Source: an uncultured Bacillota bacterium (GTDB lineage: Bacteria > Bacillota > Dethiobacteria > DTU022 > UBA8154). Taken from it: a stretch of DNA of 53,083 bases. The translations under genes and the position numbers were made by a program. The stretch covers positions 1 through 53,083 of the forward strand of contig CALJJZ010000007.1 in the NCBI GenBank assembly GCA_937973635.1, in the 5' to 3' direction. Shown here piece by piece: positions 1 through 53,083 of the stretch; position 1 is the stretch's first letter; each line of letters begins with the position of its first letter. Under the pieces are notes generated by a model. It saw only the letters and a list, made by a program, of their open reading frames with translations, was not told where the DNA came from and did no database searches.

Positions 1-1
1 C

Positions 2-172
2 GCCGTAGAAGTACACCTTTCCAATATTTATGCCAGGGAGCCCTTTCGCCGCCATTCGGTGATCGCCCCTGTCGTCCTGGGACAAATCAGCGGCTTTGGT
101 GCGGGGAGCTATCTTCTGGCGTTACGGGCCCTTTGCGCCGCGGAGGAGTGGCAAAAATGCAGCAACCCGTAA
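2..172 (+). CDS. aroQ: 3-dehydroquinate dehydratase, type II (C-terminal part, cut by window start)
   Basis: The window opens inside this gene, so only the last 56 codons are visible. The translated piece carries the type II dehydroquinase signature [16 protein letters not shown] followed by GQISGFG, where the His and Arg residues belong to the substrate-binding site of the family. The enzyme dehydrates 3-dehydroquinate to 3-dehydroshikimate in the cytoplasmic shikimate pathway. The stop codon lies 16 bases inside the following aroH gene, which suggests translational coupling. The context (aroH, then the trp operon) fits an aromatic amino acid cluster extending upstream of the window. Confidence 0.93.
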
Positions 173-582
173 ATTTAAGGGGGATCCGGGGGGCCATCGA
201 CGTCCCCGCCAACGACGCCGGGGAAATTTTGCAGGCGACGCAGGAGCTCCTCTCCGCCATGTTGGAAAAAAACCTTATTCTCAGGGAGGAGATCGGGGCG
301 GTCATTTTTAGTATGACGCCAGACCTCAATGCCGTCTTCCCTGCCAGGGCCGCCCGCCAGATGGGGTGGGCCCATGTGCCCCTCTTTGACACCTGTGAAA
401 TTGACGTGCCCGGTGCTCTGCCCCGCTGTATCCGTGTTTTAATGCTGGTAAATACGGCAAAGGCGCCGGAAGAAATCAGGCATGTTTATTTAAGGGGGGC
501 CGCCGTGTTAAGGGAAGACCTGCAGCCCCGGGCGGAAAAAAATGATGCTGAAAACGATGCAAATTTGTTGACAAAGCCGTGA
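157..582 (+). CDS. aroH: Chorismate mutase, AroH type
   Basis: This 141-residue protein matches the monofunctional AroH fold that converts chorismate to prephenate for phenylalanine and tyrosine synthesis. Recognisable family motifs are RGIRGA near the N terminus (chorismate-binding Arg), [14 protein letters not shown] in the middle and [17 protein letters not shown] toward the C terminus (active-site Cys, Glu and Arg). I chose the ATG at 157 because GGAGG at 142-146 is well placed for it. A GTG at 148 and a TTG at 133 are in frame upstream but sit on or before that ribosome site. The gene overlaps the end of aroQ. Its last codons contain the -35 element of the trp promoter. Confidence 0.93.
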
Positions 583-596
583 AAATACGTTATAAA
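568..596 (+). promoter_or_regulatory. Sigma-A promoter of the trp operon
   Basis: TTGACA at 568-573 and TATAAA at 591-596 are separated by exactly 17 bases, a near-consensus vegetative promoter. The -35 box lies inside the end of aroH, so the trp operon can be transcribed independently of the aro genes. The predicted start near 603 is at the 5' end of the T-box leader. Confidence 0.85.
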
Positions 597-602
597 TGGA
601 AG

Positions 603-936
603 CAATCAAATTTCATCTGTAAACAGTGATGAATGAGACTAGTAACTCTTCAGCGGCGGCACAGAGAGCCGGGGCAGGTGAGAGCCCGGTCCGGGCGCAG
701 GGAGCGAATGGACTCAGGAATTGCATGACGAACGGCTTTAAAAGGCCAAGTAGTTGTTGCCGGAGTGAACACCGTTAGCAGAGTTCAGGGTATCGCCGCA
801 TTGATGGGGCCGTACGCCGGACATTGGTGGGGCCGTACCTGTACAAGATACCGGCTCTTTTTTTTGGGCTGGTAAATTAAGGTGGCACCGCGAAAGGAAG
901 CTTCTCGCCCTTATTCTGGGCAAGGAGCTTTTTTAT
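603..936 (+). ncRNA. T-box leader, tryptophan specific
   Basis: The leader contains the canonical T-box sequence AAGGTGGCACCGCG at 879-892, which pairs with the NCCA end of uncharged tRNA. Stem I can be placed near 634-716: TGAG (634-637) pairs with CTCA (713-716), an AGTA element follows on the 5' side (641-644), and the 3' side of the specifier loop reads GAATGGA, giving a TGG tryptophan specifier at 709-711 followed by a purine. A terminator hairpin follows at once. High uncharged tRNA-Trp should favour the antiterminator and allow trpB and the rest of the operon to be transcribed. The specifier agrees with the downstream genes. Confidence 0.93.
898..936 (+). terminator. T-box regulated transcription terminator
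   Basis: AAGCTTCTCGCCC (about 899-911) can pair imperfectly with GGGCAAGGAGCTT (918-930), followed by a T run at 929-934. The hairpin begins 6 bases after the T-box sequence, the usual position for the terminator that competes with the tRNA-stabilised antiterminator. Confidence 0.8.
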
Positions 937-975
937 TTACCGTGGAGCTGTCTTGAGATAAAGGAGTTGAGCGTG

Positions 976-2166
976 ATGAAAGTAATGCCCGACGAACGTG
1001 GTTATTTCGGGGGATTTGGCGGGCGCTTTGTCCCCGAGGTGTTGATGCCTGCCCTGGAAGAGCTTACTGCAGCCTATGCCGGGGCCAGGACAGACCCTTC
1101 TTTCCAGGAAGAATTCCATTACTATCTGCAACGGTGGTCAGGGCGCCCCACGCCCCTCTATGCGGCGGAGCGCCTCAGCCGTCTGCAGGGGCGGGCCCGT
1201 ATCTACCTTAAACGGGAGGACCTCCTGCATACGGGCGCCCACAAGATCAACAATGCCCTGGGGCAGGGGCTTTTGGCTAAAAAAATGGGCAAAAAACGCA
1301 TCGTTGCAGAAACGGGCGCAGGGCAGCATGGCGTTGCTGTGGCTGCTGTCTGCGCTTTGCTGGGGCTGGCCTGTGTTGTTTATATGGGTGAGGAAGACGT
1401 TTGCAGGCAAGCTCCCAATGTGCAGCGCATGCGCCTCCTGGGAGCGGAGGTAAAAGCTGTTACAGACGGGAGCAGGACCCTTAAAGACGCCATCAATGAG
1501 GCTATCCGTGACTGGGTAACCCATATTGAGAGCACTTATTACCTGCTGGGTTCGGCCGTGGGGCCCCATCCTTACCCCTCCCTGGTGCGTGACTTCCAGT
1601 CTGTGAGCGGGTTGGAAACACGGGAACAGTTCCTGGCGCTGACGGGCAGGCTGCCTGATTTTATCGTAGCCTGTGTGGGCGGCGGCTCCAATGCCATCGG
1701 GATTTTTCATCCTTTTTTGCAGGACCGGCGGGTCCGGCTTATCGGGGTGGAGGCGGGCGGGCGGGGCCTTGACGGCGATGAGCACGCCGCTTCCCTGGCC
1801 GCGGGGAGAGTCGGGGTGCTGCACGGAGCAAAATCCTTTGTCCTGCAGGATAAAACCGGCCAGATCCGCTCCACCCACAGTATTTCCGCCGGCCTGGATT
1901 ACCCCGGTGTGGGGCCGGAACACAGTTATCTGAAATGCAGCGGGCGGGCCAGCTACGTCGTTGTAGAGGACGGAGCCGCCCTGGAAGCCTTTCTTTTGCT
2001 CAGCAGGACCGAAGGGATTATCCCGGCCCTGGAGTCGGCCCATGCCGTCGCCTATGCCCTGGAGCTGGCCGGAAGCTTGAAAAAAGAGCAGACCATAGTC
2101 GTTAATCTCTCCGGCCGCGGCGATAAAGACCTGGGGATCGTCGGCGGCGCCCTGGAGGTGGAATAA
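976..2166 (+). CDS. trpB: Tryptophan synthase beta chain
   Basis: TrpB condenses indole with serine to tryptophan in complex with TrpA. The 396-residue product has the usual TrpB length. It shows the PLP lysine context [10 protein letters not shown], the catalytic Glu context ETGAGQHG, and the phosphate-binding [10 protein letters not shown] loop. I chose ATG at 976 because AAGGAG at 961-966 is spaced 9 bases from it; GTG at 973 and TTG at 967 are in-frame alternatives. It is the first structural gene after the T-box. The stop overlaps the trpA start by one base (TAATG). Placing trpBA ahead of trpEGDCF is unusual. Confidence 0.97.
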
Positions 2167-2963
2167 TGTCGCGCCTTGCTGCTCTCTTTGCCGGAAGAAA
2201 AGAGCCGGCCCTCATCGCCTTTATTACCGTGGGCTATCCCGACCTTGCCGCTACGCTGGAGGCGGTGCCGCTGCTGGAAAGTTGCGGTGTCGATGCGGTG
2301 GAGCTGGGCATCCCCTTCTCCGATCCGCTGGTGGATGGCATTACCATCCAGCAGGCCAGTTACCGGGCCCTGCAAAAGGGCATTACGCCTGCCGCCTGCC
2401 TGGAAGCCGCCTGCCTGATCAGGCAAAAGTCGGCTCTGCCCCTTTTGTTTATGAGTTATTATAACCCCATCTTAAGCTACGGCCCCGCCCTTTTTTGCCG
2501 AGAAGCTGCCCGGGCAGGCGTTGACGGGCTGATCATCCCCGATTTGCCCCTGGAGGAGGCCGGAGTTTTGGAGGCAAGCAGCCTGAGGCACAACCTGGAT
2601 CTGGTGGGCCTCCTTGCCCCCAACAGCCCGCCGGAGCGCATCGGGCTGGTGGCGGGCCGTTCCCGCGGCTTTATCTACCTGGTCTCCCTTACGGGGGTAA
2701 CGGGTATGAGGCAGGAACTTCCGCCCGGCGTGGCCGACTTTGTGGCCAGGGTCAGGAGCCTTTCCTCCCTGCCCCTGTGCCTGGGTTTCGGCATATCCAC
2801 AAAAGAGCAGGCGGCGCAGCTGTCCGGACACGTTGAAGGGGTAATTGTGGGCAGCAGCATTGTCCAGCTCATGGGCAGCGGGGAAAAGTGGCAGCCGGCC
2901 GTGGCCCGGTTTGTACGCGGGCTTAAAGAGGCGCTGGTGCAAGGACGGCAGGCAGGCCCGTAG
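2166..2963 (+). CDS. trpA: Tryptophan synthase alpha chain
   Basis: TrpA cleaves indole-3-glycerol phosphate to indole and glyceraldehyde 3-phosphate and channels indole to TrpB. The 265-residue protein is the normal length. The catalytic Glu is in DAVELGIPFSDP and the catalytic Asp in IIPDLPLEEA; GITIQQAS and the C-terminal FGISTKEQ and GVIVGSSIV phosphate-binding segments are also present. The ATG shares one base with the trpB stop, so the two are translationally coupled, as expected for subunits of one complex. Confidence 0.97.
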   Translation: MSRLAALFAGRKEPALIAFITVGYPDLAATLEAVPLLESCGVDAVELGIPFSDPLVDGITIQQASYRALQKGITPAACLEAACLIRQKSALPLLFMSYYNPILSYGPALFCREAARAGVDGLIIPDLPLEEAGVLEASSLRHNLDLVGLLAPNSPPERIGLVAGRSRGFIYLVSLTGVTGMRQELPPGVADFVARVRSLSSLPLCLGFGISTKEQAAQLSGHVEGVIVGSSIVQLMGSGEKWQPAVARFVRGLKEALVQGRQAGP

Positions 2964-3010
2964 GACCGGGTAAAGCCGCCGGGAGAAGTTTAAAAAGCGA
3001 GGTGTAAGCA

Positions 3011-4549
3011 TTGGTCTTTCCTGACAGGAAAACATTTGTAGAGCTGGGCAGAAATTATGACCTTATCCCCCTTTATCAAACGGTGCCGGCCGACCTGGAG
3101 ACGCCGATCTCCCTTTACTTGCAGCTGGTCGCCTCAGAGAGGGAAAGCTTCCTGCTGGAAAGCGGTGAACTGGGGGAGAAGGCCAGGTACTCCTTTATGG
3201 GCGGTGCGCCGTTTTTAACCCTTTATACCCTGGGCCATGACACCGTGGTCCAGGAGGAGGGGGGCAAAAGCCGGCGCACGGGAGAAGACCCCCTCCATGT
3301 CCTGGGAAATATTCTGCAAGGTTATCGTGTTTACCGGCCGTCAGGGCTGCCTCCTTTTTGGGGAGGGGCCGTCGGATATCTTTCCTACGACCTGGTGGGG
3401 CGCTTTGAAAAGATTGCCGGCCTGCAGACAGAGAACCGCCAGCCGGCCTGTTATTTTATCTTTCCCCGCAAAGTTTTTATCTATGACCACAGGCGCCACC
3501 TTTTAACGGCTGTTTACCTGGCCTCTGTAGCCGACCAGCGGGACGATCTGGAAGCGGTATACGGGCTGGCTGCCCGGGAGCTGGGAAAAACCCTGTTAGA
3601 ACTCGCCGGGGGAAGTAAGCGCCGCGGCCCCGCTCCCCTGGTTGCCGGGGCCGTCGGCGCGGCGGAGACGGCGGCCCCGGCCGGTGGTCTCCTCTGCGGG
3701 GAAACGGTATTTACCAGGGAAAAATTTATGGCAGCAGTGGAACGGGCCAAAGAATATATCAGGGCAGGGGATATTTTCCAGGTAGTTCTTTCCAGACGAA
3801 CCCGGCTGGAGACAGAGGTTCATCCCTTCAGCGTTTACCGCGCCCTGCGCAGCTTAAACCCTTCGCCCTACCAGTTCTACCTTTCTTTCCCCGGTTTTCA
3901 GCTGGTGGGTTCTTCGCCGGAGATGCTTGTCAGGCTAGAAAAAGGGCTGGCCTATACCAAGCCCATTGCCGGCACCAGGCCCCGGGGCCAGGACGAGGAA
4001 AAGGATCTTCTGCTGGCTGCAGAACTGGGCAAAGACGAAAAGGAAAGGGCCGAGCATACCATGCTCGTGGACCTGGGCAGAAACGACCTGGGAAAAGTCT
4101 GCTCCTACGGGAGCGTGGAGGTAACCAAACTCCTGGAAGTGGAGTATTTTTCCCATGTTATGCACCTTGTCTCCGAGATCAGGGGAAAAATCCGTCCCGA
4201 ATACAACTTTGCCCATCTTTTACGGGCTGCTTTCCCCGCAGGGACGGTTTCCGGCGCTCCTAAAATCAGGGCCATGGAGATTATTGCCGAGCTTGAACCC
4301 CTTCCCCGGGGGCCCTATGCCGGTGCCGTGGGCTATATTGGTTTTAACGGGGAGATGGATACCTGTATAACCATAAGGACGATCCTCATGAGTCATGGCT
4401 GCGCCTCCATCCAGGCCGGGGCGGGAATCGTGGCCGATTCCGACCCTGCAAAGGAGTATGAAGAAACGGAGCACAAGATGGCCGGCTCGCTGAGGGCCTT
4501 AAAACTGGCAGAGGAGTGGGAAAATGATCTTGCTTATCGACAACTATGA
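3011..4549 (+). CDS. trpE: Anthranilate synthase component I
   Basis: TrpE makes anthranilate from chorismate using ammonia delivered by TrpG. The 512-residue protein has the N-terminal regulatory domain with the LLES tryptophan-feedback motif (near residue 48) and a C-terminal chorismate-binding domain with [32 protein letters not shown] and GTVSGAPK motifs. The start is TTG at 3011, preceded by GAGGTG about 6 bases upstream; no better start is in reach. It lies 47 bases after trpA and overlaps trpG by 26 bases. Confidence 0.96.
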
Positions 4550-5144
4550 TTCTTTTACCTTTAACCTGGCCCAGGAACTGGGCTCCATGGGCCTGGCCGT
4601 GGAGGTTCGCAGGAACGACGCTTTTAGCCTGGAGGAGCTGGAGCGTATGCCCCTGCAGGCCGTGGTTATCTCCCCCGGGCCGGGGGAGCCGGCCGCTGCG
4701 GGGTTGAGCCTGAAAACGGTGGATTTTTGCAAAGGCCGGCTTCCCATGCTGGGTATCTGTTTGGGCCACCAGGTCATCGGGGCCTGCTTTGGCGCCGGGA
4801 TTGTCAGAGCTCCCCGCCTGATGCACGGCAAAACATCCTTAGTCTACCACTATGGCGACAGCATTTTTAACGGGGTGGATTCGCCCTTCACGGCCATGCG
4901 CTATCATTCTTTACTGGTAAGCAGGGATTCTTTGCCCCCGTCTTTGGAGGTCATTGCCGCCACACAGGAGGGGGAGATTATGGCGCTCCGGCACAGGTTT
5001 TACCGCAACTTAATCGGACTGCAGTTTCATCCCGAATCCCTTTTTACGCCCCAAGGACGTACGATCCTGGCCAACTTTTGCCGTTTGGCCGGACTTTTCC
5101 CGGCCGATCCCTTTACAGGAGGTGAACGCCCTGAAGCGTTTTAG
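4524..5144 (+). CDS. trpG: Anthranilate synthase component II (glutamine amidotransferase)
   Basis: This is a class I glutamine amidotransferase of 206 residues that supplies ammonia to TrpE. The start [17 protein letters not shown] is typical. The nucleophile Cys is in GICLGHQ and the His-Glu pair in QFHPESL. In Clostridia the same subunit often also serves aminodeoxychorismate synthase (PabA), and I see nothing that excludes this. The 26-base overlap with trpE suggests coupled synthesis of the two subunits. Confidence 0.95.
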   Translation: MILLIDNYDSFTFNLAQELGSMGLAVEVRRNDAFSLEELERMPLQAVVISPGPGEPAAAGLSLKTVDFCKGRLPMLGICLGHQVIGACFGAGIVRAPRLMHGKTSLVYHYGDSIFNGVDSPFTAMRYHSLLVSRDSLPPSLEVIAATQEGEIMALRHRFYRNLIGLQFHPESLFTPQGRTILANFCRLAGLFPADPFTGGERPEAF

Positions 5145-5152
5145 GGCAGCCG

Positions 5153-6211
5153 ATGACGATTAAATATATCCTCGAAAAACTAATGCACCGGGAAGATTTA
5201 AGCTGCGCCGAAGCGCGGCAGGTTATGGGCATGATGATGGAGGGCGCATTAAAAGAGGCCCAGATTGGCGCCTACCTCACAGCCCTGCGCTGCAAAGGGG
5301 AGACGGCCCCGGAAATGCTGGGAAGCTGCTTGGCCATGCGCGAGCGCAGCATCAAAATTGCTGCTCCCTGGGCTCCCCTGCTGGACACCTGCGGTACCGG
5401 GGGAGACGCCAGGGGGACCTTTAATATTTCTACGGTCAGCGCCTTCGTTTCCGCCGGGGCCGGGGTGACGGTGGCCAAACACGGCAACCGGGCCGTTTCC
5501 GGGCAGTGCGGCAGCGCCGACCTCTGTGAAGCCCTGGGTCTGGAGATCGACCTTTCTGTGGCGGAGTTGGAGCTTTGTCTGCAGGAAACGGGCCTGGCCT
5601 TTTTATATGCTCCCCTGCTGCACCCCGCCATGGCCCATGTGGCACCGGTGCGCAGGGTGCTGGGGGTGCGGACCATCTTCAACCTCCTGGGACCTTTAAA
5701 TAATCCGGCGGGGGCAAAGAGGCAGCTGCTGGGAGTCTATGCGGCCGGGCTTACGGAAAAGATGGCGGTGGTCCTGTCCGAGCTGGGCACGGAGCATGCC
5801 CTGGTGGTGGCAGGGGCGGATGGCCTGGATGAAATTACCATTACCTCGGAGACCAAGGTAACGGAGGTAAAAAACGGGCGGCTGCACAGCTATACCCTTG
5901 CGCCGGAGGATTTCGGTCTGTCCCGCTCTTCCCTGGAGGCCCTCAGGGGCGGGGACGCTGAAACAAACAGCCGTATCTGCCTGGCTGTATTGCGGGGAGA
6001 AAAGGGCCCGCGGCGGGATGTGGTTTTGCTCAACGCGGGGGCGGCCCTCTACGTGGCGGGCCTGGCCGGCAGTATCGGGGAAGGCCTGGAGCTGGCAAAG
6101 CTCTCTATTGATTCCGGTGCGGCCCGGGCGAAGCTGGAGTCCTTGGTGGAGTTTTCCTCCAGCCGCAGGGAAACGGCTCGCCCGGCAAAAGGGAGAGGTA
6201 GGCATGCTTAA
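5153..6211 (+). CDS. trpD: Anthranilate phosphoribosyltransferase
   Basis: TrpD joins anthranilate to PRPP. The 352-residue product has the PRPP-binding loop context DTCGTGGDARGTFNIST, the KHGNRAVSGQCGSADL segment, and NLLGPLNNPA. The ATG at 5153 gives the normal N terminus. Oddly, the strong AGGAGG at 5117-5122 lies about 30 bases upstream of this ATG, inside the end of trpG, and an in-frame TGA at 5132 excludes an earlier start. Translation may therefore depend on coupling to trpG termination, 8 bases upstream. The gene overlaps trpC by 8 bases. Confidence 0.96.
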   Translation: MTIKYILEKLMHREDLSCAEARQVMGMMMEGALKEAQIGAYLTALRCKGETAPEMLGSCLAMRERSIKIAAPWAPLLDTCGTGGDARGTFNISTVSAFVSAGAGVTVAKHGNRAVSGQCGSADLCEALGLEIDLSVAELELCLQETGLAFLYAPLLHPAMAHVAPVRRVLGVRTIFNLLGPLNNPAGAKRQLLGVYAAGLTEKMAVVLSELGTEHALVVAGADGLDEITITSETKVTEVKNGRLHSYTLAPEDFGLSRSSLEALRGGDAETNSRICLAVLRGEKGPRRDVVLLNAGAALYVAGLAGSIGEGLELAKLSIDSGAARAKLESLVEFSSSRRETARPAKGRGRHA

Positions 6212-7013
6212 AGAGATCGCGGCCCATAAGTGGCGGGAGGTCGGCAGGAAGAAAAAGGCATATCCCCTGGAGGAGGTAATCAGAGGGCTGTCTGACCTCC
6301 CCGCCCCGAGAGATTTTAAGGGGGCGCTTTTAAAGTGTTCCCCCGGGGTTGCTGTTATTGCGGAGATAAAAAAAGCCTCTCCTTCCGGCGGCGCCCTTGT
6401 CTCCCCCCTGGCCCGGGAAAAGGGCCCGGCGGAGATTGCCGCGCTGTATGCGGAGGCCGGCGCGGCGGCCATCTCCGTGCTCACCGAGGAGAGGTACTTT
6501 GCCGGCAGCCCCGCTGATCTTGCCGTTGCCAGAAGTGCTGTGGGCATACCTGTTTTGCGCAAAGATTTTATTGTAGACGAGTACCAGCTCTATGAGTCCA
6601 GGGCCATGGGGGCCGATGCCGTCCTTTTGATCAGCAGTCTCCTTGCTGCCGTGGAGCTGCAGCGCTTTTTGCGGCTCCTTGCGGAGCTGGGGATGTCTGC
6701 CCTGGTGGAAGTGGGGAAAAAAGAAGAGATCGAACAGGCGGTCCATGCGGGGGCAGAGATCATCGGCATTAACAACCGCAACCTCCATACCCTGGAAATA
6801 GACCTTGAGCGGACTGTAAGGTGGGGCCCCTTTGTCCCCCGCAACAGGGTCCTGGTATCGGAAAGCGGCATCCACTGCCGAGAGCAGGTGGCGTATCTGC
6901 AAAAAATGAGCGGCATAAACGCTGTCCTGGTGGGTAAAAGCCTGATGGAAAGCGGTGATCCCGGAAAAAAGATCAGGGAGTTGACGGGCGTCCATGGTTC
7001 CTGTGCGTGTTAA
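6204..7013 (+). CDS. trpC: Indole-3-glycerol phosphate synthase
   Basis: TrpC closes the indole ring from CdRP. The 269-residue TIM barrel shows VIAEIKKASPS (catalytic Lys and Glu), VLTEERYFAGS, VLRKDFIVDEYQ, ALVEVG, IGINNRNL and VSESGI, all diagnostic. The ATG at 6204 follows a GGGAGAGG ribosome site at 6191-6198 and overlaps the end of trpD. The stop lies inside trpF, continuing the pattern of overlaps through the second half of the operon. Confidence 0.96.
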   Translation: MLKEIAAHKWREVGRKKKAYPLEEVIRGLSDLPAPRDFKGALLKCSPGVAVIAEIKKASPSGGALVSPLAREKGPAEIAALYAEAGAAAISVLTEERYFAGSPADLAVARSAVGIPVLRKDFIVDEYQLYESRAMGADAVLLISSLLAAVELQRFLRLLAELGMSALVEVGKKEEIEQAVHAGAEIIGINNRNLHTLEIDLERTVRWGPFVPRNRVLVSESGIHCREQVAYLQKMSGINAVLVGKSLMESGDPGKKIRELTGVHGSCAC

Positions 7014-7656
7014 GGTCTGCGGTATCCAGTCCCTGGAGGACGCCCTGGCGGCTGTGCAGGAAGGGGCGGACGCCCTGGGGTTTGTCTTTGCGGCCAGCTC
7101 CCGCCGGGTAACCCCCGCCCAGGCTGCCGCCATTATTAAAGAACTGCCTCCTTTTGTCGCCAGGGTAGGGGTTTTTGTTGACGAAGCGGCAGCCAGGGTG
7201 GAAGAGATTGCTGCTGCCTGCGGGCTGGATACCCTGCAGTTCCATGGGGAGGAAACGGAGGAGTACTGCCGCCTCTTTCCCGCGTACAGGGTAATTAAGG
7301 CTTTTTCCGTTTCGTCCTCCCTGTCCGTGGCGCACTGCCGCCGCTACTGCTGCAGCGCCGTTTTGCTGGACACAAAATATGCCGGCCAGAAAGGAGGCGG
7401 CGGTCGGACCTTTGACTGGCGCCTGGCCCTGCCCTTTTCCAAGGAGGGGTTTCCCCTTATCCTGGCCGGAGGTCTGAACCACCGTAATATTTACCGTGCC
7501 CTGACGCTGTTAAAGCCTTACGGGGTCGATGTCAGCAGCGGCGTGGAAAGGGACGGCCACAAAGACAGGGGGCTGCTGCGGGCGTTTATGGAGCAGGTCC
7601 GCCGCTGGGAAGAGCGGCCTGGCGGTCCTTACCCTGCCGGCAAGGCAGAGCCATAA
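6994..7656 (+). CDS. trpF: Phosphoribosylanthranilate isomerase
   Basis: TrpF performs the Amadori rearrangement of phosphoribosylanthranilate to CdRP. The 220-residue protein carries the N-terminal catalytic Cys in KVCGIQSLEDA and the catalytic Asp in LLDTKYAGQ, plus the phosphate-binding segments LAGGLNHRN and DVSSGVE. It overlaps trpC by 20 bases. It is the last trp gene; about 120 bases without an obvious terminator follow before the next gene, so read-through is possible. Confidence 0.96.
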   Translation: MVPVRVKVCGIQSLEDALAAVQEGADALGFVFAASSRRVTPAQAAAIIKELPPFVARVGVFVDEAAARVEEIAAACGLDTLQFHGEETEEYCRLFPAYRVIKAFSVSSSLSVAHCRRYCCSAVLLDTKYAGQKGGGGRTFDWRLALPFSKEGFPLILAGGLNHRNIYRALTLLKPYGVDVSSGVERDGHKDRGLLRAFMEQVRRWEERPGGPYPAGKAEP

Positions 7657-7778
7657 TTGCCGGAAGCGGGAAAGAAGGCAGGAAAACCGGGTATCTTTGC
7701 CGAACCATATTCCCTGGACGGCGTCTATATATACGTTAAAGAATACCCTTTAGTCCCTTAAAAGATGGAGGAAACCCT

Positions 7779-8267
7779 ATGGACGCAGACAAAGAGCAGC
7801 CTTACCAGGTTGCCGCCAAACATAAAAGCTCCCGGGAGCCCGGACGCAGGCAAAAAAAACGGGGTGGTTTCTTAAAGGGCCTGCTCCTTCTCCTTTTTGT
7901 CCTTGGCGCCTGGGCAGGCCTTGTTTACCTGGGTTACGACTACGCCACCAGACACCTTAAAGAAACGGAGCAGTTTTTTGCCGGCCAGCTGGCCGGGTTG
8001 CGGCAGTCCAATGCCGAACTTGAAAAGAAAATCGCGGCCACTTTGCAGGGATTTCAGTCCGAGCTTGCCCGTACCCATGCCGAGATGGAGCAGCTCCGCG
8101 GTGAGTTGCAGCTGATCCAGGAAGAGCTGGCCCTGACCGGCGAGACCATTACAGGGACGGACCAGACCCGCCTGAGCCTGCAGGAGCGCATGGCGGAGCT
8201 GGACAGGCAGCTGGCTGCTTTGAGAGAACAACTAAAAAAACTGGAGGATGCGGTCCGTGCCTTTTAA
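7779..8267 (+). CDS. Small membrane-anchored coiled-coil protein
   Basis: The 162-residue product has a basic, Lys/Arg-rich cytoplasmic N terminus (residues 1-29), one hydrophobic membrane segment (about 30-50, GLLLLLFVLGAWAGLVYLGY) and then a long Glu/Gln/Leu-rich region with coiled-coil character to the C terminus. I do not recognise a named family. GGAGGA at 7767-7772 supports the ATG. The gene overlaps the following phosphodiester glycosidase by 20 bases, so the two probably act together at the cell surface. Confidence 0.75.
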   Translation: MDADKEQPYQVAAKHKSSREPGRRQKKRGGFLKGLLLLLFVLGAWAGLVYLGYDYATRHLKETEQFFAGQLAGLRQSNAELEKKIAATLQGFQSELARTHAEMEQLRGELQLIQEELALTGETITGTDQTRLSLQERMAELDRQLAALREQLKKLEDAVRAF

Positions 8268-9342
8268 ACTGCAATTATTTATCCTTTTTGTCCTGGCCCC
8301 TTTTCTGGGCTTTTCCCTCGCTTACGCCCAGCTGCAGCCCTTTAATTTAAATGAAGTGGACACGCTGGCGCTGAGGGAAGAAGCGTTCGGAGCAGAACTT
8401 TGGCAAATACAGGAAAGGCTCCTGGAGCTGACGGCAGGGTTGCAGGAAGTAAAGGAAACCGCGCAGGATTCCCACCGGCTGGCCGGCCTCATCCGCCGCA
8501 ACGCCCACCAGGAACTAGTCGCCTACCAGCAGCAGTTTGCGTCCATGCAGGAGCTGCTCAGGGCCTCCGGTGCGCAGCGCAGCGCCTCCGGCGATATGCT
8601 CGATTATCTGCTGGCAAATATGCTCGGCGAGCCCCTGGGACAGACCTTTGGCCGGAACGCCACCATTAAGGTATACTCCCTGGAGGAGGCGGGTTACCGC
8701 GGTTATATGGCCAAAGTAAGGTTGCACAATGTCCATGCTTTAAGGGTGGTCCTGGCCGGGGACCGGGTAGGCGCCCCCGGTGAAACTACGAGCGCCGCCG
8801 CGGCGCGCAGCGGGGCAATCCTGGCTGTCAATGCGGGCGGTTTCTTTTACCACGAAGGAAAGCTGCTGCCGGTGGGCATTACCGTCATCGACGGCGAGAT
8901 CCTTACCTTTGCCGACCTGGAGATGAGCTTTGTCGGCTTTAACCGGCGCGGGCAACTTGTGGGGGGAGTTGTCTCTTCCCGGGAAGAGCTGGAGGCGATG
9001 GATGTCCTGCACGGTGCCAGCTTTCTGCCCACGCTGCTTAAAGACGGCGTCAAACAGCCCATTCCCAGAGAATGGGCCAACACCAGACACCCCCGCACCA
9101 TGATCGGGCATTTCCAGAACGATGACCTGCTCTTTGTTGTCATCGACGGGCGCAGGGAAGGGTGGAGTAGGGGGGTTACCCTGGAGGAGGCGCAGGATAA
9201 ATTGCTGGAATTTAAGGTGCGTGACGCCTACAACCTAGACGGGGGCGGCTCCAGCACTTTTTATTACAACGGCAAAGTCTTAAACCGTCCCTCCGACGGC
9301 GTGGAGAGGCGTGTTACCACCAATATCGTTGTTATTCCCTGA
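8248..9342 (+). CDS. Phosphodiester glycosidase (NAGPA) family protein, exported
   Basis: The 364-residue protein begins with a signal sequence or anchor (hydrophobic residues about 8-26 ending SLAYA), followed by a helical segment (residues 40-110) and a C-terminal NAGPA-like domain. Family motifs include ILAVNAGGFFY, VGITVIDGEI, HPRTMIGHF, VVIDGRREGWSRGVTLEE and the hallmark YNLDGGGSSTFYYNGK. Bacterial members are usually annotated as exopolysaccharide-related glycosidases; the substrate here is unknown. It overlaps the upstream coiled-coil gene and converges, with an 11-base overlap, on the HD hydrolase gene of the opposite strand. Confidence 0.87.
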   Translation: MRSVPFKLQLFILFVLAPFLGFSLAYAQLQPFNLNEVDTLALREEAFGAELWQIQERLLELTAGLQEVKETAQDSHRLAGLIRRNAHQELVAYQQQFASMQELLRASGAQRSASGDMLDYLLANMLGEPLGQTFGRNATIKVYSLEEAGYRGYMAKVRLHNVHALRVVLAGDRVGAPGETTSAAAARSGAILAVNAGGFFYHEGKLLPVGITVIDGEILTFADLEMSFVGFNRRGQLVGGVVSSREELEAMDVLHGASFLPTLLKDGVKQPIPREWANTRHPRTMIGHFQNDDLLFVVIDGRREGWSRGVTLEEAQDKLLEFKVRDAYNLDGGGSSTFYYNGKVLNRPSDGVERRVTTNIVVIP

Positions 9343-9928
9343 GGTAACCCCGTTTTACCGCTTCTGCGATTATCTCCCGGGCAAACTCCCAGAGAGCGGG
9401 CGAGCCTTCGGCTATCTCACGGTTACGCTCCAGAACCTGTGTAAGGCTGACCCCGTGCTCCTGCCAGGATTTACCCTCTGCCGTATAGTTGAGCGTGAGG
9501 GGCTGCAACCGGTCCAGGGCTGCTGCAAAACGTGCTTCCGGCGTTACTTTGGCTTCAAATTCGTCCCAGAGGGATCTGAATTCTGCCGCCTGGTCCCCGG
9601 GCAGCAGTTGAAAGAGCCTCTCTGCCGCCTGTTTTTCTTTTTCCTTCTTGCCCCGGGCCGCCTCACGGTCGTAGCAGTAGGTATCCCCGGCATCGATCTC
9701 CACAAGATCGTGGACGAGGATCATCTTTAATACGCGCAAGAAATCCAGTTGCTCCTTGTCGCGGGCATGCTCCTGCAGCAGGAGGCACATCAGAGCCAGA
9801 TGCCAGGAATGTTCGGCGTCATTCTCTTTTCTGCTGCCGTCGCTGAGGTAATTCTGGCGGTAAACCTTTTTTAATTTGTCAGCTTCCAGGAAAAAATCCA
9901 TCTGTTTTTTCAGCCTGAGAAGATCCAT
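9332..9928 (-). CDS. HD-domain hydrolase, 5'-deoxynucleotidase-like
   Basis: The 198-residue protein has the HD metal-binding pattern: His in NDAEHSWHLAL, the His-Asp pair in ILVHDLVEIDAGDT and a later Asp in AALDRLQPL. The arrangement resembles small YfbR-like or YGK1-like HD proteins that remove phosphate from deoxynucleoside monophosphates, but substrate cannot be read from sequence. The ATG at 9928 begins MDLLRLKKQMDFFLEADKLK. The gene stands alone on the minus strand, tail to tail with the glycosidase gene. Confidence 0.85.
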   Translation of the reverse strand: MDLLRLKKQMDFFLEADKLKKVYRQNYLSDGSRKENDAEHSWHLALMCLLLQEHARDKEQLDFLRVLKMILVHDLVEIDAGDTYCYDREAARGKKEKEKQAAERLFQLLPGDQAAEFRSLWDEFEAKVTPEARFAAALDRLQPLTLNYTAEGKSWQEHGVSLTQVLERNREIAEGSPALWEFAREIIAEAVKRGYLRE

Positions 9929-10138
9929 TTTTATCTTTGCACCCCTGCTTTATTTTGGCACGCTTTATTTTACACCCTTTAGCTTCTGTCGGCTACAGTT
10001 AATCTGCCCTGCTGCCAGCGTAACTTTACCCTGCAACAAAATATTGAGGATAGCCTTGATGGTGCAGGAAATAATAATCAATTAAAGAATATAAAACGAA
10101 AGGCACGGACTGATATTCCGATGGGGGGCTGGATAAAG

Positions 10139-10381
10139 ATGCAGGGCATACCGACAAAGCTGGCGCAGAGGCTCTGTGAGGAGATCCGCCGGGAAAAAAT
10201 GCGCCGGTGGTACACCTTTAAAGGGCTCACCTGCTGGAAATGCTATAAACTCTCCAGGGGTAGCATAAAAAAAATGCACCTAAGCCGAAAACCGGGCAAC
10301 CGGGGGTGCGCATTGATCAATCTGCAATATGACCATGACCGGGCCAAGGAGCATAAAAAGGAACATAAAAAAGCAAAGTAA
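10139..10381 (+). CDS. Small basic protein with a CxxC pair, unknown
   Basis: An open frame of 80 codons (86 if the ATG at 10121 is used) encodes a Lys/Arg-rich peptide with one CWKC pair (GLTCWKCYKLSRG). I prefer the ATG at 10139 because a G-rich stretch at 10124-10129 can act as its ribosome site. The protein is very basic and ends in a Lys/His-rich tail, suggesting nucleic acid contact, but I recognise no family. It lies in a 500-base stretch between divergent neighbours that has no other gene, which is the main reason for calling it. Confidence 0.45.
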   Translation: MQGIPTKLAQRLCEEIRREKMRRWYTFKGLTCWKCYKLSRGSIKKMHLSRKPGNRGCALINLQYDHDRAKEHKKEHKKAK

Positions 10382-10453
10382 GGCCGGGAAAGGCTGGCTG
10401 ACCTTTACCTGGCCTGATTTTATGCTATGCGGCGTAGGCAGGGGGGTGTTTTT

Positions 10454-12181
10454 GTGAGCCAGAAAAGTGCAGTGGCGCAGGTGCTGCAAGAAATTGGCCT
10501 CTTTTTGGAGCTGCGGGGAGAAAATCCCTTTAAAAGCAGGGCCTATTATCAGGGGGCGAGGATTGTAGAACACCTGGGCGAAGCAGAACTGCTGGAGCTG
10601 GTAAAGGAGGACAGGCTCAAAGACTTGCCCGGCATTGGTGCTGCCCTGAGCGAAAAGATCAAAGAACTGGTCTTAACCGGCACCCTCAAATATTATGAAG
10701 AACTGAAGGCGGGCGTACCGCCCGGGCTGCTGGAGCTGTTAAAAATCCCCGGCCTTGGGCCGCGTAAAATTAAAGTACTATACGACAGCCTGGGCATTAC
10801 CACACCGGCGGAGCTGGAGTACGCCTGCAGAGAAAACCGGCTCCTCATGCTCAAAGGTTTTGGCGCCAGGACACAGGAGAATATTTTGAAAGGCATAGAG
10901 CACTTGAGGCGTTATCAGGGGCAATTTTTCCTTGGCGAAGCCAGGCGGCTGGCCCGGGACCTTTTAGCGAAGCTCGAGGCTTTCCCCGCCCTCGACCAGG
11001 CGAGCCTGGCAGGCAGTATCAGGCGCTGCAAAGAGATTGTTAAAGACATTGACCTGGTAGCCTCCAGCGGCGAGCCCGGCGCTTTAACGAGGTATTTTGC
11101 TACCCTGCCCCAGGTTTCCGAGGTCATCGCCCTGGGAGAGACGAAGGCGACGGTGCGCCTTGAACAGGGGATCAACGCAGATCTGCGGGTGGTGCAGACG
11201 GACCAGTTTCCCTATGCCCTGCATCACTTTACCGGCAGCAAAGAGCATCATACGGCTTTACGCCACCGGGCCAGGGCCAGGGGGCTGAAAATAAATGAGT
11301 ACGGAGTTTTTCGGGGCGAGGAACGGCTCCTCTGCCGGGACGAAGCAGAGCTTTACCGTACCCTCGACCTGGCATATATTCCTCCCGAACTCCGTGAAAA
11401 CTGCGGCGAGATCGAAGCGGCGGAAAAAGACGCCCTGCCCTCTTTGGTGGAGGAGAAAGAGATCCAGGGAATATTTCACGTCCACACCCGTTACAGTGAC
11501 GGGACCAATACCCTGGAGGAGGTAATCCTTTATTGCCGGCAGGCGGGCTATGCCTACGTCGGCATCTCGGACCACAGCCAGTCGGCCTTTTATGCCGGCG
11601 GCTTAAAAGAAGCCGATCTGGAAAGGCAGCTGGCCGAGGTCAGGGCGCTGCAGGCCAAATATCCAGAGATAAAAATTTTTTGCGGTGTGGAGTCGGATAT
11701 CCGTCCCGACGGTTCCCTTGATTATGCAGACAGCGTTTTGCGGCAGCTCGATTTTGTTATTGCCTCTGTGCATTCGGGCCTGAATATGTCGGCGGCAAAG
11801 ATGACGGCGAGGCTGGTAAAGGCCCTCATCCATCCCCTCGTTACCATGCTCGGCCACCCCAGCGGTAGGCTTTTGCTAGGCAGGGAGGGTTACCCCTTAG
11901 ATCTGGAGCAAGTGCTGCAGGCGGCCCGGCAGCACAATGTCATCATTGAGCTGAACGCCAGCCCGGCCCGCCTCGATCTGGACTGGCGCTACCTGAAACA
12001 GGCCCGGGATCTGGGCCTGCTTATCTCCATCAACCCTGACGCCCACAGGCTGGAAGAGATCGGCGATACGGCCCTGGGAGTAGCCATGGCGCGCAAAGGC
12101 TGGCTGGAGAAAAAAGATGTTTTCAACACCCGCTCCTGCCGGGAAGTGGAAGCGTATTTTAAGGGGAGGAAGTCTCTTTAA
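10454..12181 (+). CDS. polX: DNA polymerase/3'-5' exonuclease PolX
   Basis: This 575-residue protein has the layout of bacterial PolX: an N-terminal helix-hairpin-helix region (LKDLPGIGAALSEKI and LLKIPGLGPRKIKVLY, about residues 55-110), a family X polymerase core with catalytic Asp residues in SIRRCKEIVKDIDLV and NADLRVVQ, and a C-terminal PHP exonuclease domain with metal ligands in FHVHTRYSDGTN, GISDHSQS, CGVESD, SVHSGL, LGHPSGR and INPDAHR. Such enzymes fill short gaps in base-excision repair. I chose GTG at 10454, preceded by AGGCAGGGGGG, over the ATG at 10427, because it gives the usual family start. Confidence 0.94.
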   Translation: MSQKSAVAQVLQEIGLFLELRGENPFKSRAYYQGARIVEHLGEAELLELVKEDRLKDLPGIGAALSEKIKELVLTGTLKYYEELKAGVPPGLLELLKIPGLGPRKIKVLYDSLGITTPAELEYACRENRLLMLKGFGARTQENILKGIEHLRRYQGQFFLGEARRLARDLLAKLEAFPALDQASLAGSIRRCKEIVKDIDLVASSGEPGALTRYFATLPQVSEVIALGETKATVRLEQGINADLRVVQTDQFPYALHHFTGSKEHHTALRHRARARGLKINEYGVFRGEERLLCRDEAELYRTLDLAYIPPELRENCGEIEAAEKDALPSLVEEKEIQGIFHVHTRYSDGTNTLEEVILYCRQAGYAYVGISDHSQSAFYAGGLKEADLERQLAEVRALQAKYPEIKIFCGVESDIRPDGSLDYADSVLRQLDFVIASVHSGLNMSAAKMTARLVKALIHPLVTMLGHPSGRLLLGREGYPLDLEQVLQAARQHNVIIELNASPARLDLDWRYLKQARDLGLLISINPDAHRLEEIGDTALGVAMARKGWLEKKDVFNTRSCREVEAYFKGRKSL

Positions 12182-12278
12182 CTTTTTGAGCGTTTTTAGC
12201 GGAGCAGGGAAGGGTTTTAAACAGGCCTGGAGCCAGTCTATAAAGTGGCTTTAATTTTAAAGAGAGGGAGTGATCAAG

Positions 12279-12761
12279 ATGAGAACCCTGATTGTCTATG
12301 CCTCCTCCCATGGCACGACAGAGAAAGCGGCCCGCTTGCTCAGGGGAAACCTTGAAGATGACGTGGAAATAGTCAACCTAAAAACTGACCCCGCCCCACA
12401 GCTGGAAAAATTTGATCTGGTAATAATTGGCGGTTCAATCCATGCAGGCACGCTGCAAAAAAGGGTGCGCAAATTTGTAGAGAAAAACCTGGCGGCCTTG
12501 CTGCAGAAGCGCGTGGCCCTCTTTCTCTGCTGCATGGAGGAGGGCGAAAAGGCATGGAAGCAGTTTGAACAGGCCTATAGGCAGGAGTTAAGGGAAGCGT
12601 CGCTGGCCAACGGCTTATTCGGCGGCGAATTTATTTTCTCTAGGATGAATTTTTTGGAACGGGCCCTCATTAAAAAAATCAGCGGGATCAAAAGCGATCT
12701 TTCCCGGCTCGATCTGGAGGCCATCAAGGCTTTTGCCGCTACATTAAAGGCAAAAATATAA
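12279..12761 (+). CDS. Flavodoxin-domain protein (protoporphyrinogen oxidase HemG-like)
   Basis: The 160-residue protein begins with the flavodoxin FMN phosphate loop (MRTLIVYASSHGTTEKAA) and continues with VIIGGSIHAGTLQKRVRKFV, a form typical of the menaquinone-dependent protoporphyrinogen oxidase HemG group and related flavodoxin-domain proteins. No heme genes are nearby, so a general redox role is equally likely. The ATG at 12279 is preceded by AGAGGGAG at 8-base spacing; a GTG at 12270 is in frame but overlaps that site. Confidence 0.85.
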   Translation: MRTLIVYASSHGTTEKAARLLRGNLEDDVEIVNLKTDPAPQLEKFDLVIIGGSIHAGTLQKRVRKFVEKNLAALLQKRVALFLCCMEEGEKAWKQFEQAYRQELREASLANGLFGGEFIFSRMNFLERALIKKISGIKSDLSRLDLEAIKAFAATLKAKI

Positions 12762-12856
12762 CCTTTTGGCTTTTTTAGCAGGAGATCAGGGGGGCGGATA
12801 AGAAATACTAAAGTGGTGCAGAAGTAAGAACTTTAAAAGACGGGCAAGGGAACAAG

Positions 12857-13651
12857 GTGAAACTGGGTAGCGGCATCTTCTATGACCTTTTTCAGGTTAA
12901 TCCCGCATATTATCTTGAACATTTCGACCATCTGGAGTTGCAGGATTTTATTCTTCCGGACAACCTTGATATTCATGCGCGCAAAATTATTAAAGGGTAT
13001 GAGCGTATCCTGAGGAATTACAGGGGGTCCCTTTCCCTGCATGCCCCTTTTAAAGAGCTATATTTAAGCAGCATGGACAGGCAGGTCCAGGATCTGGCGC
13101 TGCGGCGCCTGACCCAGACGCTGCATTACGGCAACGAGCTGGGGTGCAGTATCATGGTGGTGCACTCCTGTTTTAACCCCCTGATGAATTATCCCGGTTA
13201 CCTGGATGATTGGGTAAACAACGCGGTCTGGTTCTGGGAGAAATTTATCCCCCTCTGTGAGCGGCAGAAGATAGTTATTGTTCTGGAAAACGTCTGGGAT
13301 AGGACTCCCCTTTCCCTTGTCCGGATCCTCAAGCGCCTGCAGTCACCCTACCTGAAAGCCTGTCTGGATACAGGCCATGTCAACATTATGTCTGCTTTGC
13401 CCATCGAGGAATGGATTGCCTCGCTGGAGGAGTACCTTTTTCATTTTCACATCCATGACAACCACGGCGTCGAAGATGAACATCTCCTGCCGGGACGGGG
13501 CAATATCGATTTTTCCTGGCTGGTCCGCTACAGGGACGACGACAGCATTGCCCTGGTAAGCGAAGCCTACGGTTCGATTAAGGTGGAAAGGGCCTATCTG
13601 GAATTTATGCAAAGCTATCAAAGGGGCGGCCCGCCGGGTGCAGAAACCTGA
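12857..13651 (+). CDS. Sugar phosphate isomerase/epimerase-like TIM-barrel protein
   Basis: The 264-residue protein fits the xylose isomerase-like TIM-barrel superfamily (AP endonuclease 2 family). Metal-ligand segments are visible: SLHAPFKELY, IMVVHSCFNP, IVLENVWDR (Glu), ACLDTGHVNI (Asp and His), FHIHDNHG and a late Glu in ALVSEAYGS. The start is GTG at 12857. Substrate is unknown. It is followed 39 bases later by a GNAT gene on the same strand. Confidence 0.8.
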   Translation: MKLGSGIFYDLFQVNPAYYLEHFDHLELQDFILPDNLDIHARKIIKGYERILRNYRGSLSLHAPFKELYLSSMDRQVQDLALRRLTQTLHYGNELGCSIMVVHSCFNPLMNYPGYLDDWVNNAVWFWEKFIPLCERQKIVIVLENVWDRTPLSLVRILKRLQSPYLKACLDTGHVNIMSALPIEEWIASLEEYLFHFHIHDNHGVEDEHLLPGRGNIDFSWLVRYRDDDSIALVSEAYGSIKVERAYLEFMQSYQRGGPPGAET

Positions 13652-13690
13652 CAGGGGACGGGCCGGAGAGGCAAGGAGGGTTTTTAGCTG

Positions 13691-14143
13691 GTGCAGGGGA
13701 TTATTGAGCTTACAGCAGGTTCACCGTATTTGGTGGAGACGGTAAGGATCATCTGGACCCAGTGGGGTGACGAACATAATTTTAATTTTTATCAGGATAT
13801 GATCTGGCAATCCTGCACCCCTGATACCACTTTGCCTAAGTTTTATATTTACCTTAAAGAAGGTAGTATTGCGGGGACATGTGCCCTTTTGCGCTATGAC
13901 TTCATTAGCCGGCAGGATCTCTCGCCTTGGCTTGCCTGTCTTTATGTTGTACCCGGCGAAAGGGTAAAAGGTATCGGCCTGGCCCTGCAGGACCATGTGG
14001 TGCGGGAGGCCAAGCGCAAGGGTTATGAGAGGGTCTTTTTGGGCACAGAACTGGAAGGCTACTACGAAAAAAGCAACTGGAAACGTATAGGCTTGGGCTA
14101 TCTATATACGGGGCAGGCCGTAAAGATCTATGAGAAAGCGTGA
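13691..14143 (+). CDS. GNAT-family N-acetyltransferase
   Basis: The 150-residue product has a GNAT fold pattern: LACLYVVPGERVKGIGLALQ matches motif A, with a degenerate acetyl-CoA pyrophosphate loop (RVKGIG), and AKRKGYERVFLGTELEGYYEKSNWKRIG matches motif B with the terminal strand. The substrate is unknown. The start is GTG at 13691 with AAGGAGGG 9 bases upstream. The gene sits 15 bases before an MFS transporter gene, and the two probably form an operon. Confidence 0.85.
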   Translation: MQGIIELTAGSPYLVETVRIIWTQWGDEHNFNFYQDMIWQSCTPDTTLPKFYIYLKEGSIAGTCALLRYDFISRQDLSPWLACLYVVPGERVKGIGLALQDHVVREAKRKGYERVFLGTELEGYYEKSNWKRIGLGYLYTGQAVKIYEKA

Positions 14144-14158
14144 TCCAGTAAGAAGCAG

Positions 14159-15379
14159 GTGAGAAAAATCGGAGCTCCCTCACTGCAAACGGCGGGACAG
14201 CCTGGCTTTCTGGAGGAAAAGCCGCGCCTCTGGACAGCAAATTTTGTACTCATCAGCCTTTCCACCCTGTGTGTCTTCCTCGCCTTTCACAGTCTTTACC
14301 CCACCTTGCCTATCTATATCGAAAGGTTTGGCGGGTCCACGCAGATTGCCGGCCTGGCCCTCACTTCCCTGACGGTGGCCGCCATCTTATCCCGGCCCGT
14401 TACCGGCTGGGCCCTTGACAGATACGGGCGCAGGACGATCTTTCTCGGCGGCCTGCTGTTTTTTTTGTTGCCCATGGTTGTTTACATCTGGCTTATCCCT
14501 GTAACCCTGCTGATTGCCTTGCGTTTTATTCAGGGGCTAGGCTGGGGCATTGGCAATACAGCAGCGGGCACGGTGGCCTCAGACTTGGTGCCACCGCAGA
14601 GGATAGGCGAGGGGATGGGCTATTACAGCCTCACCCTGAGTATTTCCATGGCTGTTTCCCCCGCCCTGGCCCTATGGATGATCGACCATTATTCCTTTCG
14701 CGAGCTTTCCTTGGCCTGCTCCCTCTTGACTTTAACTGCACTGGTGCTGGCGGCCTTGATAAAATATCCCCGGCTCCCCGGGGTTGCGGCTGCTCCGGCT
14801 CTTTCCTTTGCTTTCATGGAGCGGGCGGCGTTGCAGCCGGCTATGGTAATTATCTTTGTGATCATTACCTGCAGCTCCCTTATCTCCTTTTTACCCCTTT
14901 ATGCCAGACAGCAGGGGCTGGCTACAGCAGGTTATTTTTTTACGGCTCTGGCCCTGACTACCCTTGTTTCCCGCCCCCTTTCCGGCATTATCGTGGACAG
15001 GGCGGGGCGCAGGGGTTACGACCTTTGCGTTGTGCTTGGCACAGCCGCTTCTGCGGCGGCTATGCCCGTCCTGACCCATACCGCAGCGTTATGGTACCTG
15101 CTGGGCGGCGGATTTCTTTATGGCATCGGCTTTGGTTTTATCCAGCCGACGATGTTGGCCTTGGCCATCCGCAGGGTCCCCAAACATAAAAAAGGTGCAG
15201 CCAATGCCACATATTGGACTGCTGTAGATATGGGGGCTGCCAGTGGCTCCCTTTTATGGGGATTTGTTGCCGCTGCCTTTGGTTATAAAACGCTCTTTTG
15301 CCTGACAAGCCTGCCCCTGCTCGCCGCCTTGCTGATCTATTTTGCCTGGCGGCGTCCTGCGGAAGCGGGAGATAATTAA
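14159..15379 (+). CDS. Major facilitator superfamily transporter
   Basis: The 406-residue protein has about 12 hydrophobic segments and MFS motif A-like loops (SRPVTGWALDRYGRRTIFLGG after TM2 and the second-half copy SRPLSGIIVDRAGRRG). It looks like a drug or metabolite exporter, but no substrate-specific motif is recognised. The start is a GTG at 14159 preceded by GAAGCAG; a 30-residue hydrophilic N terminus precedes TM1. It follows the GNAT gene closely, and exporter-acetyltransferase pairs are often linked to small-molecule resistance, which is only an inference here. Confidence 0.88.
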   Translation: MRKIGAPSLQTAGQPGFLEEKPRLWTANFVLISLSTLCVFLAFHSLYPTLPIYIERFGGSTQIAGLALTSLTVAAILSRPVTGWALDRYGRRTIFLGGLLFFLLPMVVYIWLIPVTLLIALRFIQGLGWGIGNTAAGTVASDLVPPQRIGEGMGYYSLTLSISMAVSPALALWMIDHYSFRELSLACSLLTLTALVLAALIKYPRLPGVAAAPALSFAFMERAALQPAMVIIFVIITCSSLISFLPLYARQQGLATAGYFFTALALTTLVSRPLSGIIVDRAGRRGYDLCVVLGTAASAAAMPVLTHTAALWYLLGGGFLYGIGFGFIQPTMLALAIRRVPKHKKGAANATYWTAVDMGAASGSLLWGFVAAAFGYKTLFCLTSLPLLAALLIYFAWRRPAEAGDN

Positions 15380-15409
15380 TAATTTTAATATGTGGAGGAG
15401 GCCGTTAAA

Positions 15410-15907
15410 ATGTTGGAAAAAGAGGATACTTCTATTGAAGCAAAGCTGAAGGAGCTGGGCCTGGTGCTGCCGGAGGCGCTGGTGCTGCCCCCGGGGGTAA
15501 AGCTGCCTTTTGCCATGGTTCGGGTTCTAGGGAAAAGGGCCCTTATCTCCGGACACGGCCCCCAGAACCCCGATGGGACCCTGGCCGGCCCCTTTGGCAA
15601 AGTGGGCGTAGAAGTAACTGTAGAGGAGGCCTACCATGCGGCCCGTTTAACTACCCTGGGGATACTGGGCAGCCTGAAACGGGAGCTGGGCAGCCTGGAG
15701 CAGGTACGCAACTGGGTAAAGGCCTTTGGCATGGTCAACTGTCTGCCCGACTTTCAACAGCAGCCTGCAGTGATTAACGGCTTTTCCGATTTGATCCTTG
15801 CCCTGTACGGACCGGAGCGGGGCTGCCATGCCCGTTCCGCCGTGGGTATGGCAGCCCTGCCCTTCAACATTCCCGTGGAAATAGAAGCAGAAGTGGAGCT
15901 GGTGTAA
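15410..15907 (+). CDS. RidA (YjgF/UK114) family protein
   Basis: The 165-residue protein resembles the longer subgroup of RidA-like proteins, with SGHGPQNPDGTLAGPFGKVG, VEEAYHAARLTTLGILGSLKRELG, a WVKAFGMVN segment, and the C-terminal GCHARSAVGMAALPFNIPVEIEAEVEL. RidA enzymes hydrolyse reactive enamines or imines, but the canonical catalytic Arg position in this long subgroup is uncertain to me. The ATG at 15410 is preceded by GGAGGAGG at 8 bases; an in-frame GTG at 15392 lies upstream of that site. It converges with speD. Confidence 0.88.
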   Translation: MLEKEDTSIEAKLKELGLVLPEALVLPPGVKLPFAMVRVLGKRALISGHGPQNPDGTLAGPFGKVGVEVTVEEAYHAARLTTLGILGSLKRELGSLEQVRNWVKAFGMVNCLPDFQQQPAVINGFSDLILALYGPERGCHARSAVGMAALPFNIPVEIEAEVELV

Positions 15908-15911
15908 GCTT

Positions 15912-16727
15912 TCAGATGTTCCTGCCGTAGAAGATCTCCAGCATCTCCTTCTTGATCCGTTTCTTGATCTTTTGCTTTTCTTTTTTGGCCAGCTCTTTTT
16001 TGGCTACGCCGAAGAGATAATGGTCGAGATCAAATTCTTTTAAAATCATCTTGGTATGGAAGATGTTTTCCTGGTAGACATTGACGTCGATCATCTGGTA
16101 GCAATTGCGGGTTTCCTCGGCAATAAAGTTCTGGATAGAATTGATTTTATGGTCTTTGTAATATTTTTTGCCGTTGACGTCCCGGGTAAAGCCGCGCACG
16201 CGGTAATCCATTACGGCTATGTCCGGCTCAAAACTGGTGATCAGGTAATTCAGGGCTTTGAGCGGGGAGATCCTGCCGCACGTGGAGACATCTATATCTG
16301 CCCGAAAAGTGCTGATCCCTTTGTCCGGATGGTTTTCCGGGTACGTATGCACGGCAATATGGCTTTTGTCCAGGTGGCCCACCACGGCGCTGGAAGAAGG
16401 GCCCGGTGACTCGTTTTCGATAACGCGCATGGGCTGGCCGTCTTCGATGACTTCGTTTTCGGCCACGAGCATGGTCACGCTGGCCCCCTGCGGGTCATAA
16501 TCCTGGTTAGCTACGTTTAAAATATTGGCGCCGATAATTTCCGCCACATCGGTGAGGATGTTTACCAGCCTGTCGGCATTATATTCCTCGTCGATATATT
16601 CAATATATCCTTTGTGCTGTTCCTGAGTAAGGGCGTAACATATATCGTAAAAATTAAAACTCAGGCTTTTAGTGAGGTTATTAAAGCCATAAAGCTTTAA
16701 TTTTTTGTTAATCGGTTGAATCTTCAT
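15912..16727 (-). CDS. speD: S-adenosylmethionine decarboxylase proenzyme, E. coli type
   Basis: SpeD provides decarboxylated S-adenosylmethionine for spermidine synthesis. The 271-residue product matches the long E. coli-type enzyme: [40 protein letters not shown], the self-cleavage site [14 protein letters not shown] (the Ser becomes the pyruvoyl group), [20 protein letters not shown], and [16 protein letters not shown]. The ATG at 16727 has GGAGGTG at 7-base spacing. No spermidine synthase gene is adjacent. A TATAAT box and a palindrome lie upstream. Confidence 0.96.
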
Positions 16728-16760
16728 GAACAACACCTCCACAACAGGGGTATAATCCAT

Positions 16761-16805
16761 ATTATACTTCGCTTCGACAATCCTCTATCCCTTCCTGGGA
16801 AGGGA
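16761..16805 (-). promoter_or_regulatory. speD promoter -10 with upstream palindrome
   Basis: On the minus strand TATAAT (16766-16761) lies about 34 bases before the speD start. Just upstream, TCCCTTCC-TG-GGAAGGGA at 16788-16805 is a perfect 8-base inverted repeat with a 2-base spacer. Its place around -33 to -50 is where a regulator could act. No good -35 box is seen at 17 bases. Confidence 0.45.
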
Positions 16806-16859
16806 GATAAAGGGGCAAAAAAAATGAACAAATTAAGTTGAGGAGATAATGTTATTATA

Positions 16860-17297
16860 TTACGTTTTCAAGTAAATGATAGCACCTTCTTCTTCCGTGG
16901 GCTCTTCCCAGTTTGCCTGCAGCCTGTCGATCAACTTTTCGGGGACGTAAGCTTCCCTTTGTCGGTTTCTTTCCTTAATTGTCGTCAGCGGGGCTTTAAG
17001 GACAAAGATACGTAAGCGTGTCTGGAATTCCCGGGCCAGCCGCACCCACCTGGCTCTACGTTTTTTCGTTGTGTGCGTGGCGTCTATAGCCACATTGTAG
17101 CCTGACAGCAAAAGGGCCCGGGCCATGGTTTTGACAATGGCCCAGACAAAGGGTTCGGCCCGCAAAATATACGGCTGCCCGTGCAGCGCCAGGCGGATCT
17201 TGTCCGTGCTGACGGTAACAAAGCCTCTGGCTGTATGTTTTTTAAAAAATGTTGACTTGCCGCTTGCCGGCAGCCTTGCTGTGATTGCTAATTTTAT
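16860..17297 (-). CDS. P-loop kinase-like protein (AAA/PNK-type), non-standard start
   Basis: The reading frame encodes about 145 residues with a Walker A loop (TARLPASGKSTFF), a VSTDKIRLALHG segment, a VAIDATHTTKKRRARW segment typical of polynucleotide-kinase-like P-loop proteins, and a C-terminal ERNRQREAYVPEKLIDRL lid region. The complete N terminus is present, but between the upstream in-frame stop and the P-loop there is no ATG, GTG or TTG. An ATA at 17297 follows AAGGAGGG at normal distance and is the best start. A TTG at 17165 would remove the P-loop. Substrate unknown. Confidence 0.75.
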   Translation of the reverse strand: MKLAITARLPASGKSTFFKKHTARGFVTVSTDKIRLALHGQPYILRAEPFVWAIVKTMARALLLSGYNVAIDATHTTKKRRARWVRLAREFQTRLRIFVLKAPLTTIKERNRQREAYVPEKLIDRLQANWEEPTEEEGAIIYLKT

Positions 17298-17428
17298 TAG
17301 GGGAAAACCCTCCTTGTCTTGTTATATATCTTGAAAATAGTTTCCTGTTTTGCCGGACAAAAATACATGGGGCTGCAGGCTGAATATTAAGGGGAAAAAA
17401 ACTTTTTCCGCGCTGCTGCAGCTAGAGC

Positions 17429-17457
17429 TTGAGTTAAAGGGTAAATAGTAATAAGAT
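17429..17457 (+). promoter_or_regulatory. Candidate promoter for the 17495 gene
   Basis: TTGAGT (17429-17434) and TAAGAT (17452-17457) are spaced by 17 bases, 37 bases before the start codon. Both boxes are imperfect, so this is only a candidate. Confidence 0.4.
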
Positions 17458-17494
17458 CATCACTGGGGCGTTTAACAGAGAAGGAGGGTTAAGC

Positions 17495-18367
17495 ATGAAT
17501 CTCCATGCTTTGCTTGACAAAGTGGCAGTGGGCCTGGGTGCCAGCTTTATGCCCAAATATTTCCGGGACGGCCTTGAGTCTCCCACCCTGACTGAACAGC
17601 TGAAAGGGGTGAAGCTTGAGCTACCGCCCCTGGGGGCGGAAAAAGATTACGAGCTCAAGGCGGAGACGCTGGTAGGTGAGCTTGCTGCCGCTTTTCGCCT
17701 GGCCCAGTGGCTGGGTGAGGATCATCCCACCCTTATTTACCACCACGGTGCTGCGGAAACGCCTTTCGATTATGGTTTCCGCAGGATTTTCCCCTATGCT
17801 AAGCTGAAAATCAGGGCCAATCTGTTCCTGGTGCGGGCGCCTTTTCACCGTTCCCTGCGGGACTTCCAGCAGGGGATCCGGACCCTTTCCAACGTGGTGG
17901 CCATGCTGGCCGTTTCCGTTTCGCTGATAGAGCGGCTTGTACGGTTGAACAGAGGCATGGCTGTAGGGCATATTGTGGTGGCCGGGACGAGTCTCGGCGG
18001 CTTTATCACCAACCTGCACCATATCCATTTCCACAGCGCCGATGCTTACACGCCCCTGCTGGCCGGTTTGTTAATGGATGATGCCTACCTGTATTCGGTC
18101 TACAAAAGGGCGGTGGCGCCGTCGGCCAGGAAGAACCCGGCGGCAATCCAGTCAATTTTTAACTTCAGCGCAGATTTTGCCGCTACGGATAAAAACAAGG
18201 TTTTCCCTTTGCTGGGCCGCCATGACCAGCTGATCAGGTACGAAGTGCAAAAAGCATCTTACGGGGATTGCCCCGTGGTTACGGTCGACAAAGGCCATAC
18301 AAGTGGTGCCTTGTCCTACAGCTTGCTGCGGAGACATATCTTGCAGCATCTTTTTAAAACACGCTAA
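17495..18367 (+). CDS. Alpha/beta-hydrolase-like protein, unknown substrate
   Basis: The 290-residue protein has features of an alpha/beta hydrolase: an oxyanion-hole-like [18 protein letters not shown], a nucleophile elbow [15 protein letters not shown] (GTSLGG, Ser near residue 168), a possible acid in [12 protein letters not shown], and a late His in [10 protein letters not shown]. There is no signal peptide, so it is probably cytoplasmic. I do not recognise a named subfamily. ATG at 17495 has GAAGGAGGG at 17481-17489. It lies 30 bases before the ABC exporter genes and may share their transcript. Confidence 0.72.
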
Positions 18368-18397
18368 ATTTTTCTCATCTCAGAGGTGAAATCCAGA

Positions 18398-19486
18398 ATG
18401 GAGAGCAAGGGGGAGTATCTCTCTCGGCGGGAGCCGGCCCAGGAGCAGACGGCCCCGGCAAGAAGGGAAATGATCCGCACCGAAAACCTGGTTAAAGTAT
18501 TCCCCGGCGGGAACAGGGCCGTGGACGGCCTTACTTTCTCCGTCTATGAGGGGGAGATTTTTGGTTTTCTCGGCCCCAACGGGGCGGGTAAATCAACGAC
18601 CATCATGATCCTGACGACGCTGCTTGCGGCTACGGAAGGCAGGGCTTTTGTGAGCGGTTATAATGTGAGCAGGGACCGCGAACAGGTACGCCTGCACCTG
18701 GGATATGTTTCTCAGGTCCTTGCCGTGGATGATGCCCTGAGCGGGGAAGAAAACCTCTGGCTGCAGGCCGGCTTCTACAACCTTTCCCGGCAGGAAAGGA
18801 AAAAGCGGGTGGACGAAGTCCTGGAGCTGGTCGGCCTGCAGCAGCGAAGGAAAGACCTGGTAGAGACCTATTCCGGGGGCATGCGCAAACGCCTGGATAT
18901 TGCCGCGGGACTGATCCACCGTCCCCGTGTCCTTTTCCTTGATGAGCCGACGCTGGGACTGGATATTCAAACACGCCGGGAAATCTGGAGCTATATCCGG
19001 CGGCTGCGCGAAGAAGCGGGCATGACCATTTTGCTTACGACCCATTATATGGAAGAAGCGGACCAGATCTGCGAGCGTATCGGGATTATTGACCATGGAC
19101 GCCTCATGGTTGTGGATACACCTGCCAATTTAAAGAAATCCCTAGGCGGTGACTTGATCTTTTTTGATTTTGCTGCGGCAACGGGAGAAGAGCAGAGGGA
19201 AAGGGCCCTGCAGCGGCTGCGGGAACAACCTTTTATTCAAAAGATCAGCCCTCGCGGCAGCGAAGCCCATGGTTTTGTGGCCGTTACTGCGGACGGGGAG
19301 GCGGATCTCCCCCGCTTTTTTGCTGCCCTGGCGGAGATAAACGTGAAAGTGAGCCGCGTAACCCTGAAGGTTCCCTCCTTGGACGACGTTTTCCTGGCCT
19401 TCACTGGCAGCGAGCTGCGGGAGGAGCACGGTGATAAAGAGAAGCATATGCAGGAGCGCTTCACCATGAGGAGGCTGAGAACATGA
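18398..19486 (+). CDS. ABC-2 type transporter, ATP-binding subunit (DrrA-like)
   Basis: The 362-residue ATPase has Walker A GFLGPNGAGKSTTIM, Q-loop YVSQVLAVD, signature YSGGMRKRLDIAAGL, Walker B RVLFLDEPTLGLD and switch LLTTHYMEEADQ. The C-terminal extension (about residues 225-340) is typical of the DrrA/CcmA group of drug or lipid exporters. An unusual polar N-terminal tail of about 28 residues precedes the domain. ATG at 18398 fits GAGGTGA at 18383-18389. It overlaps the permease gene by 4 bases (ATGA), so the two form one transporter. Confidence 0.93.
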   Translation: MESKGEYLSRREPAQEQTAPARREMIRTENLVKVFPGGNRAVDGLTFSVYEGEIFGFLGPNGAGKSTTIMILTTLLAATEGRAFVSGYNVSRDREQVRLHLGYVSQVLAVDDALSGEENLWLQAGFYNLSRQERKKRVDEVLELVGLQQRRKDLVETYSGGMRKRLDIAAGLIHRPRVLFLDEPTLGLDIQTRREIWSYIRRLREEAGMTILLTTHYMEEADQICERIGIIDHGRLMVVDTPANLKKSLGGDLIFFDFAAATGEEQRERALQRLREQPFIQKISPRGSEAHGFVAVTADGEADLPRFFAALAEINVKVSRVTLKVPSLDDVFLAFTGSELREEHGDKEKHMQERFTMRRLRT

Positions 19487-20280
19487 AAGCCACAGGTATA
19501 CCCCTTTTAAGGGGGGCCTATTATGTTTTCTGGAGGGAGATGAAACGCCTTTTCAGACAGCGCACCCGTATTTTTATGGCTGTTTTTCAGCCGGTGATCT
19601 GGCTTGTTTTAATGGGCAATATGATGGCCGGGCTTACAGACAACCCTTACGCTGCGCAGATGCTCGGCGTGGATAATTACTTGATCTTTATGACCCCCGG
19701 GGTGATGGCCATGTCTTCTCTCTTTGGCGGGGTCTTCAGCGGCATATCCATTATCTGGGATCGGCGGCTGGGCTTTTTGCAAAAAATGCTTACTGCGCCC
19801 ATCCCCCGTTTTAGTATCCCCCTGGGTAAGATCTGGGCGATTATGCTGCAGATATTCCTGCAGATGCTCATTATTATGGCTATTGCTTATCTCCTGGGCG
19901 TACGCTTCGCTACGGGGCTGGGCGGAGTAATCGCCATGCTGCTCTACAGCGGGCTCCTGGGATCCGCCATGGGGGGCATCTCCCTGGCTGTGGCTACGGT
20001 GATTAAAACGCCGGAGACGCTCTTTGCCGTGGTTAACTTCCTCACCATGCCCCTGATCTTTTCCAGCAACGCCATGTTTCCCCTCGCCGCCATGCCCCTG
20101 TGGCTGCAGCTGATAGCCCGCTACAACCCGGTGAGCTACGCTGTTTTGCCCATGCGCAGCCTGGCTGCTGTGGGGTGGATCTGGCCTGACCTGCTGACGG
20201 GCTTTTTTATGCTCCTTTTGCTCAATATCGTCATTTTGCTGGTTGCCTATCGCCGTTTTGAAAGGGGGCTGGTCCTCTAG
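19483..20280 (+). CDS. ABC-2 type transporter, permease subunit
   Basis: The 265-residue product has six hydrophobic segments and the ABC-2 family pattern, including VFWREMKRLFRQRTRIFMAVFQP at the N terminus, IIWDRRLGFLQKMLTAPIPR after TM2, and NFLTMPLIFSSNAMFPLAAMP before the last helix. It pairs with the preceding ATPase through an ATGA overlap. DrrB-like permeases export drugs or envelope components; the cargo is not evident from context. Confidence 0.92.
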   Translation: MKATGIPLLRGAYYVFWREMKRLFRQRTRIFMAVFQPVIWLVLMGNMMAGLTDNPYAAQMLGVDNYLIFMTPGVMAMSSLFGGVFSGISIIWDRRLGFLQKMLTAPIPRFSIPLGKIWAIMLQIFLQMLIIMAIAYLLGVRFATGLGGVIAMLLYSGLLGSAMGGISLAVATVIKTPETLFAVVNFLTMPLIFSSNAMFPLAAMPLWLQLIARYNPVSYAVLPMRSLAAVGWIWPDLLTGFFMLLLLNIVILLVAYRRFERGLVL

Positions 20281-20313
20281 AGGAGGCCGCCCCCTTCCCG
20301 CTTAACGTATCTC

Positions 20314-20727
20314 TTACTTGACGATTAACACCGATGTTTTGGCACAGTGGGCCACCCTGTTGCTGACGCTTCCCAGGAGCAGCTCTTCTATCTTCCCCAT
20401 ACCCCGGTGACCCAGCACGATCAGGTCAAAGCCGTCTTTTTCCGCTGTTTCACAAATAATGCTGCCGGGATGGCCGTTGCCCAGGATGGTCTTTACCTGC
20501 AGCCCTTTTTCTTTAAAGAAAGCTTCCATTTTGACCAGGAGTTCGGCCGTTTCCTTTTTAATCTTTTCCCGTATCAGCGTAACAAGGTCGAAAGAAGTTA
20601 CCGCCGGCGTTTCTGCTACGGCGATAACGGTGACCTCTGCCTCCAGTGCCCGGGCAAGCTCTGCGGCCTTTTCGGCAGCCTTAAGGGAAAAGGGGGAATC
20701 GTCTACCGCCAGTAAGATTTTTTCCAT
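20314..20727 (-). CDS. Universal stress protein (UspA family)
   Basis: The 137-residue single-domain protein has the UspA N terminus (KILLAVDDSPFSLKAAEKA) and the C-terminal ATP-binding motif DLIVLGHRGMGKIEELLLGSVSNRVAHCAKTSVLIVK, with the G-2x-G-9x-G-(S/N) pattern. Members of this type bind ATP and respond to stress or starvation; a specific role is not visible. The ATG at 20727 follows AAAGGAAGTGAAA. A second member lies at 48743-49153. Confidence 0.92.
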   Translation of the reverse strand: MEKILLAVDDSPFSLKAAEKAAELARALEAEVTVIAVAETPAVTSFDLVTLIREKIKKETAELLVKMEAFFKEKGLQVKTILGNGHPGSIICETAEKDGFDLIVLGHRGMGKIEELLLGSVSNRVAHCAKTSVLIVK

Positions 20728-20803
20728 CTCTATTATCTTTCACTTCCTTTTATATTATATATATATTATTTCTACATTATAGTAGGTTTTGTTTTAACCG
20801 TCT

Positions 20804-21046
20804 TTAACCTCCGCCTACGTAAGGGAAGACTTCGAGCACGTCACCTTCGGCCAGAGCGGCATGAATGTCTTTGGTAATTACCTCGTTTTTACGCAGGAGC
20901 GAGACCTTCTCGGGCTGGATTTCCAAGGCCTGCATGGCGTCGGCGATAGTGCTCCCCGGGGGCAGCTCCAGACAGATCCCCCCGGGGACATCGTAATCTT
21001 TGTACTTTAACCTGAAAGTGGCGTAAAGCTTGACGTAAACCTGCAT
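20804..21046 (-). CDS. MoaD/ThiS-family sulfur carrier protein
   Basis: The 80-residue ubiquitin-like protein starts MQVYVKLYATFRLKYKDYDV and ends in VFPYVGGG, the double-glycine tail used for thiocarboxylate formation in molybdopterin synthesis. It starts 22 bases after the stop of the aldehyde:ferredoxin oxidoreductase gene, a well-known pairing: this MoaD type is thought to supply sulfur for the tungsten-pterin cofactor of that enzyme. The ATG at 21046 is preferred over an upstream in-frame start at 21112 because the latter lies within the oxidoreductase gene and adds unrelated residues. Confidence 0.88.
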   Translation of the reverse strand: MQVYVKLYATFRLKYKDYDVPGGICLELPPGSTIADAMQALEIQPEKVSLLRKNEVITKDIHAALAEGDVLEVFPYVGGG

Positions 21047-21068
21047 CTTTATTATAACCTCACTGACA

Positions 21069-22772
21069 CTAAAAGGGTATAGCTTTGTCCAGTTCTTCGT
21101 CCGGAATATCAAATACGCTGTTGGAGGGGGGGAGGGGTTCTGTCAGCATAAACCGGGGCAAACGGTTGTCCGTCTTGCTGAAGCCCGCTGCAGCGTTGAA
21201 TTTTTTCTCCATAGCCAGGGTATCAATACCGATGGAAAACAATTTATTTACGTCCCATGCTCCGCCAAAGCGCGAGGCAAGCATATCCACCAGGTGCCCG
21301 ATATTGGCCGGGTCGGCGGTGCAAAAGCCGGAGAAGATGCACAGCCCTAGGCTGTCGAAAGTGGCCATACCTACCTGCAGGTTGGTAGAGACCTCTACCT
21401 GCCCTTCTTTTTGCGTGGGCGCCACATTCTGCTCCAGAATAGAGTTGCCGCAGGTGTGGTCTGCGCCCATGGGAGAGGTGGCATAGGTAACGCCCGTTCC
21501 TTTTAAAGCGCGGGGGTCGTAGGCGGCAATGGACTGCCCTTTAACCGTGGGGATACGCTGGACTCCCAGGTATTTCCCTGTTGCCGCTGTCCCCTGGCCC
21601 AGCACTTTGCCGAATTCTGTGCCGTCGCTCATTTCCTGAAGTAGCGCCATGACTCCCTTTTCGTCACCGAAGGGGATCCTGCCCGCTTCCATACAGACGG
21701 CGATGGTGGTGCCCGTTTCCATGGTGTCGAGGCCAAAGTCATCGCAGAGCCGGTCGATGCGGGCAATGGCGTCTAAGGAAGCAATGCCGCAGTTGGCCCC
21801 GTTCAGGGCGATGGTTTCGTACTCAAAGCCGGAAGTGAGGTACTCTCCCTTTTCGTCTTTATAAATATTAGAGCAGCCAATGGGACAGCCCGGCTGGCAG
21901 GCATGGCCGTTTTTGCCGCCCCTTTCCGCTTGGAGCTGGGCCAGCCTTTCGCCGCTGATTGCTTCCGCCCCTTCAAAGCTGCCGCTGGAGAAATTGCGGG
22001 TGGGAAGGGCTCCCATGGCGTTGACGATATTGATCAGCACAGCCGTGCCCAGGGCCGGCATGGCCTCGCCGGAGACAGGATGGGCTTTAATCCCTTGGAC
22101 ATAGCTTTTGACGGCGCTGTTGAACTTTTCCCTGTCGTGGTAGGTTACGACCGGCGCAGCGCCTGGCTCCAGCACGATGGCCTTGAGCCCCTTGGAGCCC
22201 ATTACCGCCCCCAAGCCGCCCCGTGCCGCTGCCCGGCTGGGGTAGCCCTCCGTGTTGGTAATCTGCACGGTGGAGTTGCGGTAGCCCCGCTCGCCTGCCC
22301 CGCCGATGCTGATAACACCGATTTTTTCCCCAAAAGCCTGCTGCAGGCGTGCCACAAGTTCATAATTGTTCAGGCCGGCATAGGCCTCACCGGGCAGCAG
22401 CTGGGCTGTTCCGCTGCCGACTTTCAGGATAAAACACTTGCCCGGTGCAGCATTTTCCACAATAATGGCCCTGAGCCCCAGCCGCGACATCATCCACCCT
22501 GCAGTCCCCCCTGCATTGGCCTCCTTGATGGTGCCGGTGAGGGGGCTTTTGCCTCCTACGGAAAGGCGTCCTGAGGTGGGGGCGCTGGTTCCGGCTAAAA
22601 GGCCGGTACAGATAATGAGCTTATTTTGCGGGCCCAGGGGGTCGCACGCGGGGTCTACCTCCTCGGTGAGGATTTTGGCGATCAGGCCGCGGCCGCCGTA
22701 TAGTTTATATGCTTCACCCGGCTCCTCAAACTTAACAGTCTGCGCAGACATATCCACCCTTAAAAATTTCAA
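21069..22772 (-). CDS. Aldehyde:ferredoxin oxidoreductase, tungsten type
   Basis: The 567-residue protein belongs to the AOR family, which oxidises aldehydes to acids with a tungsten-bis-pterin cofactor and a [4Fe-4S] cluster, passing electrons to ferredoxin. It has the N-terminal LYGGRGLIAKIL and the cofactor segments SGRLSVGGKSPLTGTIKEAN and SRAAARGGLGAVMGSKGLKA. The cluster Cys residues are in HACQPGCPIGCSN (near residue 290) with a later Cys in LGLCIFSGFC. The start is TTG at 22772 with AAGGAGGAGG about 8 bases upstream. It is followed by moaD and preceded by alanine dehydrogenase and an aminotransferase. Confidence 0.93.
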   Translation of the reverse strand: MKFLRVDMSAQTVKFEEPGEAYKLYGGRGLIAKILTEEVDPACDPLGPQNKLIICTGLLAGTSAPTSGRLSVGGKSPLTGTIKEANAGGTAGWMMSRLGLRAIIVENAAPGKCFILKVGSGTAQLLPGEAYAGLNNYELVARLQQAFGEKIGVISIGGAGERGYRNSTVQITNTEGYPSRAAARGGLGAVMGSKGLKAIVLEPGAAPVVTYHDREKFNSAVKSYVQGIKAHPVSGEAMPALGTAVLINIVNAMGALPTRNFSSGSFEGAEAISGERLAQLQAERGGKNGHACQPGCPIGCSNIYKDEKGEYLTSGFEYETIALNGANCGIASLDAIARIDRLCDDFGLDTMETGTTIAVCMEAGRIPFGDEKGVMALLQEMSDGTEFGKVLGQGTAATGKYLGVQRIPTVKGQSIAAYDPRALKGTGVTYATSPMGADHTCGNSILEQNVAPTQKEGQVEVSTNLQVGMATFDSLGLCIFSGFCTADPANIGHLVDMLASRFGGAWDVNKLFSIGIDTLAMEKKFNAAAGFSKTDNRLPRFMLTEPLPPSNSVFDIPDEELDKAIPF

Positions 22773-22863
22773 TGGAAATTCCTCCTCCTTATAATTGGTC
22801 TCCTTATGTGCCGGCTGCTTTAACTACTGTCAGAAAGTTTCTACAGGAACAAAGAAAAATCCT

Positions 22864-23970
22864 TCAACAGGGAGGCCCCCCGTACTCCAGTCCCAGGGCT
22901 TCAGCCACGGCTTTGTGGACCACTTTGCCCCGGAAAACGTTAAAGCCTTTGAGCAGCGGAGTTTTCTCCTCCAGAACCTTCCCATATCCTTTGTTGGCTA
23001 GTTCCAGGGCGTAGGGCAGGGTAACGTTATTCAGGGCATAAGTGGCGGTGCGGGGTACGGCTCCCGGGATATTGGGGACGGCATAGTGGATGACCCCGCA
23101 GTGTTCGTAAGTAGGCTCGCTATGGCAGGTTGTGCGGTCTATGGTTTCGATGCAGCCTCCCTGGTCGATGGCCACGTCCACAATCACAGAGCCGGGCTGC
23201 ATCCCTGTTACCATCTGCGCTGTACAGAGTTTGGGCGCTTTTGCCCCCGGGATTAACACGGCGCCTATCAGGAGATCGGCGCCGGCAACGGCCTCGGCAA
23301 TATTATAGGGGTTGGCATAGACAGTCATGATCCTGCTGCCGAAGACATCGTCCAGGTAACGCAGGCGCGCCAGATTTATATCCAGGACGGTAACCCTGGC
23401 GCCCAGCCCGATGGCCATCTTTGCCGCATTAATACCCACAACGCCTCCGCCGATAATTACCACATGGCCCGGGGTTACACCGGGCACGCCCCCCAGCAAG
23501 ATCCCCTTGCCGCCGTACTGCTTTTCCAGAAACTGCGCTCCAACCTGCACCGCCATCCTGCCTGCTACCTCACTCATGGGCGCCAAAAGGGGAATGGCGC
23601 CGTTTACTTCAATGGTTTCGTAGGCGATGGCCACCACTTTTTTTTCCATAAGGACGCGGGTGAGCTGAGGCTCCGCCGCCAGATGCAGGAAGGTGAAAAG
23701 GATCTGGCCCTCGGAGAGGAGCCCGTACTCTTCCGGTTGGGGTTCCTTGACTTTATAAATTAGTTCTGCTTCTTTATATACCGCTTCCAGAGAGGGCAGG
23801 ATCTCCGCCCCCGCAGTTATAAACTCCTCGTCGGTGATGCCGCTGCCCAGCCCTGCTCCCTTCTGGATCAACACCCGGTGCCCCTGCTGCACAAAGGCCG
23901 CTACGGCGCCGGGGACGATGGCGATGCGGTTTTCGTCCTTTTTTATTTCCCTGGGTACTCCTACGATCAT
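22864..23970 (-). CDS. ald: Alanine dehydrogenase
   Basis: The 368-residue protein oxidatively deaminates L-alanine to pyruvate, ammonia and NADH. It starts [17 protein letters not shown], has the catalytic Lys in [11 protein letters not shown] and His in [10 protein letters not shown], a Rossmann loop [17 protein letters not shown], and the C-terminal [18 protein letters not shown]. The ATG at 23970 follows GGGGTGG; an in-frame start at 24024 adds residues not found in the family. It lies between a class III aminotransferase and AOR, so a role in recycling alanine made by the aminotransferase is likely. Confidence 0.95.
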
Positions 23971-24037
23971 AATTACCACCCCATACTTGACTGTTGGCTC
24001 AAAGTAAAAAGATCTGCCGGGCAAAAGAGTTTATTAA

Positions 24038-24067
24038 GGGCGGGACAGGCACTGCTCGGTCCCGCCC
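24038..24067 (-). terminator. Hairpin between aminotransferase and ald genes
   Basis: GGGCGGGAC (24038-24046) and GTCCCGCCC (24059-24067) form a perfect 9-base stem with a 12-base loop just after the aminotransferase stop. On the minus strand it is followed by TTAATAAACTCTTTT, a poor T run, so it may be a partial terminator or an mRNA-stabilising hairpin setting different levels of the two gene products. Confidence 0.6.
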
Positions 24068-24077
24068 TCGCCCAGGA

Positions 24078-25493
24078 CTAATCGGCCATGGCGTCAACAA
24101 AATCCAGGGCGTAGTCCAGCGCCGCTACGGCTTTGTCTATATCCTCGTTGGATACTTCCAGGGAGGCGCCGATACGCAGGGTGTTGGGGACAAAGCCTCC
24201 CATGAGCACGCCCTTCTCAATGGCTTTATACATTACCGTCTTGTTGGGCCAGTTATGCTGGTCGCCGGTAAAGTCCGAATTCCGGTCTTCGGCGATGATA
24301 GGTTCACCGGTCTTTTTATTTTTGACCATCTCCACCTGCCAGAGCTGCCCGCTGCCCACCACCAGGCCCACGGACTTGTGTTTGGCCTCCAGCTCTTTGA
24401 GGCGTTTGCCCAGATACTCGCCGGAAATACGTGCTTTCTCCGGCAGGTTGTGCTCCAGCATATATTCTAGGTTGGCGCAGATCGCGGCCATGGCGATAGG
24501 ATGACCGGAGAATGTACTTACGTGATTCCAGCGGTGGGAATCGATGAAATCGGCAATCTCCTCGTTGACAATTACGGCGGCGGCGGGAATCTGCGAGTTG
24601 ACGATCCCCTTGGCTACCAGCATAATATCGGGCACCACATTGTATTTCTGATAGGCAAACCAGGAACCTGTTCTGCCGCAGCCCACCAGGATCTCGTCCA
24701 CAATCCAGACAAGGCCCAGCTCCCGGGTAAGCTGCCTTAGCTGGGGGATATACTCATCGGGCGGGTGGATAGTAGAAGCCCCGTGGATGGTTTCCGTAAT
24801 AATTGCGCCCACCTGATCCAGACCCTTGTTACGGATCAGCCTTTCTGTGGCCAGGATGCAGGGCAGCTTGTCCCCCTTGGACTTACACTCGGGGTAGGTA
24901 TGCCCGATGGAACAGCGGTAGCAGAAGGGAGCCGGGACGACCATGGTTGGCGCAACACTGTATCCCGGCACGGACCTGTAGGCGGTTTTTTCCAGCCTGG
25001 AGAGGGCGGACTTGGCCGGCAGCATGGCCGTAACAGATGTCGCCCCTGCCGTATAGCCGTGATAGGAGTATTCCCGTGTGGCGATAATCGGCTTTCCGGT
25101 AAAAAGCCTGGCAAAGATACAGGCAATCTCCGCAGCTTCTCCCCCCGAGTTGGCAAAGCGTACCTTCTTCGCCCATTTATCGGGACCCAGCACGTCTTCA
25201 ATAATCATCTTTGCGGCCCTGGCTTTATAGTCGCTGGTATAGGCATCCCAGAGGAAACCGTAGCGGTCCAGGGCTTCTTTGATGCCGGCGATGACCTTCG
25301 GGTTCTTCTGTCCCGCGTTTACGCAGTAAAGCTGGTTAAAAAAGTCCAGCAGCCTTGTCCCGTCCGGCATGATCAGGTAATCACCCTCGGTGCTCTCAAT
25401 GGGGAGACAATGGTACTCTTCCTTGGACGACCAGGTGTGAATTAAATACTTCTCATCCCACTTGATGATTTCATCCCAGTTAATTTTGGACAT
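24078..25493 (-). CDS. Class III (PLP) aminotransferase, omega-aminotransferase-like
   Basis: The 471-residue protein is a fold-type I, class III aminotransferase. Visible motifs are FFNQLYCVNAGQKNPKV near residue 50, the PLP phosphate site ANSGGEAAEIA, YHGYTAGA, the Asp in WIVDEILVGCGRTG, and the PLP Lys in MLVAKGIVNSQIP. A Cys-rich insert (FCYRCSIGHTYPECKSKGDKLPC) is present. This class moves amino groups from omega-amino acids, taurine, GABA or diamines to pyruvate or 2-oxoglutarate; specificity cannot be read here. The adjacent ald and AOR genes suggest pyruvate as acceptor and an aldehyde product. ATG at 25493 has AAAGGAGGG at 8 bases. Confidence 0.9.
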   Translation of the reverse strand: MSKINWDEIIKWDEKYLIHTWSSKEEYHCLPIESTEGDYLIMPDGTRLLDFFNQLYCVNAGQKNPKVIAGIKEALDRYGFLWDAYTSDYKARAAKMIIEDVLGPDKWAKKVRFANSGGEAAEIACIFARLFTGKPIIATREYSYHGYTAGATSVTAMLPAKSALSRLEKTAYRSVPGYSVAPTMVVPAPFCYRCSIGHTYPECKSKGDKLPCILATERLIRNKGLDQVGAIITETIHGASTIHPPDEYIPQLRQLTRELGLVWIVDEILVGCGRTGSWFAYQKYNVVPDIMLVAKGIVNSQIPAAAVIVNEEIADFIDSHRWNHVSTFSGHPIAMAAICANLEYMLEHNLPEKARISGEYLGKRLKELEAKHKSVGLVVGSGQLWQVEMVKNKKTGEPIIAEDRNSDFTGDQHNWPNKTVMYKAIEKGVLMGGFVPNTLRIGASLEVSNEDIDKAVAALDYALDFVDAMAD

Positions 25494-25583
25494 GGGGCGG
25501 GCCCTCCTTTGTTAATTTTTTAATTCTTTTTTAAATTTAAAATACAACCTTTCAAACAGATATTAGCAAAAGTAAAATTAAGC

Positions 25584-25596
25584 TGTCTATCAGACA
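25584..25596. promoter_or_regulatory. Inverted repeat upstream of the aminotransferase gene
   Basis: TGTCT-ATC-AGACA is a 5-base inverted repeat in the 176-base AT-rich gap between the regulator and the aminotransferase genes. On the minus strand it overlaps a weak -35-like TTGTCT. It does not resemble the palindrome in front of the permease gene. The rest of the gap shows no other feature. Confidence 0.35.
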
Positions 25597-25669
25597 AAAG
25601 TATTAAAAATAAAGTGCGCTTGCGGCCATATTTTAAAAGGAGGAAAAAGGAGGAAAACAGGTTAGGGAA

Positions 25670-26824
25670 TTATCTTTTCTTGCGCTCATGTTCGGGGTTG
25701 TTTTTTAAGGGGAAAAGGTCGGGGGCGGTTATTTTGTAAGAGAGGCTGGTACGGTTTTTTACGTCCATTTTTTTAAAGATATTTTGCATGTGCGTTTTTA
25801 CGGTATGGATGCTTAAAAAAAGGGAACGGGCGATCTCCTGGTTGCTGTATCCCTTAATCATAAGTTCCAGAATATCTAGCTCCCTTGAGGTCAGCTTTGC
25901 CTGCGACAGGGCGCTGTGCTTCCCGGTAATGTCTTTTTCCGTCGTCCCGTGGGGATTTCTTGCCTCCTCCGGGCAGAGGCAGGCCATGTACAGGGTATTG
26001 AAATGATAATCGTGGTGGAAAGAGGGGATGATGCGCAGCGTAAGTGAGGAAGTGCCGGTGGAGACCCGCTTTTTCAGGCCGCTTTGCCATTCTGTCCCCT
26101 CCAGCAGTTCCTGCAGGCATTTCTGTTGTGCCTCATAGGAGCTGCCTCCGCAAAATTCATGGCAGAAGATCCTTGCCCTTTCATTGCTGAAACAGATATT
26201 AAAATACTGGTCGAAGATCAACAACCCTACGGGAGATTCATTGGTATATTGTCCCAGGACGTCCCTTTGCTGCCGGGTGTTTTCCAGCAGCAGGTTATGG
26301 GTAAGGGTCCTGGAGATGTAAAAAGAGAGCTGCTGCAGCAGCTTTAATTCCTGCAGGGAGAAACCGGGTTCTTTCCTGGAGCGGAAAAGGCCGATCACGC
26401 CGGTTAACTTACCGTTGCTGCTTAAAAAGACCGCTATCTCGTGATAGATATCCTGCTTGCTCAGGAAATCATTATAGTATTCCGTCATCTCGAAATGTTG
26501 TCGGGGCATAAGGTCGTTTACGGTCACTATACTGGACTTTTCCGAAATGGAAAGCTTTTCCACAACCCTCTGGGGCGCGAAAACATCTTTCTGATAAAAA
26601 TAGCGGCAATAAATATCGCAGAAATAATCATCGATATTGAGCGTTACCGGTGCGACCATATTCCCCCCGGGGTCAATAAGGAAAAAGGAAGCCCTCTGAT
26701 AGCCAAAATGCTCTTGCAGGGAAATTAGCACCTGTTTTTGAAAATGCTCTGATTCGACCATGATTTTTTCAAGAAAATGCAGCATTTTAGAGGTGCTGTT
26801 GTTTAAATGGCGCACGCCTGGCAT
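25670..26824 (-). CDS. LuxR-type transcriptional regulator with N-terminal sensor domains
   Basis: The 384-residue protein ends with a LuxR helix-turn-helix: LTSRELDILELMIKGYSNQE and IARSLFLSIHTVKTHMQNIF near residues 310-350. The first 170 residues have a GAF-like pattern (FGYQRASFFLIDPGGN; AVFLSSNGKLTGVIGLFRSR), and residues about 195-295 resemble a PAS-like segment (ESPVGLLIFDQYFNICFSNERA). No receiver domain is present, so it probably binds a small ligand directly. It lies upstream of the aminotransferase-ald-AOR genes in the same direction and divergent from the APC permease, so it is the natural candidate regulator of both. Confidence 0.85.
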   Translation of the reverse strand: MPGVRHLNNSTSKMLHFLEKIMVESEHFQKQVLISLQEHFGYQRASFFLIDPGGNMVAPVTLNIDDYFCDIYCRYFYQKDVFAPQRVVEKLSISEKSSIVTVNDLMPRQHFEMTEYYNDFLSKQDIYHEIAVFLSSNGKLTGVIGLFRSRKEPGFSLQELKLLQQLSFYISRTLTHNLLLENTRQQRDVLGQYTNESPVGLLIFDQYFNICFSNERARIFCHEFCGGSSYEAQQKCLQELLEGTEWQSGLKKRVSTGTSSLTLRIIPSFHHDYHFNTLYMACLCPEEARNPHGTTEKDITGKHSALSQAKLTSRELDILELMIKGYSNQEIARSLFLSIHTVKTHMQNIFKKMDVKNRTSLSYKITAPDLFPLKNNPEHERKKR

Positions 26825-27036
26825 CTTGAATCATCCTTCTGGGTGGTATGATTGGAAATTGTAAACCCGAAGATGTTTATTTTTAATTAATTATTACATA
26901 TTCTATTTTCATTATCAAGGAAAAATTCAAACAGTGAAATTGTTTTTCAAAATTACCCAAGGCCGGTTAAAAAACTATTTTACTGTAATTTTAGAACCCT
27001 GCTCCGTATGCTGAGAAATATGGTACTTTTTACTGA

Positions 27037-27067
27037 TTGACATGCCAACAACAGGTGTTGTTAATAT
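27037..27067 (+). promoter_or_regulatory. Permease promoter with palindromic operator
   Basis: In the 348-base AT-rich gap between the divergent regulator and permease genes, TTGACA (27037-27042) and a TAATAT box (27062-27067, 19-base spacer) form a candidate promoter. Between them lies AACAACA-GG-TGTTGTT (27047-27062), a perfect 7-base inverted repeat. A protein bound there would cover the promoter. I see no gene or RNA motif in the rest of the gap. Confidence 0.55.
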
Positions 27068-27172
27068 TAAGACAAATTAAAATAGTAGATATAATAAATG
27101 TTAACATTGTAATTTAAAAGATATGGCTGAAGCTATATCTAGCTGGTAAAAAGAAAGGGAGGTTGCTGCTAG

Positions 27173-28582
27173 ATGGAAGGCGGACAATTAAAAAGGTCGA
27201 TGGGGTTGGGGGCCTGTATGGCTACGGCTATGGGCCTTGTGGTTGCGTCAACAACACTGGTGATGCTGGGTCAGGGATTTGGTATTGCCGGGCCGGGTTT
27301 TATCATTCCCATGATTGTCGCCATGGTCCTTAATCTGCTGGTTGCTTTCTCCTTTGCCGAGCTTTCTGCCCTTATTCCCAGGGCCGGGGGCATTAATCAT
27401 TATACCCTGCCCGCCCTGGGCCCTTTTGCCGGGCTCTTCTCAGTCCTGGCCGGTTATTTGATCGTAAACATCTTTGCTGGCAGCGCTGAATCAGCCATAC
27501 CTGGCCTTGTTTTCCATGAGGTCTTTGCCCCCTGGATGGATCCCAGGGTTTTCTCCATTGGTATGATTTTAATTTTAATGCTGATTAACATCAGAGGCAT
27601 AGATTTCTTTGCCTGGTTGCAGATTGCCCTTACGGCTGCTCTAATCGGTTCCCTTGTGATCCTGGGCCTTATCGGCCTTCTGGGCCTGGGCAGCGGTGAG
27701 CCGGTGGCCACCTCCTTGGAAACTTTTAACCCCATGGGTTGGAGTGTCCTGGGATTGACGGCCCTGGCTTTCTGGCTGTTTATCGGCATTGAATTTGTCT
27801 GTCCCCTGGCGGAAGAGATTAAGAAACCCAAAATCTATATCCCCATAGCCATGATTGGCGGACTTTTGATCATCCTCGTGGCCAAGATAATTTACGGTTA
27901 CGCCGCCATAATGTATGTTCCCCTCGCCGAGCTGGCTGCTTCCACCTCCCCCCATGTTGATGCCGGATATGCCATCTTGGGGCGTACAGGGCAGGTCTGG
28001 ATGGGAATAACTACTATTCTGGCCGCCCTGGCAACGGTTAATGCCCTTACGGCAGCTATTCCCAGGATGGTTTATGGGCTGGCCAAAGAAGGGCAGTTCC
28101 CGAAAATTTTTTCCGCTTTAAGCCGCTGGCAGACACCCTGGCTGGCCATTGTCTTTGCCAGCATGCTGTTTATGGTTCCCATTATTATCGGTATTGCTAC
28201 CATTGAAAGGATTGTCATTTTTATCCTGGCCGGTGTTTTCAGCTGGTTTATTACCTACATCATCGCTCACTTGAACGTCATCATCCTGCGCTATAAATAT
28301 CCCAACCTTAAACGTTCCTTTCAATCTCCTCTGGGAATTGTCCCACAGGTCTTAGGTATTGTGGCCATGATCTATATGATGCTTAATATCTTCCCCGAAC
28401 CGGAGATAAAGGCCCAGATCTATGTTTTTGCCTTGATCTTCCTGGCGATTGCCGCTGTTTTTTCCGCCCTTTGGGTCAAATTTGTAATGAAAAAAGGCCT
28501 TTTTGCCTTAACCCCTATCGCAGCATTGACAGAGGATTTAGCCCTGGATCTGGAGGAGGAGACGCCTTCCCTGAGGAGGTAA
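27173..28582 (+). CDS. APC-superfamily amino acid/amine permease
   Basis: The 469-residue integral membrane protein has about 12 hydrophobic segments and APC features: the TM1 loop MGLGACMATAMGLVVASTTL, LSALIPRAGGINHYTLPALG in TM2-3, FWLFIGIEFVCPLAEEIKKPKIYIP in TM6, and RMVYGLAKEGQFPKIF after TM8. Such carriers take up amino acids or amines. GGGAGG at 27157-27162 is about 10 bases before the ATG. It is divergent from the LuxR regulator and the aminotransferase block, so it probably imports that pathway's substrate. Confidence 0.9.
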   Translation: MEGGQLKRSMGLGACMATAMGLVVASTTLVMLGQGFGIAGPGFIIPMIVAMVLNLLVAFSFAELSALIPRAGGINHYTLPALGPFAGLFSVLAGYLIVNIFAGSAESAIPGLVFHEVFAPWMDPRVFSIGMILILMLINIRGIDFFAWLQIALTAALIGSLVILGLIGLLGLGSGEPVATSLETFNPMGWSVLGLTALAFWLFIGIEFVCPLAEEIKKPKIYIPIAMIGGLLIILVAKIIYGYAAIMYVPLAELAASTSPHVDAGYAILGRTGQVWMGITTILAALATVNALTAAIPRMVYGLAKEGQFPKIFSALSRWQTPWLAIVFASMLFMVPIIIGIATIERIVIFILAGVFSWFITYIIAHLNVIILRYKYPNLKRSFQSPLGIVPQVLGIVAMIYMMLNIFPEPEIKAQIYVFALIFLAIAAVFSALWVKFVMKKGLFALTPIAALTEDLALDLEEETPSLRR

Positions 28583-28625
28583 AAGTCTTTGTCGCCGCCT
28601 CTGCCGGCCCTGTGCTGCCCGGAAG

Positions 28626-29090
28626 CTAAGCACGGGGATAAGCCTTAAAGAGGGGCAGCAGTATGGCCATGAGCGTATGGGTAAGAATGGCCAGGGGGAA
28701 GGTATAAAAATCTTTCCAGCGGATGTTTTCCCACATGCCCATCAGCCGCAGCCTCTTCTGGGTAAAGGTAGCGGCCGCGGCAAAAAGCAGGATGTAGGCG
28801 CTTTTCAGCAGCCGGCTTTTGGCTGCGGGGAAAAAATTGGCAAAGAGGATGGCTGGGGGGATCCAGGCCAGGGCGGTGAAGAGGGGAATACCGGTAAGGA
28901 AGAGATCGCCGGGCAGCTTCCAGAGCTTTAATTTGCCTACGCATACTGCATTTAAAACAACAGCCTGCACGAAACCCAGCCAGAAGCCGAAGGGAGAGAG
29001 TCTGGGCCCCCGCCTGGGCGGGATAAGCATAAAGATAACCAGATACAGGAAGAGCGTAAAGAGCACCCAGTTGCGCGTCGGTTTGGGCAT
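28626..29090 (-). CDS. Hypothetical membrane protein (CBO0543-like)
   Basis: The 154-residue product has four to five hydrophobic segments (about residues 8-24, 32-50, 65-85, 93-108 and 130-148). The pattern of short helices with GFWLGFVQAVVLNAV and FPLAILTHTLMAILLPLF resembles small Clostridia/Bacillus membrane proteins of the CBO0543 group, whose function is unknown. It converges with the APC permease gene and ends the minus-strand run that starts at 32881. Confidence 0.7.
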   Translation of the reverse strand: MPKPTRNWVLFTLFLYLVIFMLIPPRRGPRLSPFGFWLGFVQAVVLNAVCVGKLKLWKLPGDLFLTGIPLFTALAWIPPAILFANFFPAAKSRLLKSAYILLFAAAATFTQKRLRLMGMWENIRWKDFYTFPLAILTHTLMAILLPLFKAYPRA

Positions 29091-29215
29091 GGCAGATAAA
29101 GCACCCCTCTGGCAGGCATTAAGAAGCGAACAATTTTTATAGCTTTTATATTATGGCTTAAACTTATGCTTTCATACAGAAAGATGCAGAAATGCAGGGA
29201 AGCAGGAGCGAGGAT

Positions 29216-30358
29216 TTAATTTGTTTGCGTTGGTGGCCGCTCGCCGTAATACTGGTAATAATAAACCTTGATATTGCCGTTATACAGCTTTCTTTTGCGC
29301 TGGGCCGGGGAGCCGTAAAGGGCTTCAAAATTTTCCGCTGCCGTGAGCACATAGACAGACCAGGTCGGCTCTGCCCGGAAGATCCTGCCTAGCGTCCTGT
29401 AAATATCCTTAATTTCTGCGGGGCGGCCCAGCCTTTCGCCGTAGGGCGGGTTAGTGACTAAAACGCCGTATTTCCCCGGCGGCCGAACCTGTGCCACCTC
29501 CCTGACAGCAAATTCCAGGCAATCGTCTACCCCGGCGGCAAAGGCGTTTTCCCTGGCCAGGGCGATGGCTTTTTTGTCCATATCGGAGGCAAAAATTTTG
29601 AGGGGCGTTTTCTGGTCGATGGCGCTGAAAGCCTCCTTTCTGGCCTCTTTCCAGAGATTGCCGCTTAAACAGGGCCATGCTTCTGCGGCGAATTTGCGGT
29701 TTAAACCGGGAGCGATGTTGCGCCCTATCAGCGCAGCCTCAATGGGGATTGTCCCCGAGCCGCAGAAAGGATCCAGCAGGATCCGCTCCTTGTTCCAGTA
29801 GCTCAATTGCACCATGGCTGCGGCCAGCGTCTCCTTGAGGGGGGCTTCGCCCCCTTCCTGGCGATAGCCCCGCTTGTGCAGGCCGGCACCACTGGTATCT
29901 ATGGTTAGCGTAGCCACGTCGTTCAGCAAAGCTACCTGGATGGTAAAAGGGGGACCCGTCTCTGCAAACCATTCCAGGGCATATTTTTGCTTGAGTTTTT
30001 CCACCACTGCCTTTTTTACAATGGCCTGGCAGTCGGAGATGCTGTAGAGCTGGGATTTGACAGATTTGCCGTTTACGGTAAACTTGCCGTCTCTGGTGAT
30101 CCATTCATCCCAGGGCAGGGCCCTGGTTTTTTCAAAAAGCTCCTCAAAGCTAAGGGCTTTAAACTCGCCCATTTTTAAAAGCAGCCGGTCGGCGGACCTT
30201 AACCAGAGGTTGGCCCTGGCTATGGCTTTTTCATCGGCGCTGAAAACAATCTTGCCGTCGGAAACATTTGTCTTTGTGTAACCAAGGCTGTGCAGCTCCC
30301 TTTTAACCACAGCCTCCAGGCCAAAAGTGGCCGTTGCTATGAGTTTCAACCCGGACAT
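29216..30358 (-). CDS. THUMP-domain class I SAM-dependent RNA methyltransferase (RlmL/YpsC-like)
   Basis: The 380-residue protein has an N-terminal THUMP RNA-binding domain (LIATATFGLEAVVKRELHSLG; about residues 1-160), a SAM-binding site at LLDPFCGSGTIPIEAALI near residue 195 and the N6/N2-methylase motif VLVTNPPYGERLG near residue 305. This arrangement matches the RlmL N-terminal half, YpsC group, that makes N2-methylguanosine in 23S rRNA or tRNA. ATG at 30358 follows GTGAGGAGCAGG; an in-frame upstream start at 30373 precedes the ribosome site. Confidence 0.92.
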   Translation of the reverse strand: MSGLKLIATATFGLEAVVKRELHSLGYTKTNVSDGKIVFSADEKAIARANLWLRSADRLLLKMGEFKALSFEELFEKTRALPWDEWITRDGKFTVNGKSVKSQLYSISDCQAIVKKAVVEKLKQKYALEWFAETGPPFTIQVALLNDVATLTIDTSGAGLHKRGYRQEGGEAPLKETLAAAMVQLSYWNKERILLDPFCGSGTIPIEAALIGRNIAPGLNRKFAAEAWPCLSGNLWKEARKEAFSAIDQKTPLKIFASDMDKKAIALARENAFAAGVDDCLEFAVREVAQVRPPGKYGVLVTNPPYGERLGRPAEIKDIYRTLGRIFRAEPTWSVYVLTAAENFEALYGSPAQRKRKLYNGNIKVYYYQYYGERPPTQTN

Positions 30359-30380
30359 AAACCTGCTCCTCACGGTATCT

Positions 30381-31124
30381 TTAAACGGTTTTTCCCTGTT
30401 GTTGTTTCCGCAGACGGGAGAAGTACGGGTTTAAAAATTCTTGGTATTGCCGGGCGCTGAGTATTTCCCGGGCAATAAAATCTGCGGTTTCAGGGGATAT
30501 TTCGCCTTGTTGCGACAGCTCCTCACCGGCTTTTTTAATGGCGGCAAACTTTTCATCATATTTGCGGGGGACGAAAGCGAGGCCGCTGGCAGGCAGGAGT
30601 ATTTCCCCGGCCCTTTGCCAGTACAGGTTGCGGCAGATGGCCCGGAAATGGCTGCGTATCTGCGCGAAGTTGTCCGCCTCGGAGAAGCCGCAGCAGGAGA
30701 GGAGTAACGCCCGAGGGCGGCGCTCCCCGGCCTGAAGCAGGGGATGGCGGCAATGGCCCTCGGCGTCCACGCTGATGAGGGGATCAAACATGGGGATTAT
30801 CCTGTCCAGGACCACCTTGGTCTGGGCGCTGAAGCCGTCCACGTAAACGGGGCTGGCCAAAATAATCAGGTCTGCCTGGTCCAGCTCGCGGCGAGTTTCC
30901 GCCATATCGTCTTCGATGGCGCAGATGCCGGGAGTCTTAAACCAGCAGGTATAGCAGCCGCGGCAGTAAGCGATCTGCATAAGGTGGGGGAAAAAAACGC
31001 GGCTCTGCTCCGGGGCCAGCCCTTCCAGGAATTTGTCCAGCATCCTCTGGGTTAGTGAGTTTTCTTCAGGCCTCCCCGCCCTGGAAGAACCGCAAACGGC
31101 GACAACTTTTTTAAATTCGGACAT
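30381..31124 (-). CDS. NAD(P)H-dependent oxidoreductase, flavodoxin-like iron-sulfur flavoprotein
   Basis: The 247-residue protein has the FMN reductase fold: VVAVCGSSRAGRPEENSLTQRM at the phosphate loop, LIILASPVYVDGFSAQTKVVLDRI in the middle, and a cluster-like Cys set CRGCYTCWFKTPGICAIEDDM near residues 54-75, as in iron-sulfur flavoproteins and related multimeric flavodoxins. It probably moves electrons between FMN and an iron-sulfur centre. It sits 14 bases after the enoyl-CoA hydratase gene and 22 bases before the methyltransferase gene, so co-transcription is likely. Confidence 0.88.
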   Translation of the reverse strand: MSEFKKVVAVCGSSRAGRPEENSLTQRMLDKFLEGLAPEQSRVFFPHLMQIAYCRGCYTCWFKTPGICAIEDDMAETRRELDQADLIILASPVYVDGFSAQTKVVLDRIIPMFDPLISVDAEGHCRHPLLQAGERRPRALLLSCCGFSEADNFAQIRSHFRAICRNLYWQRAGEILLPASGLAFVPRKYDEKFAAIKKAGEELSQQGEISPETADFIAREILSARQYQEFLNPYFSRLRKQQQGKTV

Positions 31125-31138
31125 GGTTATCCTCCTGT

Positions 31139-31930
31139 TTATCTCCCTTTAAATTCAGGTTTTCTCCTGGCCAGGAAGGCTTCCACAGCCTCTTTATGAT
31201 CTTCTGTCTTCAGGCAGAAAGCCTGGGTCTTGATCTCGTACTGGAGTATCTCTTCAAAGAGGCCTGTTACAGATTGGTTGAGCCCTTTTCTGGTTTTCCG
31301 CACTGCCAGAGAGGGAAAGGCCCCGATGCGGGCCGCCATCTGTAAGGCCTTTTCTTCCAGCTGTTTGTCGGGGACAATGGCGTTAACCATGCCGATGCGC
31401 TCCGCTTCCGGCGCTTTGATCCTCCTGCAGGTAAGGATCAACTCCCTGGCCCGGGCCGGCCCCACAAGCCTGGGCAGGGTATAAAGCAGGCCCAGGTCCG
31501 GGATGATCCCCATGGCCACAAATTCTGCACCAAAGACGGCGTTCTCCGAAGCCAGGCGTATGTCCCCCAGCAGTGCCAGAGAGAGCCCCACACCCAGGCA
31601 GTAGCCGCGCACGGCGACGATGGTGGGTACTTCCAGGTTGTTGAACTGCTTGCCCAGGGCGAGCAGCTGGGCAAGGGCCTGTTCCAGGGGAGGCCCCGCT
31701 TCCAGGTTTTGAAGGTACTGGAGCAACTCCATATCCCCGCCTGCGGAAAAAGCCTTGCCATTCCCTTTAATTACCATGGCCCGTACGCTTTCGTTGGCTT
31801 CGGCTGTCTGCAGCGCCTCCTGTATTTCTGCGAACATGCGCAGGGTAAAGCTGTTCAGTTTTTCTGGCCGGTTCAAGGCCAAAACGGCGACGTTTCCTTT
31901 TATTTCCCACTCCAATGTTTCAAAGGGCAT
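31139..31930 (-). CDS. Enoyl-CoA hydratase/isomerase (crotonase) family protein
   Basis: The 263-residue protein has the crotonase fold: VAVLALNRPEKLNSFTLRM, the first oxyanion-hole segment KAFSAGGDMELL, VAVRGYCLGVGLSLALLGD for the second, and ENAVFGAEFVAMGIIPDLGLLYTLPRL. The two catalytic Glu positions of classical hydratase are not clearly both present, so an isomerase or other crotonase activity is possible. No other beta-oxidation genes adjoin it. ATG at 31930 lies downstream of a TATAAT box. Confidence 0.9.
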   Translation of the reverse strand: MPFETLEWEIKGNVAVLALNRPEKLNSFTLRMFAEIQEALQTAEANESVRAMVIKGNGKAFSAGGDMELLQYLQNLEAGPPLEQALAQLLALGKQFNNLEVPTIVAVRGYCLGVGLSLALLGDIRLASENAVFGAEFVAMGIIPDLGLLYTLPRLVGPARARELILTCRRIKAPEAERIGMVNAIVPDKQLEEKALQMAARIGAFPSLAVRKTRKGLNQSVTGLFEEILQYEIKTQAFCLKTEDHKEAVEAFLARRKPEFKGR

Positions 31931-31973
31931 TCCTTATCCCCCTTAATTTATGGTCCTTTACACGCCAATTATA

Positions 31974-31993
31974 ATTATACCATGGACTGTCCA
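31974..31993 (-). promoter_or_regulatory. Promoter -10 with adjacent palindrome, enoyl-CoA hydratase gene
   Basis: On the minus strand TATAAT (31979-31974) is preceded by TGG, an extended -10 form. TGGAC-A-GTCCA (31993-31983) is a perfect 5-base inverted repeat 3 bases upstream of the -10 box, inside the spacer region, so it could be an operator. Confidence 0.5.
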
Positions 31994-32083
31994 GAAAAAT
32001 GACCTGCAAGGGGCAGACGGTGCAAGACTTCGCCTGTTCCGGCAGCGTAGACCACCAGGTTCCAGGCGCTGCCAAATTTGCTC

Positions 32084-32494
32084 TTACTGGCGGCTCCATT
32101 CGAGGATCTTCTGCCACTGGGCGTCGCTGACGGGCAGGACGGAAAGGCGGGGCAGGCGTACCAGTTCCCAGTCTGGGAAGAGGCCGCTTTCTTTGATTTC
32201 TTTTAGGGTCACGGGACGGGCCAGAGGCCGGCGGGCGGCGACGCGAAATACCAGGGTGGCGGGGCCGCCCGCTTCGCCGGGCAGAGTATAGGGGGCGGCC
32301 GTTATCTCCCCGATTCCCCTGATAGCCCGTTCGCTGCCCGTGTGGTAGATAAAGACGGCATCTCCGCGCTGCATGCGCCTGATCTGGCGCAGCGCCGCCG
32401 GGGCCCTGACTCCGTCCCAGACAGTTTCCCCTTCTCTCACGAGGTCTTCCCAGGCATATTCTGCTGCCTCTGTTTTTAACAACCAGCGGGCCAA
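32084..32494 (-). CDS. EVE-domain protein
   Basis: The 136-residue single-domain protein shows EVE/PUA-like motifs: MARWLLKTEAAEYAWEDLVREG, VWDGVRAPAALRQIRRMQRGDAVFIYHTGSERAIRGIGEI, and the C-terminal VRLPRLSVLPVSD. EVE domains bind modified bases in RNA or DNA. The start is TTG at 32494 with AAGGAGGTCA about 8 bases upstream. It lies 36 bases after the ArsC-like selenoprotein gene and probably shares its transcript. Confidence 0.88.
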   Translation of the reverse strand: MARWLLKTEAAEYAWEDLVREGETVWDGVRAPAALRQIRRMQRGDAVFIYHTGSERAIRGIGEITAAPYTLPGEAGGPATLVFRVAARRPLARPVTLKEIKESGLFPDWELVRLPRLSVLPVSDAQWQKILEWSRQ

Positions 32495-32530
32495 ACTTTT
32501 TATGACCTCCTTAAGGTTTACCCCTGCTTT

Positions 32531-32881
32531 TTACTGCTGCAGCAGGGCCTCCAGCTGCTCCGGTTTGAAGCCGACCACCAGTTTTTCTCCGTCGGTGAAC
32601 AGGGGCCTAAACATGATTTGGGGCTGCTCCTGCAGCAGTCTGGCCGCTTCTGTATCGGAGAGGCTCTCCGGCGCCACGTCCAGGTTTTTCAGGGCCTTGC
32701 TTTTTGGGTTGATCAGCTCCGCCACAGAAAGGCCGCCCAGTTTGGCCAGGTGTAAAAGCTCTGCTTCCGTGGGGGGTTCTTTTAATATATTCCTGTACAC
32801 ATAAGCCACTTGTTTGGCTGAAAGCCACGCTTTTGCCTTTTGACAGGTGGTTCAAGTGGGGAAACAGTAAAATTCCAGCAT
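32531..32881 (-). CDS. ArsC/Spx-family thiol oxidoreductase, selenoprotein with in-frame TGA
   Basis: Reading through one TGA (32854-32852) gives a 116-residue protein of normal length for the YffB/YusI branch of the ArsC/Spx thioredoxin-fold family. It begins MLEFYCFPT, then the TGA residue, then TTCQKAKAWLSAKQV, and ends with FRPLFTDGEKLVVGFKPEQLE. The TGA replaces exactly the first Cys of the CxxC active site, giving U-T-T-C with selenocysteine at position 10. The ATG at 32881 is preceded by AAGGCGGT. A hairpin of the bacterial SECIS type follows the TGA. Without read-through, only a start at 32809 is left, which loses the active site. Function beyond thiol redox chemistry is unknown. Confidence 0.88.
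32816..32837 (-). promoter_or_regulatory. Bacterial SECIS hairpin
   Basis: On the minus strand the mRNA can fold GGC-A-AAAGC-GUG-GCUUU-CA-GCC: a 5-pair upper stem, a small internal loop and a 3-pair lower stem. The apical loop is GUG. Its first base lies 24 nt after the TGA (23 nt between), inside the 16-37 nt window described for bacterial SECIS elements, with G at the first loop position as expected for SelB recognition. Confidence 0.8.
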
Positions 32882-32910
32882 TGTTACTTACCGCCTTTTC
32901 AGGTTTTTCC

Positions 32911-32944
32911 CCCGACCGGCTTGCCATAACGGCAGTCGGCCGGT
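32911..32944. repeat. Hairpin in the leader of the ArsC-like gene
   Basis: CCGGC (32916-32920) and GCCGG (32939-32943) enclose an inner TGCC/GGCA stem. On the plus strand it is followed by TTATTATTATTTT and resembles a terminator, although no plus-strand gene precedes it. On the minus strand it lies in the probable 5' leader, about 30 bases before the start codon. A TTGACA at 32987-32982 could be the -35 box; the -10 is weak. Confidence 0.45.
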
Positions 32945-33055
32945 TATTATTATTTTATAATTAACAGTTTCCGTTACGCGGTGTCAAGCTAAAAAAACTC
33001 TGGCCTCAAAAAAAACCTGAAGGTGCCGGGTGGTGCCGCAGAGGGGGGATAGCTT

Positions 33056-34021
33056 ATGAACATGATAAAAGGCATAAGAGCAATGTTGCTGGAGTGTATG
33101 GGGATGCAGGCGGGGGAAACGGTCCTGATCGTTGTGGATCCTCCCGCCCTGGAGATAGGCCTGGCTATGTGGGAAACGGCGCAGAGCCTCCAGGGAGAAG
33201 CGATGTTGTTTAAAATGGGGGAGCGCCAGCACCATGCCGAGGAGCCTCCGGCGGCTGTGGCCGCAGCCATGCGTGCGGCAGAGATCATCCTTGCTCCCAC
33301 GAAAAAATCTTTGTCCCATACCCGGGCGCGCCATGAAGCGTGTGCCGCCGGTGCGCGTATGGCCAGCATGCCCGGCATTACGCCCGGGATTATTACCCGC
33401 TCTCTGGCCATCGACTACAGCTATATGCGCCACCTCAGCCTTAAGCTGGCGGAGCTTCTGTCTGCGGCAAAGAAAGCAAAGCTCACTTCGGCTCTGGGGA
33501 CGGATCTGGAGCTTTCCCTGGAAGGCCGTGCGGGGCTGGCCGATACGGGAGATCTGAGCCAACCGGGCGCCTTCGGCAACCTGCCGGCAGGGGAAGCATA
33601 CATCGCACCGCTGGAGGGCAAAAGCCGGGGCGTTTTTTATTGCGATGCCTCCGTGGGAGGCTTTGGCAGGGTAACTGAGCCGCTGCGCTGCCTGGTAAAA
33701 GACGGCTTTTTATCCGCTGTGGAGGGGGGGAAGGTGGCAGGTGCCCTGCGGGAGAAATTGCGGGAGGTGGGCCGCCTGGCGGAGAATATAGCTGAGCTGG
33801 GTATTGGCACCAACCCCCATACCCCTCTTTCCGGCAACCCCCTGGAAGATGAAAAGGTTTTTGGGACGGTGCATCTGGGCATCGGCAACAATAAAAACAT
33901 GGGCGGTACCATAGAGACGCCTTTCCATATCGATTTTGTGCTCAAAAGGCCGACGCTGCACCTCGATGGCCAGCCGATTCTGCAAGAGGGGAAATTTGTG
34001 CACTCTGCCCTTAAGTTTTAA
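33056..34021 (+). CDS. M29-family metallo-aminopeptidase
   Basis: The 321-residue protein resembles the C-terminal part of aminopeptidase T/AmpS-type (M29) enzymes, which are two-metal exo-aminopeptidases. Likely metal-site segments are GNLPAGEAYIAPLEG (Glu), NIAELGIGTNP (Glu), FGTVHLGIGNN (His) and TPFHIDFVL (His and Asp). It is shorter than the ~400-residue classical members and lacks part of the N-terminal domain, as many Clostridial homologues do. ATG at 33056 follows GAGGGGGG. It is a single gene, divergent from the ArsC-like gene. Confidence 0.87.
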   Translation: MNMIKGIRAMLLECMGMQAGETVLIVVDPPALEIGLAMWETAQSLQGEAMLFKMGERQHHAEEPPAAVAAAMRAAEIILAPTKKSLSHTRARHEACAAGARMASMPGITPGIITRSLAIDYSYMRHLSLKLAELLSAAKKAKLTSALGTDLELSLEGRAGLADTGDLSQPGAFGNLPAGEAYIAPLEGKSRGVFYCDASVGGFGRVTEPLRCLVKDGFLSAVEGGKVAGALREKLREVGRLAENIAELGIGTNPHTPLSGNPLEDEKVFGTVHLGIGNNKNMGGTIETPFHIDFVLKRPTLHLDGQPILQEGKFVHSALKF

Positions 34022-34045
34022 GTAGAGCGTAGGCCCGGCGGGCGT

Positions 34046-35623
34046 TTATGGCTCCACCACCAGGGTGTAGTATTTGTCCTGGTAGCTGCCGGGCGGGTTG
34101 TCCCGGGGCAGTGTCGTAACAAAGGTAAAGAGCAATCTCCTGGCATTGGGGTGCCAGAAAATCTCCGGCAGGATATAGTTTGCTATGGGCAGCTCCAGGA
34201 TGCTCTTGCTGATGCCTCCCCGGGGGCGGATCACCAGCTCATAAATAACATTCATCTCCTCCTGGCGGTTCTCCACCAGGCAGGCTACGCTTTGTCCGTC
34301 GGGGGCAAGGAATATATTCATGCTCTGGTAGTAGGGCTCCTCCCAGAGCACCCGCCCCGCCGGGTCCATAACCCCGTAGGAGGTTGTATCTTTCCCGGCA
34401 AACCAGCGGAGAAAAAGGATCCCCGCCGGCCCGGCAGAGAGCCCTTCTATAAACTCCCCGTCGGTGGTATCGCTGATCAGCCGGTAAGTCTGGGTTTCCA
34501 GGTTGTAGACGGCAAGGTCCGAGCGGTAGCCGAAGGTGTATTCCCTAGTGCCGTCTTTCATCATATTGGCCCTTGTGGTAAAGACGATATTGCGCTCATC
34601 GGCCCAGCCTGTGGCGGCAGTAAGGAAGTAACCGTCGAGGCGGGTATTGATTTTGGCGGCCCCTTGATCTTCCAGCCCGACGATAAAAAACTCGCTGTCC
34701 CATTCGTGCTCAAACCAGACCAGCAGTTTATCCCCGCCGGGGGACCAGAGTCCGCCTTTGAAATAGCCGTCTCCAATCGGCTTTTCTGCCGTTTCCCCGG
34801 GCCAGAGAAAGGTGTTGTTGCTCCCGTCAACCCCTACCACGTAGACGCCCCCCTCACTGGTATAGGCTAAAAAATCCTTGCGGGGAGAGAGGCTCGCGCT
34901 CCAGGCTGTGACTCCAGGATAGCTGGCTTTACCCGTCTCCAGGTCGAAAAGGACAGGGGTGGTGCCGGCCAGGCCAAAAATGGTATGCTCGTTGGCCCAG
35001 CCGCCGGCCCGGAAATAACGGGGCAGCCCCTCTACGATCTGGATTTTGCTCTGGGGGTTGAGGGGGAGATAGGGTTTGCCGTTTTCACCGGCAAAGCGGC
35101 CCGGCCCGGCCTCCTCCTTCGGCCAGAGGAGATGGGCAGAGCTCTGCACCGTCTCTCCGTTGAAATATGCCAGGGCCGTGATTTTAAAAGCCTCGCCGGC
35201 AAGGGGGGGCTCCCATCTTGCCTCCCACCTGTCTAAAGAGGGGTCGGCCTCCTGCAAAAGCGTCCCCAGCCCTGCTTCGCCGGCTGAAGTGATATAAAAT
35301 TCCACTTTCCAGGCGCCGGGGGCCTCCACGGAGATATTTACTGGCCCGTTAATAAGGTAAACACCGCTCGCATCCAGACGGGGGGCCGGATCAAAAAGGA
35401 GGGGGCCGATACGGGGAGTTACCGGGGGGCGTTCTTCTTTTTGTTCTTCTTCTTCTTCTTCTTCTTGTTTTTCTTCCCCTGTTTGTGCGGGCGCCGGCTC
35501 TGCCTCTGTTGGCTCCGCGGGCTCCTTCTGCCGGGAGCCGGCGCAGCCCGGGAGCAAAGAACAGCAGGCAACAGCCAGCAGCAACAAGACGACAAGCAAG
35601 GTCTTTTTATTTACAGAGCCCAT
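34046..35623 (-). CDS. Lipoprotein with beta-propeller-like repeats
   Basis: The 525-residue protein has a lipoprotein signal (MGSVNKKTLLVVLLLLAVAC and lipobox LLPGC), a low-complexity Glu/Pro/Ala-rich linker with seven consecutive Glu (about residues 34-66), and a large extracellular region. Segments such as SPRKDFLAYTSEGGVYVVG, SPGGDKLLVWFEHEW, LAPDGQSVACLVENRQ and HPNARRLLFTFVTTL look like TolB/PD40-type propeller blades. I recognise no specific family. It is the only gene of its transcript, divergent from the diaphorase genes. Confidence 0.8.
   Translation of the reverse strand: MGSVNKKTLLVVLLLLAVACCSLLPGCAGSRQKEPAEPTEAEPAPAQTGEEKQEEEEEEEQKEERPPVTPRIGPLLFDPAPRLDASGVYLINGPVNISVEAPGAWKVEFYITSAGEAGLGTLLQEADPSLDRWEARWEPPLAGEAFKITALAYFNGETVQSSAHLLWPKEEAGPGRFAGENGKPYLPLNPQSKIQIVEGLPRYFRAGGWANEHTIFGLAGTTPVLFDLETGKASYPGVTAWSASLSPRKDFLAYTSEGGVYVVGVDGSNNTFLWPGETAEKPIGDGYFKGGLWSPGGDKLLVWFEHEWDSEFFIVGLEDQGAAKINTRLDGYFLTAATGWADERNIVFTTRANMMKDGTREYTFGYRSDLAVYNLETQTYRLISDTTDGEFIEGLSAGPAGILFLRWFAGKDTTSYGVMDPAGRVLWEEPYYQSMNIFLAPDGQSVACLVENRQEEMNVIYELVIRPRGGISKSILELPIANYILPEIFWHPNARRLLFTFVTTLPRDNPPGSYQDKYYTLVVEP
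35444..35464 (-). repeat. (GAA)7 microsatellite coding for poly-Glu
   Basis: Seven perfect TTC units on the plus strand (GAA on the coding strand) encode the Glu run in the lipoprotein linker. Changes in unit number would keep frame and only alter linker length. Confidence 0.8.
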
Positions 35624-35764
35624 TATTTGACCGCCTCTATCTTTTTAATGTTCAATCCGGCATATAAACTAAATTCGACACATCATCCGGGAAACCTCTG
35701 CCCTATGTAAAATCTGGCATCGCTTTGCTGTTTTTTTCTTTTTTCGTTGCCTGTTGAAATGGTT

Positions 35765-35773
35765 TGCTATAAT
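35765..35773 (+). promoter_or_regulatory. Extended -10 promoter of the diaphorase operon
   Basis: TG-C-TATAAT at 35765-35773 is a consensus extended -10 element, 130 bases before the NuoE-like gene. The best -35 candidate, TTGCCT, would be 15 bases upstream, slightly short. Confidence 0.55.
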
Positions 35774-35902
35774 ATTAGGGGAGAATGTTTTTTATCTTAC
35801 CGGACGTACTTCCATGGTCCCGTGCAGGTAAAGAAAGCAAAACCTTGCGTGTTTAAAAGCCAGGGGCTCTTTGGAGACGGTCTTTGAAGGGGATGTTAAA
35901 AA

Positions 35903-36415
35903 GTGTGTAAAGTAGAGGAAAGGGAGGCCATACTGGAAACAGTCAGCGCGGCACTGGCCAAATTCGAGGCCAAACGGGAAAATTTGATCCCGCTGCTCCA
36001 GGAGGTGCAGGGGCAGCTGGGGTACTTGCCGCCGGCGGCCATGGCGCAGATCGCCGCCTATCTGGGTGTGCCGGCCGTAGAGGTGTACGGCCCTGCCACT
36101 TTTTATAATGATTTTCGCCTGCACCCTCCCGGGGAACATCAGATTAAAGTTTGTATGGGCACAGCCTGCTATATGATCGGGGGACAGATCGCCCTCGATT
36201 CTTTTGAACGGCGTCTGGGGATCAAAGTGGGAAAGACTACGCCGGACCGCAAGTTCAGCCTGGATCAGGTGGCCTGTGTGGGCTGCTGCGCCCTGGCCCC
36301 GGTAGTGGTGGTGGACAATTACGTGGAGGGCCGCGTTACGCCCACCCGCGTGGACGGGATCATCCTTTCTTTTGCAGAAGGGAACGACAAAGGCAAGGAA
36401 AAGAAAGGGACTTAA
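35903..36415 (+). CDS. NADH dehydrogenase/hydrogenase diaphorase subunit, NuoE/HoxE-like [2Fe-2S] protein
   Basis: The 170-residue protein has the thioredoxin-like [2Fe-2S] fold of NuoE, HoxE and HndA: a helical N-terminal domain (NLIPLLQEVQGQLGYLPPAA), PATFYNDFRLHPPG, and four cluster Cys residues in KVCMGTACYMIGG and VACVGCCALAPVVVVDN. Start GTG at 35903 follows GAAGGGGA. It is 18 bases before the NuoF-like gene and begins a diaphorase operon. Confidence 0.93.
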   Translation: MCKVEEREAILETVSAALAKFEAKRENLIPLLQEVQGQLGYLPPAAMAQIAAYLGVPAVEVYGPATFYNDFRLHPPGEHQIKVCMGTACYMIGGQIALDSFERRLGIKVGKTTPDRKFSLDQVACVGCCALAPVVVVDNYVEGRVTPTRVDGIILSFAEGNDKGKEKKGT

Positions 36416-36433
36416 AAAAGGAGACGGAGAACA

Positions 36434-38350
36434 ATGCGCAACCTTTCTGCAAGTGAAACGGCCTACCGGCGGTTGCGGCAGCAGGCGGAAGCAAAACTTG
36501 CCCCCCTTAAGGATAAGCCTTTGATCTGGATAGGTACGGCTACCTGCGGCAAGGCGGCCGGGGCCATAGAGGTACGGGAAGCCTTTAAAGAGGAGCTGGC
36601 TAAAAAGGGGGTAGAGGCCCGTGTCCTGGAGGCGGGCTGTATGGGGCATTGCTACGCCGAGCCGCTGGCGGTAATCGCCAAACCCGGTTTTCCGGCGATC
36701 TGTTACGGTAAAGTGGACGAAGGCCTGGTTAAACGCCTCGTGGATGATTTTTTGCTCCACGATGATCCCTGCTACGAGTTTGCCCTGGTGGCCCTGGAGA
36801 CGAACGATTTTTTCCCCACCTTCAGCGATTTTCCCCGGGGCGTTTATGAGGAGAAAATAATCCTGGAAGATTGTGGTTTCATTGACCCCGAAGATATAGA
36901 CCACTACATTGCCCGGGACGGTTATGTCGCCCTGGCGGAGGTGCTTGGTACAAAGACCCCGCAGCAGGTCTTGGCGGAAATTAAAGCAGCCAACCTGCGC
37001 GGCCGGGGCGGTGCCGGTTTTCCTGCGGGAGTGAAATGGGAAGCGGTGGCGGTACAGACGGAAAAAACCCGCTATGTGATCTGCAACGCCGACGAGGGAG
37101 ATCCCGGGGCCTTTATGGACCGCAGCATCTTGGAATCTAATCCCCATCTTGTGCTGGAGGGGATGCTTATCTGCGCCTACGCGGTAGCGGCGCAACGGGG
37201 TTACCTGTATATTCGTTCCGAATACCCCCAGGCCATCCGCCGTGTGCGCACGGCACTGGAGCAGGCACGGCAGCGGGGGCTGCTGGGTTCTTCCATCCTG
37301 GGCGGTAATTTTAATTTTGATCTGGGAATTTTTGCCGGGGCGGGCGCCTTTGTCTGCGGTGAGGGCACGGCCCTTGTCAACTCCATGGAAGGGAAGCTGG
37401 GGCTCCCCGAACACCGTCCGCCGCGCCTTTCCACGGCGGGCTTGCGGGGCAAACCCACGGTTTTGAATAATGTTAAAACCTTTGCCTACGTCCCCTTGAT
37501 CCTGCGGCGGGGGGCGGACTGGTTCAAACAGACGGGGACACCGGGCAGCCCCGGCACGGCTGTTTTCGCCATGGCGGGCAAAGTGGCCAATCCGGGCCTG
37601 GCGGAAGTGCCCATGGGGACAACTCTGCGGCAGCTTATTTTTGAAGTGGGCCAGGGGCTCGCGGGGGGAAAACAATTTAAAGCGGTGCAGATCGGCGGCC
37701 CCTCCGGCGGCTGCCTGCCCGAAGCGGCCTTGGATCTCCCCATCGATTTCGATTCCCTGCAGGAAGCGGGGGCGATTATGGGTTCGGGCGGCGTGGTCGT
37801 CTTGGACGAGGACGATTGTATGGTGCGCATAGCCCACTATTTCCTGAAATTTACCCAGCACGAGTCCTGCGGTAAATGCACCTTTTGCCGCCTGGGGACC
37901 AAACAGATGCTGGATATACTCGGCGCCATCACCAGGGGGGAGGGGACCCTGGCAGATCTGGAGACGCTGCGCGAGCTGGCGGAAGACGTAAAAGCCGGCT
38001 CCCTTTGCAACCTGGGCGGCACTGCTCCCAACCCCGTCCTGACCACACTGAAGTACTTTTATGACGAATACAGGGCGCACATCGAGGGAAAATGCTGCCC
38101 CGCCCTCATGTGCCCTGACTTGATTGCCTATTATATTGAGCCCCTAAAATGCAGCAAGCTCTGCAGCGCCTGCGTGGGGAGCTGCCCGGTCGAGGCCGTT
38201 TACACGCGGGAAGACGGGCTTAAAGCCATTGATCAGGAAAAGTGTGTAAAATGCGACAACTGTTTGAAAGCCTGCCCTGTGGAATACAACGCTGTGGTCA
38301 AGCTTTCGCCGCCGTCGCTGCTCCAGGAAAAGGAGGGGAGGGGCAGATGA
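36434..38350 (+). CDS. NADH-binding flavoprotein subunit, NuoF/HoxF/HydB-like
   Basis: The 638-residue protein is the NADH- and FMN-binding electron entry subunit. An N-terminal thioredoxin-like region (residues about 30-115) keeps three Cys (TATCGKAAGA; AGCMGHC) where four are usual. The core has the NADH/FMN motifs LRGRGGAGFPAGVKW and NADEGDPGAFMDRSI, the [4Fe-4S] set ESCGKCTFCRLG, and a C-terminal two-cluster ferredoxin domain (CSKLCSACVGSCPV; CVKCDNCLKACPV). This layout is found in bifurcating hydrogenases and formate dehydrogenases. It overlaps the next gene by 4 bases. Confidence 0.94.
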   Translation: MRNLSASETAYRRLRQQAEAKLAPLKDKPLIWIGTATCGKAAGAIEVREAFKEELAKKGVEARVLEAGCMGHCYAEPLAVIAKPGFPAICYGKVDEGLVKRLVDDFLLHDDPCYEFALVALETNDFFPTFSDFPRGVYEEKIILEDCGFIDPEDIDHYIARDGYVALAEVLGTKTPQQVLAEIKAANLRGRGGAGFPAGVKWEAVAVQTEKTRYVICNADEGDPGAFMDRSILESNPHLVLEGMLICAYAVAAQRGYLYIRSEYPQAIRRVRTALEQARQRGLLGSSILGGNFNFDLGIFAGAGAFVCGEGTALVNSMEGKLGLPEHRPPRLSTAGLRGKPTVLNNVKTFAYVPLILRRGADWFKQTGTPGSPGTAVFAMAGKVANPGLAEVPMGTTLRQLIFEVGQGLAGGKQFKAVQIGGPSGGCLPEAALDLPIDFDSLQEAGAIMGSGGVVVLDEDDCMVRIAHYFLKFTQHESCGKCTFCRLGTKQMLDILGAITRGEGTLADLETLRELAEDVKAGSLCNLGGTAPNPVLTTLKYFYDEYRAHIEGKCCPALMCPDLIAYYIEPLKCSKLCSACVGSCPVEAVYTREDGLKAIDQEKCVKCDNCLKACPVEYNAVVKLSPPSLLQEKEGRGR

Positions 38351-38988
38351 ACAAAGTAAAGCTCTTTATTGACGGGCGGGAGCTCCTGGCCCCGGCCGGG
38401 GAAAAATTGTTATGGGTGGCCCTGGAGAACGATATTTACATTCCCCACCTCTGCGCTATCCGGGAAGAACAGAGGCCGAGTGCTTGCTGCCGCCTTTGCT
38501 TTGTGGAGGTGGAAGGGAGAAAAAGACCTGTAACCTCCTGTACCCTGCCGGTGAGAGAAAAAATGATGGTCAAGACCCGCACGCCGGCAGTGGACCGGCT
38601 AGTGCGCACGGCCTTTGAACTTCTTTTATCTGATCACAGGCTCAACTGCGGGAAATGCCCCAAAAACCGCGCCTGCGCTCTGCAGCGCATTGCCCGGGAA
38701 CGGGGCCTGAAACTGAAACCGGGCCGTTTTAAAGCTTTAGGGCGGGAATTCCCGCCCATTGACGAGAGTACCGGCGCCTTTGCCTTTGACCGAAGCCGCT
38801 GCGTGCTCTGCGGGCAGTGTGTCCACGCGGACCAGCAGGTAGTCAAAGTAGGGGCAATCGGCTTCTCCCGGCGCGGCCTGGACCGCTGTGTTTCTACCTT
38901 TACAGGGGTGAAGCTGGCCGACTCGCCTTGCACTAGATGCCTCCTTTGCGTGGAAGCCTGTCCGGTGGGCGCCCTTTATCCCCTGTAA
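38347..38988 (+). CDS. HoxU/NuoG-N-terminal-like iron-sulfur subunit
   Basis: The 213-residue protein carries an N-terminal plant-type [2Fe-2S] domain (HLCAIREEQRPSACCRLCFVEV; SCTLPV), a His-Cys region (NCGKCPKNRACALQ) and two [4Fe-4S] motifs (CVLCGQCVHADQQVV and CTRCLLCVEACPVGALYPL). It ends where HydA or NuoG would continue into a catalytic domain, so it is HoxU-like. ATG at 38347 overlaps the NuoF-like stop (ATGA) and follows AGGAGGGGAGG. No hydrogenase or formate dehydrogenase catalytic gene follows; MoxR is next. Confidence 0.9.
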   Translation: MNKVKLFIDGRELLAPAGEKLLWVALENDIYIPHLCAIREEQRPSACCRLCFVEVEGRKRPVTSCTLPVREKMMVKTRTPAVDRLVRTAFELLLSDHRLNCGKCPKNRACALQRIARERGLKLKPGRFKALGREFPPIDESTGAFAFDRSRCVLCGQCVHADQQVVKVGAIGFSRRGLDRCVSTFTGVKLADSPCTRCLLCVEACPVGALYPL

Positions 38989-39021
38989 TCTTTATGGGAG
39001 ATTGGAGTTGAGGAGAAAAAG

Positions 39022-39999
39022 ATGACTGTACAGCAGCACCAGGGCATTAAGGAGATCCATGCCCTGGGGCGGGAAATAACGGAAAATATCTCCCGGGTCA
39101 TCGTCGGCAAGTCCTCCGCCCTGGAGCTGTTGCTCTGCGCCCTCCTGGCGGAGGGGCATGTTCTGCTGGACGATGTGCCGGGAGTGGGAAAGACGCTGCT
39201 GGCCCGTTCCCTGGCGAAGAGTTTGGGAGGCACCTTTAAACGCGTGCAATTTACACCCGACCTGCTACCGGCCGATATTACGGGCTTCAACGTTTACGAC
39301 CGCCAGGACGGTTCTTTCAAGTACCAGGCAGGGCCGGTTATGACCAACGTTCTCCTGGCCGATGAGATCAACCGCGCCATCCCCCGCACCCAGTCCAGCC
39401 TTCTCGAAAGCATGGAGGAGCGGCAGGTAACGGTGGACGGTCTGACCATGCCTTTGCCCCATCCCTTCATCGTTATTGCCACGCAGAACCCGGTGGAGCT
39501 TGAAGGGACTTTCCCCCTGCCCGAAGCTCAGCTGGACCGTTTCCTCCTGCGCCTGCAGCTGGGCTATCCTTCTTTTGCCGAGGAGCTTTCCATCCTCGAA
39601 CGCTTCCAGAGGGGGGACCCGCTGGCGGCATTATCGCCGGTGGCGGAACCTGCCCGCATTATGGCGCTGCAGCAGGCACGCCGGGAAGTCCTCGTGGCGG
39701 AGCCTGTAAAAGAGTATATCGTCAGCCTGGTCGGGGCCACGCGCGGGCATCCCGCACTGCGCTTTGGGGCAAGCCCCCGCGCCTCCCTCCACCTCATGCG
39801 GGCAGCCCAGGCACTGGCGGCGCTGCAGGGACGCCATTATGTCCTCCCCGATGATGTAAAACGTCTGGCCGCCCCGGTGTTGGCCCACCGCCTGCTGTTG
39901 GAGGCAAAGGAGATGGCTCGGGGTTTGACGGCAACGGAGGTGCTGCAGGAACTCCTTGCCCGGGTGGCGGTTCCCGCGCCCCCGGAGCGGGAATGGTGA
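39022..39999 (+). CDS. MoxR-family AAA+ ATPase
   Basis: The 325-residue ATPase has Walker A DDVPGVGKTLLARS, Walker B VLLADEINRAIPRTQSSLLE, sensor 1 IVIATQNPVELEGTFPLPEAQLDRFLL and a C-terminal lid with GASPRASLHL. MoxR proteins act as chaperone-like factors, usually with DUF58 partners, as here. ATG at 39022 follows TTGAGGAG. The gene starts 33 bases after the diaphorase genes, so the operons may be joined, which could point to a maturation role but may be coincidental. Confidence 0.94.
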   Translation: MTVQQHQGIKEIHALGREITENISRVIVGKSSALELLLCALLAEGHVLLDDVPGVGKTLLARSLAKSLGGTFKRVQFTPDLLPADITGFNVYDRQDGSFKYQAGPVMTNVLLADEINRAIPRTQSSLLESMEERQVTVDGLTMPLPHPFIVIATQNPVELEGTFPLPEAQLDRFLLRLQLGYPSFAEELSILERFQRGDPLAALSPVAEPARIMALQQARREVLVAEPVKEYIVSLVGATRGHPALRFGASPRASLHLMRAAQALAALQGRHYVLPDDVKRLAAPVLAHRLLLEAKEMARGLTATEVLQELLARVAVPAPPEREW

Positions 40000-40009
40000 T
40001 TTAGAGACG

Positions 40010-41335
40010 ATGGAACAACAAAACTTACCGGAAAGATTGCCCACCCTCTTTGCCAGCGGTTTATTCCAGCTTTTTACCCTGGCGCTGCTCTTTATGGCCC
40101 TTATTTATGGCCAGCGGGGCCTTGTGCTCCTTGCCCTGCTTCTCCTGGTGACTTTTAACGGCGCTTTTTTCTGGAGCAGGTTTGGCCTCTCTGGTTTGGC
40201 CTCCCGTTTGGAGCTGGCGCGGGACAGAGTCTTTCCCGGGGAGCCGTTGCTCCTGGAAGCACTGGTGACCAACCGGAAGTACCTGCCTGTATGGCTGCAA
40301 CTTGCCGTAAGCGTGGACCAGCTGCTCCTTTCCCCTTCTTGCCCTGCGCCCGCTGCCGCCCCTGTCGCTGCCGCGTCTGCAGCCCCGGCAGCCCTGGGCA
40401 GCCTCCCGTTTCCGGCGGAGAGGGCCACGTTGCAGGGGGAAGGGGGTCTGCTCTGGCAGCAGCAGGCCCGCTGGAGCTGGGAACTCAAGCCGCAAAAGCG
40501 CGGTCTCTACACCGTAGGCCCCCTGCGTCTGGCCGCGGGTGATCTCCTCGGTTTTTACAAACAAGAAAAAACAGTGTCCGGCGCCCTTAACGTCATTGTC
40601 TACCCGCGCCTTGTCCCCTTACAGGGTTTTGCCGCCCCTTTACAAGAGCTGTTCGGGGCGGCGGGGGCAAAGAGCCCCGTCGTGGACCCCGTTTATCTTG
40701 TGGCCACGAGGGATTACCAGGCGGGCAGCCCGGCACGCTTTATTCACTGGAAAGCCAGCGCCCGCCATCGGCGCCTGCAGGAAAAAGTATTTGCGCCCTC
40801 GGCGCAGCAAAAGGTGCTGCTAGCGGTAGATGTAACGCTCTATCACCAAAAAGGGGCTGAACAGGCCTTTGAACGCACCCTGGAGGCCGTTGCTTCCCTG
40901 GCTGTGCAGCTGGAGCAGCAGGGACGGGCTTTCGGCCTGGCTGGCAACGGCTGCATGGAGGGGGAAAAGGAGCTGCCTTTTCTCTTGCGGCCCAGCAGCG
41001 GCCCGGCCCAGCTGGCGCGCCTGCTGGAGATGCTGGCCCGCCTGCAGCTTCTGCCCCGGGAGGGTATGGAAAAAGCATTTATGAGGTTGGGCAGCCCGAC
41101 GCGGGGCCTGACCTGCCTTTATTTTACTTATGCTGCTGCGCCCGGGACAGGCGATCCTGCCCTTGAGCTTTTACAGCGGCTGCATATTCCCGTGCTTGTG
41201 ATCGGGGCGGCGGAAGAAGAGACTGCCCAGACATCTCCGCACCCGTCCGCCGCTGCTTTGCCGCGGCATAACCCCGAGGAAGGCCGCTTTTTTGAGCTAA
41301 AAACGCTCCTCGGCGATGAGGTGACCGTGTCATGA
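40010..41335 (+). CDS. DUF58-domain membrane protein
   Basis: The 441-residue protein has two N-terminal membrane helices (about residues 14-48) and a DUF58 domain with the hallmark YLVATRDYQAGSPARFIHWKASARHRRLQEKVFAPSA split around residue 230, plus a von Willebrand-like fold following VLLAVDVTLYHQ. It pairs with MoxR and the following membrane protein. I chose ATG at 40010; in-frame starts upstream lie within the end of moxR. The Ala/Pro-rich insert near residue 110 is low complexity. Confidence 0.9.
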   Translation: MEQQNLPERLPTLFASGLFQLFTLALLFMALIYGQRGLVLLALLLLVTFNGAFFWSRFGLSGLASRLELARDRVFPGEPLLLEALVTNRKYLPVWLQLAVSVDQLLLSPSCPAPAAAPVAAASAAPAALGSLPFPAERATLQGEGGLLWQQQARWSWELKPQKRGLYTVGPLRLAAGDLLGFYKQEKTVSGALNVIVYPRLVPLQGFAAPLQELFGAAGAKSPVVDPVYLVATRDYQAGSPARFIHWKASARHRRLQEKVFAPSAQQKVLLAVDVTLYHQKGAEQAFERTLEAVASLAVQLEQQGRAFGLAGNGCMEGEKELPFLLRPSSGPAQLARLLEMLARLQLLPREGMEKAFMRLGSPTRGLTCLYFTYAAAPGTGDPALELLQRLHIPVLVIGAAEEETAQTSPHPSAAALPRHNPEEGRFFELKTLLGDEVTVS

Positions 41336-42810
41336 ACAACGGGAATAAAGGAAAAATATCTGCCCTTTTTTTTGCTGTTGCCGGGATGGAGCTGAGCTGG
41401 CTCTTTGCCGTCGCCGCCTTGCTGCTGGCGCTCTTTGACGGCTCTTACCTCTCCCTCCCCCATGCCCTTGCGGCATTTTTTCTGGGCACCTTTCTTACGC
41501 TGTACCTGAGGAGCAAAAACTGGCGCGTGATTACGCGTCTGGCCCTCCACCTTCTGTTTTTTGCCGGGGTGGTCCTCCATTCCCTGTATGCTTCTGCTTA
41601 CCGCTGGGGGGCCTTCCGGAACCCTGAATGGCTGGGGGAATTTTGGCGCGGTTCCCGGGCTACGGAGGAAGGACTGTTCTGGCTGACAGCGGTTTTTGTG
41701 GCCGTTCTTTTCTGGAGCAGCGGTATCTTTATGGCCCGCCGTCCCCTTGCCTACCATACCGTCACTACCCGTTTCGATGCGGGTATCGGTATATTTATCC
41801 TTATTCTCATCCTCAGCGGGGCTACGGGCCTGCTGGAGGGGACGGTTATGCTGCTCCTTTTCCCCTTTTTCCTTTGCAGCCTCACGGCCATAGCCCTGGC
41901 CCATAACCGGCAGGGCGACGCCCGGGGTGTCTTCCTGCAGCAATATCGCGGCAGCGGGCCTGTAATTACCTTTGCCTTTGCTGTGCTGCTGGGCGGTTCT
42001 GCTGTCCTTTTGCTTTTTTATCCCTTCTTAACCCAGGCTGCGGCAGCGGGCTATGCTGCTTTACAGCATTATGGCCCCTCTCTGAGCGGTTTTTTGGGTA
42101 AGTTAATCCTTACCCTGTTCGGTTACGGTTCCCGCCTCAGAAGGAATGCTCCTGTCGAAACGTCCCAGGACAGTTTTCTCCTGGAACTCCTACCCCCTGA
42201 GGATGCTTCGTCCGGTTTCTTCGAGTTGTTGCTGGGGTGGGGGGCGGCGGCGCTCCTGGTCCTCCTTTTCCTCTTTGTCGGCGGCTGGTGCCTCTGGCGC
42301 CTCTGCCGCTGGCTTTGGTCGGGCAGGGGGGCGGCGGCGGAAGGCTGGTGCCTCCTGGCAGCTCTCCTCGCTTACCTGCGGCGCAGCCGTTTTTTACTGG
42401 GACGGGGCTTGCACCGGTTTGGCCGTTTTTGTTTCCGCCTCTTTGCAGGGCCAAAGGAAGCTGACGCCGCCCATTTTTTTGCCGGTCTGCTCTCCTGGGG
42501 CCGCGGCAGCGGTATTGCCCGCCTTGCCGTGGAGACGCCGCAGGAATATGGGGAGCTGCTGGGGGAATGCTTCCCTGCGGTGCGGCGGGAAATTGAAATT
42601 GTGGTCCACTGTTACCAGGAGGAAGTATACGGAGGGATTAAACTGAATGAAATGCAGAGATACCGGCTCAGGCGTGCCTGGCGCCGGCTCCTGAGCCCCC
42701 GTTATTGGCCCCTGCGCCTGTATCACCGCCTGCTGGGGCAGGATGCCCGGCCGGGAAGGCCTGCCGGAGCGGTTGGGTCTGGGACCGTCTGCAGCAGCCC
42801 TCTCTCCTAG
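41332..42810 (+). CDS. Membrane protein with DUF4129-like C-terminal domain
   Basis: The 492-residue protein has about seven hydrophobic segments (residues 10-40, 45-60, 66-86, 115-133, 148-190, 205-230 and 300-330) and a cytoplasmic C-terminal region with PQEYGELLGECFP and VHCYQEEVYGGIKLN, the pattern of DUF4129 helices often fused to transglutaminase-type partners of MoxR/DUF58 operons. No transglutaminase core is visible, so this looks like the transglutaminase-less companion. It overlaps the DUF58 gene by 4 bases (ATGA) and converges with the DUF4321 gene. Confidence 0.78.
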   Translation: MNNGNKGKISALFFAVAGMELSWLFAVAALLLALFDGSYLSLPHALAAFFLGTFLTLYLRSKNWRVITRLALHLLFFAGVVLHSLYASAYRWGAFRNPEWLGEFWRGSRATEEGLFWLTAVFVAVLFWSSGIFMARRPLAYHTVTTRFDAGIGIFILILILSGATGLLEGTVMLLLFPFFLCSLTAIALAHNRQGDARGVFLQQYRGSGPVITFAFAVLLGGSAVLLLFYPFLTQAAAAGYAALQHYGPSLSGFLGKLILTLFGYGSRLRRNAPVETSQDSFLLELLPPEDASSGFFELLLGWGAAALLVLLFLFVGGWCLWRLCRWLWSGRGAAAEGWCLLAALLAYLRRSRFLLGRGLHRFGRFCFRLFAGPKEADAAHFFAGLLSWGRGSGIARLAVETPQEYGELLGECFPAVRREIEIVVHCYQEEVYGGIKLNEMQRYRLRRAWRRLLSPRYWPLRLYHRLLGQDARPGRPAGAVGSGTVCSSPLS

Positions 42811-43055
42811 AGCCTGGAATAGATAAAAAGGGCCATAAAAAAGCCGATAATAGTGGCAATATTTAACTTAAAGGTTATGCCCATGGTCATAGTGAGCACC
42901 GCCAGATCTATGGTGGCGGGGTTCAGGCCGATGGCCTGGCCGTAAGATAAAAAAGGCAGCGTCTCTTTAAGCAGTTCCCCGAGCAAGGTGCCCAAAAGGC
43001 TGCCGATGATCAGGAGCAGGAAAAGCATCCATTTATCTTTGGGTAATGTGGCCAT
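42807..43055 (-). CDS. DUF4321 small membrane protein
   Basis: The 82-residue protein has two hydrophobic helices (about residues 10-27 and 55-78) and the pattern LLLIIGSLLGTLLGELLKETLPFLSYG with GLNPATIDLAVLTMTMGITFKLN, typical of the DUF4321 family found in Clostridia next to cell-shape or division genes. Function unknown. It overlaps the 3' end of the DUF4129-like gene by 4 bases on the opposite strand. Confidence 0.85.
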   Translation of the reverse strand: MATLPKDKWMLFLLLIIGSLLGTLLGELLKETLPFLSYGQAIGLNPATIDLAVLTMTMGITFKLNIATIIGFFMALFIYSRL

Positions 43056-43158
43056 AATTTAACCTCCTGCCTGGGAAAGTTCTACGTGGAGCTCTGAAAT
43101 CCTTTTTAAATTTATATTGCCGGTGAAAATGGCTGCCGGCGCCGCCGGGAGACAGGAT

Positions 43159-43929
43159 ATGCACGACCACGAGATTACAGTCAGTTTTGGGCAAAAGCTC
43201 CAGCAGGCCGTTTTTCTCGAAAGGCCCAACCGTTTTTTGCTGCGTTGTCGCCTGCCCGCCTCCGGCACTGCCGGTACTGTTGCGGACTCCGGCGAGGTGG
43301 TGGAAGCCCACCTCGCCGACCCGGGCAGGCTGCGGGAGCTGCTCGTGCCGGGCAGGCCCGTCTGGCTGCGCCCGGCAGAAGGCAAGGGCCCCTTGAAAGC
43401 CGGGAAAAGGAAAACAAAATGGTCGGCCGTCCTTTGCTGCAACCCTGAGGGCACCGGTCTGGTTTGCCTTGATGCCACGCTGCCGAACCGCCTTGTGCAT
43501 AGGGCGCTGCAGGCCGGGGCACTGCCGGAATTTGCCGGTTTTTCCCTGCGGCGCCCGGAGTTTGCCCTGGAGGGCTCCCGTTTTGATTTTCTCCTGGAAA
43601 ACGCCGGGGGTCGGCAGCTGCTCCTGGAAGTAAAAAGCGTAACCCTCGTGGAGGGAGAAACGGCCCTTTTTCCCGACGCCCTGACGTCCCGCGGGGCAAA
43701 GCATGTGCGGGAGCTGGGCCGGCTTGTGCAAAGCGGCGCGTATGCAGCGGCTGTTTTGTTTGTCGTGCAGCGGCGGGAGGCCACAGCCGTGCATGCCGCT
43801 GCCGGTATCGATCCTGTTTTTGCCGCCGCCCTTGCCGAAGCCAGGGAGGCAGGGGTGGCGGTGTACGGGCGCAGATGCTATGTCAACCTCCTGGGTGTTA
43901 CCCTGGGAGAGCCCCTGCCGGCAGGCTAA
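43159..43929 (+). CDS. sfsA: SfsA-family protein (sugar fermentation stimulation homologue)
   Basis: The protein has the SfsA layout: an OB-like N-terminal part (VEAHLADPGRLRELLVPG) and a nuclease-like core (EFALEGSRFDFLLEN, LLLEVKSVTLVEGETALFPDALTSRGAKHVRELGRL split at residue 170). The core Asp, Glu-x-Lys and LFPDA motifs suggest a nuclease fold; function is still debated. I prefer ATG at 43159 (256 residues, GGGAGACAGG upstream); ATG at 43129 or TTG at 43117 would give longer forms. Confidence 0.9.
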   Translation: MHDHEITVSFGQKLQQAVFLERPNRFLLRCRLPASGTAGTVADSGEVVEAHLADPGRLRELLVPGRPVWLRPAEGKGPLKAGKRKTKWSAVLCCNPEGTGLVCLDATLPNRLVHRALQAGALPEFAGFSLRRPEFALEGSRFDFLLENAGGRQLLLEVKSVTLVEGETALFPDALTSRGAKHVRELGRLVQSGAYAAAVLFVVQRREATAVHAAAGIDPVFAAALAEAREAGVAVYGRRCYVNLLGVTLGEPLPAG

Positions 43930-43958
43930 AGCAAAAAAAGAAAGGAGGTGTAAAGCGG

Positions 43959-44177
43959 ATGGGCGAGACGGAAGCGGTGCTTTATATGAAAGCAGGTTGC
44001 CCCTACTGTGCCAGCCTGGCCGGAGACTTGCAGGCAAAGGGGATTAAGTACAGGGAAGTGGACGTTCTGCGTGATGCCGCAGCTCTGCGTAAAATCAAGA
44101 AAGAATACGGGGCGACAAAGGTGCCTGTCCTTGTCAGGGGAGAACAGGTTACCATCGGTTATAAAGGCAATGGCTGA
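43959..44177 (+). CDS. Glutaredoxin-like protein
   Basis: The 72-residue protein is a minimal glutaredoxin with MKAGCPYCASLAGDL (CPYC active site), a cis-Pro in ATKVPVLV and a truncated C terminus VTIGYKGNG. It reduces disulfides or mixed thiols. AAGGAGGTG 9 bases before the ATG at 43959 fixes the start. It follows sfsA by 29 bases and ends before a bidirectional terminator. Confidence 0.88.
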   Translation: MGETEAVLYMKAGCPYCASLAGDLQAKGIKYREVDVLRDAAALRKIKKEYGATKVPVLVRGEQVTIGYKGNG

Positions 44178-44244
44178 GGCATCTGATACCCTGGCCGTGG
44201 GCCTGGATAACTTTACCGTGTAGAAACGCTTTTCTTCAGGTGTT

Positions 44245-44287
44245 AAAAAAATGGGACAGGGGAAGAGTTCCCCCGTCCCGTTTTTTT
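44245..44287. terminator. Bidirectional terminator between glutaredoxin and azgA
   Basis: GGGAC-A-GGGG and CCCC-C-GTCCC (44253-44279) form a strong hairpin, with an A run on the left (44245-44251) and a T run on the right (44280-44287). It can end transcripts from both converging genes. Confidence 0.9.
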
Positions 44288-44308
44288 AATAAAATATCTC
44301 CTTTCCCT

Positions 44309-45598
44309 TTAGAGAAAGAAATGGACAAAGGAGACCACTGCAAGGACATAGACAAACCAGTGCACTTCTTTGGCCCGGCCGGAGACGGCCTTGACAATGG
44401 GATAGGCCAGGAAGCCGATGGCGATGCCGTCGGCAATACTGAAGGCCAGGGGCATGAAGAGCAGGGTGAGGAAGGCGGGGAAGGCTTCGGTAAAGTCTTC
44501 AAAGTTTATGCCTGTCACCCCGCCGGCCATAAGCACGCCCACGATCACCAGGGCAGGGGCCGTGGCCTCAGGCGGGACAAGGCCGGCCAGGGGGGCGAGG
44601 AAAAGGGCCAGGAGAAAAAGGACCCCTGTGACCAGGGAAGTAAGGCCGGTACGGCCGCCCTCCGAGATCCCAGCCGTGCTTTCCACGTAGGTCGTTACCG
44701 TGCTGGTGCCCAGGACAGCTCCGCCGGCGGTTCCTATGGCGTCCACCAGCATGGCATTTTTAATCTTGGGCAGCTGCCCGTCTTTATTTAAGAAACCCGC
44801 GCGCGTGGCCGTGCCCATGAGCGTCCCCATGGTATCAAAAACATCGACAAAGACGAAGGCAAAAATAATCATAAAGCCGAGGCTGAGGGCACCCCTGATA
44901 TCAAGTTGGCCAAAAACAGGCGCCAGGCTTGCCGGGCTGCCGATAATGTCGCCGAGACCCGCCGGAGTGGAAGTAATACCCATGAACATGCCGATTACCG
45001 TGGTAATGAGGATGCCAAGGAGAATGGCGCCCTTGATGTGCCGCGCCATCAGAATGGCAATAATTGCCAGACCGATCAGGGAGAGCATCGTCCCGGGCGT
45101 GTTTAGATCGCCGAGCGTAACATGGGTAGCAGGGCTGCCCACGATTACCCCTGCGTTCTTCAGCCCGATAAAAGCGATAAAAAGTCCGATACCGGCGGAG
45201 ATGGCCCTCTTAAGGGAGACGGGCACGGCAAAGTCAATGACATCAATGATGCGCAGCACCGAAAGGACAGCAAAGACGATACCGGAAATAAAAACTGCCC
45301 CCAGGGCTACCTGCCAGCCGGCGATGGGGGCAATTACAAAGGCGAAGAAGGCGTTTAGCCCCATACCGCTGGCCAGGGCGAAGGGATAATTTGTTATCAG
45401 GCCCATGAGGATGGTGGTGATACCGGCAGCAAGGGCGGTGGCGGTCATGACGGCGCCAAAATCCATGCCCGTTGTGCTGAGGATGCTGGGGTTTACAAAA
45501 ATGATATAGGCCATGGTCATGAAGGTGGTAATCCCGGCGATAATCTCCGTCTTAACGTTGGTATTGTTTTCTTTCAATCGGAAAAAATGCTCCAACAA
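44309..45598 (-). CDS. Purine permease, AzgA/NCS2 family
   Basis: The 429-residue protein has 12-14 hydrophobic segments and the AzgA motifs: TEIIAGITTFMTMAYIIFVNPSIL at the N terminus, ALASGMGLNAFFAFV, ISAGIGLFIAFIGLKNAGVI, FVDVFDTMGTLMGTATRAG and GTSTVTTYVESTAGISEGGRTGLTS split around residue 290. It imports adenine, guanine or hypoxanthine. The start is TTG at 45598 with GAGGAG close upstream. A perfect tandem 17-base repeat lies just upstream. An adenine deaminase gene lies 4 kb away. Confidence 0.94.
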   Translation of the reverse strand: MLEHFFRLKENNTNVKTEIIAGITTFMTMAYIIFVNPSILSTTGMDFGAVMTATALAAGITTILMGLITNYPFALASGMGLNAFFAFVIAPIAGWQVALGAVFISGIVFAVLSVLRIIDVIDFAVPVSLKRAISAGIGLFIAFIGLKNAGVIVGSPATHVTLGDLNTPGTMLSLIGLAIIAILMARHIKGAILLGILITTVIGMFMGITSTPAGLGDIIGSPASLAPVFGQLDIRGALSLGFMIIFAFVFVDVFDTMGTLMGTATRAGFLNKDGQLPKIKNAMLVDAIGTAGGAVLGTSTVTTYVESTAGISEGGRTGLTSLVTGVLFLLALFLAPLAGLVPPEATAPALVIVGVLMAGGVTGINFEDFTEAFPAFLTLLFMPLAFSIADGIAIGFLAYPIVKAVSGRAKEVHWFVYVLAVVSFVHFFL

Positions 45599-45616
45599 AA
45601 AACACTCCTCTCCTCA

Positions 45617-45650
45617 CTGTTTAAAACCCTTAACTGTTTAAAACCCTTAA
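45617..45650. repeat. Perfect tandem 17-base repeat upstream of azgA
   Basis: The unit CTGTTTAAAACCCTTAA occurs twice with no gap (45617-45633 and 45634-45650), 18 bases before the azgA start. Each unit contains TTTAAA and is AT-rich. It may be a doubled operator or a slippage duplication. The remaining sequence to 45850 is AT-rich and shows no gene or purine riboswitch. Confidence 0.85.
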
Positions 45651-45852
45651 GTGAAAAAAAATAATTGCTGCTAAAAACTCCCGCTGCTTTCCTTAAACCG
45701 GCCTACTTTAAGCAGTATATGGCGTTTTTTGCTCTTCACCTCCTCTCCTTGCCGTTATTATTTTCAAAGGAATAGTATTCTTTTTCTTTTGCTGTAATCC
45801 TTTGCCTGTAAGAAAAAAAAGTTGCCTGCCGGAAAAATACTGCCGTAAGAAG

Positions 45853-45923
45853 TGGTATAATTGAATATGGCATAACCTGAACGCACAAACGGGCGGATAA
45901 AGCTCGTCTCAGGTCGGGAACCT
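45853..45923 (+). promoter_or_regulatory. Extended -10 promoter and structured leader of the PspC gene
   Basis: TGG-TATAAT (45853-45861) is an extended -10 element. The leader that follows can fold CCTGA (45876-45880) with TCAGG (45909-45913) around an inner ACGGGC/GCTCGT stem. A second hairpin, AGGT-CGGGA-ACCT (45911-45923), overlaps its 3' arm, so the two exclude each other. No known riboswitch is recognised. Confidence 0.4.
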
Positions 45924-45964
45924 TTACCAGGCTTATGCGGAACAATCCAGAGGAGTGATGTGTA

Positions 45965-46465
45965 TTGGGTGGTATCTACAGGTCACAGAAAAACAGGGTT
46001 ATTGGCGGTGTAGCTGGCGGCCTCGCTGAATATTTCGGGGTGGAGGTGGTCCTGGTACGCCTGTTGTGGGTCCTTGCCATCTTCCTGGGAGGAGGCGGGG
46101 TCCTGGCCTATCTTATTGCCTGGCTGATTATCCCCGAGGAAAGCGAAGTTTTGGGCAGGTTCCCCGGCTATACAGTAAAGACGGGCCGGCCTGCCGACGC
46201 TGCCGGCGCCGAAACGGATAACGGCGCCGGTGCTGCTGCCGGCGCAGCTGTGCCCCAAGAGGAGGAAAACGCCGGCTTTCCGGCCGCCTGGCAAGATAGT
46301 GCAGCGCGGCGCCGCCGCAACAGCGGGCTGCTTCTTGTCGCCCTTGGTGTAATCTTCCTTATTTACCAGCTTTTTGGCCCTCTGGTGCGCAACGGCTGGC
46401 CCCTTTTACTGGTGTTTCTGGGCTTTTATCTGTTGCTACGCGAGCGCGGGGAGGGACAAAGATGA
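45965..46465 (+). CDS. PspC-domain membrane protein
   Basis: The 166-residue protein begins with a PspC domain ([49 protein letters not shown]), then has an Ala/Gly/Glu-rich linker (residues 75-115) and two further hydrophobic helices (about 118-135 and 142-158). PspC proteins take part in envelope stress response. The start is TTG at 45965 with AGAGGAG 8 bases upstream. It overlaps the LiaF-like gene by 4 bases (ATGA). Confidence 0.87.
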
Positions 46466-47370
46466 GGACTGGCACATTTCTTTTCGCCCTGTTTCTGATC
46501 CTGGCGGGGACGATACTTTTCCTTACCAACCTGGGCTTTTTCTCCTTTCACTTTGGCTGGCAGCTTACCCGCCTCTGGCCCCTAGCCCTGATCATTATCG
46601 GCCTTGGTCTTTTCTGGGGAGGGAAGATCCCCCGGCCTCTGGCTGTTACCCTGGCACTGGTGCTGGTTGTGGGTATTGTGGCCCTGGCGTTTGTGTTTCC
46701 CGGCCCTGTTCCCCGGCTGGGCACAGGGGTTCGTTCCGACCTGGTGGTGACACGGGAGCTTTATCCCGACCTGCGGGAAGGTTCCCTTTCCCTGCGCTTT
46801 GGCGGGGGAATGCTTTTTCTGGATACGCGCACAAGGCACTGGTTTGCCGGGGATTTTGAAGGCTTTAGCCTGGCCGTTCCTTCCTACGGTATCCAGCAAG
46901 AAAAGCTCAGCGTGGTTTTGCGCCAGGGGCAAAACATTGTCGTCTGGCCGGGACCGGGCCGGGCAAATGCATGGCGGATCAGCCTTTCGCCGGAGCTGCG
47001 CTGGGATCTGGAAATGGACAGCGGGGCGGTAGACGGTGAACTGGATCTGCAGGGTCTGCCCCTGGGGAAAGTTAAGCTCAAAATGGGCGCCGGCAACATG
47101 ACACTGCGGCTGGGCCACAACGGTGACAGGGTGAAAGTTAAGGTGGAAGCAGGTGCCAGCAACCTGAGGATCCAGGTCCCCGAAGATACGGGCCTTTCCC
47201 TCAGCGTTTCCGGTGCCCTGGCCGGCAATAATTTAAAAGAGCTGGGCTGGCCGCAGGTTGACGGCCGCTACCGCTCACCGGCTTATGAGACATTGCCGGA
47301 CCGCATTGACCTGGAGCTGGAGATGGCCGTGGGGAATTTTACCGTGGAGGTTCTCCCGGTACAGCGCTAA
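46462..47370 (+). CDS. LiaF-like/toast-rack membrane protein
   Basis: The 302-residue protein starts with three hydrophobic helices (residues about 4-26, 34-52 and 58-80) of the LiaF transmembrane type, then has an external beta-rich domain with repeated [30 protein letters not shown] and [11 protein letters not shown] motifs, typical of DUF4097/toast-rack folds. Together with the overlapping PspC gene it suggests an envelope-stress sensing pair. No LiaRS two-component genes are present. Confidence 0.82.
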
Positions 47371-47385
47371 GGGGTGGAAGGAAAG

Positions 47386-47742
47386 GTGGAAAAAAGGAAG
47401 AACCTGAAAAACCTTTTTCTGCTGACAGAGGAGCAAAGGGCAGCGCTGCAGGGGGAAGGGGAGCTCCATGAAATTTTGCTGCAAAGCAAGGGGAGAGGTC
47501 TCCGCATAGAGCGTATTCTCTCTGCTGGTCAGACCTCGCCCCCCGGGTTCTGGTATGACCAGCAGCAGGACGAATGGGTTGCCCTGCTCCAGGGCCGGGC
47601 CGGCCTCTCCTTTGACGACGGGCGAAGTGTGACCCTGGAAAAGGGCGACTGGCTCTTTCTCCCCGCCCATACCAGGCACCGCCTGGACTGGACCTCCCGG
47701 GAACCTCCCTGTATCTGGCTGGCCGTACACCTGGAACCTTAA
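47386..47742 (+). CDS. Cupin-domain protein
   Basis: The 118-residue protein has the two cupin motifs in short form: PPGFWYDQQQDEWVALLQGRAGL and LEKGDWLFLPAHTRHRLDW. Only part of the classical metal-ligand His set is seen (Glu in DEW, His in PAHTRHR). Function unknown. I prefer the GTG at 47386 after GGAAGG; a GTG at 47374 is also in frame. It is 24 bases before the metallo-hydrolase gene. Confidence 0.85.
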   Translation: MEKRKNLKNLFLLTEEQRAALQGEGELHEILLQSKGRGLRIERILSAGQTSPPGFWYDQQQDEWVALLQGRAGLSFDDGRSVTLEKGDWLFLPAHTRHRLDWTSREPPCIWLAVHLEP

Positions 47743-47766
47743 TCCCCGGAGAGGAGGCTTAAAACG

Positions 47767-48657
47767 ATGACGGAAACGAAAGAAGCAAAGCTGGATTACC
47801 TGCGCGTCCTTATTCTGGCGGAGAATACGGTCCCCTTTGACCGTCCCCTGCTGGGGCAGCACGGCCTTTCCTGTTTTATCGAAGCCAGACGGGAAAAGGC
47901 ATCTCTGCGCCTGATTATGGACGTGGGCCAAAATCCCGATGTCCTCAGCCACAATATGCAAAAACTGAATGTCAGCGCCGCCAACATTGACGCCGTCGTG
48001 CTCAGCCACTGCCATTTTGACCATACTACGGGGGTAGCAGCGCTGCTGGCCGCTGCGGGCAAAGCGAACCTCCCTGTCATCGCCCACCCCCATATTTTTC
48101 GTGACCATTTCCTGCCGGGTCCGCCGCTCCGCTTTATCGGTATGTCCCGTGCAGACGGCAGCGCCGGCGCCCTCAACGCTGCCGGCGGCAGGCCCATTTT
48201 GACACGCGACCCCTTGTCCCTGTTGCCGGGGCTTATGACTACAGGGGAGGTGCCCCGCCTCACCACCTTTGAAGAAGGGGGGCTGGACGTTTATACCCTG
48301 GAGGACGGGCACCTGCAAAAAGATATGCTCCACGACGACCTTTCCCTTGTTGCCTGTGTGGCGGGACGGGGGCTTGTAATCATTACCGGCTGCAGCCATG
48401 CGGGGATCGTCAATATTGTCACCCATGCCCTGGGGCTTTTTCCCGAGGAGAAGCTCCACGCCGTCATCGGGGGGCTGCACCTGCACGGCGCGCCGGAGGA
48501 GCGGATCAGGTGCACAGTGGAGGCCATAAATGCTTTTGCTCCCGCCCTGGTGGCGGCTGGGCACTGTACCGGATTTCAGGCGCAAGTGGAGCTCCGCAGG
48601 GCCCTCGGGGAACGCTTTTGCCCTTTGCACGTTGGCGCGGAATTTGTCATTGCCTGA
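47767..48657 (+). CDS. MBL-fold metallo-hydrolase
   Basis: The 296-residue protein has the metallo-beta-lactamase fold: the metal motif VLSHCHFDHTTGVAALL (HxHxDH), GCSHAGIVNIVTHAL and IGGLHLHGAPEERI for later ligands, and AGHCTGFQA. It resembles the 7,8-dihydropterin-6-yl-methyl-4-(beta-D-ribofuranosyl)aminobenzene 5'-phosphate synthase-like group, but substrate is unknown. GAGAGGAGG precedes the ATG. A strong terminator follows. Confidence 0.9.
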   Translation: MTETKEAKLDYLRVLILAENTVPFDRPLLGQHGLSCFIEARREKASLRLIMDVGQNPDVLSHNMQKLNVSAANIDAVVLSHCHFDHTTGVAALLAAAGKANLPVIAHPHIFRDHFLPGPPLRFIGMSRADGSAGALNAAGGRPILTRDPLSLLPGLMTTGEVPRLTTFEEGGLDVYTLEDGHLQKDMLHDDLSLVACVAGRGLVIITGCSHAGIVNIVTHALGLFPEEKLHAVIGGLHLHGAPEERIRCTVEAINAFAPALVAAGHCTGFQAQVELRRALGERFCPLHVGAEFVIA

Positions 48658-48702
48658 AAAAGATGCGGCAGGAGAAACTTTCCCCTGCCGCATCTTTTTT
48701 TT
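48657..48702 (+). terminator. Rho-independent terminator after the metallo-hydrolase gene
   Basis: AAGATGCGGCAGG (48660-48672) pairs perfectly with CCTGCCGCATCTT (48684-48696), followed by eight T. The A run upstream lets it work in both directions, also ending the minus-strand uspA transcript. Confidence 0.94.
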
Positions 48703-48742
48703 GGTTTACGGGTATCTTGCATTACTTGTTGCTTGATAATTG

Positions 48743-49153
48743 TTACTTGACAATCATGATGTTCTTATCAATAAGGTGGGCTACGCGGTGGCTTACGCTG
48801 CCCAGGAACATCTCCTGGATACCGCGCAGGCCGCGGCTCCCCAGAATTACGAGGTCAAAATCGCCCTCGTGGGCCATCTCGCAGATCACATCAGCGGGGC
48901 GTTTTGTCCCCTTTTCAATAACCGTATCCACTTCTAGCCCTTCGGCGCGGAACGCCGCCGCCGCAATTTCCGCCGCCTCCGCGGCTCCTTTGCCCACGCT
49001 GCGGTCCACGGCGCTCCAGTCTTCTACCGTCAGGACTGTAACCTCAGCCTTGAGAGGTACAGCAATGCGCAAGGCATCCCTGACGATTTTTTGGGAATGC
49101 TCCGAGGTATCCACCGCTACCAGGATTTTAAAGGCTTTACTCAACTCCCTCAC
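48743..49153 (-). CDS. Universal stress protein (UspA family)
   Basis: The 136-residue protein has KILVAVDTSEHSQKIVRDALRIA at the N terminus and the ATP-binding motif DLVILGSRGLRGIQEMFLGSVSHRVAHLIDKNIMIVK at the C terminus. It is related to the product of 20314-20727. The start may be GTG at 49153 or TTG at 49144; both have purine-rich sequence too close for a clear choice. Confidence 0.9.
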   Translation of the reverse strand: MRELSKAFKILVAVDTSEHSQKIVRDALRIAVPLKAEVTVLTVEDWSAVDRSVGKGAAEAAEIAAAAFRAEGLEVDTVIEKGTKRPADVICEMAHEGDFDLVILGSRGLRGIQEMFLGSVSHRVAHLIDKNIMIVK

Positions 49154-49260
49154 CCCTTGGTTATTTATAATATGGGAATAAATCCTTCCTGCCCGTAAAA
49201 TAAGGACTGTAGCCTTATCATACCCTATTTATCTCCGCCTTACAAGATATCTGGCTTATA

Positions 49261-49289
49261 TTCATAATATTGCAAAACCATGATATAAT
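49261..49289 (+). promoter_or_regulatory. Promoter of the adenine deaminase gene
   Basis: TGA-TATAAT (49281-49289) is an extended -10 box with TTCATA at 49261-49266, 17 bases upstream. The predicted start near 49296 leaves only about 10-18 bases of leader, mostly the ribosome site. Confidence 0.65.
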
Positions 49290-49304
49290 GCTGCTAAAAC
49301 GGAG

Positions 49305-51050
49305 GTGAGAATCCTGGAACGAGAACAGACAGCAGAGCAGTTAAGGGAGATTATCGCTGTGGCCAACGGTACTGCCCCGCCAGACCTTTTGCTGCAGCGG
49401 GCGCAAGTTGTCAATGTTTTCAGCGGCGAAATCGTTAAGGTAAATGTGGCCGTGAAAAACGGCATTATCGCTGGCCTAGGGGAATACACCAGGGCGGCAG
49501 AGGTGATCGACCTGGCAGGGCTCTTTCTCCTCCCCGGTTTCATCGACGCCCATGTCCATATCGAAAGTTCCATGCTTACGCCGCCTGCCTTTGCGGCGGC
49601 GGCGCTGCCCCACGGCACCACCGCTGTTGTGGCTGATCCCCACGAGATCGTCAACGTGGCCGGCCTGAAAGGGCTGCGCTATATGATGGAAGCGTCTCGT
49701 GGGCTACCCCTCGATTTCTTCTACACTGTGCCCTCCTGCATTCCCGCTTCGCCACTGGAGACCTCCGGGGCTAGCTTCGGCCGGGCGGAAGTGGCGCAGG
49801 CCTTTAAACTTTTACCTGCCTCCCCGGCCTTGGCAGAGGTAATGAACTATTCCGGCGTGCTAGCGGGAGAAATAGATTTACTGGAGAAAATCAGTACAGC
49901 CCTTGCTGCCGGGCGGCAAGTGGACGGCCATGCCCCGCTGCTCTCCGGTCCCGGGTTAAATGCTTATGCCGCTGCGGGCATTACTACAGACCACGAGTGC
50001 TCCACGCTGCAGGAGGCCAGGGAAAAACTGCGCCTGGGCATGACCATACTGGTGCGTGAAAGTTCGGCGGCAAAGAACCTGGCGGCCCTTTTACCCCTTT
50101 TACACGAGGATACATGGCCTTTTATGGCCTTTTGCAGCGATGATTGCCATGCGGGGGAACTGCTGGCGGGAGAGGGCATTGCCCGGATTCTGCGCCGCGC
50201 CGTGGCTGCCGGGGCTGCACCCCTGCACGCAGTGCGCATGGCCACTATCAATACGGCCCGCCATTATGGCCTTAAAAGGAGGGGCGCTGTGGCCCCTTCT
50301 TACCTGGCGGACATGGTGGCAGTGGATAACCTGGAAAACTTTGGAGCGGAACTGGTATTCAAAAGGGGCCGGCTCGTTGCCCGCGGAGGAGAGATGCTGT
50401 TCGGTCTGGCTGTCTCCAGGCCGGCGGAGGCACTCCTAAACAGCGTTTACCTACCTCCTCTCGAAGGCAGGCTGGTACTGCCGCCGCCTCCTTCAGCTAG
50501 TGCCCGGGCCAGGGTGATAACTATTAACGAGGGGCAGCTGCTGACGGGGAAAGAATTGTTAACGGTGGAGGAAGTAAACAGGGCCAAGGATCTTGCTCGT
50601 ATCGCCGTAGTAGAACGCCACGGCAAAAATGGCAACATAGCTGTGGGCTTGGTTCGGGGCTTTGGCCCGCTGCAGGGTGCCCTTGCCTCTACGGTAGCCC
50701 ACGACAGCCATAACCTGCTCGTCCTGGGCTCAGCGGCAGCGGCTATGGAAGCGGCTGCCCGCGCTGTGGCAGCGGAGGGAGGGGGGATGGCCGTATCCTC
50801 TGCCCAGGGCGAGGTGCTGGCACTGCTACCCCTACCGGTGGGCGGCCTCATGTCCGGGGCAGGGGCAGCTACTGTAGCCCGAGGATATGAACTGCTCGGC
50901 GAGGCTGCCCGGAGAGTGGGCTGTACTTTGCCTCACCCTTTCATGGCCCTTTCTTTCCTTTCCTTGCCTGTGATCCCCGAACTAAAAATAACCGACCGCG
51001 GCCTTGTAGATGTCAATAGTTTTACCTTTGTAAAGCTCTGGGAGCAGTAA
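49305..51050 (+). CDS. ade: Adenine deaminase
   Basis: Ade deaminates adenine to hypoxanthine. The 581-residue protein has the amidohydrolase metal motif GFIDAHVHIESSML, VADPHEIVNVAG, DHECSTLQEA, the active-site FCSDDCHAGELL, and the C-terminal SLPVIPELKITDRGLVD, all typical of bacterial Ade. GTG at 49305 is the conventional start, but GGAGGTGA (49301-49308) overlaps it. With that ribosome site, CTG at 49314 or ATC at 49311 is better spaced. AzgA permease at 44309-45598 probably supplies the substrate. Confidence 0.94.
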   Translation: MRILEREQTAEQLREIIAVANGTAPPDLLLQRAQVVNVFSGEIVKVNVAVKNGIIAGLGEYTRAAEVIDLAGLFLLPGFIDAHVHIESSMLTPPAFAAAALPHGTTAVVADPHEIVNVAGLKGLRYMMEASRGLPLDFFYTVPSCIPASPLETSGASFGRAEVAQAFKLLPASPALAEVMNYSGVLAGEIDLLEKISTALAAGRQVDGHAPLLSGPGLNAYAAAGITTDHECSTLQEAREKLRLGMTILVRESSAAKNLAALLPLLHEDTWPFMAFCSDDCHAGELLAGEGIARILRRAVAAGAAPLHAVRMATINTARHYGLKRRGAVAPSYLADMVAVDNLENFGAELVFKRGRLVARGGEMLFGLAVSRPAEALLNSVYLPPLEGRLVLPPPPSASARARVITINEGQLLTGKELLTVEEVNRAKDLARIAVVERHGKNGNIAVGLVRGFGPLQGALASTVAHDSHNLLVLGSAAAAMEAAARAVAAEGGGMAVSSAQGEVLALLPLPVGGLMSGAGAATVARGYELLGEAARRVGCTLPHPFMALSFLSLPVIPELKITDRGLVDVNSFTFVKLWEQ

Positions 51051-51069
51051 GCAGCAAAAAAAAACATGC

Positions 51070-51969
51070 TCAGGGGGTGAACCTGTAGGGGTTGACGTGC
51101 ACAAGCACGTCACCCACCTCTTTTACCGTGTCCATGACCTGTTGTTTGATGGAAGTGGCAATGTTGTGCCCTTCTTCTACGGTCATCTCAGCGTTTACCT
51201 CCACGGCCATATCGACCATGATCTGCTGTCCCAGGTATCTCCCTTTAATCCAGGAGACGGCCTGCACCCCATCAATCTCCTCGGTGATGGCCTTGATCTC
51301 TTCCACCTTCTCCTGTTCCGGGGAGGCGTCCATCAGCCCCCGCGCCGCTTGGATCAGGATCTGGGCGGCCATTTTTGCAATCAGCAGGGCGATGATAATC
51401 CCTGCCAGGGGGTCAGCATATTTTAACCAGCCTAGCTGCAGGTGCGCCCCCATGATGCTGCCTAGAATACCCACAAAGGTGCCTATGGACGAGTAGGCGT
51501 CTGCCCGGTGGTCCCAGGCGTTGGCCTTAATGGCCTCGCTGTTAAGCGCCTGGCCGGCAAGGTGGGTAACCCTGAACATATACTCCTTGACGGCGATAGA
51601 GACAATGGCGACAAAAAGAGCCAAGAGCGAAGGTGTGACAAACTCCTGCGCCAGCAGCGCTTGGATAATGCTTCTGACGATCAGCCCGGCGGTAAAGGCC
51701 ATCATCAGCCCCACCAGGGCAGCGGCCAGGGGCTCGATCTTGCCGTGGCCGTACATGTGGCAATCGTCGGCGGGCTTTTTGGCAATTTTAATGCAGACAT
51801 AAACCACAGAAGTGGCCAGGACGTCGGAGCCCGAGTGAAATGCGTCGGCCAGCATGGCCTTGCTGCCGCTGAAGTACCCCACCAGGCCTTTTAAAATACT
51901 GAGCAGCAGATTGCCCACCAGACAATACAGCGTTACCAGCTCACCCTTTTGGTAGTCAATGGTTTTCAC
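51070..51969 (-). CDS. Cation diffusion facilitator (CDF) metal exporter
   Basis: The 299-residue protein has six hydrophobic segments and the CDF metal-site motifs MLADAFHSGSDVLAT (TM2) and WDHRADAYSS (TM5), plus HMYGHGKIEPLAA, and a C-terminal cytoplasmic domain with IMVDMAVEVNAEMTVEEGHN and DVLVHVNPY. CDF proteins exchange protons for divalent cations. The NiCo riboswitch in its leader indicates nickel or cobalt as regulatory signals and likely cargo. I prefer GTG at 51969 after GGGAGGAGGA; a longer start at 52017 adds a hydrophobic tail upstream of that site. Confidence 0.92.
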   Translation of the reverse strand: MKTIDYQKGELVTLYCLVGNLLLSILKGLVGYFSGSKAMLADAFHSGSDVLATSVVYVCIKIAKKPADDCHMYGHGKIEPLAAALVGLMMAFTAGLIVRSIIQALLAQEFVTPSLLALFVAIVSIAVKEYMFRVTHLAGQALNSEAIKANAWDHRADAYSSIGTFVGILGSIMGAHLQLGWLKYADPLAGIIIALLIAKMAAQILIQAARGLMDASPEQEKVEEIKAITEEIDGVQAVSWIKGRYLGQQIMVDMAVEVNAEMTVEEGHNIATSIKQQVMDTVKEVGDVLVHVNPYRFTP

Positions 51970-52021
51970 CGGCCTGTAAATCCTCCTCCCGGGAAAAAGT
52001 AACGGAAAAAGTAACAATCAG

Positions 52022-52068
52022 AAAAAGCAATAACACCTGTGAGACTTCGTTGGTTAGTCCCACAGGTG
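52022..52068 (-). terminator. Terminator controlled by the NiCo riboswitch
   Basis: On the minus strand CACCTGTG-GGACT and AGTCT-CACAGGTG (52068-52034) form a stem of about 12 pairs with one mismatch, followed by TTATTGCTTTTT. Its 5' arm is the 3' strand of aptamer helix P4 and the conserved tail, so aptamer and terminator exclude each other. Confidence 0.88.
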
Positions 52069-52127
52069 CGTTAAACCTGCTGCCCAAAAGGCCCGACTGC
52101 CGGCGAAAAACGCCCGCCTGATCTAAA
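52052..52127 (-). ncRNA. NiCo (czcD-type) riboswitch
   Basis: The minus-strand leader of the CDF gene matches the NiCo aptamer in order: TTAGATCAGGC (P1 5' strand and first conserved loop), a GGCG/CGCC helix P2, GGCAG-T-CGGGC, a short P3 (GCC/GGC), AGCAG, P4 (CAGGT/ACCTG) and the tail CTGTGGGACTAA closing P1. The conserved G-rich loops fit the known Ni/Co-binding sites. The family is an ON switch: bound metal prevents the overlapping terminator from forming. Confidence 0.9.
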
Positions 52128-52173
52128 AGAAAATATTTAAGCTGAAGTGTCTTAATTCCCTGTTTTCAACTTG

Positions 52174-52202
52174 ATTATAAAATGGCGCCCTATAAATGTC
52201 AA
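52174..52202 (-). promoter_or_regulatory. Consensus promoter of the NiCo-CDF transcript
   Basis: On the minus strand TTGACA (52202-52197) and TATAAT (52179-52174) are both perfect and spaced by 17 bases. The predicted RNA start near 52167 is about 40 bases before the NiCo aptamer. Such a strong promoter fits control at the level of termination. Confidence 0.92.
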
Positions 52203-52259
52203 TTGTGTTGGGGGAAAAATATGCACTTTGGCTGCTTAATCAAAATATTCAGATATTGC

Positions 52260-52289
52260 TTGCTAAAATTGGCTTTATTATGTCATAAT
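52260..52289 (+). promoter_or_regulatory. Candidate promoter of the acyl-CoA ligase gene
   Basis: TTGCTA (52260-52265) and CATAAT (52284-52289) are spaced by 18 bases, about 40 bases before the proposed start at 52332. The -10 matches in five of six positions. The AT-rich gap holds nothing else on this strand. Confidence 0.45.
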
Positions 52290-52331
52290 ATTTTTTAAAA
52301 GGCACCTTTACTAAAACCTAAGGAGGTAAAA

Positions 52332-53083
52332 ATAGGCTCCATCCAAATACATATCGGGGAGATGCTGGCCAGGAACGCCAGGATGTTTCCCCATGATACG
52401 GCGCTGGTGGAGAGGTCCCCTCAGGAAGACAAAAGGATCAGCATTACCTGGCAGGAATTTGACAAGCGTGCCAATATGTTTGCCCGGGTGCTGCAGGAGA
52501 TGGGCGTAAAAAAAGGCGACCGGGTCATGCAGCTTATGCACAATTCCCTGGAGTGGCTCGTGGTTTACTTTGGTATTGTCCGTAGCGGGGCATGGGTGGT
52601 CCCCCTCAATTTCCGCTTTACCGCCGCCGACATCCAGTACTGCACCCATGTTGCCGAACCCCGGGTTTTCGTCTTTGGTGAAGAATTTGGGGAACGTCTC
52701 TCCGGCATCAGGGAGACGCTGCCCGGCGTAGAAAAATATTCTGCGTAGGTGCAGCCGCCCCGCCCTTTGCCGAAGAGTATGCGGCGCTCCTGGCGGGGGC
52801 ACCGGCGGACCCCCCTCTGTGCAGATCAGCCTGGAGGACCCCTGCGGGCTCTACTTTACCTCAGGCACGACGGGACAGCCGAAACCCATCCTGCTTACCC
52901 ACAGGAACATGGAAAATGCCTGCATTACGGAAAACAGGCACCATTTCCAGACCAAAGACGACAACTTTATCCTCATCCCTCCCCTTTACCATACAGGCGC
53001 CAAGATGCACTGGTTTGGCAGTCTGATCGTAGGCGGCGCCGCGGTGATCCTCAAGGGAATCTCTCCCCGGTGGATCCTGGAAG
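52332..53083 (+). pseudogene. AMP-dependent acyl-CoA synthetase/ligase, two apparent frameshifts, cut by window end
   Basis: The N-terminal part of an acyl-adenylate ligase is read in three frames: IGEMLARNARMFPHDTALVE to about 52740, then CVGAAAPPFAEEYAALLAG to about 52815, then ISLEDPCGLYFTSGTTGQPK onward with the AMP-binding motif TSGTTGQPKP. Each change equals one missing base, next to an A5 run (52732-52736) and a C6 run (52810-52815), so sequencing error is as likely as true decay. AAGGAGGT at 52320-52327 points to ATA at 52332 as start; the first ATG, 52362, is too far away. Activates a carboxylic acid to acyl-CoA; substrate unknown. Confidence 0.8.

Follow-up and report, generated by a model that had tools for sequence, protein, structure and literature searches.

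The window analysed here, that is, the whole stretch of DNA under study, comprises 53,083 nt of contig CALJJZ010000007.1 (GCA_937973635.1) from an uncultured Bacillota bacterium of the UBA8154 lineage. On its minus strand, at positions 32531-32881, lies a gene for a Spx/ArsC-like protein, which spans 116 codons and a TAA stop when TGA is translated as selenocysteine (Sec). The leader at 32882-32905 (minus strand) contains a purine-rich, ribosome-binding-like stretch, AAAAGGCGG, visible in the sequence about 10 nt before the ATG. The frame 32881-32531 is interrupted by a single internal stop, the TGA at 32854-32852 (minus strand), and the read-through protein of 116 residues, MLEFYCFPT-U-TTCQKAKAWLS...ALLQQ*, would carry the active site U10-T-T-C13 together with an invariant C6. 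The codon of this third Cys is found at 32864-32866 (minus strand); the pattern C-x3-U-x2-C is invariant in the branch of relatives described below, and Spx has Thr at this position. When open reading frames were called without recoding, only 32809-32531 (92 aa) was returned, which is the truncated start that a sequence-only reading of this DNA had anticipated. Downstream of the TGA, at 32816-32837 (minus strand), a single-sequence fold gives a bSECIS-like hairpin, GGC-A-AAAGC-GUG-GCUUU-CA-GCC, with an upper stem of 5 bp, a GUG loop at 32828-32826 and an outer GGC/GCC stem.

The gene is followed by an EVE-domain gene at 32084-32494 (minus strand; PF01878, E 5e-33), which is not part of the recoding and which neighbour clustering also places next to the gene in four near relatives. 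Further downstream are genes for an enoyl-CoA hydratase, an FMN-reductase-like and an RlmL-like protein, and upstream is a divergent M29-peptidase-like gene. These neighbours offer no clear hint of function. Elsewhere in the window we noted an aldehyde ferredoxin oxidoreductase gene (21069-22772, minus strand) and NuoE/NuoF-like genes (35903-38350), which fit an anaerobic, probably syntrophic lifestyle.

The predicted protein was compared with curated family models and with solved structures. It passed the Pfam ArsC model PF03960 (67.7 bits against a gathering threshold of 24, E 1e-18) and the NCBIfam model TIGR01617 for the broad Spx/MgsR subfamily (90.3 bits against a cut-off of 75.05). It aligned without gaps to B. 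subtilis Spx from the PDB over residues 1-114, with U10 on the redox-centre residue C10, so that the expectation of family-like sequence on both sides of a TGA replacing the first Cys of the CxxC motif was borne out. The AlphaFold2 model had a pLDDT of 94, and in a fold search with this model the best solved structures were Spx (TM 0.88, 1.7 A) and then ArsC-family proteins. The more specific models all missed the protein: the curated Spx model (87.1 vs 123 bits), the arsenate reductase model TIGR00014 (41.8 vs 106.05 bits) and the seleno-ArsC model NF041106 (28.8 vs 85 bits), the last of which found no genome over its cut-off among 298 relatives either. For this reason, and on the strength of these scores, the protein is described here as a broad ArsC-family member and is not filed under Spx, arsenate reductase or NF041106.

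When 150 related genomes were searched at the protein level, more than 30 orthologs with TGA at the same codon emerged, as was confirmed on the DNA, and extending the scan to about 85,000 species genomes brought in named members. They come from Syntrophomonadaceae, Syntrophomonas, Pelotomaculum and other Desulfotomaculaceae, Candidatus Syntrophopropionicum, Peptococcaceae, Desulfitobacteriaceae, Dethiobacter and one Atribacterota assembly; a scan of viral contigs gave no relatives. After removal of duplicates the branch held 57 distinct TGA sequences, the window included, and one Cys ortholog (L017, genome G085), in which the Sec codon is TGC. Sec relatives with as little as 36% identity still have undisturbed frames before and after the TGA, and the residues invariant in the branch include C6, U10, C13, N58, R92, P93 and F105. 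Because the same codon is TGA in so many distinct sequences, its presence in the window is not a matter of chance. A draft assembly with one internal stop might still suggest a sequencing error, with TGC or TGT as the true codon, or a pseudogene whose real product starts at 32809. We consider this to have next to no probability, given that many independent assemblies carry the exact TGA, that the relatives have no other disruption, and that both the flanking protein and the hairpin are conserved.

We placed the branch, made up of 58 Sec rows (among them the more distant L148) and one Cys row, in a tree of 99 proteins, where it groups with Spx/MgsR and separately from the Cys proteins of the YusI-like kind; owing to the short length of the protein, support is weak at many forks. 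The sequence-only reading had named the protein ArsC/Spx and proposed YffB/YusI homologues for comparison: a Cys is indeed found at position 10 in Spx, but the closest relatives proved to be Spx/MgsR and not YffB/YusI. Taken across the sequences compared, the branch uses selenocysteine almost exclusively and is distinct within the Spx/ArsC superfamily. L148 (G186) and L049 (G148) are more distant Sec members that belong to other families of the phylum; their genomes are near-complete, with 1 and 3 contigs, respectively. In L048 (G066:C237) a frameshift or an assembly error puts residues 1-13 out of frame, so that the Sec codon is not visible. Two UGA-containing members, L111 (match start 5001 of 6383) and L053 (370-729), fall inside the YusI-like (NTSG) Cys clade; their active sites are UTTC and, without the second Cys, USTV, respectively, and both have hairpin sequences of the GCCAAGG-UUGGC type downstream.

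A bacterial selenoprotein requires selA, selB, selC and selD, and their absence from the genome had been named in advance as a finding that would speak against recoding. All four are present. The genes selA (601 bits) and selB (380 bits) are adjacent on contig 27, which also carries the tRNA-Sec (75 bits), and selD (363 bits) is on contig 86. This selD (L140, G000:C86:21265-22194, minus strand) is itself a UGA-encoded selenoprotein, with the sequence SSSAG-U-AAKIG, and its hairpin, GGGCC-GGA-GGCCC, has the same layout as that of the Spx/ArsC-like gene. Among the relatives, a selB match at E<=1e-60 was absent from seven draft genomes with the gene or a gene fragment, one of which (G053) is 97% complete. 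Since selB was found in 124 of the 150 related genomes, its co-occurrence with the gene says little.

The loop of the window hairpin starts 23 nt after the UGA, and the stem has an A.C mismatch at pair 21-35. Folded alone, this hairpin was not significant (z -1.42), and the case for it therefore rests on the relatives, through conservation, covariation and codon bias. Two forms could be distinguished, both with loops of 3 nt in which G comes first; conserved guanosines in the apical loop are a feature of bacterial SECIS elements (PMC1088965, PMC2398784). Form I, with the sequence GCGAAAGC-GUG-GCUUUCG and 23 nt between UGA and loop, accounts for 53 sequences, in all of which the four innermost stem pairs form. 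In this form, pair 21-35 is G-C in 44 sequences, A-T in 7 and an A.C mismatch in the remaining 2, the window among them; between G-C and A-T, therefore, both sides of the stem changed together. Form II is found in the other 4 sequences (GCCAA-GGC-UUGGC, GCCAU-GGC-AUGGC and similar); here the spacing between UGA and loop is 20 nt, and one stem pair switches from A-T to T-A. The codons that make up the stem are also biased: Ala18 is GCG in 53/57 sequences, compared with 65/362 (18%) of the other Ala codons of the same genes and 13/35 in the Cys homologues, and Leu20 is CTT in 53/57, compared with 135/787 (17%) of the other Leu codons and 5/39 in the Cys homologues; these statistics ignore shared ancestry, and the identical synonymous codons are still kept in relatives with only about 40% protein identity. 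In the Cys ortholog L017 the stem is broken (AAAAC-GUG-GCUGU). As judged from this comparison, the hairpin is under clear RNA-level selection across the relatives. The sequence-only reading had placed a GUG-loop hairpin at the distance expected for a SECIS element, and this agrees with what we found. Altogether, the comparative evidence makes us highly confident that the gene encodes a genuine selenoprotein with Sec at position 10, where SelB and Sec-tRNA(Sec), directed by the hairpin 3' of the UGA, would insert it.

What would such a protein do? With a UxxC motif at the redox centre and, in 15 relatives, the peroxiredoxin gene described below just upstream, the selenium-dependent thiol oxidoreductase proposed earlier gains support, and a role as a selenol/thiol oxidoreductase is, with good though not full confidence, the most likely one. 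In such a reaction the U10 selenolate would attack an oxidised substrate and C13 would resolve the resulting selenenylsulfide; a further part, in redox chemistry or as a ligand, may fall to the invariant C6. The proximity to Spx raises another reading, in which the protein is a selenocysteine version of this regulator and oxidation would produce a U10-C13 selenenylsulfide that leads to binding of the RNA polymerase alpha C-terminal domain. Spx/MgsR are nearest in both the tree and the structure library, the TIGR01617 cut-off is passed, R92-P93 of Spx are kept in the branch, and position 60, which is Arg in Spx, is K or R in most members. Against this, Gly52, present in 6/6 Spx/MgsR proteins, occurs in only 3/58 sequences of the branch and is replaced by Ser in the window protein, which moreover ends at residue 116 and thus misses the Spx C-terminal tail (115-131); the Spx-specific models were missed as well (87 vs 123 bits). 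In Spx, Gly52 is required at the RNA polymerase, and the activation defect of the G52R variant was not rescued by promoter mutation (PMC2801614). A regulator of the Spx type thus seems unlikely to us.

An arsenate reductase with a selenocysteine nucleophile would fit the ArsC fold and family, but the TIGR00014 score stayed far below its cut-off of 106, no ars genes were seen among the window neighbours, and position 60 is K, R or G in the branch and so not always Arg. E. coli ArsC also has Arg at the equivalent position. Seleno-ArsC proteins have been predicted before (PMC1088965, PMC2398784); for the present protein we regard arsenate reduction as very improbable.

A possible substrate for the selenol/thiol oxidoreductase is suggested by the gene order in the relatives. 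In 15 of them, a gene for the selenocysteine peroxiredoxin PrxU lies directly upstream on the same strand, at a distance of 19-137 bp, and is sometimes preceded by a Fur/PerR-like gene (identified by eye). The PrxU-adjacent loci include L064, L068, L070, L071, L073, L075, L078, L080, L081, L083, L085, L089, L092 and L096. PrxU passes NF040737 (364.6 vs 270 bits) and is UGA-encoded, with the motif DFTFV-U-PTE. Typical 2-Cys peroxiredoxins carry their resolving Cys in VCPAGW, and PrxU has TPAGW or MPSGW at this site. Because the usual resolving Cys is replaced, PrxU probably depends on an external reductant; it is described as thioredoxin-dependent by NCBIfam. The co-operonic UxxC thioredoxin-fold protein would be a natural candidate for this reductant, and the layout of the operon suggests an electron relay for peroxide defence. 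PrxU was found in 25 of the 36 genomes that have the family and in 27 of the 114 that do not (p 1e-6, kinship not removed).

In the genome of the window itself, no PrxU was detected at E<=1e-30, and the Prx-type proteins have no internal stop; it does encode a Cys thioredoxin with an adjoining thioredoxin reductase (identified by eye). Since this genome is without PrxU, the partnership is not universal and other substrates must exist. Here the substrate would have to be another oxidised protein or a small thiol, while in many relatives the operon layout points to the co-encoded PrxU as the probable one. We put forward the PrxU partnership in the relatives tentatively. It is tempting to speculate further that the branch is dedicated to PrxU, as its reductase or as its resolving partner, in a two-selenoprotein peroxide-defence operon of syntrophic anaerobes, acting on other substrates where PrxU is missing; this may be so, with the balance somewhat against it.

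Standard gene callers truncate or miss this Spx/ArsC-like selenoprotein across a set of anaerobes that includes many syntrophs, and a family whose known roles are redox switching through Cys and the reduction of arsenate gains a branch in which Sec is the rule. The natural Cys form in G085 and the two alternative SECIS hairpins allow comparison, and the operon with PrxU, which is without the canonical resolving Cys, offers a directly testable selenium-to-selenium electron relay.

As a kind, the ArsC-type selenoprotein is already known. UxxS ArsC selenoproteins were reported in 2005 (PMC1088965), "ArsC-like" and "distant ArsC homolog" selenoproteins in two Deltaproteobacteria in 2006 (PMC1794560), UxxC proteins from marine metagenomes as "Arsenate reductase 2" (cd03032) in 2008 (PMC2398784), and ArsC-type selenoproteins under NF041106 in 2026 (PMC13188914). 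A literature search for a Spx-type selenoprotein returned only these ArsC entries; in it we did not find the branch, its almost complete reliance on Sec, the Cys6 shared by all its members, the pair of SECIS forms or the PrxU operon, with the proviso that the 2008 marine sequences may overlap. The arsenate reductase selenoprotein of the Sargasso Sea/GOS set (PMC1088965) shares the ArsC family and the Sec nucleophile; it has UxxS and belongs to TIGR00014, whereas the window protein has UxxC and falls short of that model. NF041106 and the GOS "Arsenate reductase 2" (PMC2398784, PMC13188914) are closer in kind, being ArsC-family selenoproteins with UxxC, and NF041106 is set apart from our protein by its score, while the branch may overlap the 2008 GOS sequences. 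PrxU (NF040737), likewise UGA-encoded and the apparent operon partner in the 15 relatives, is a different protein. With B. subtilis Spx (PDB 3gfk, 1z3e, 7f75) the window protein shares the thioredoxin-like ArsC fold, the position of C10-x-x-C13 and R92-P93; it differs in lacking Gly52 and the C-terminal tail, and in having Sec at position 10 and an invariant Cys6.
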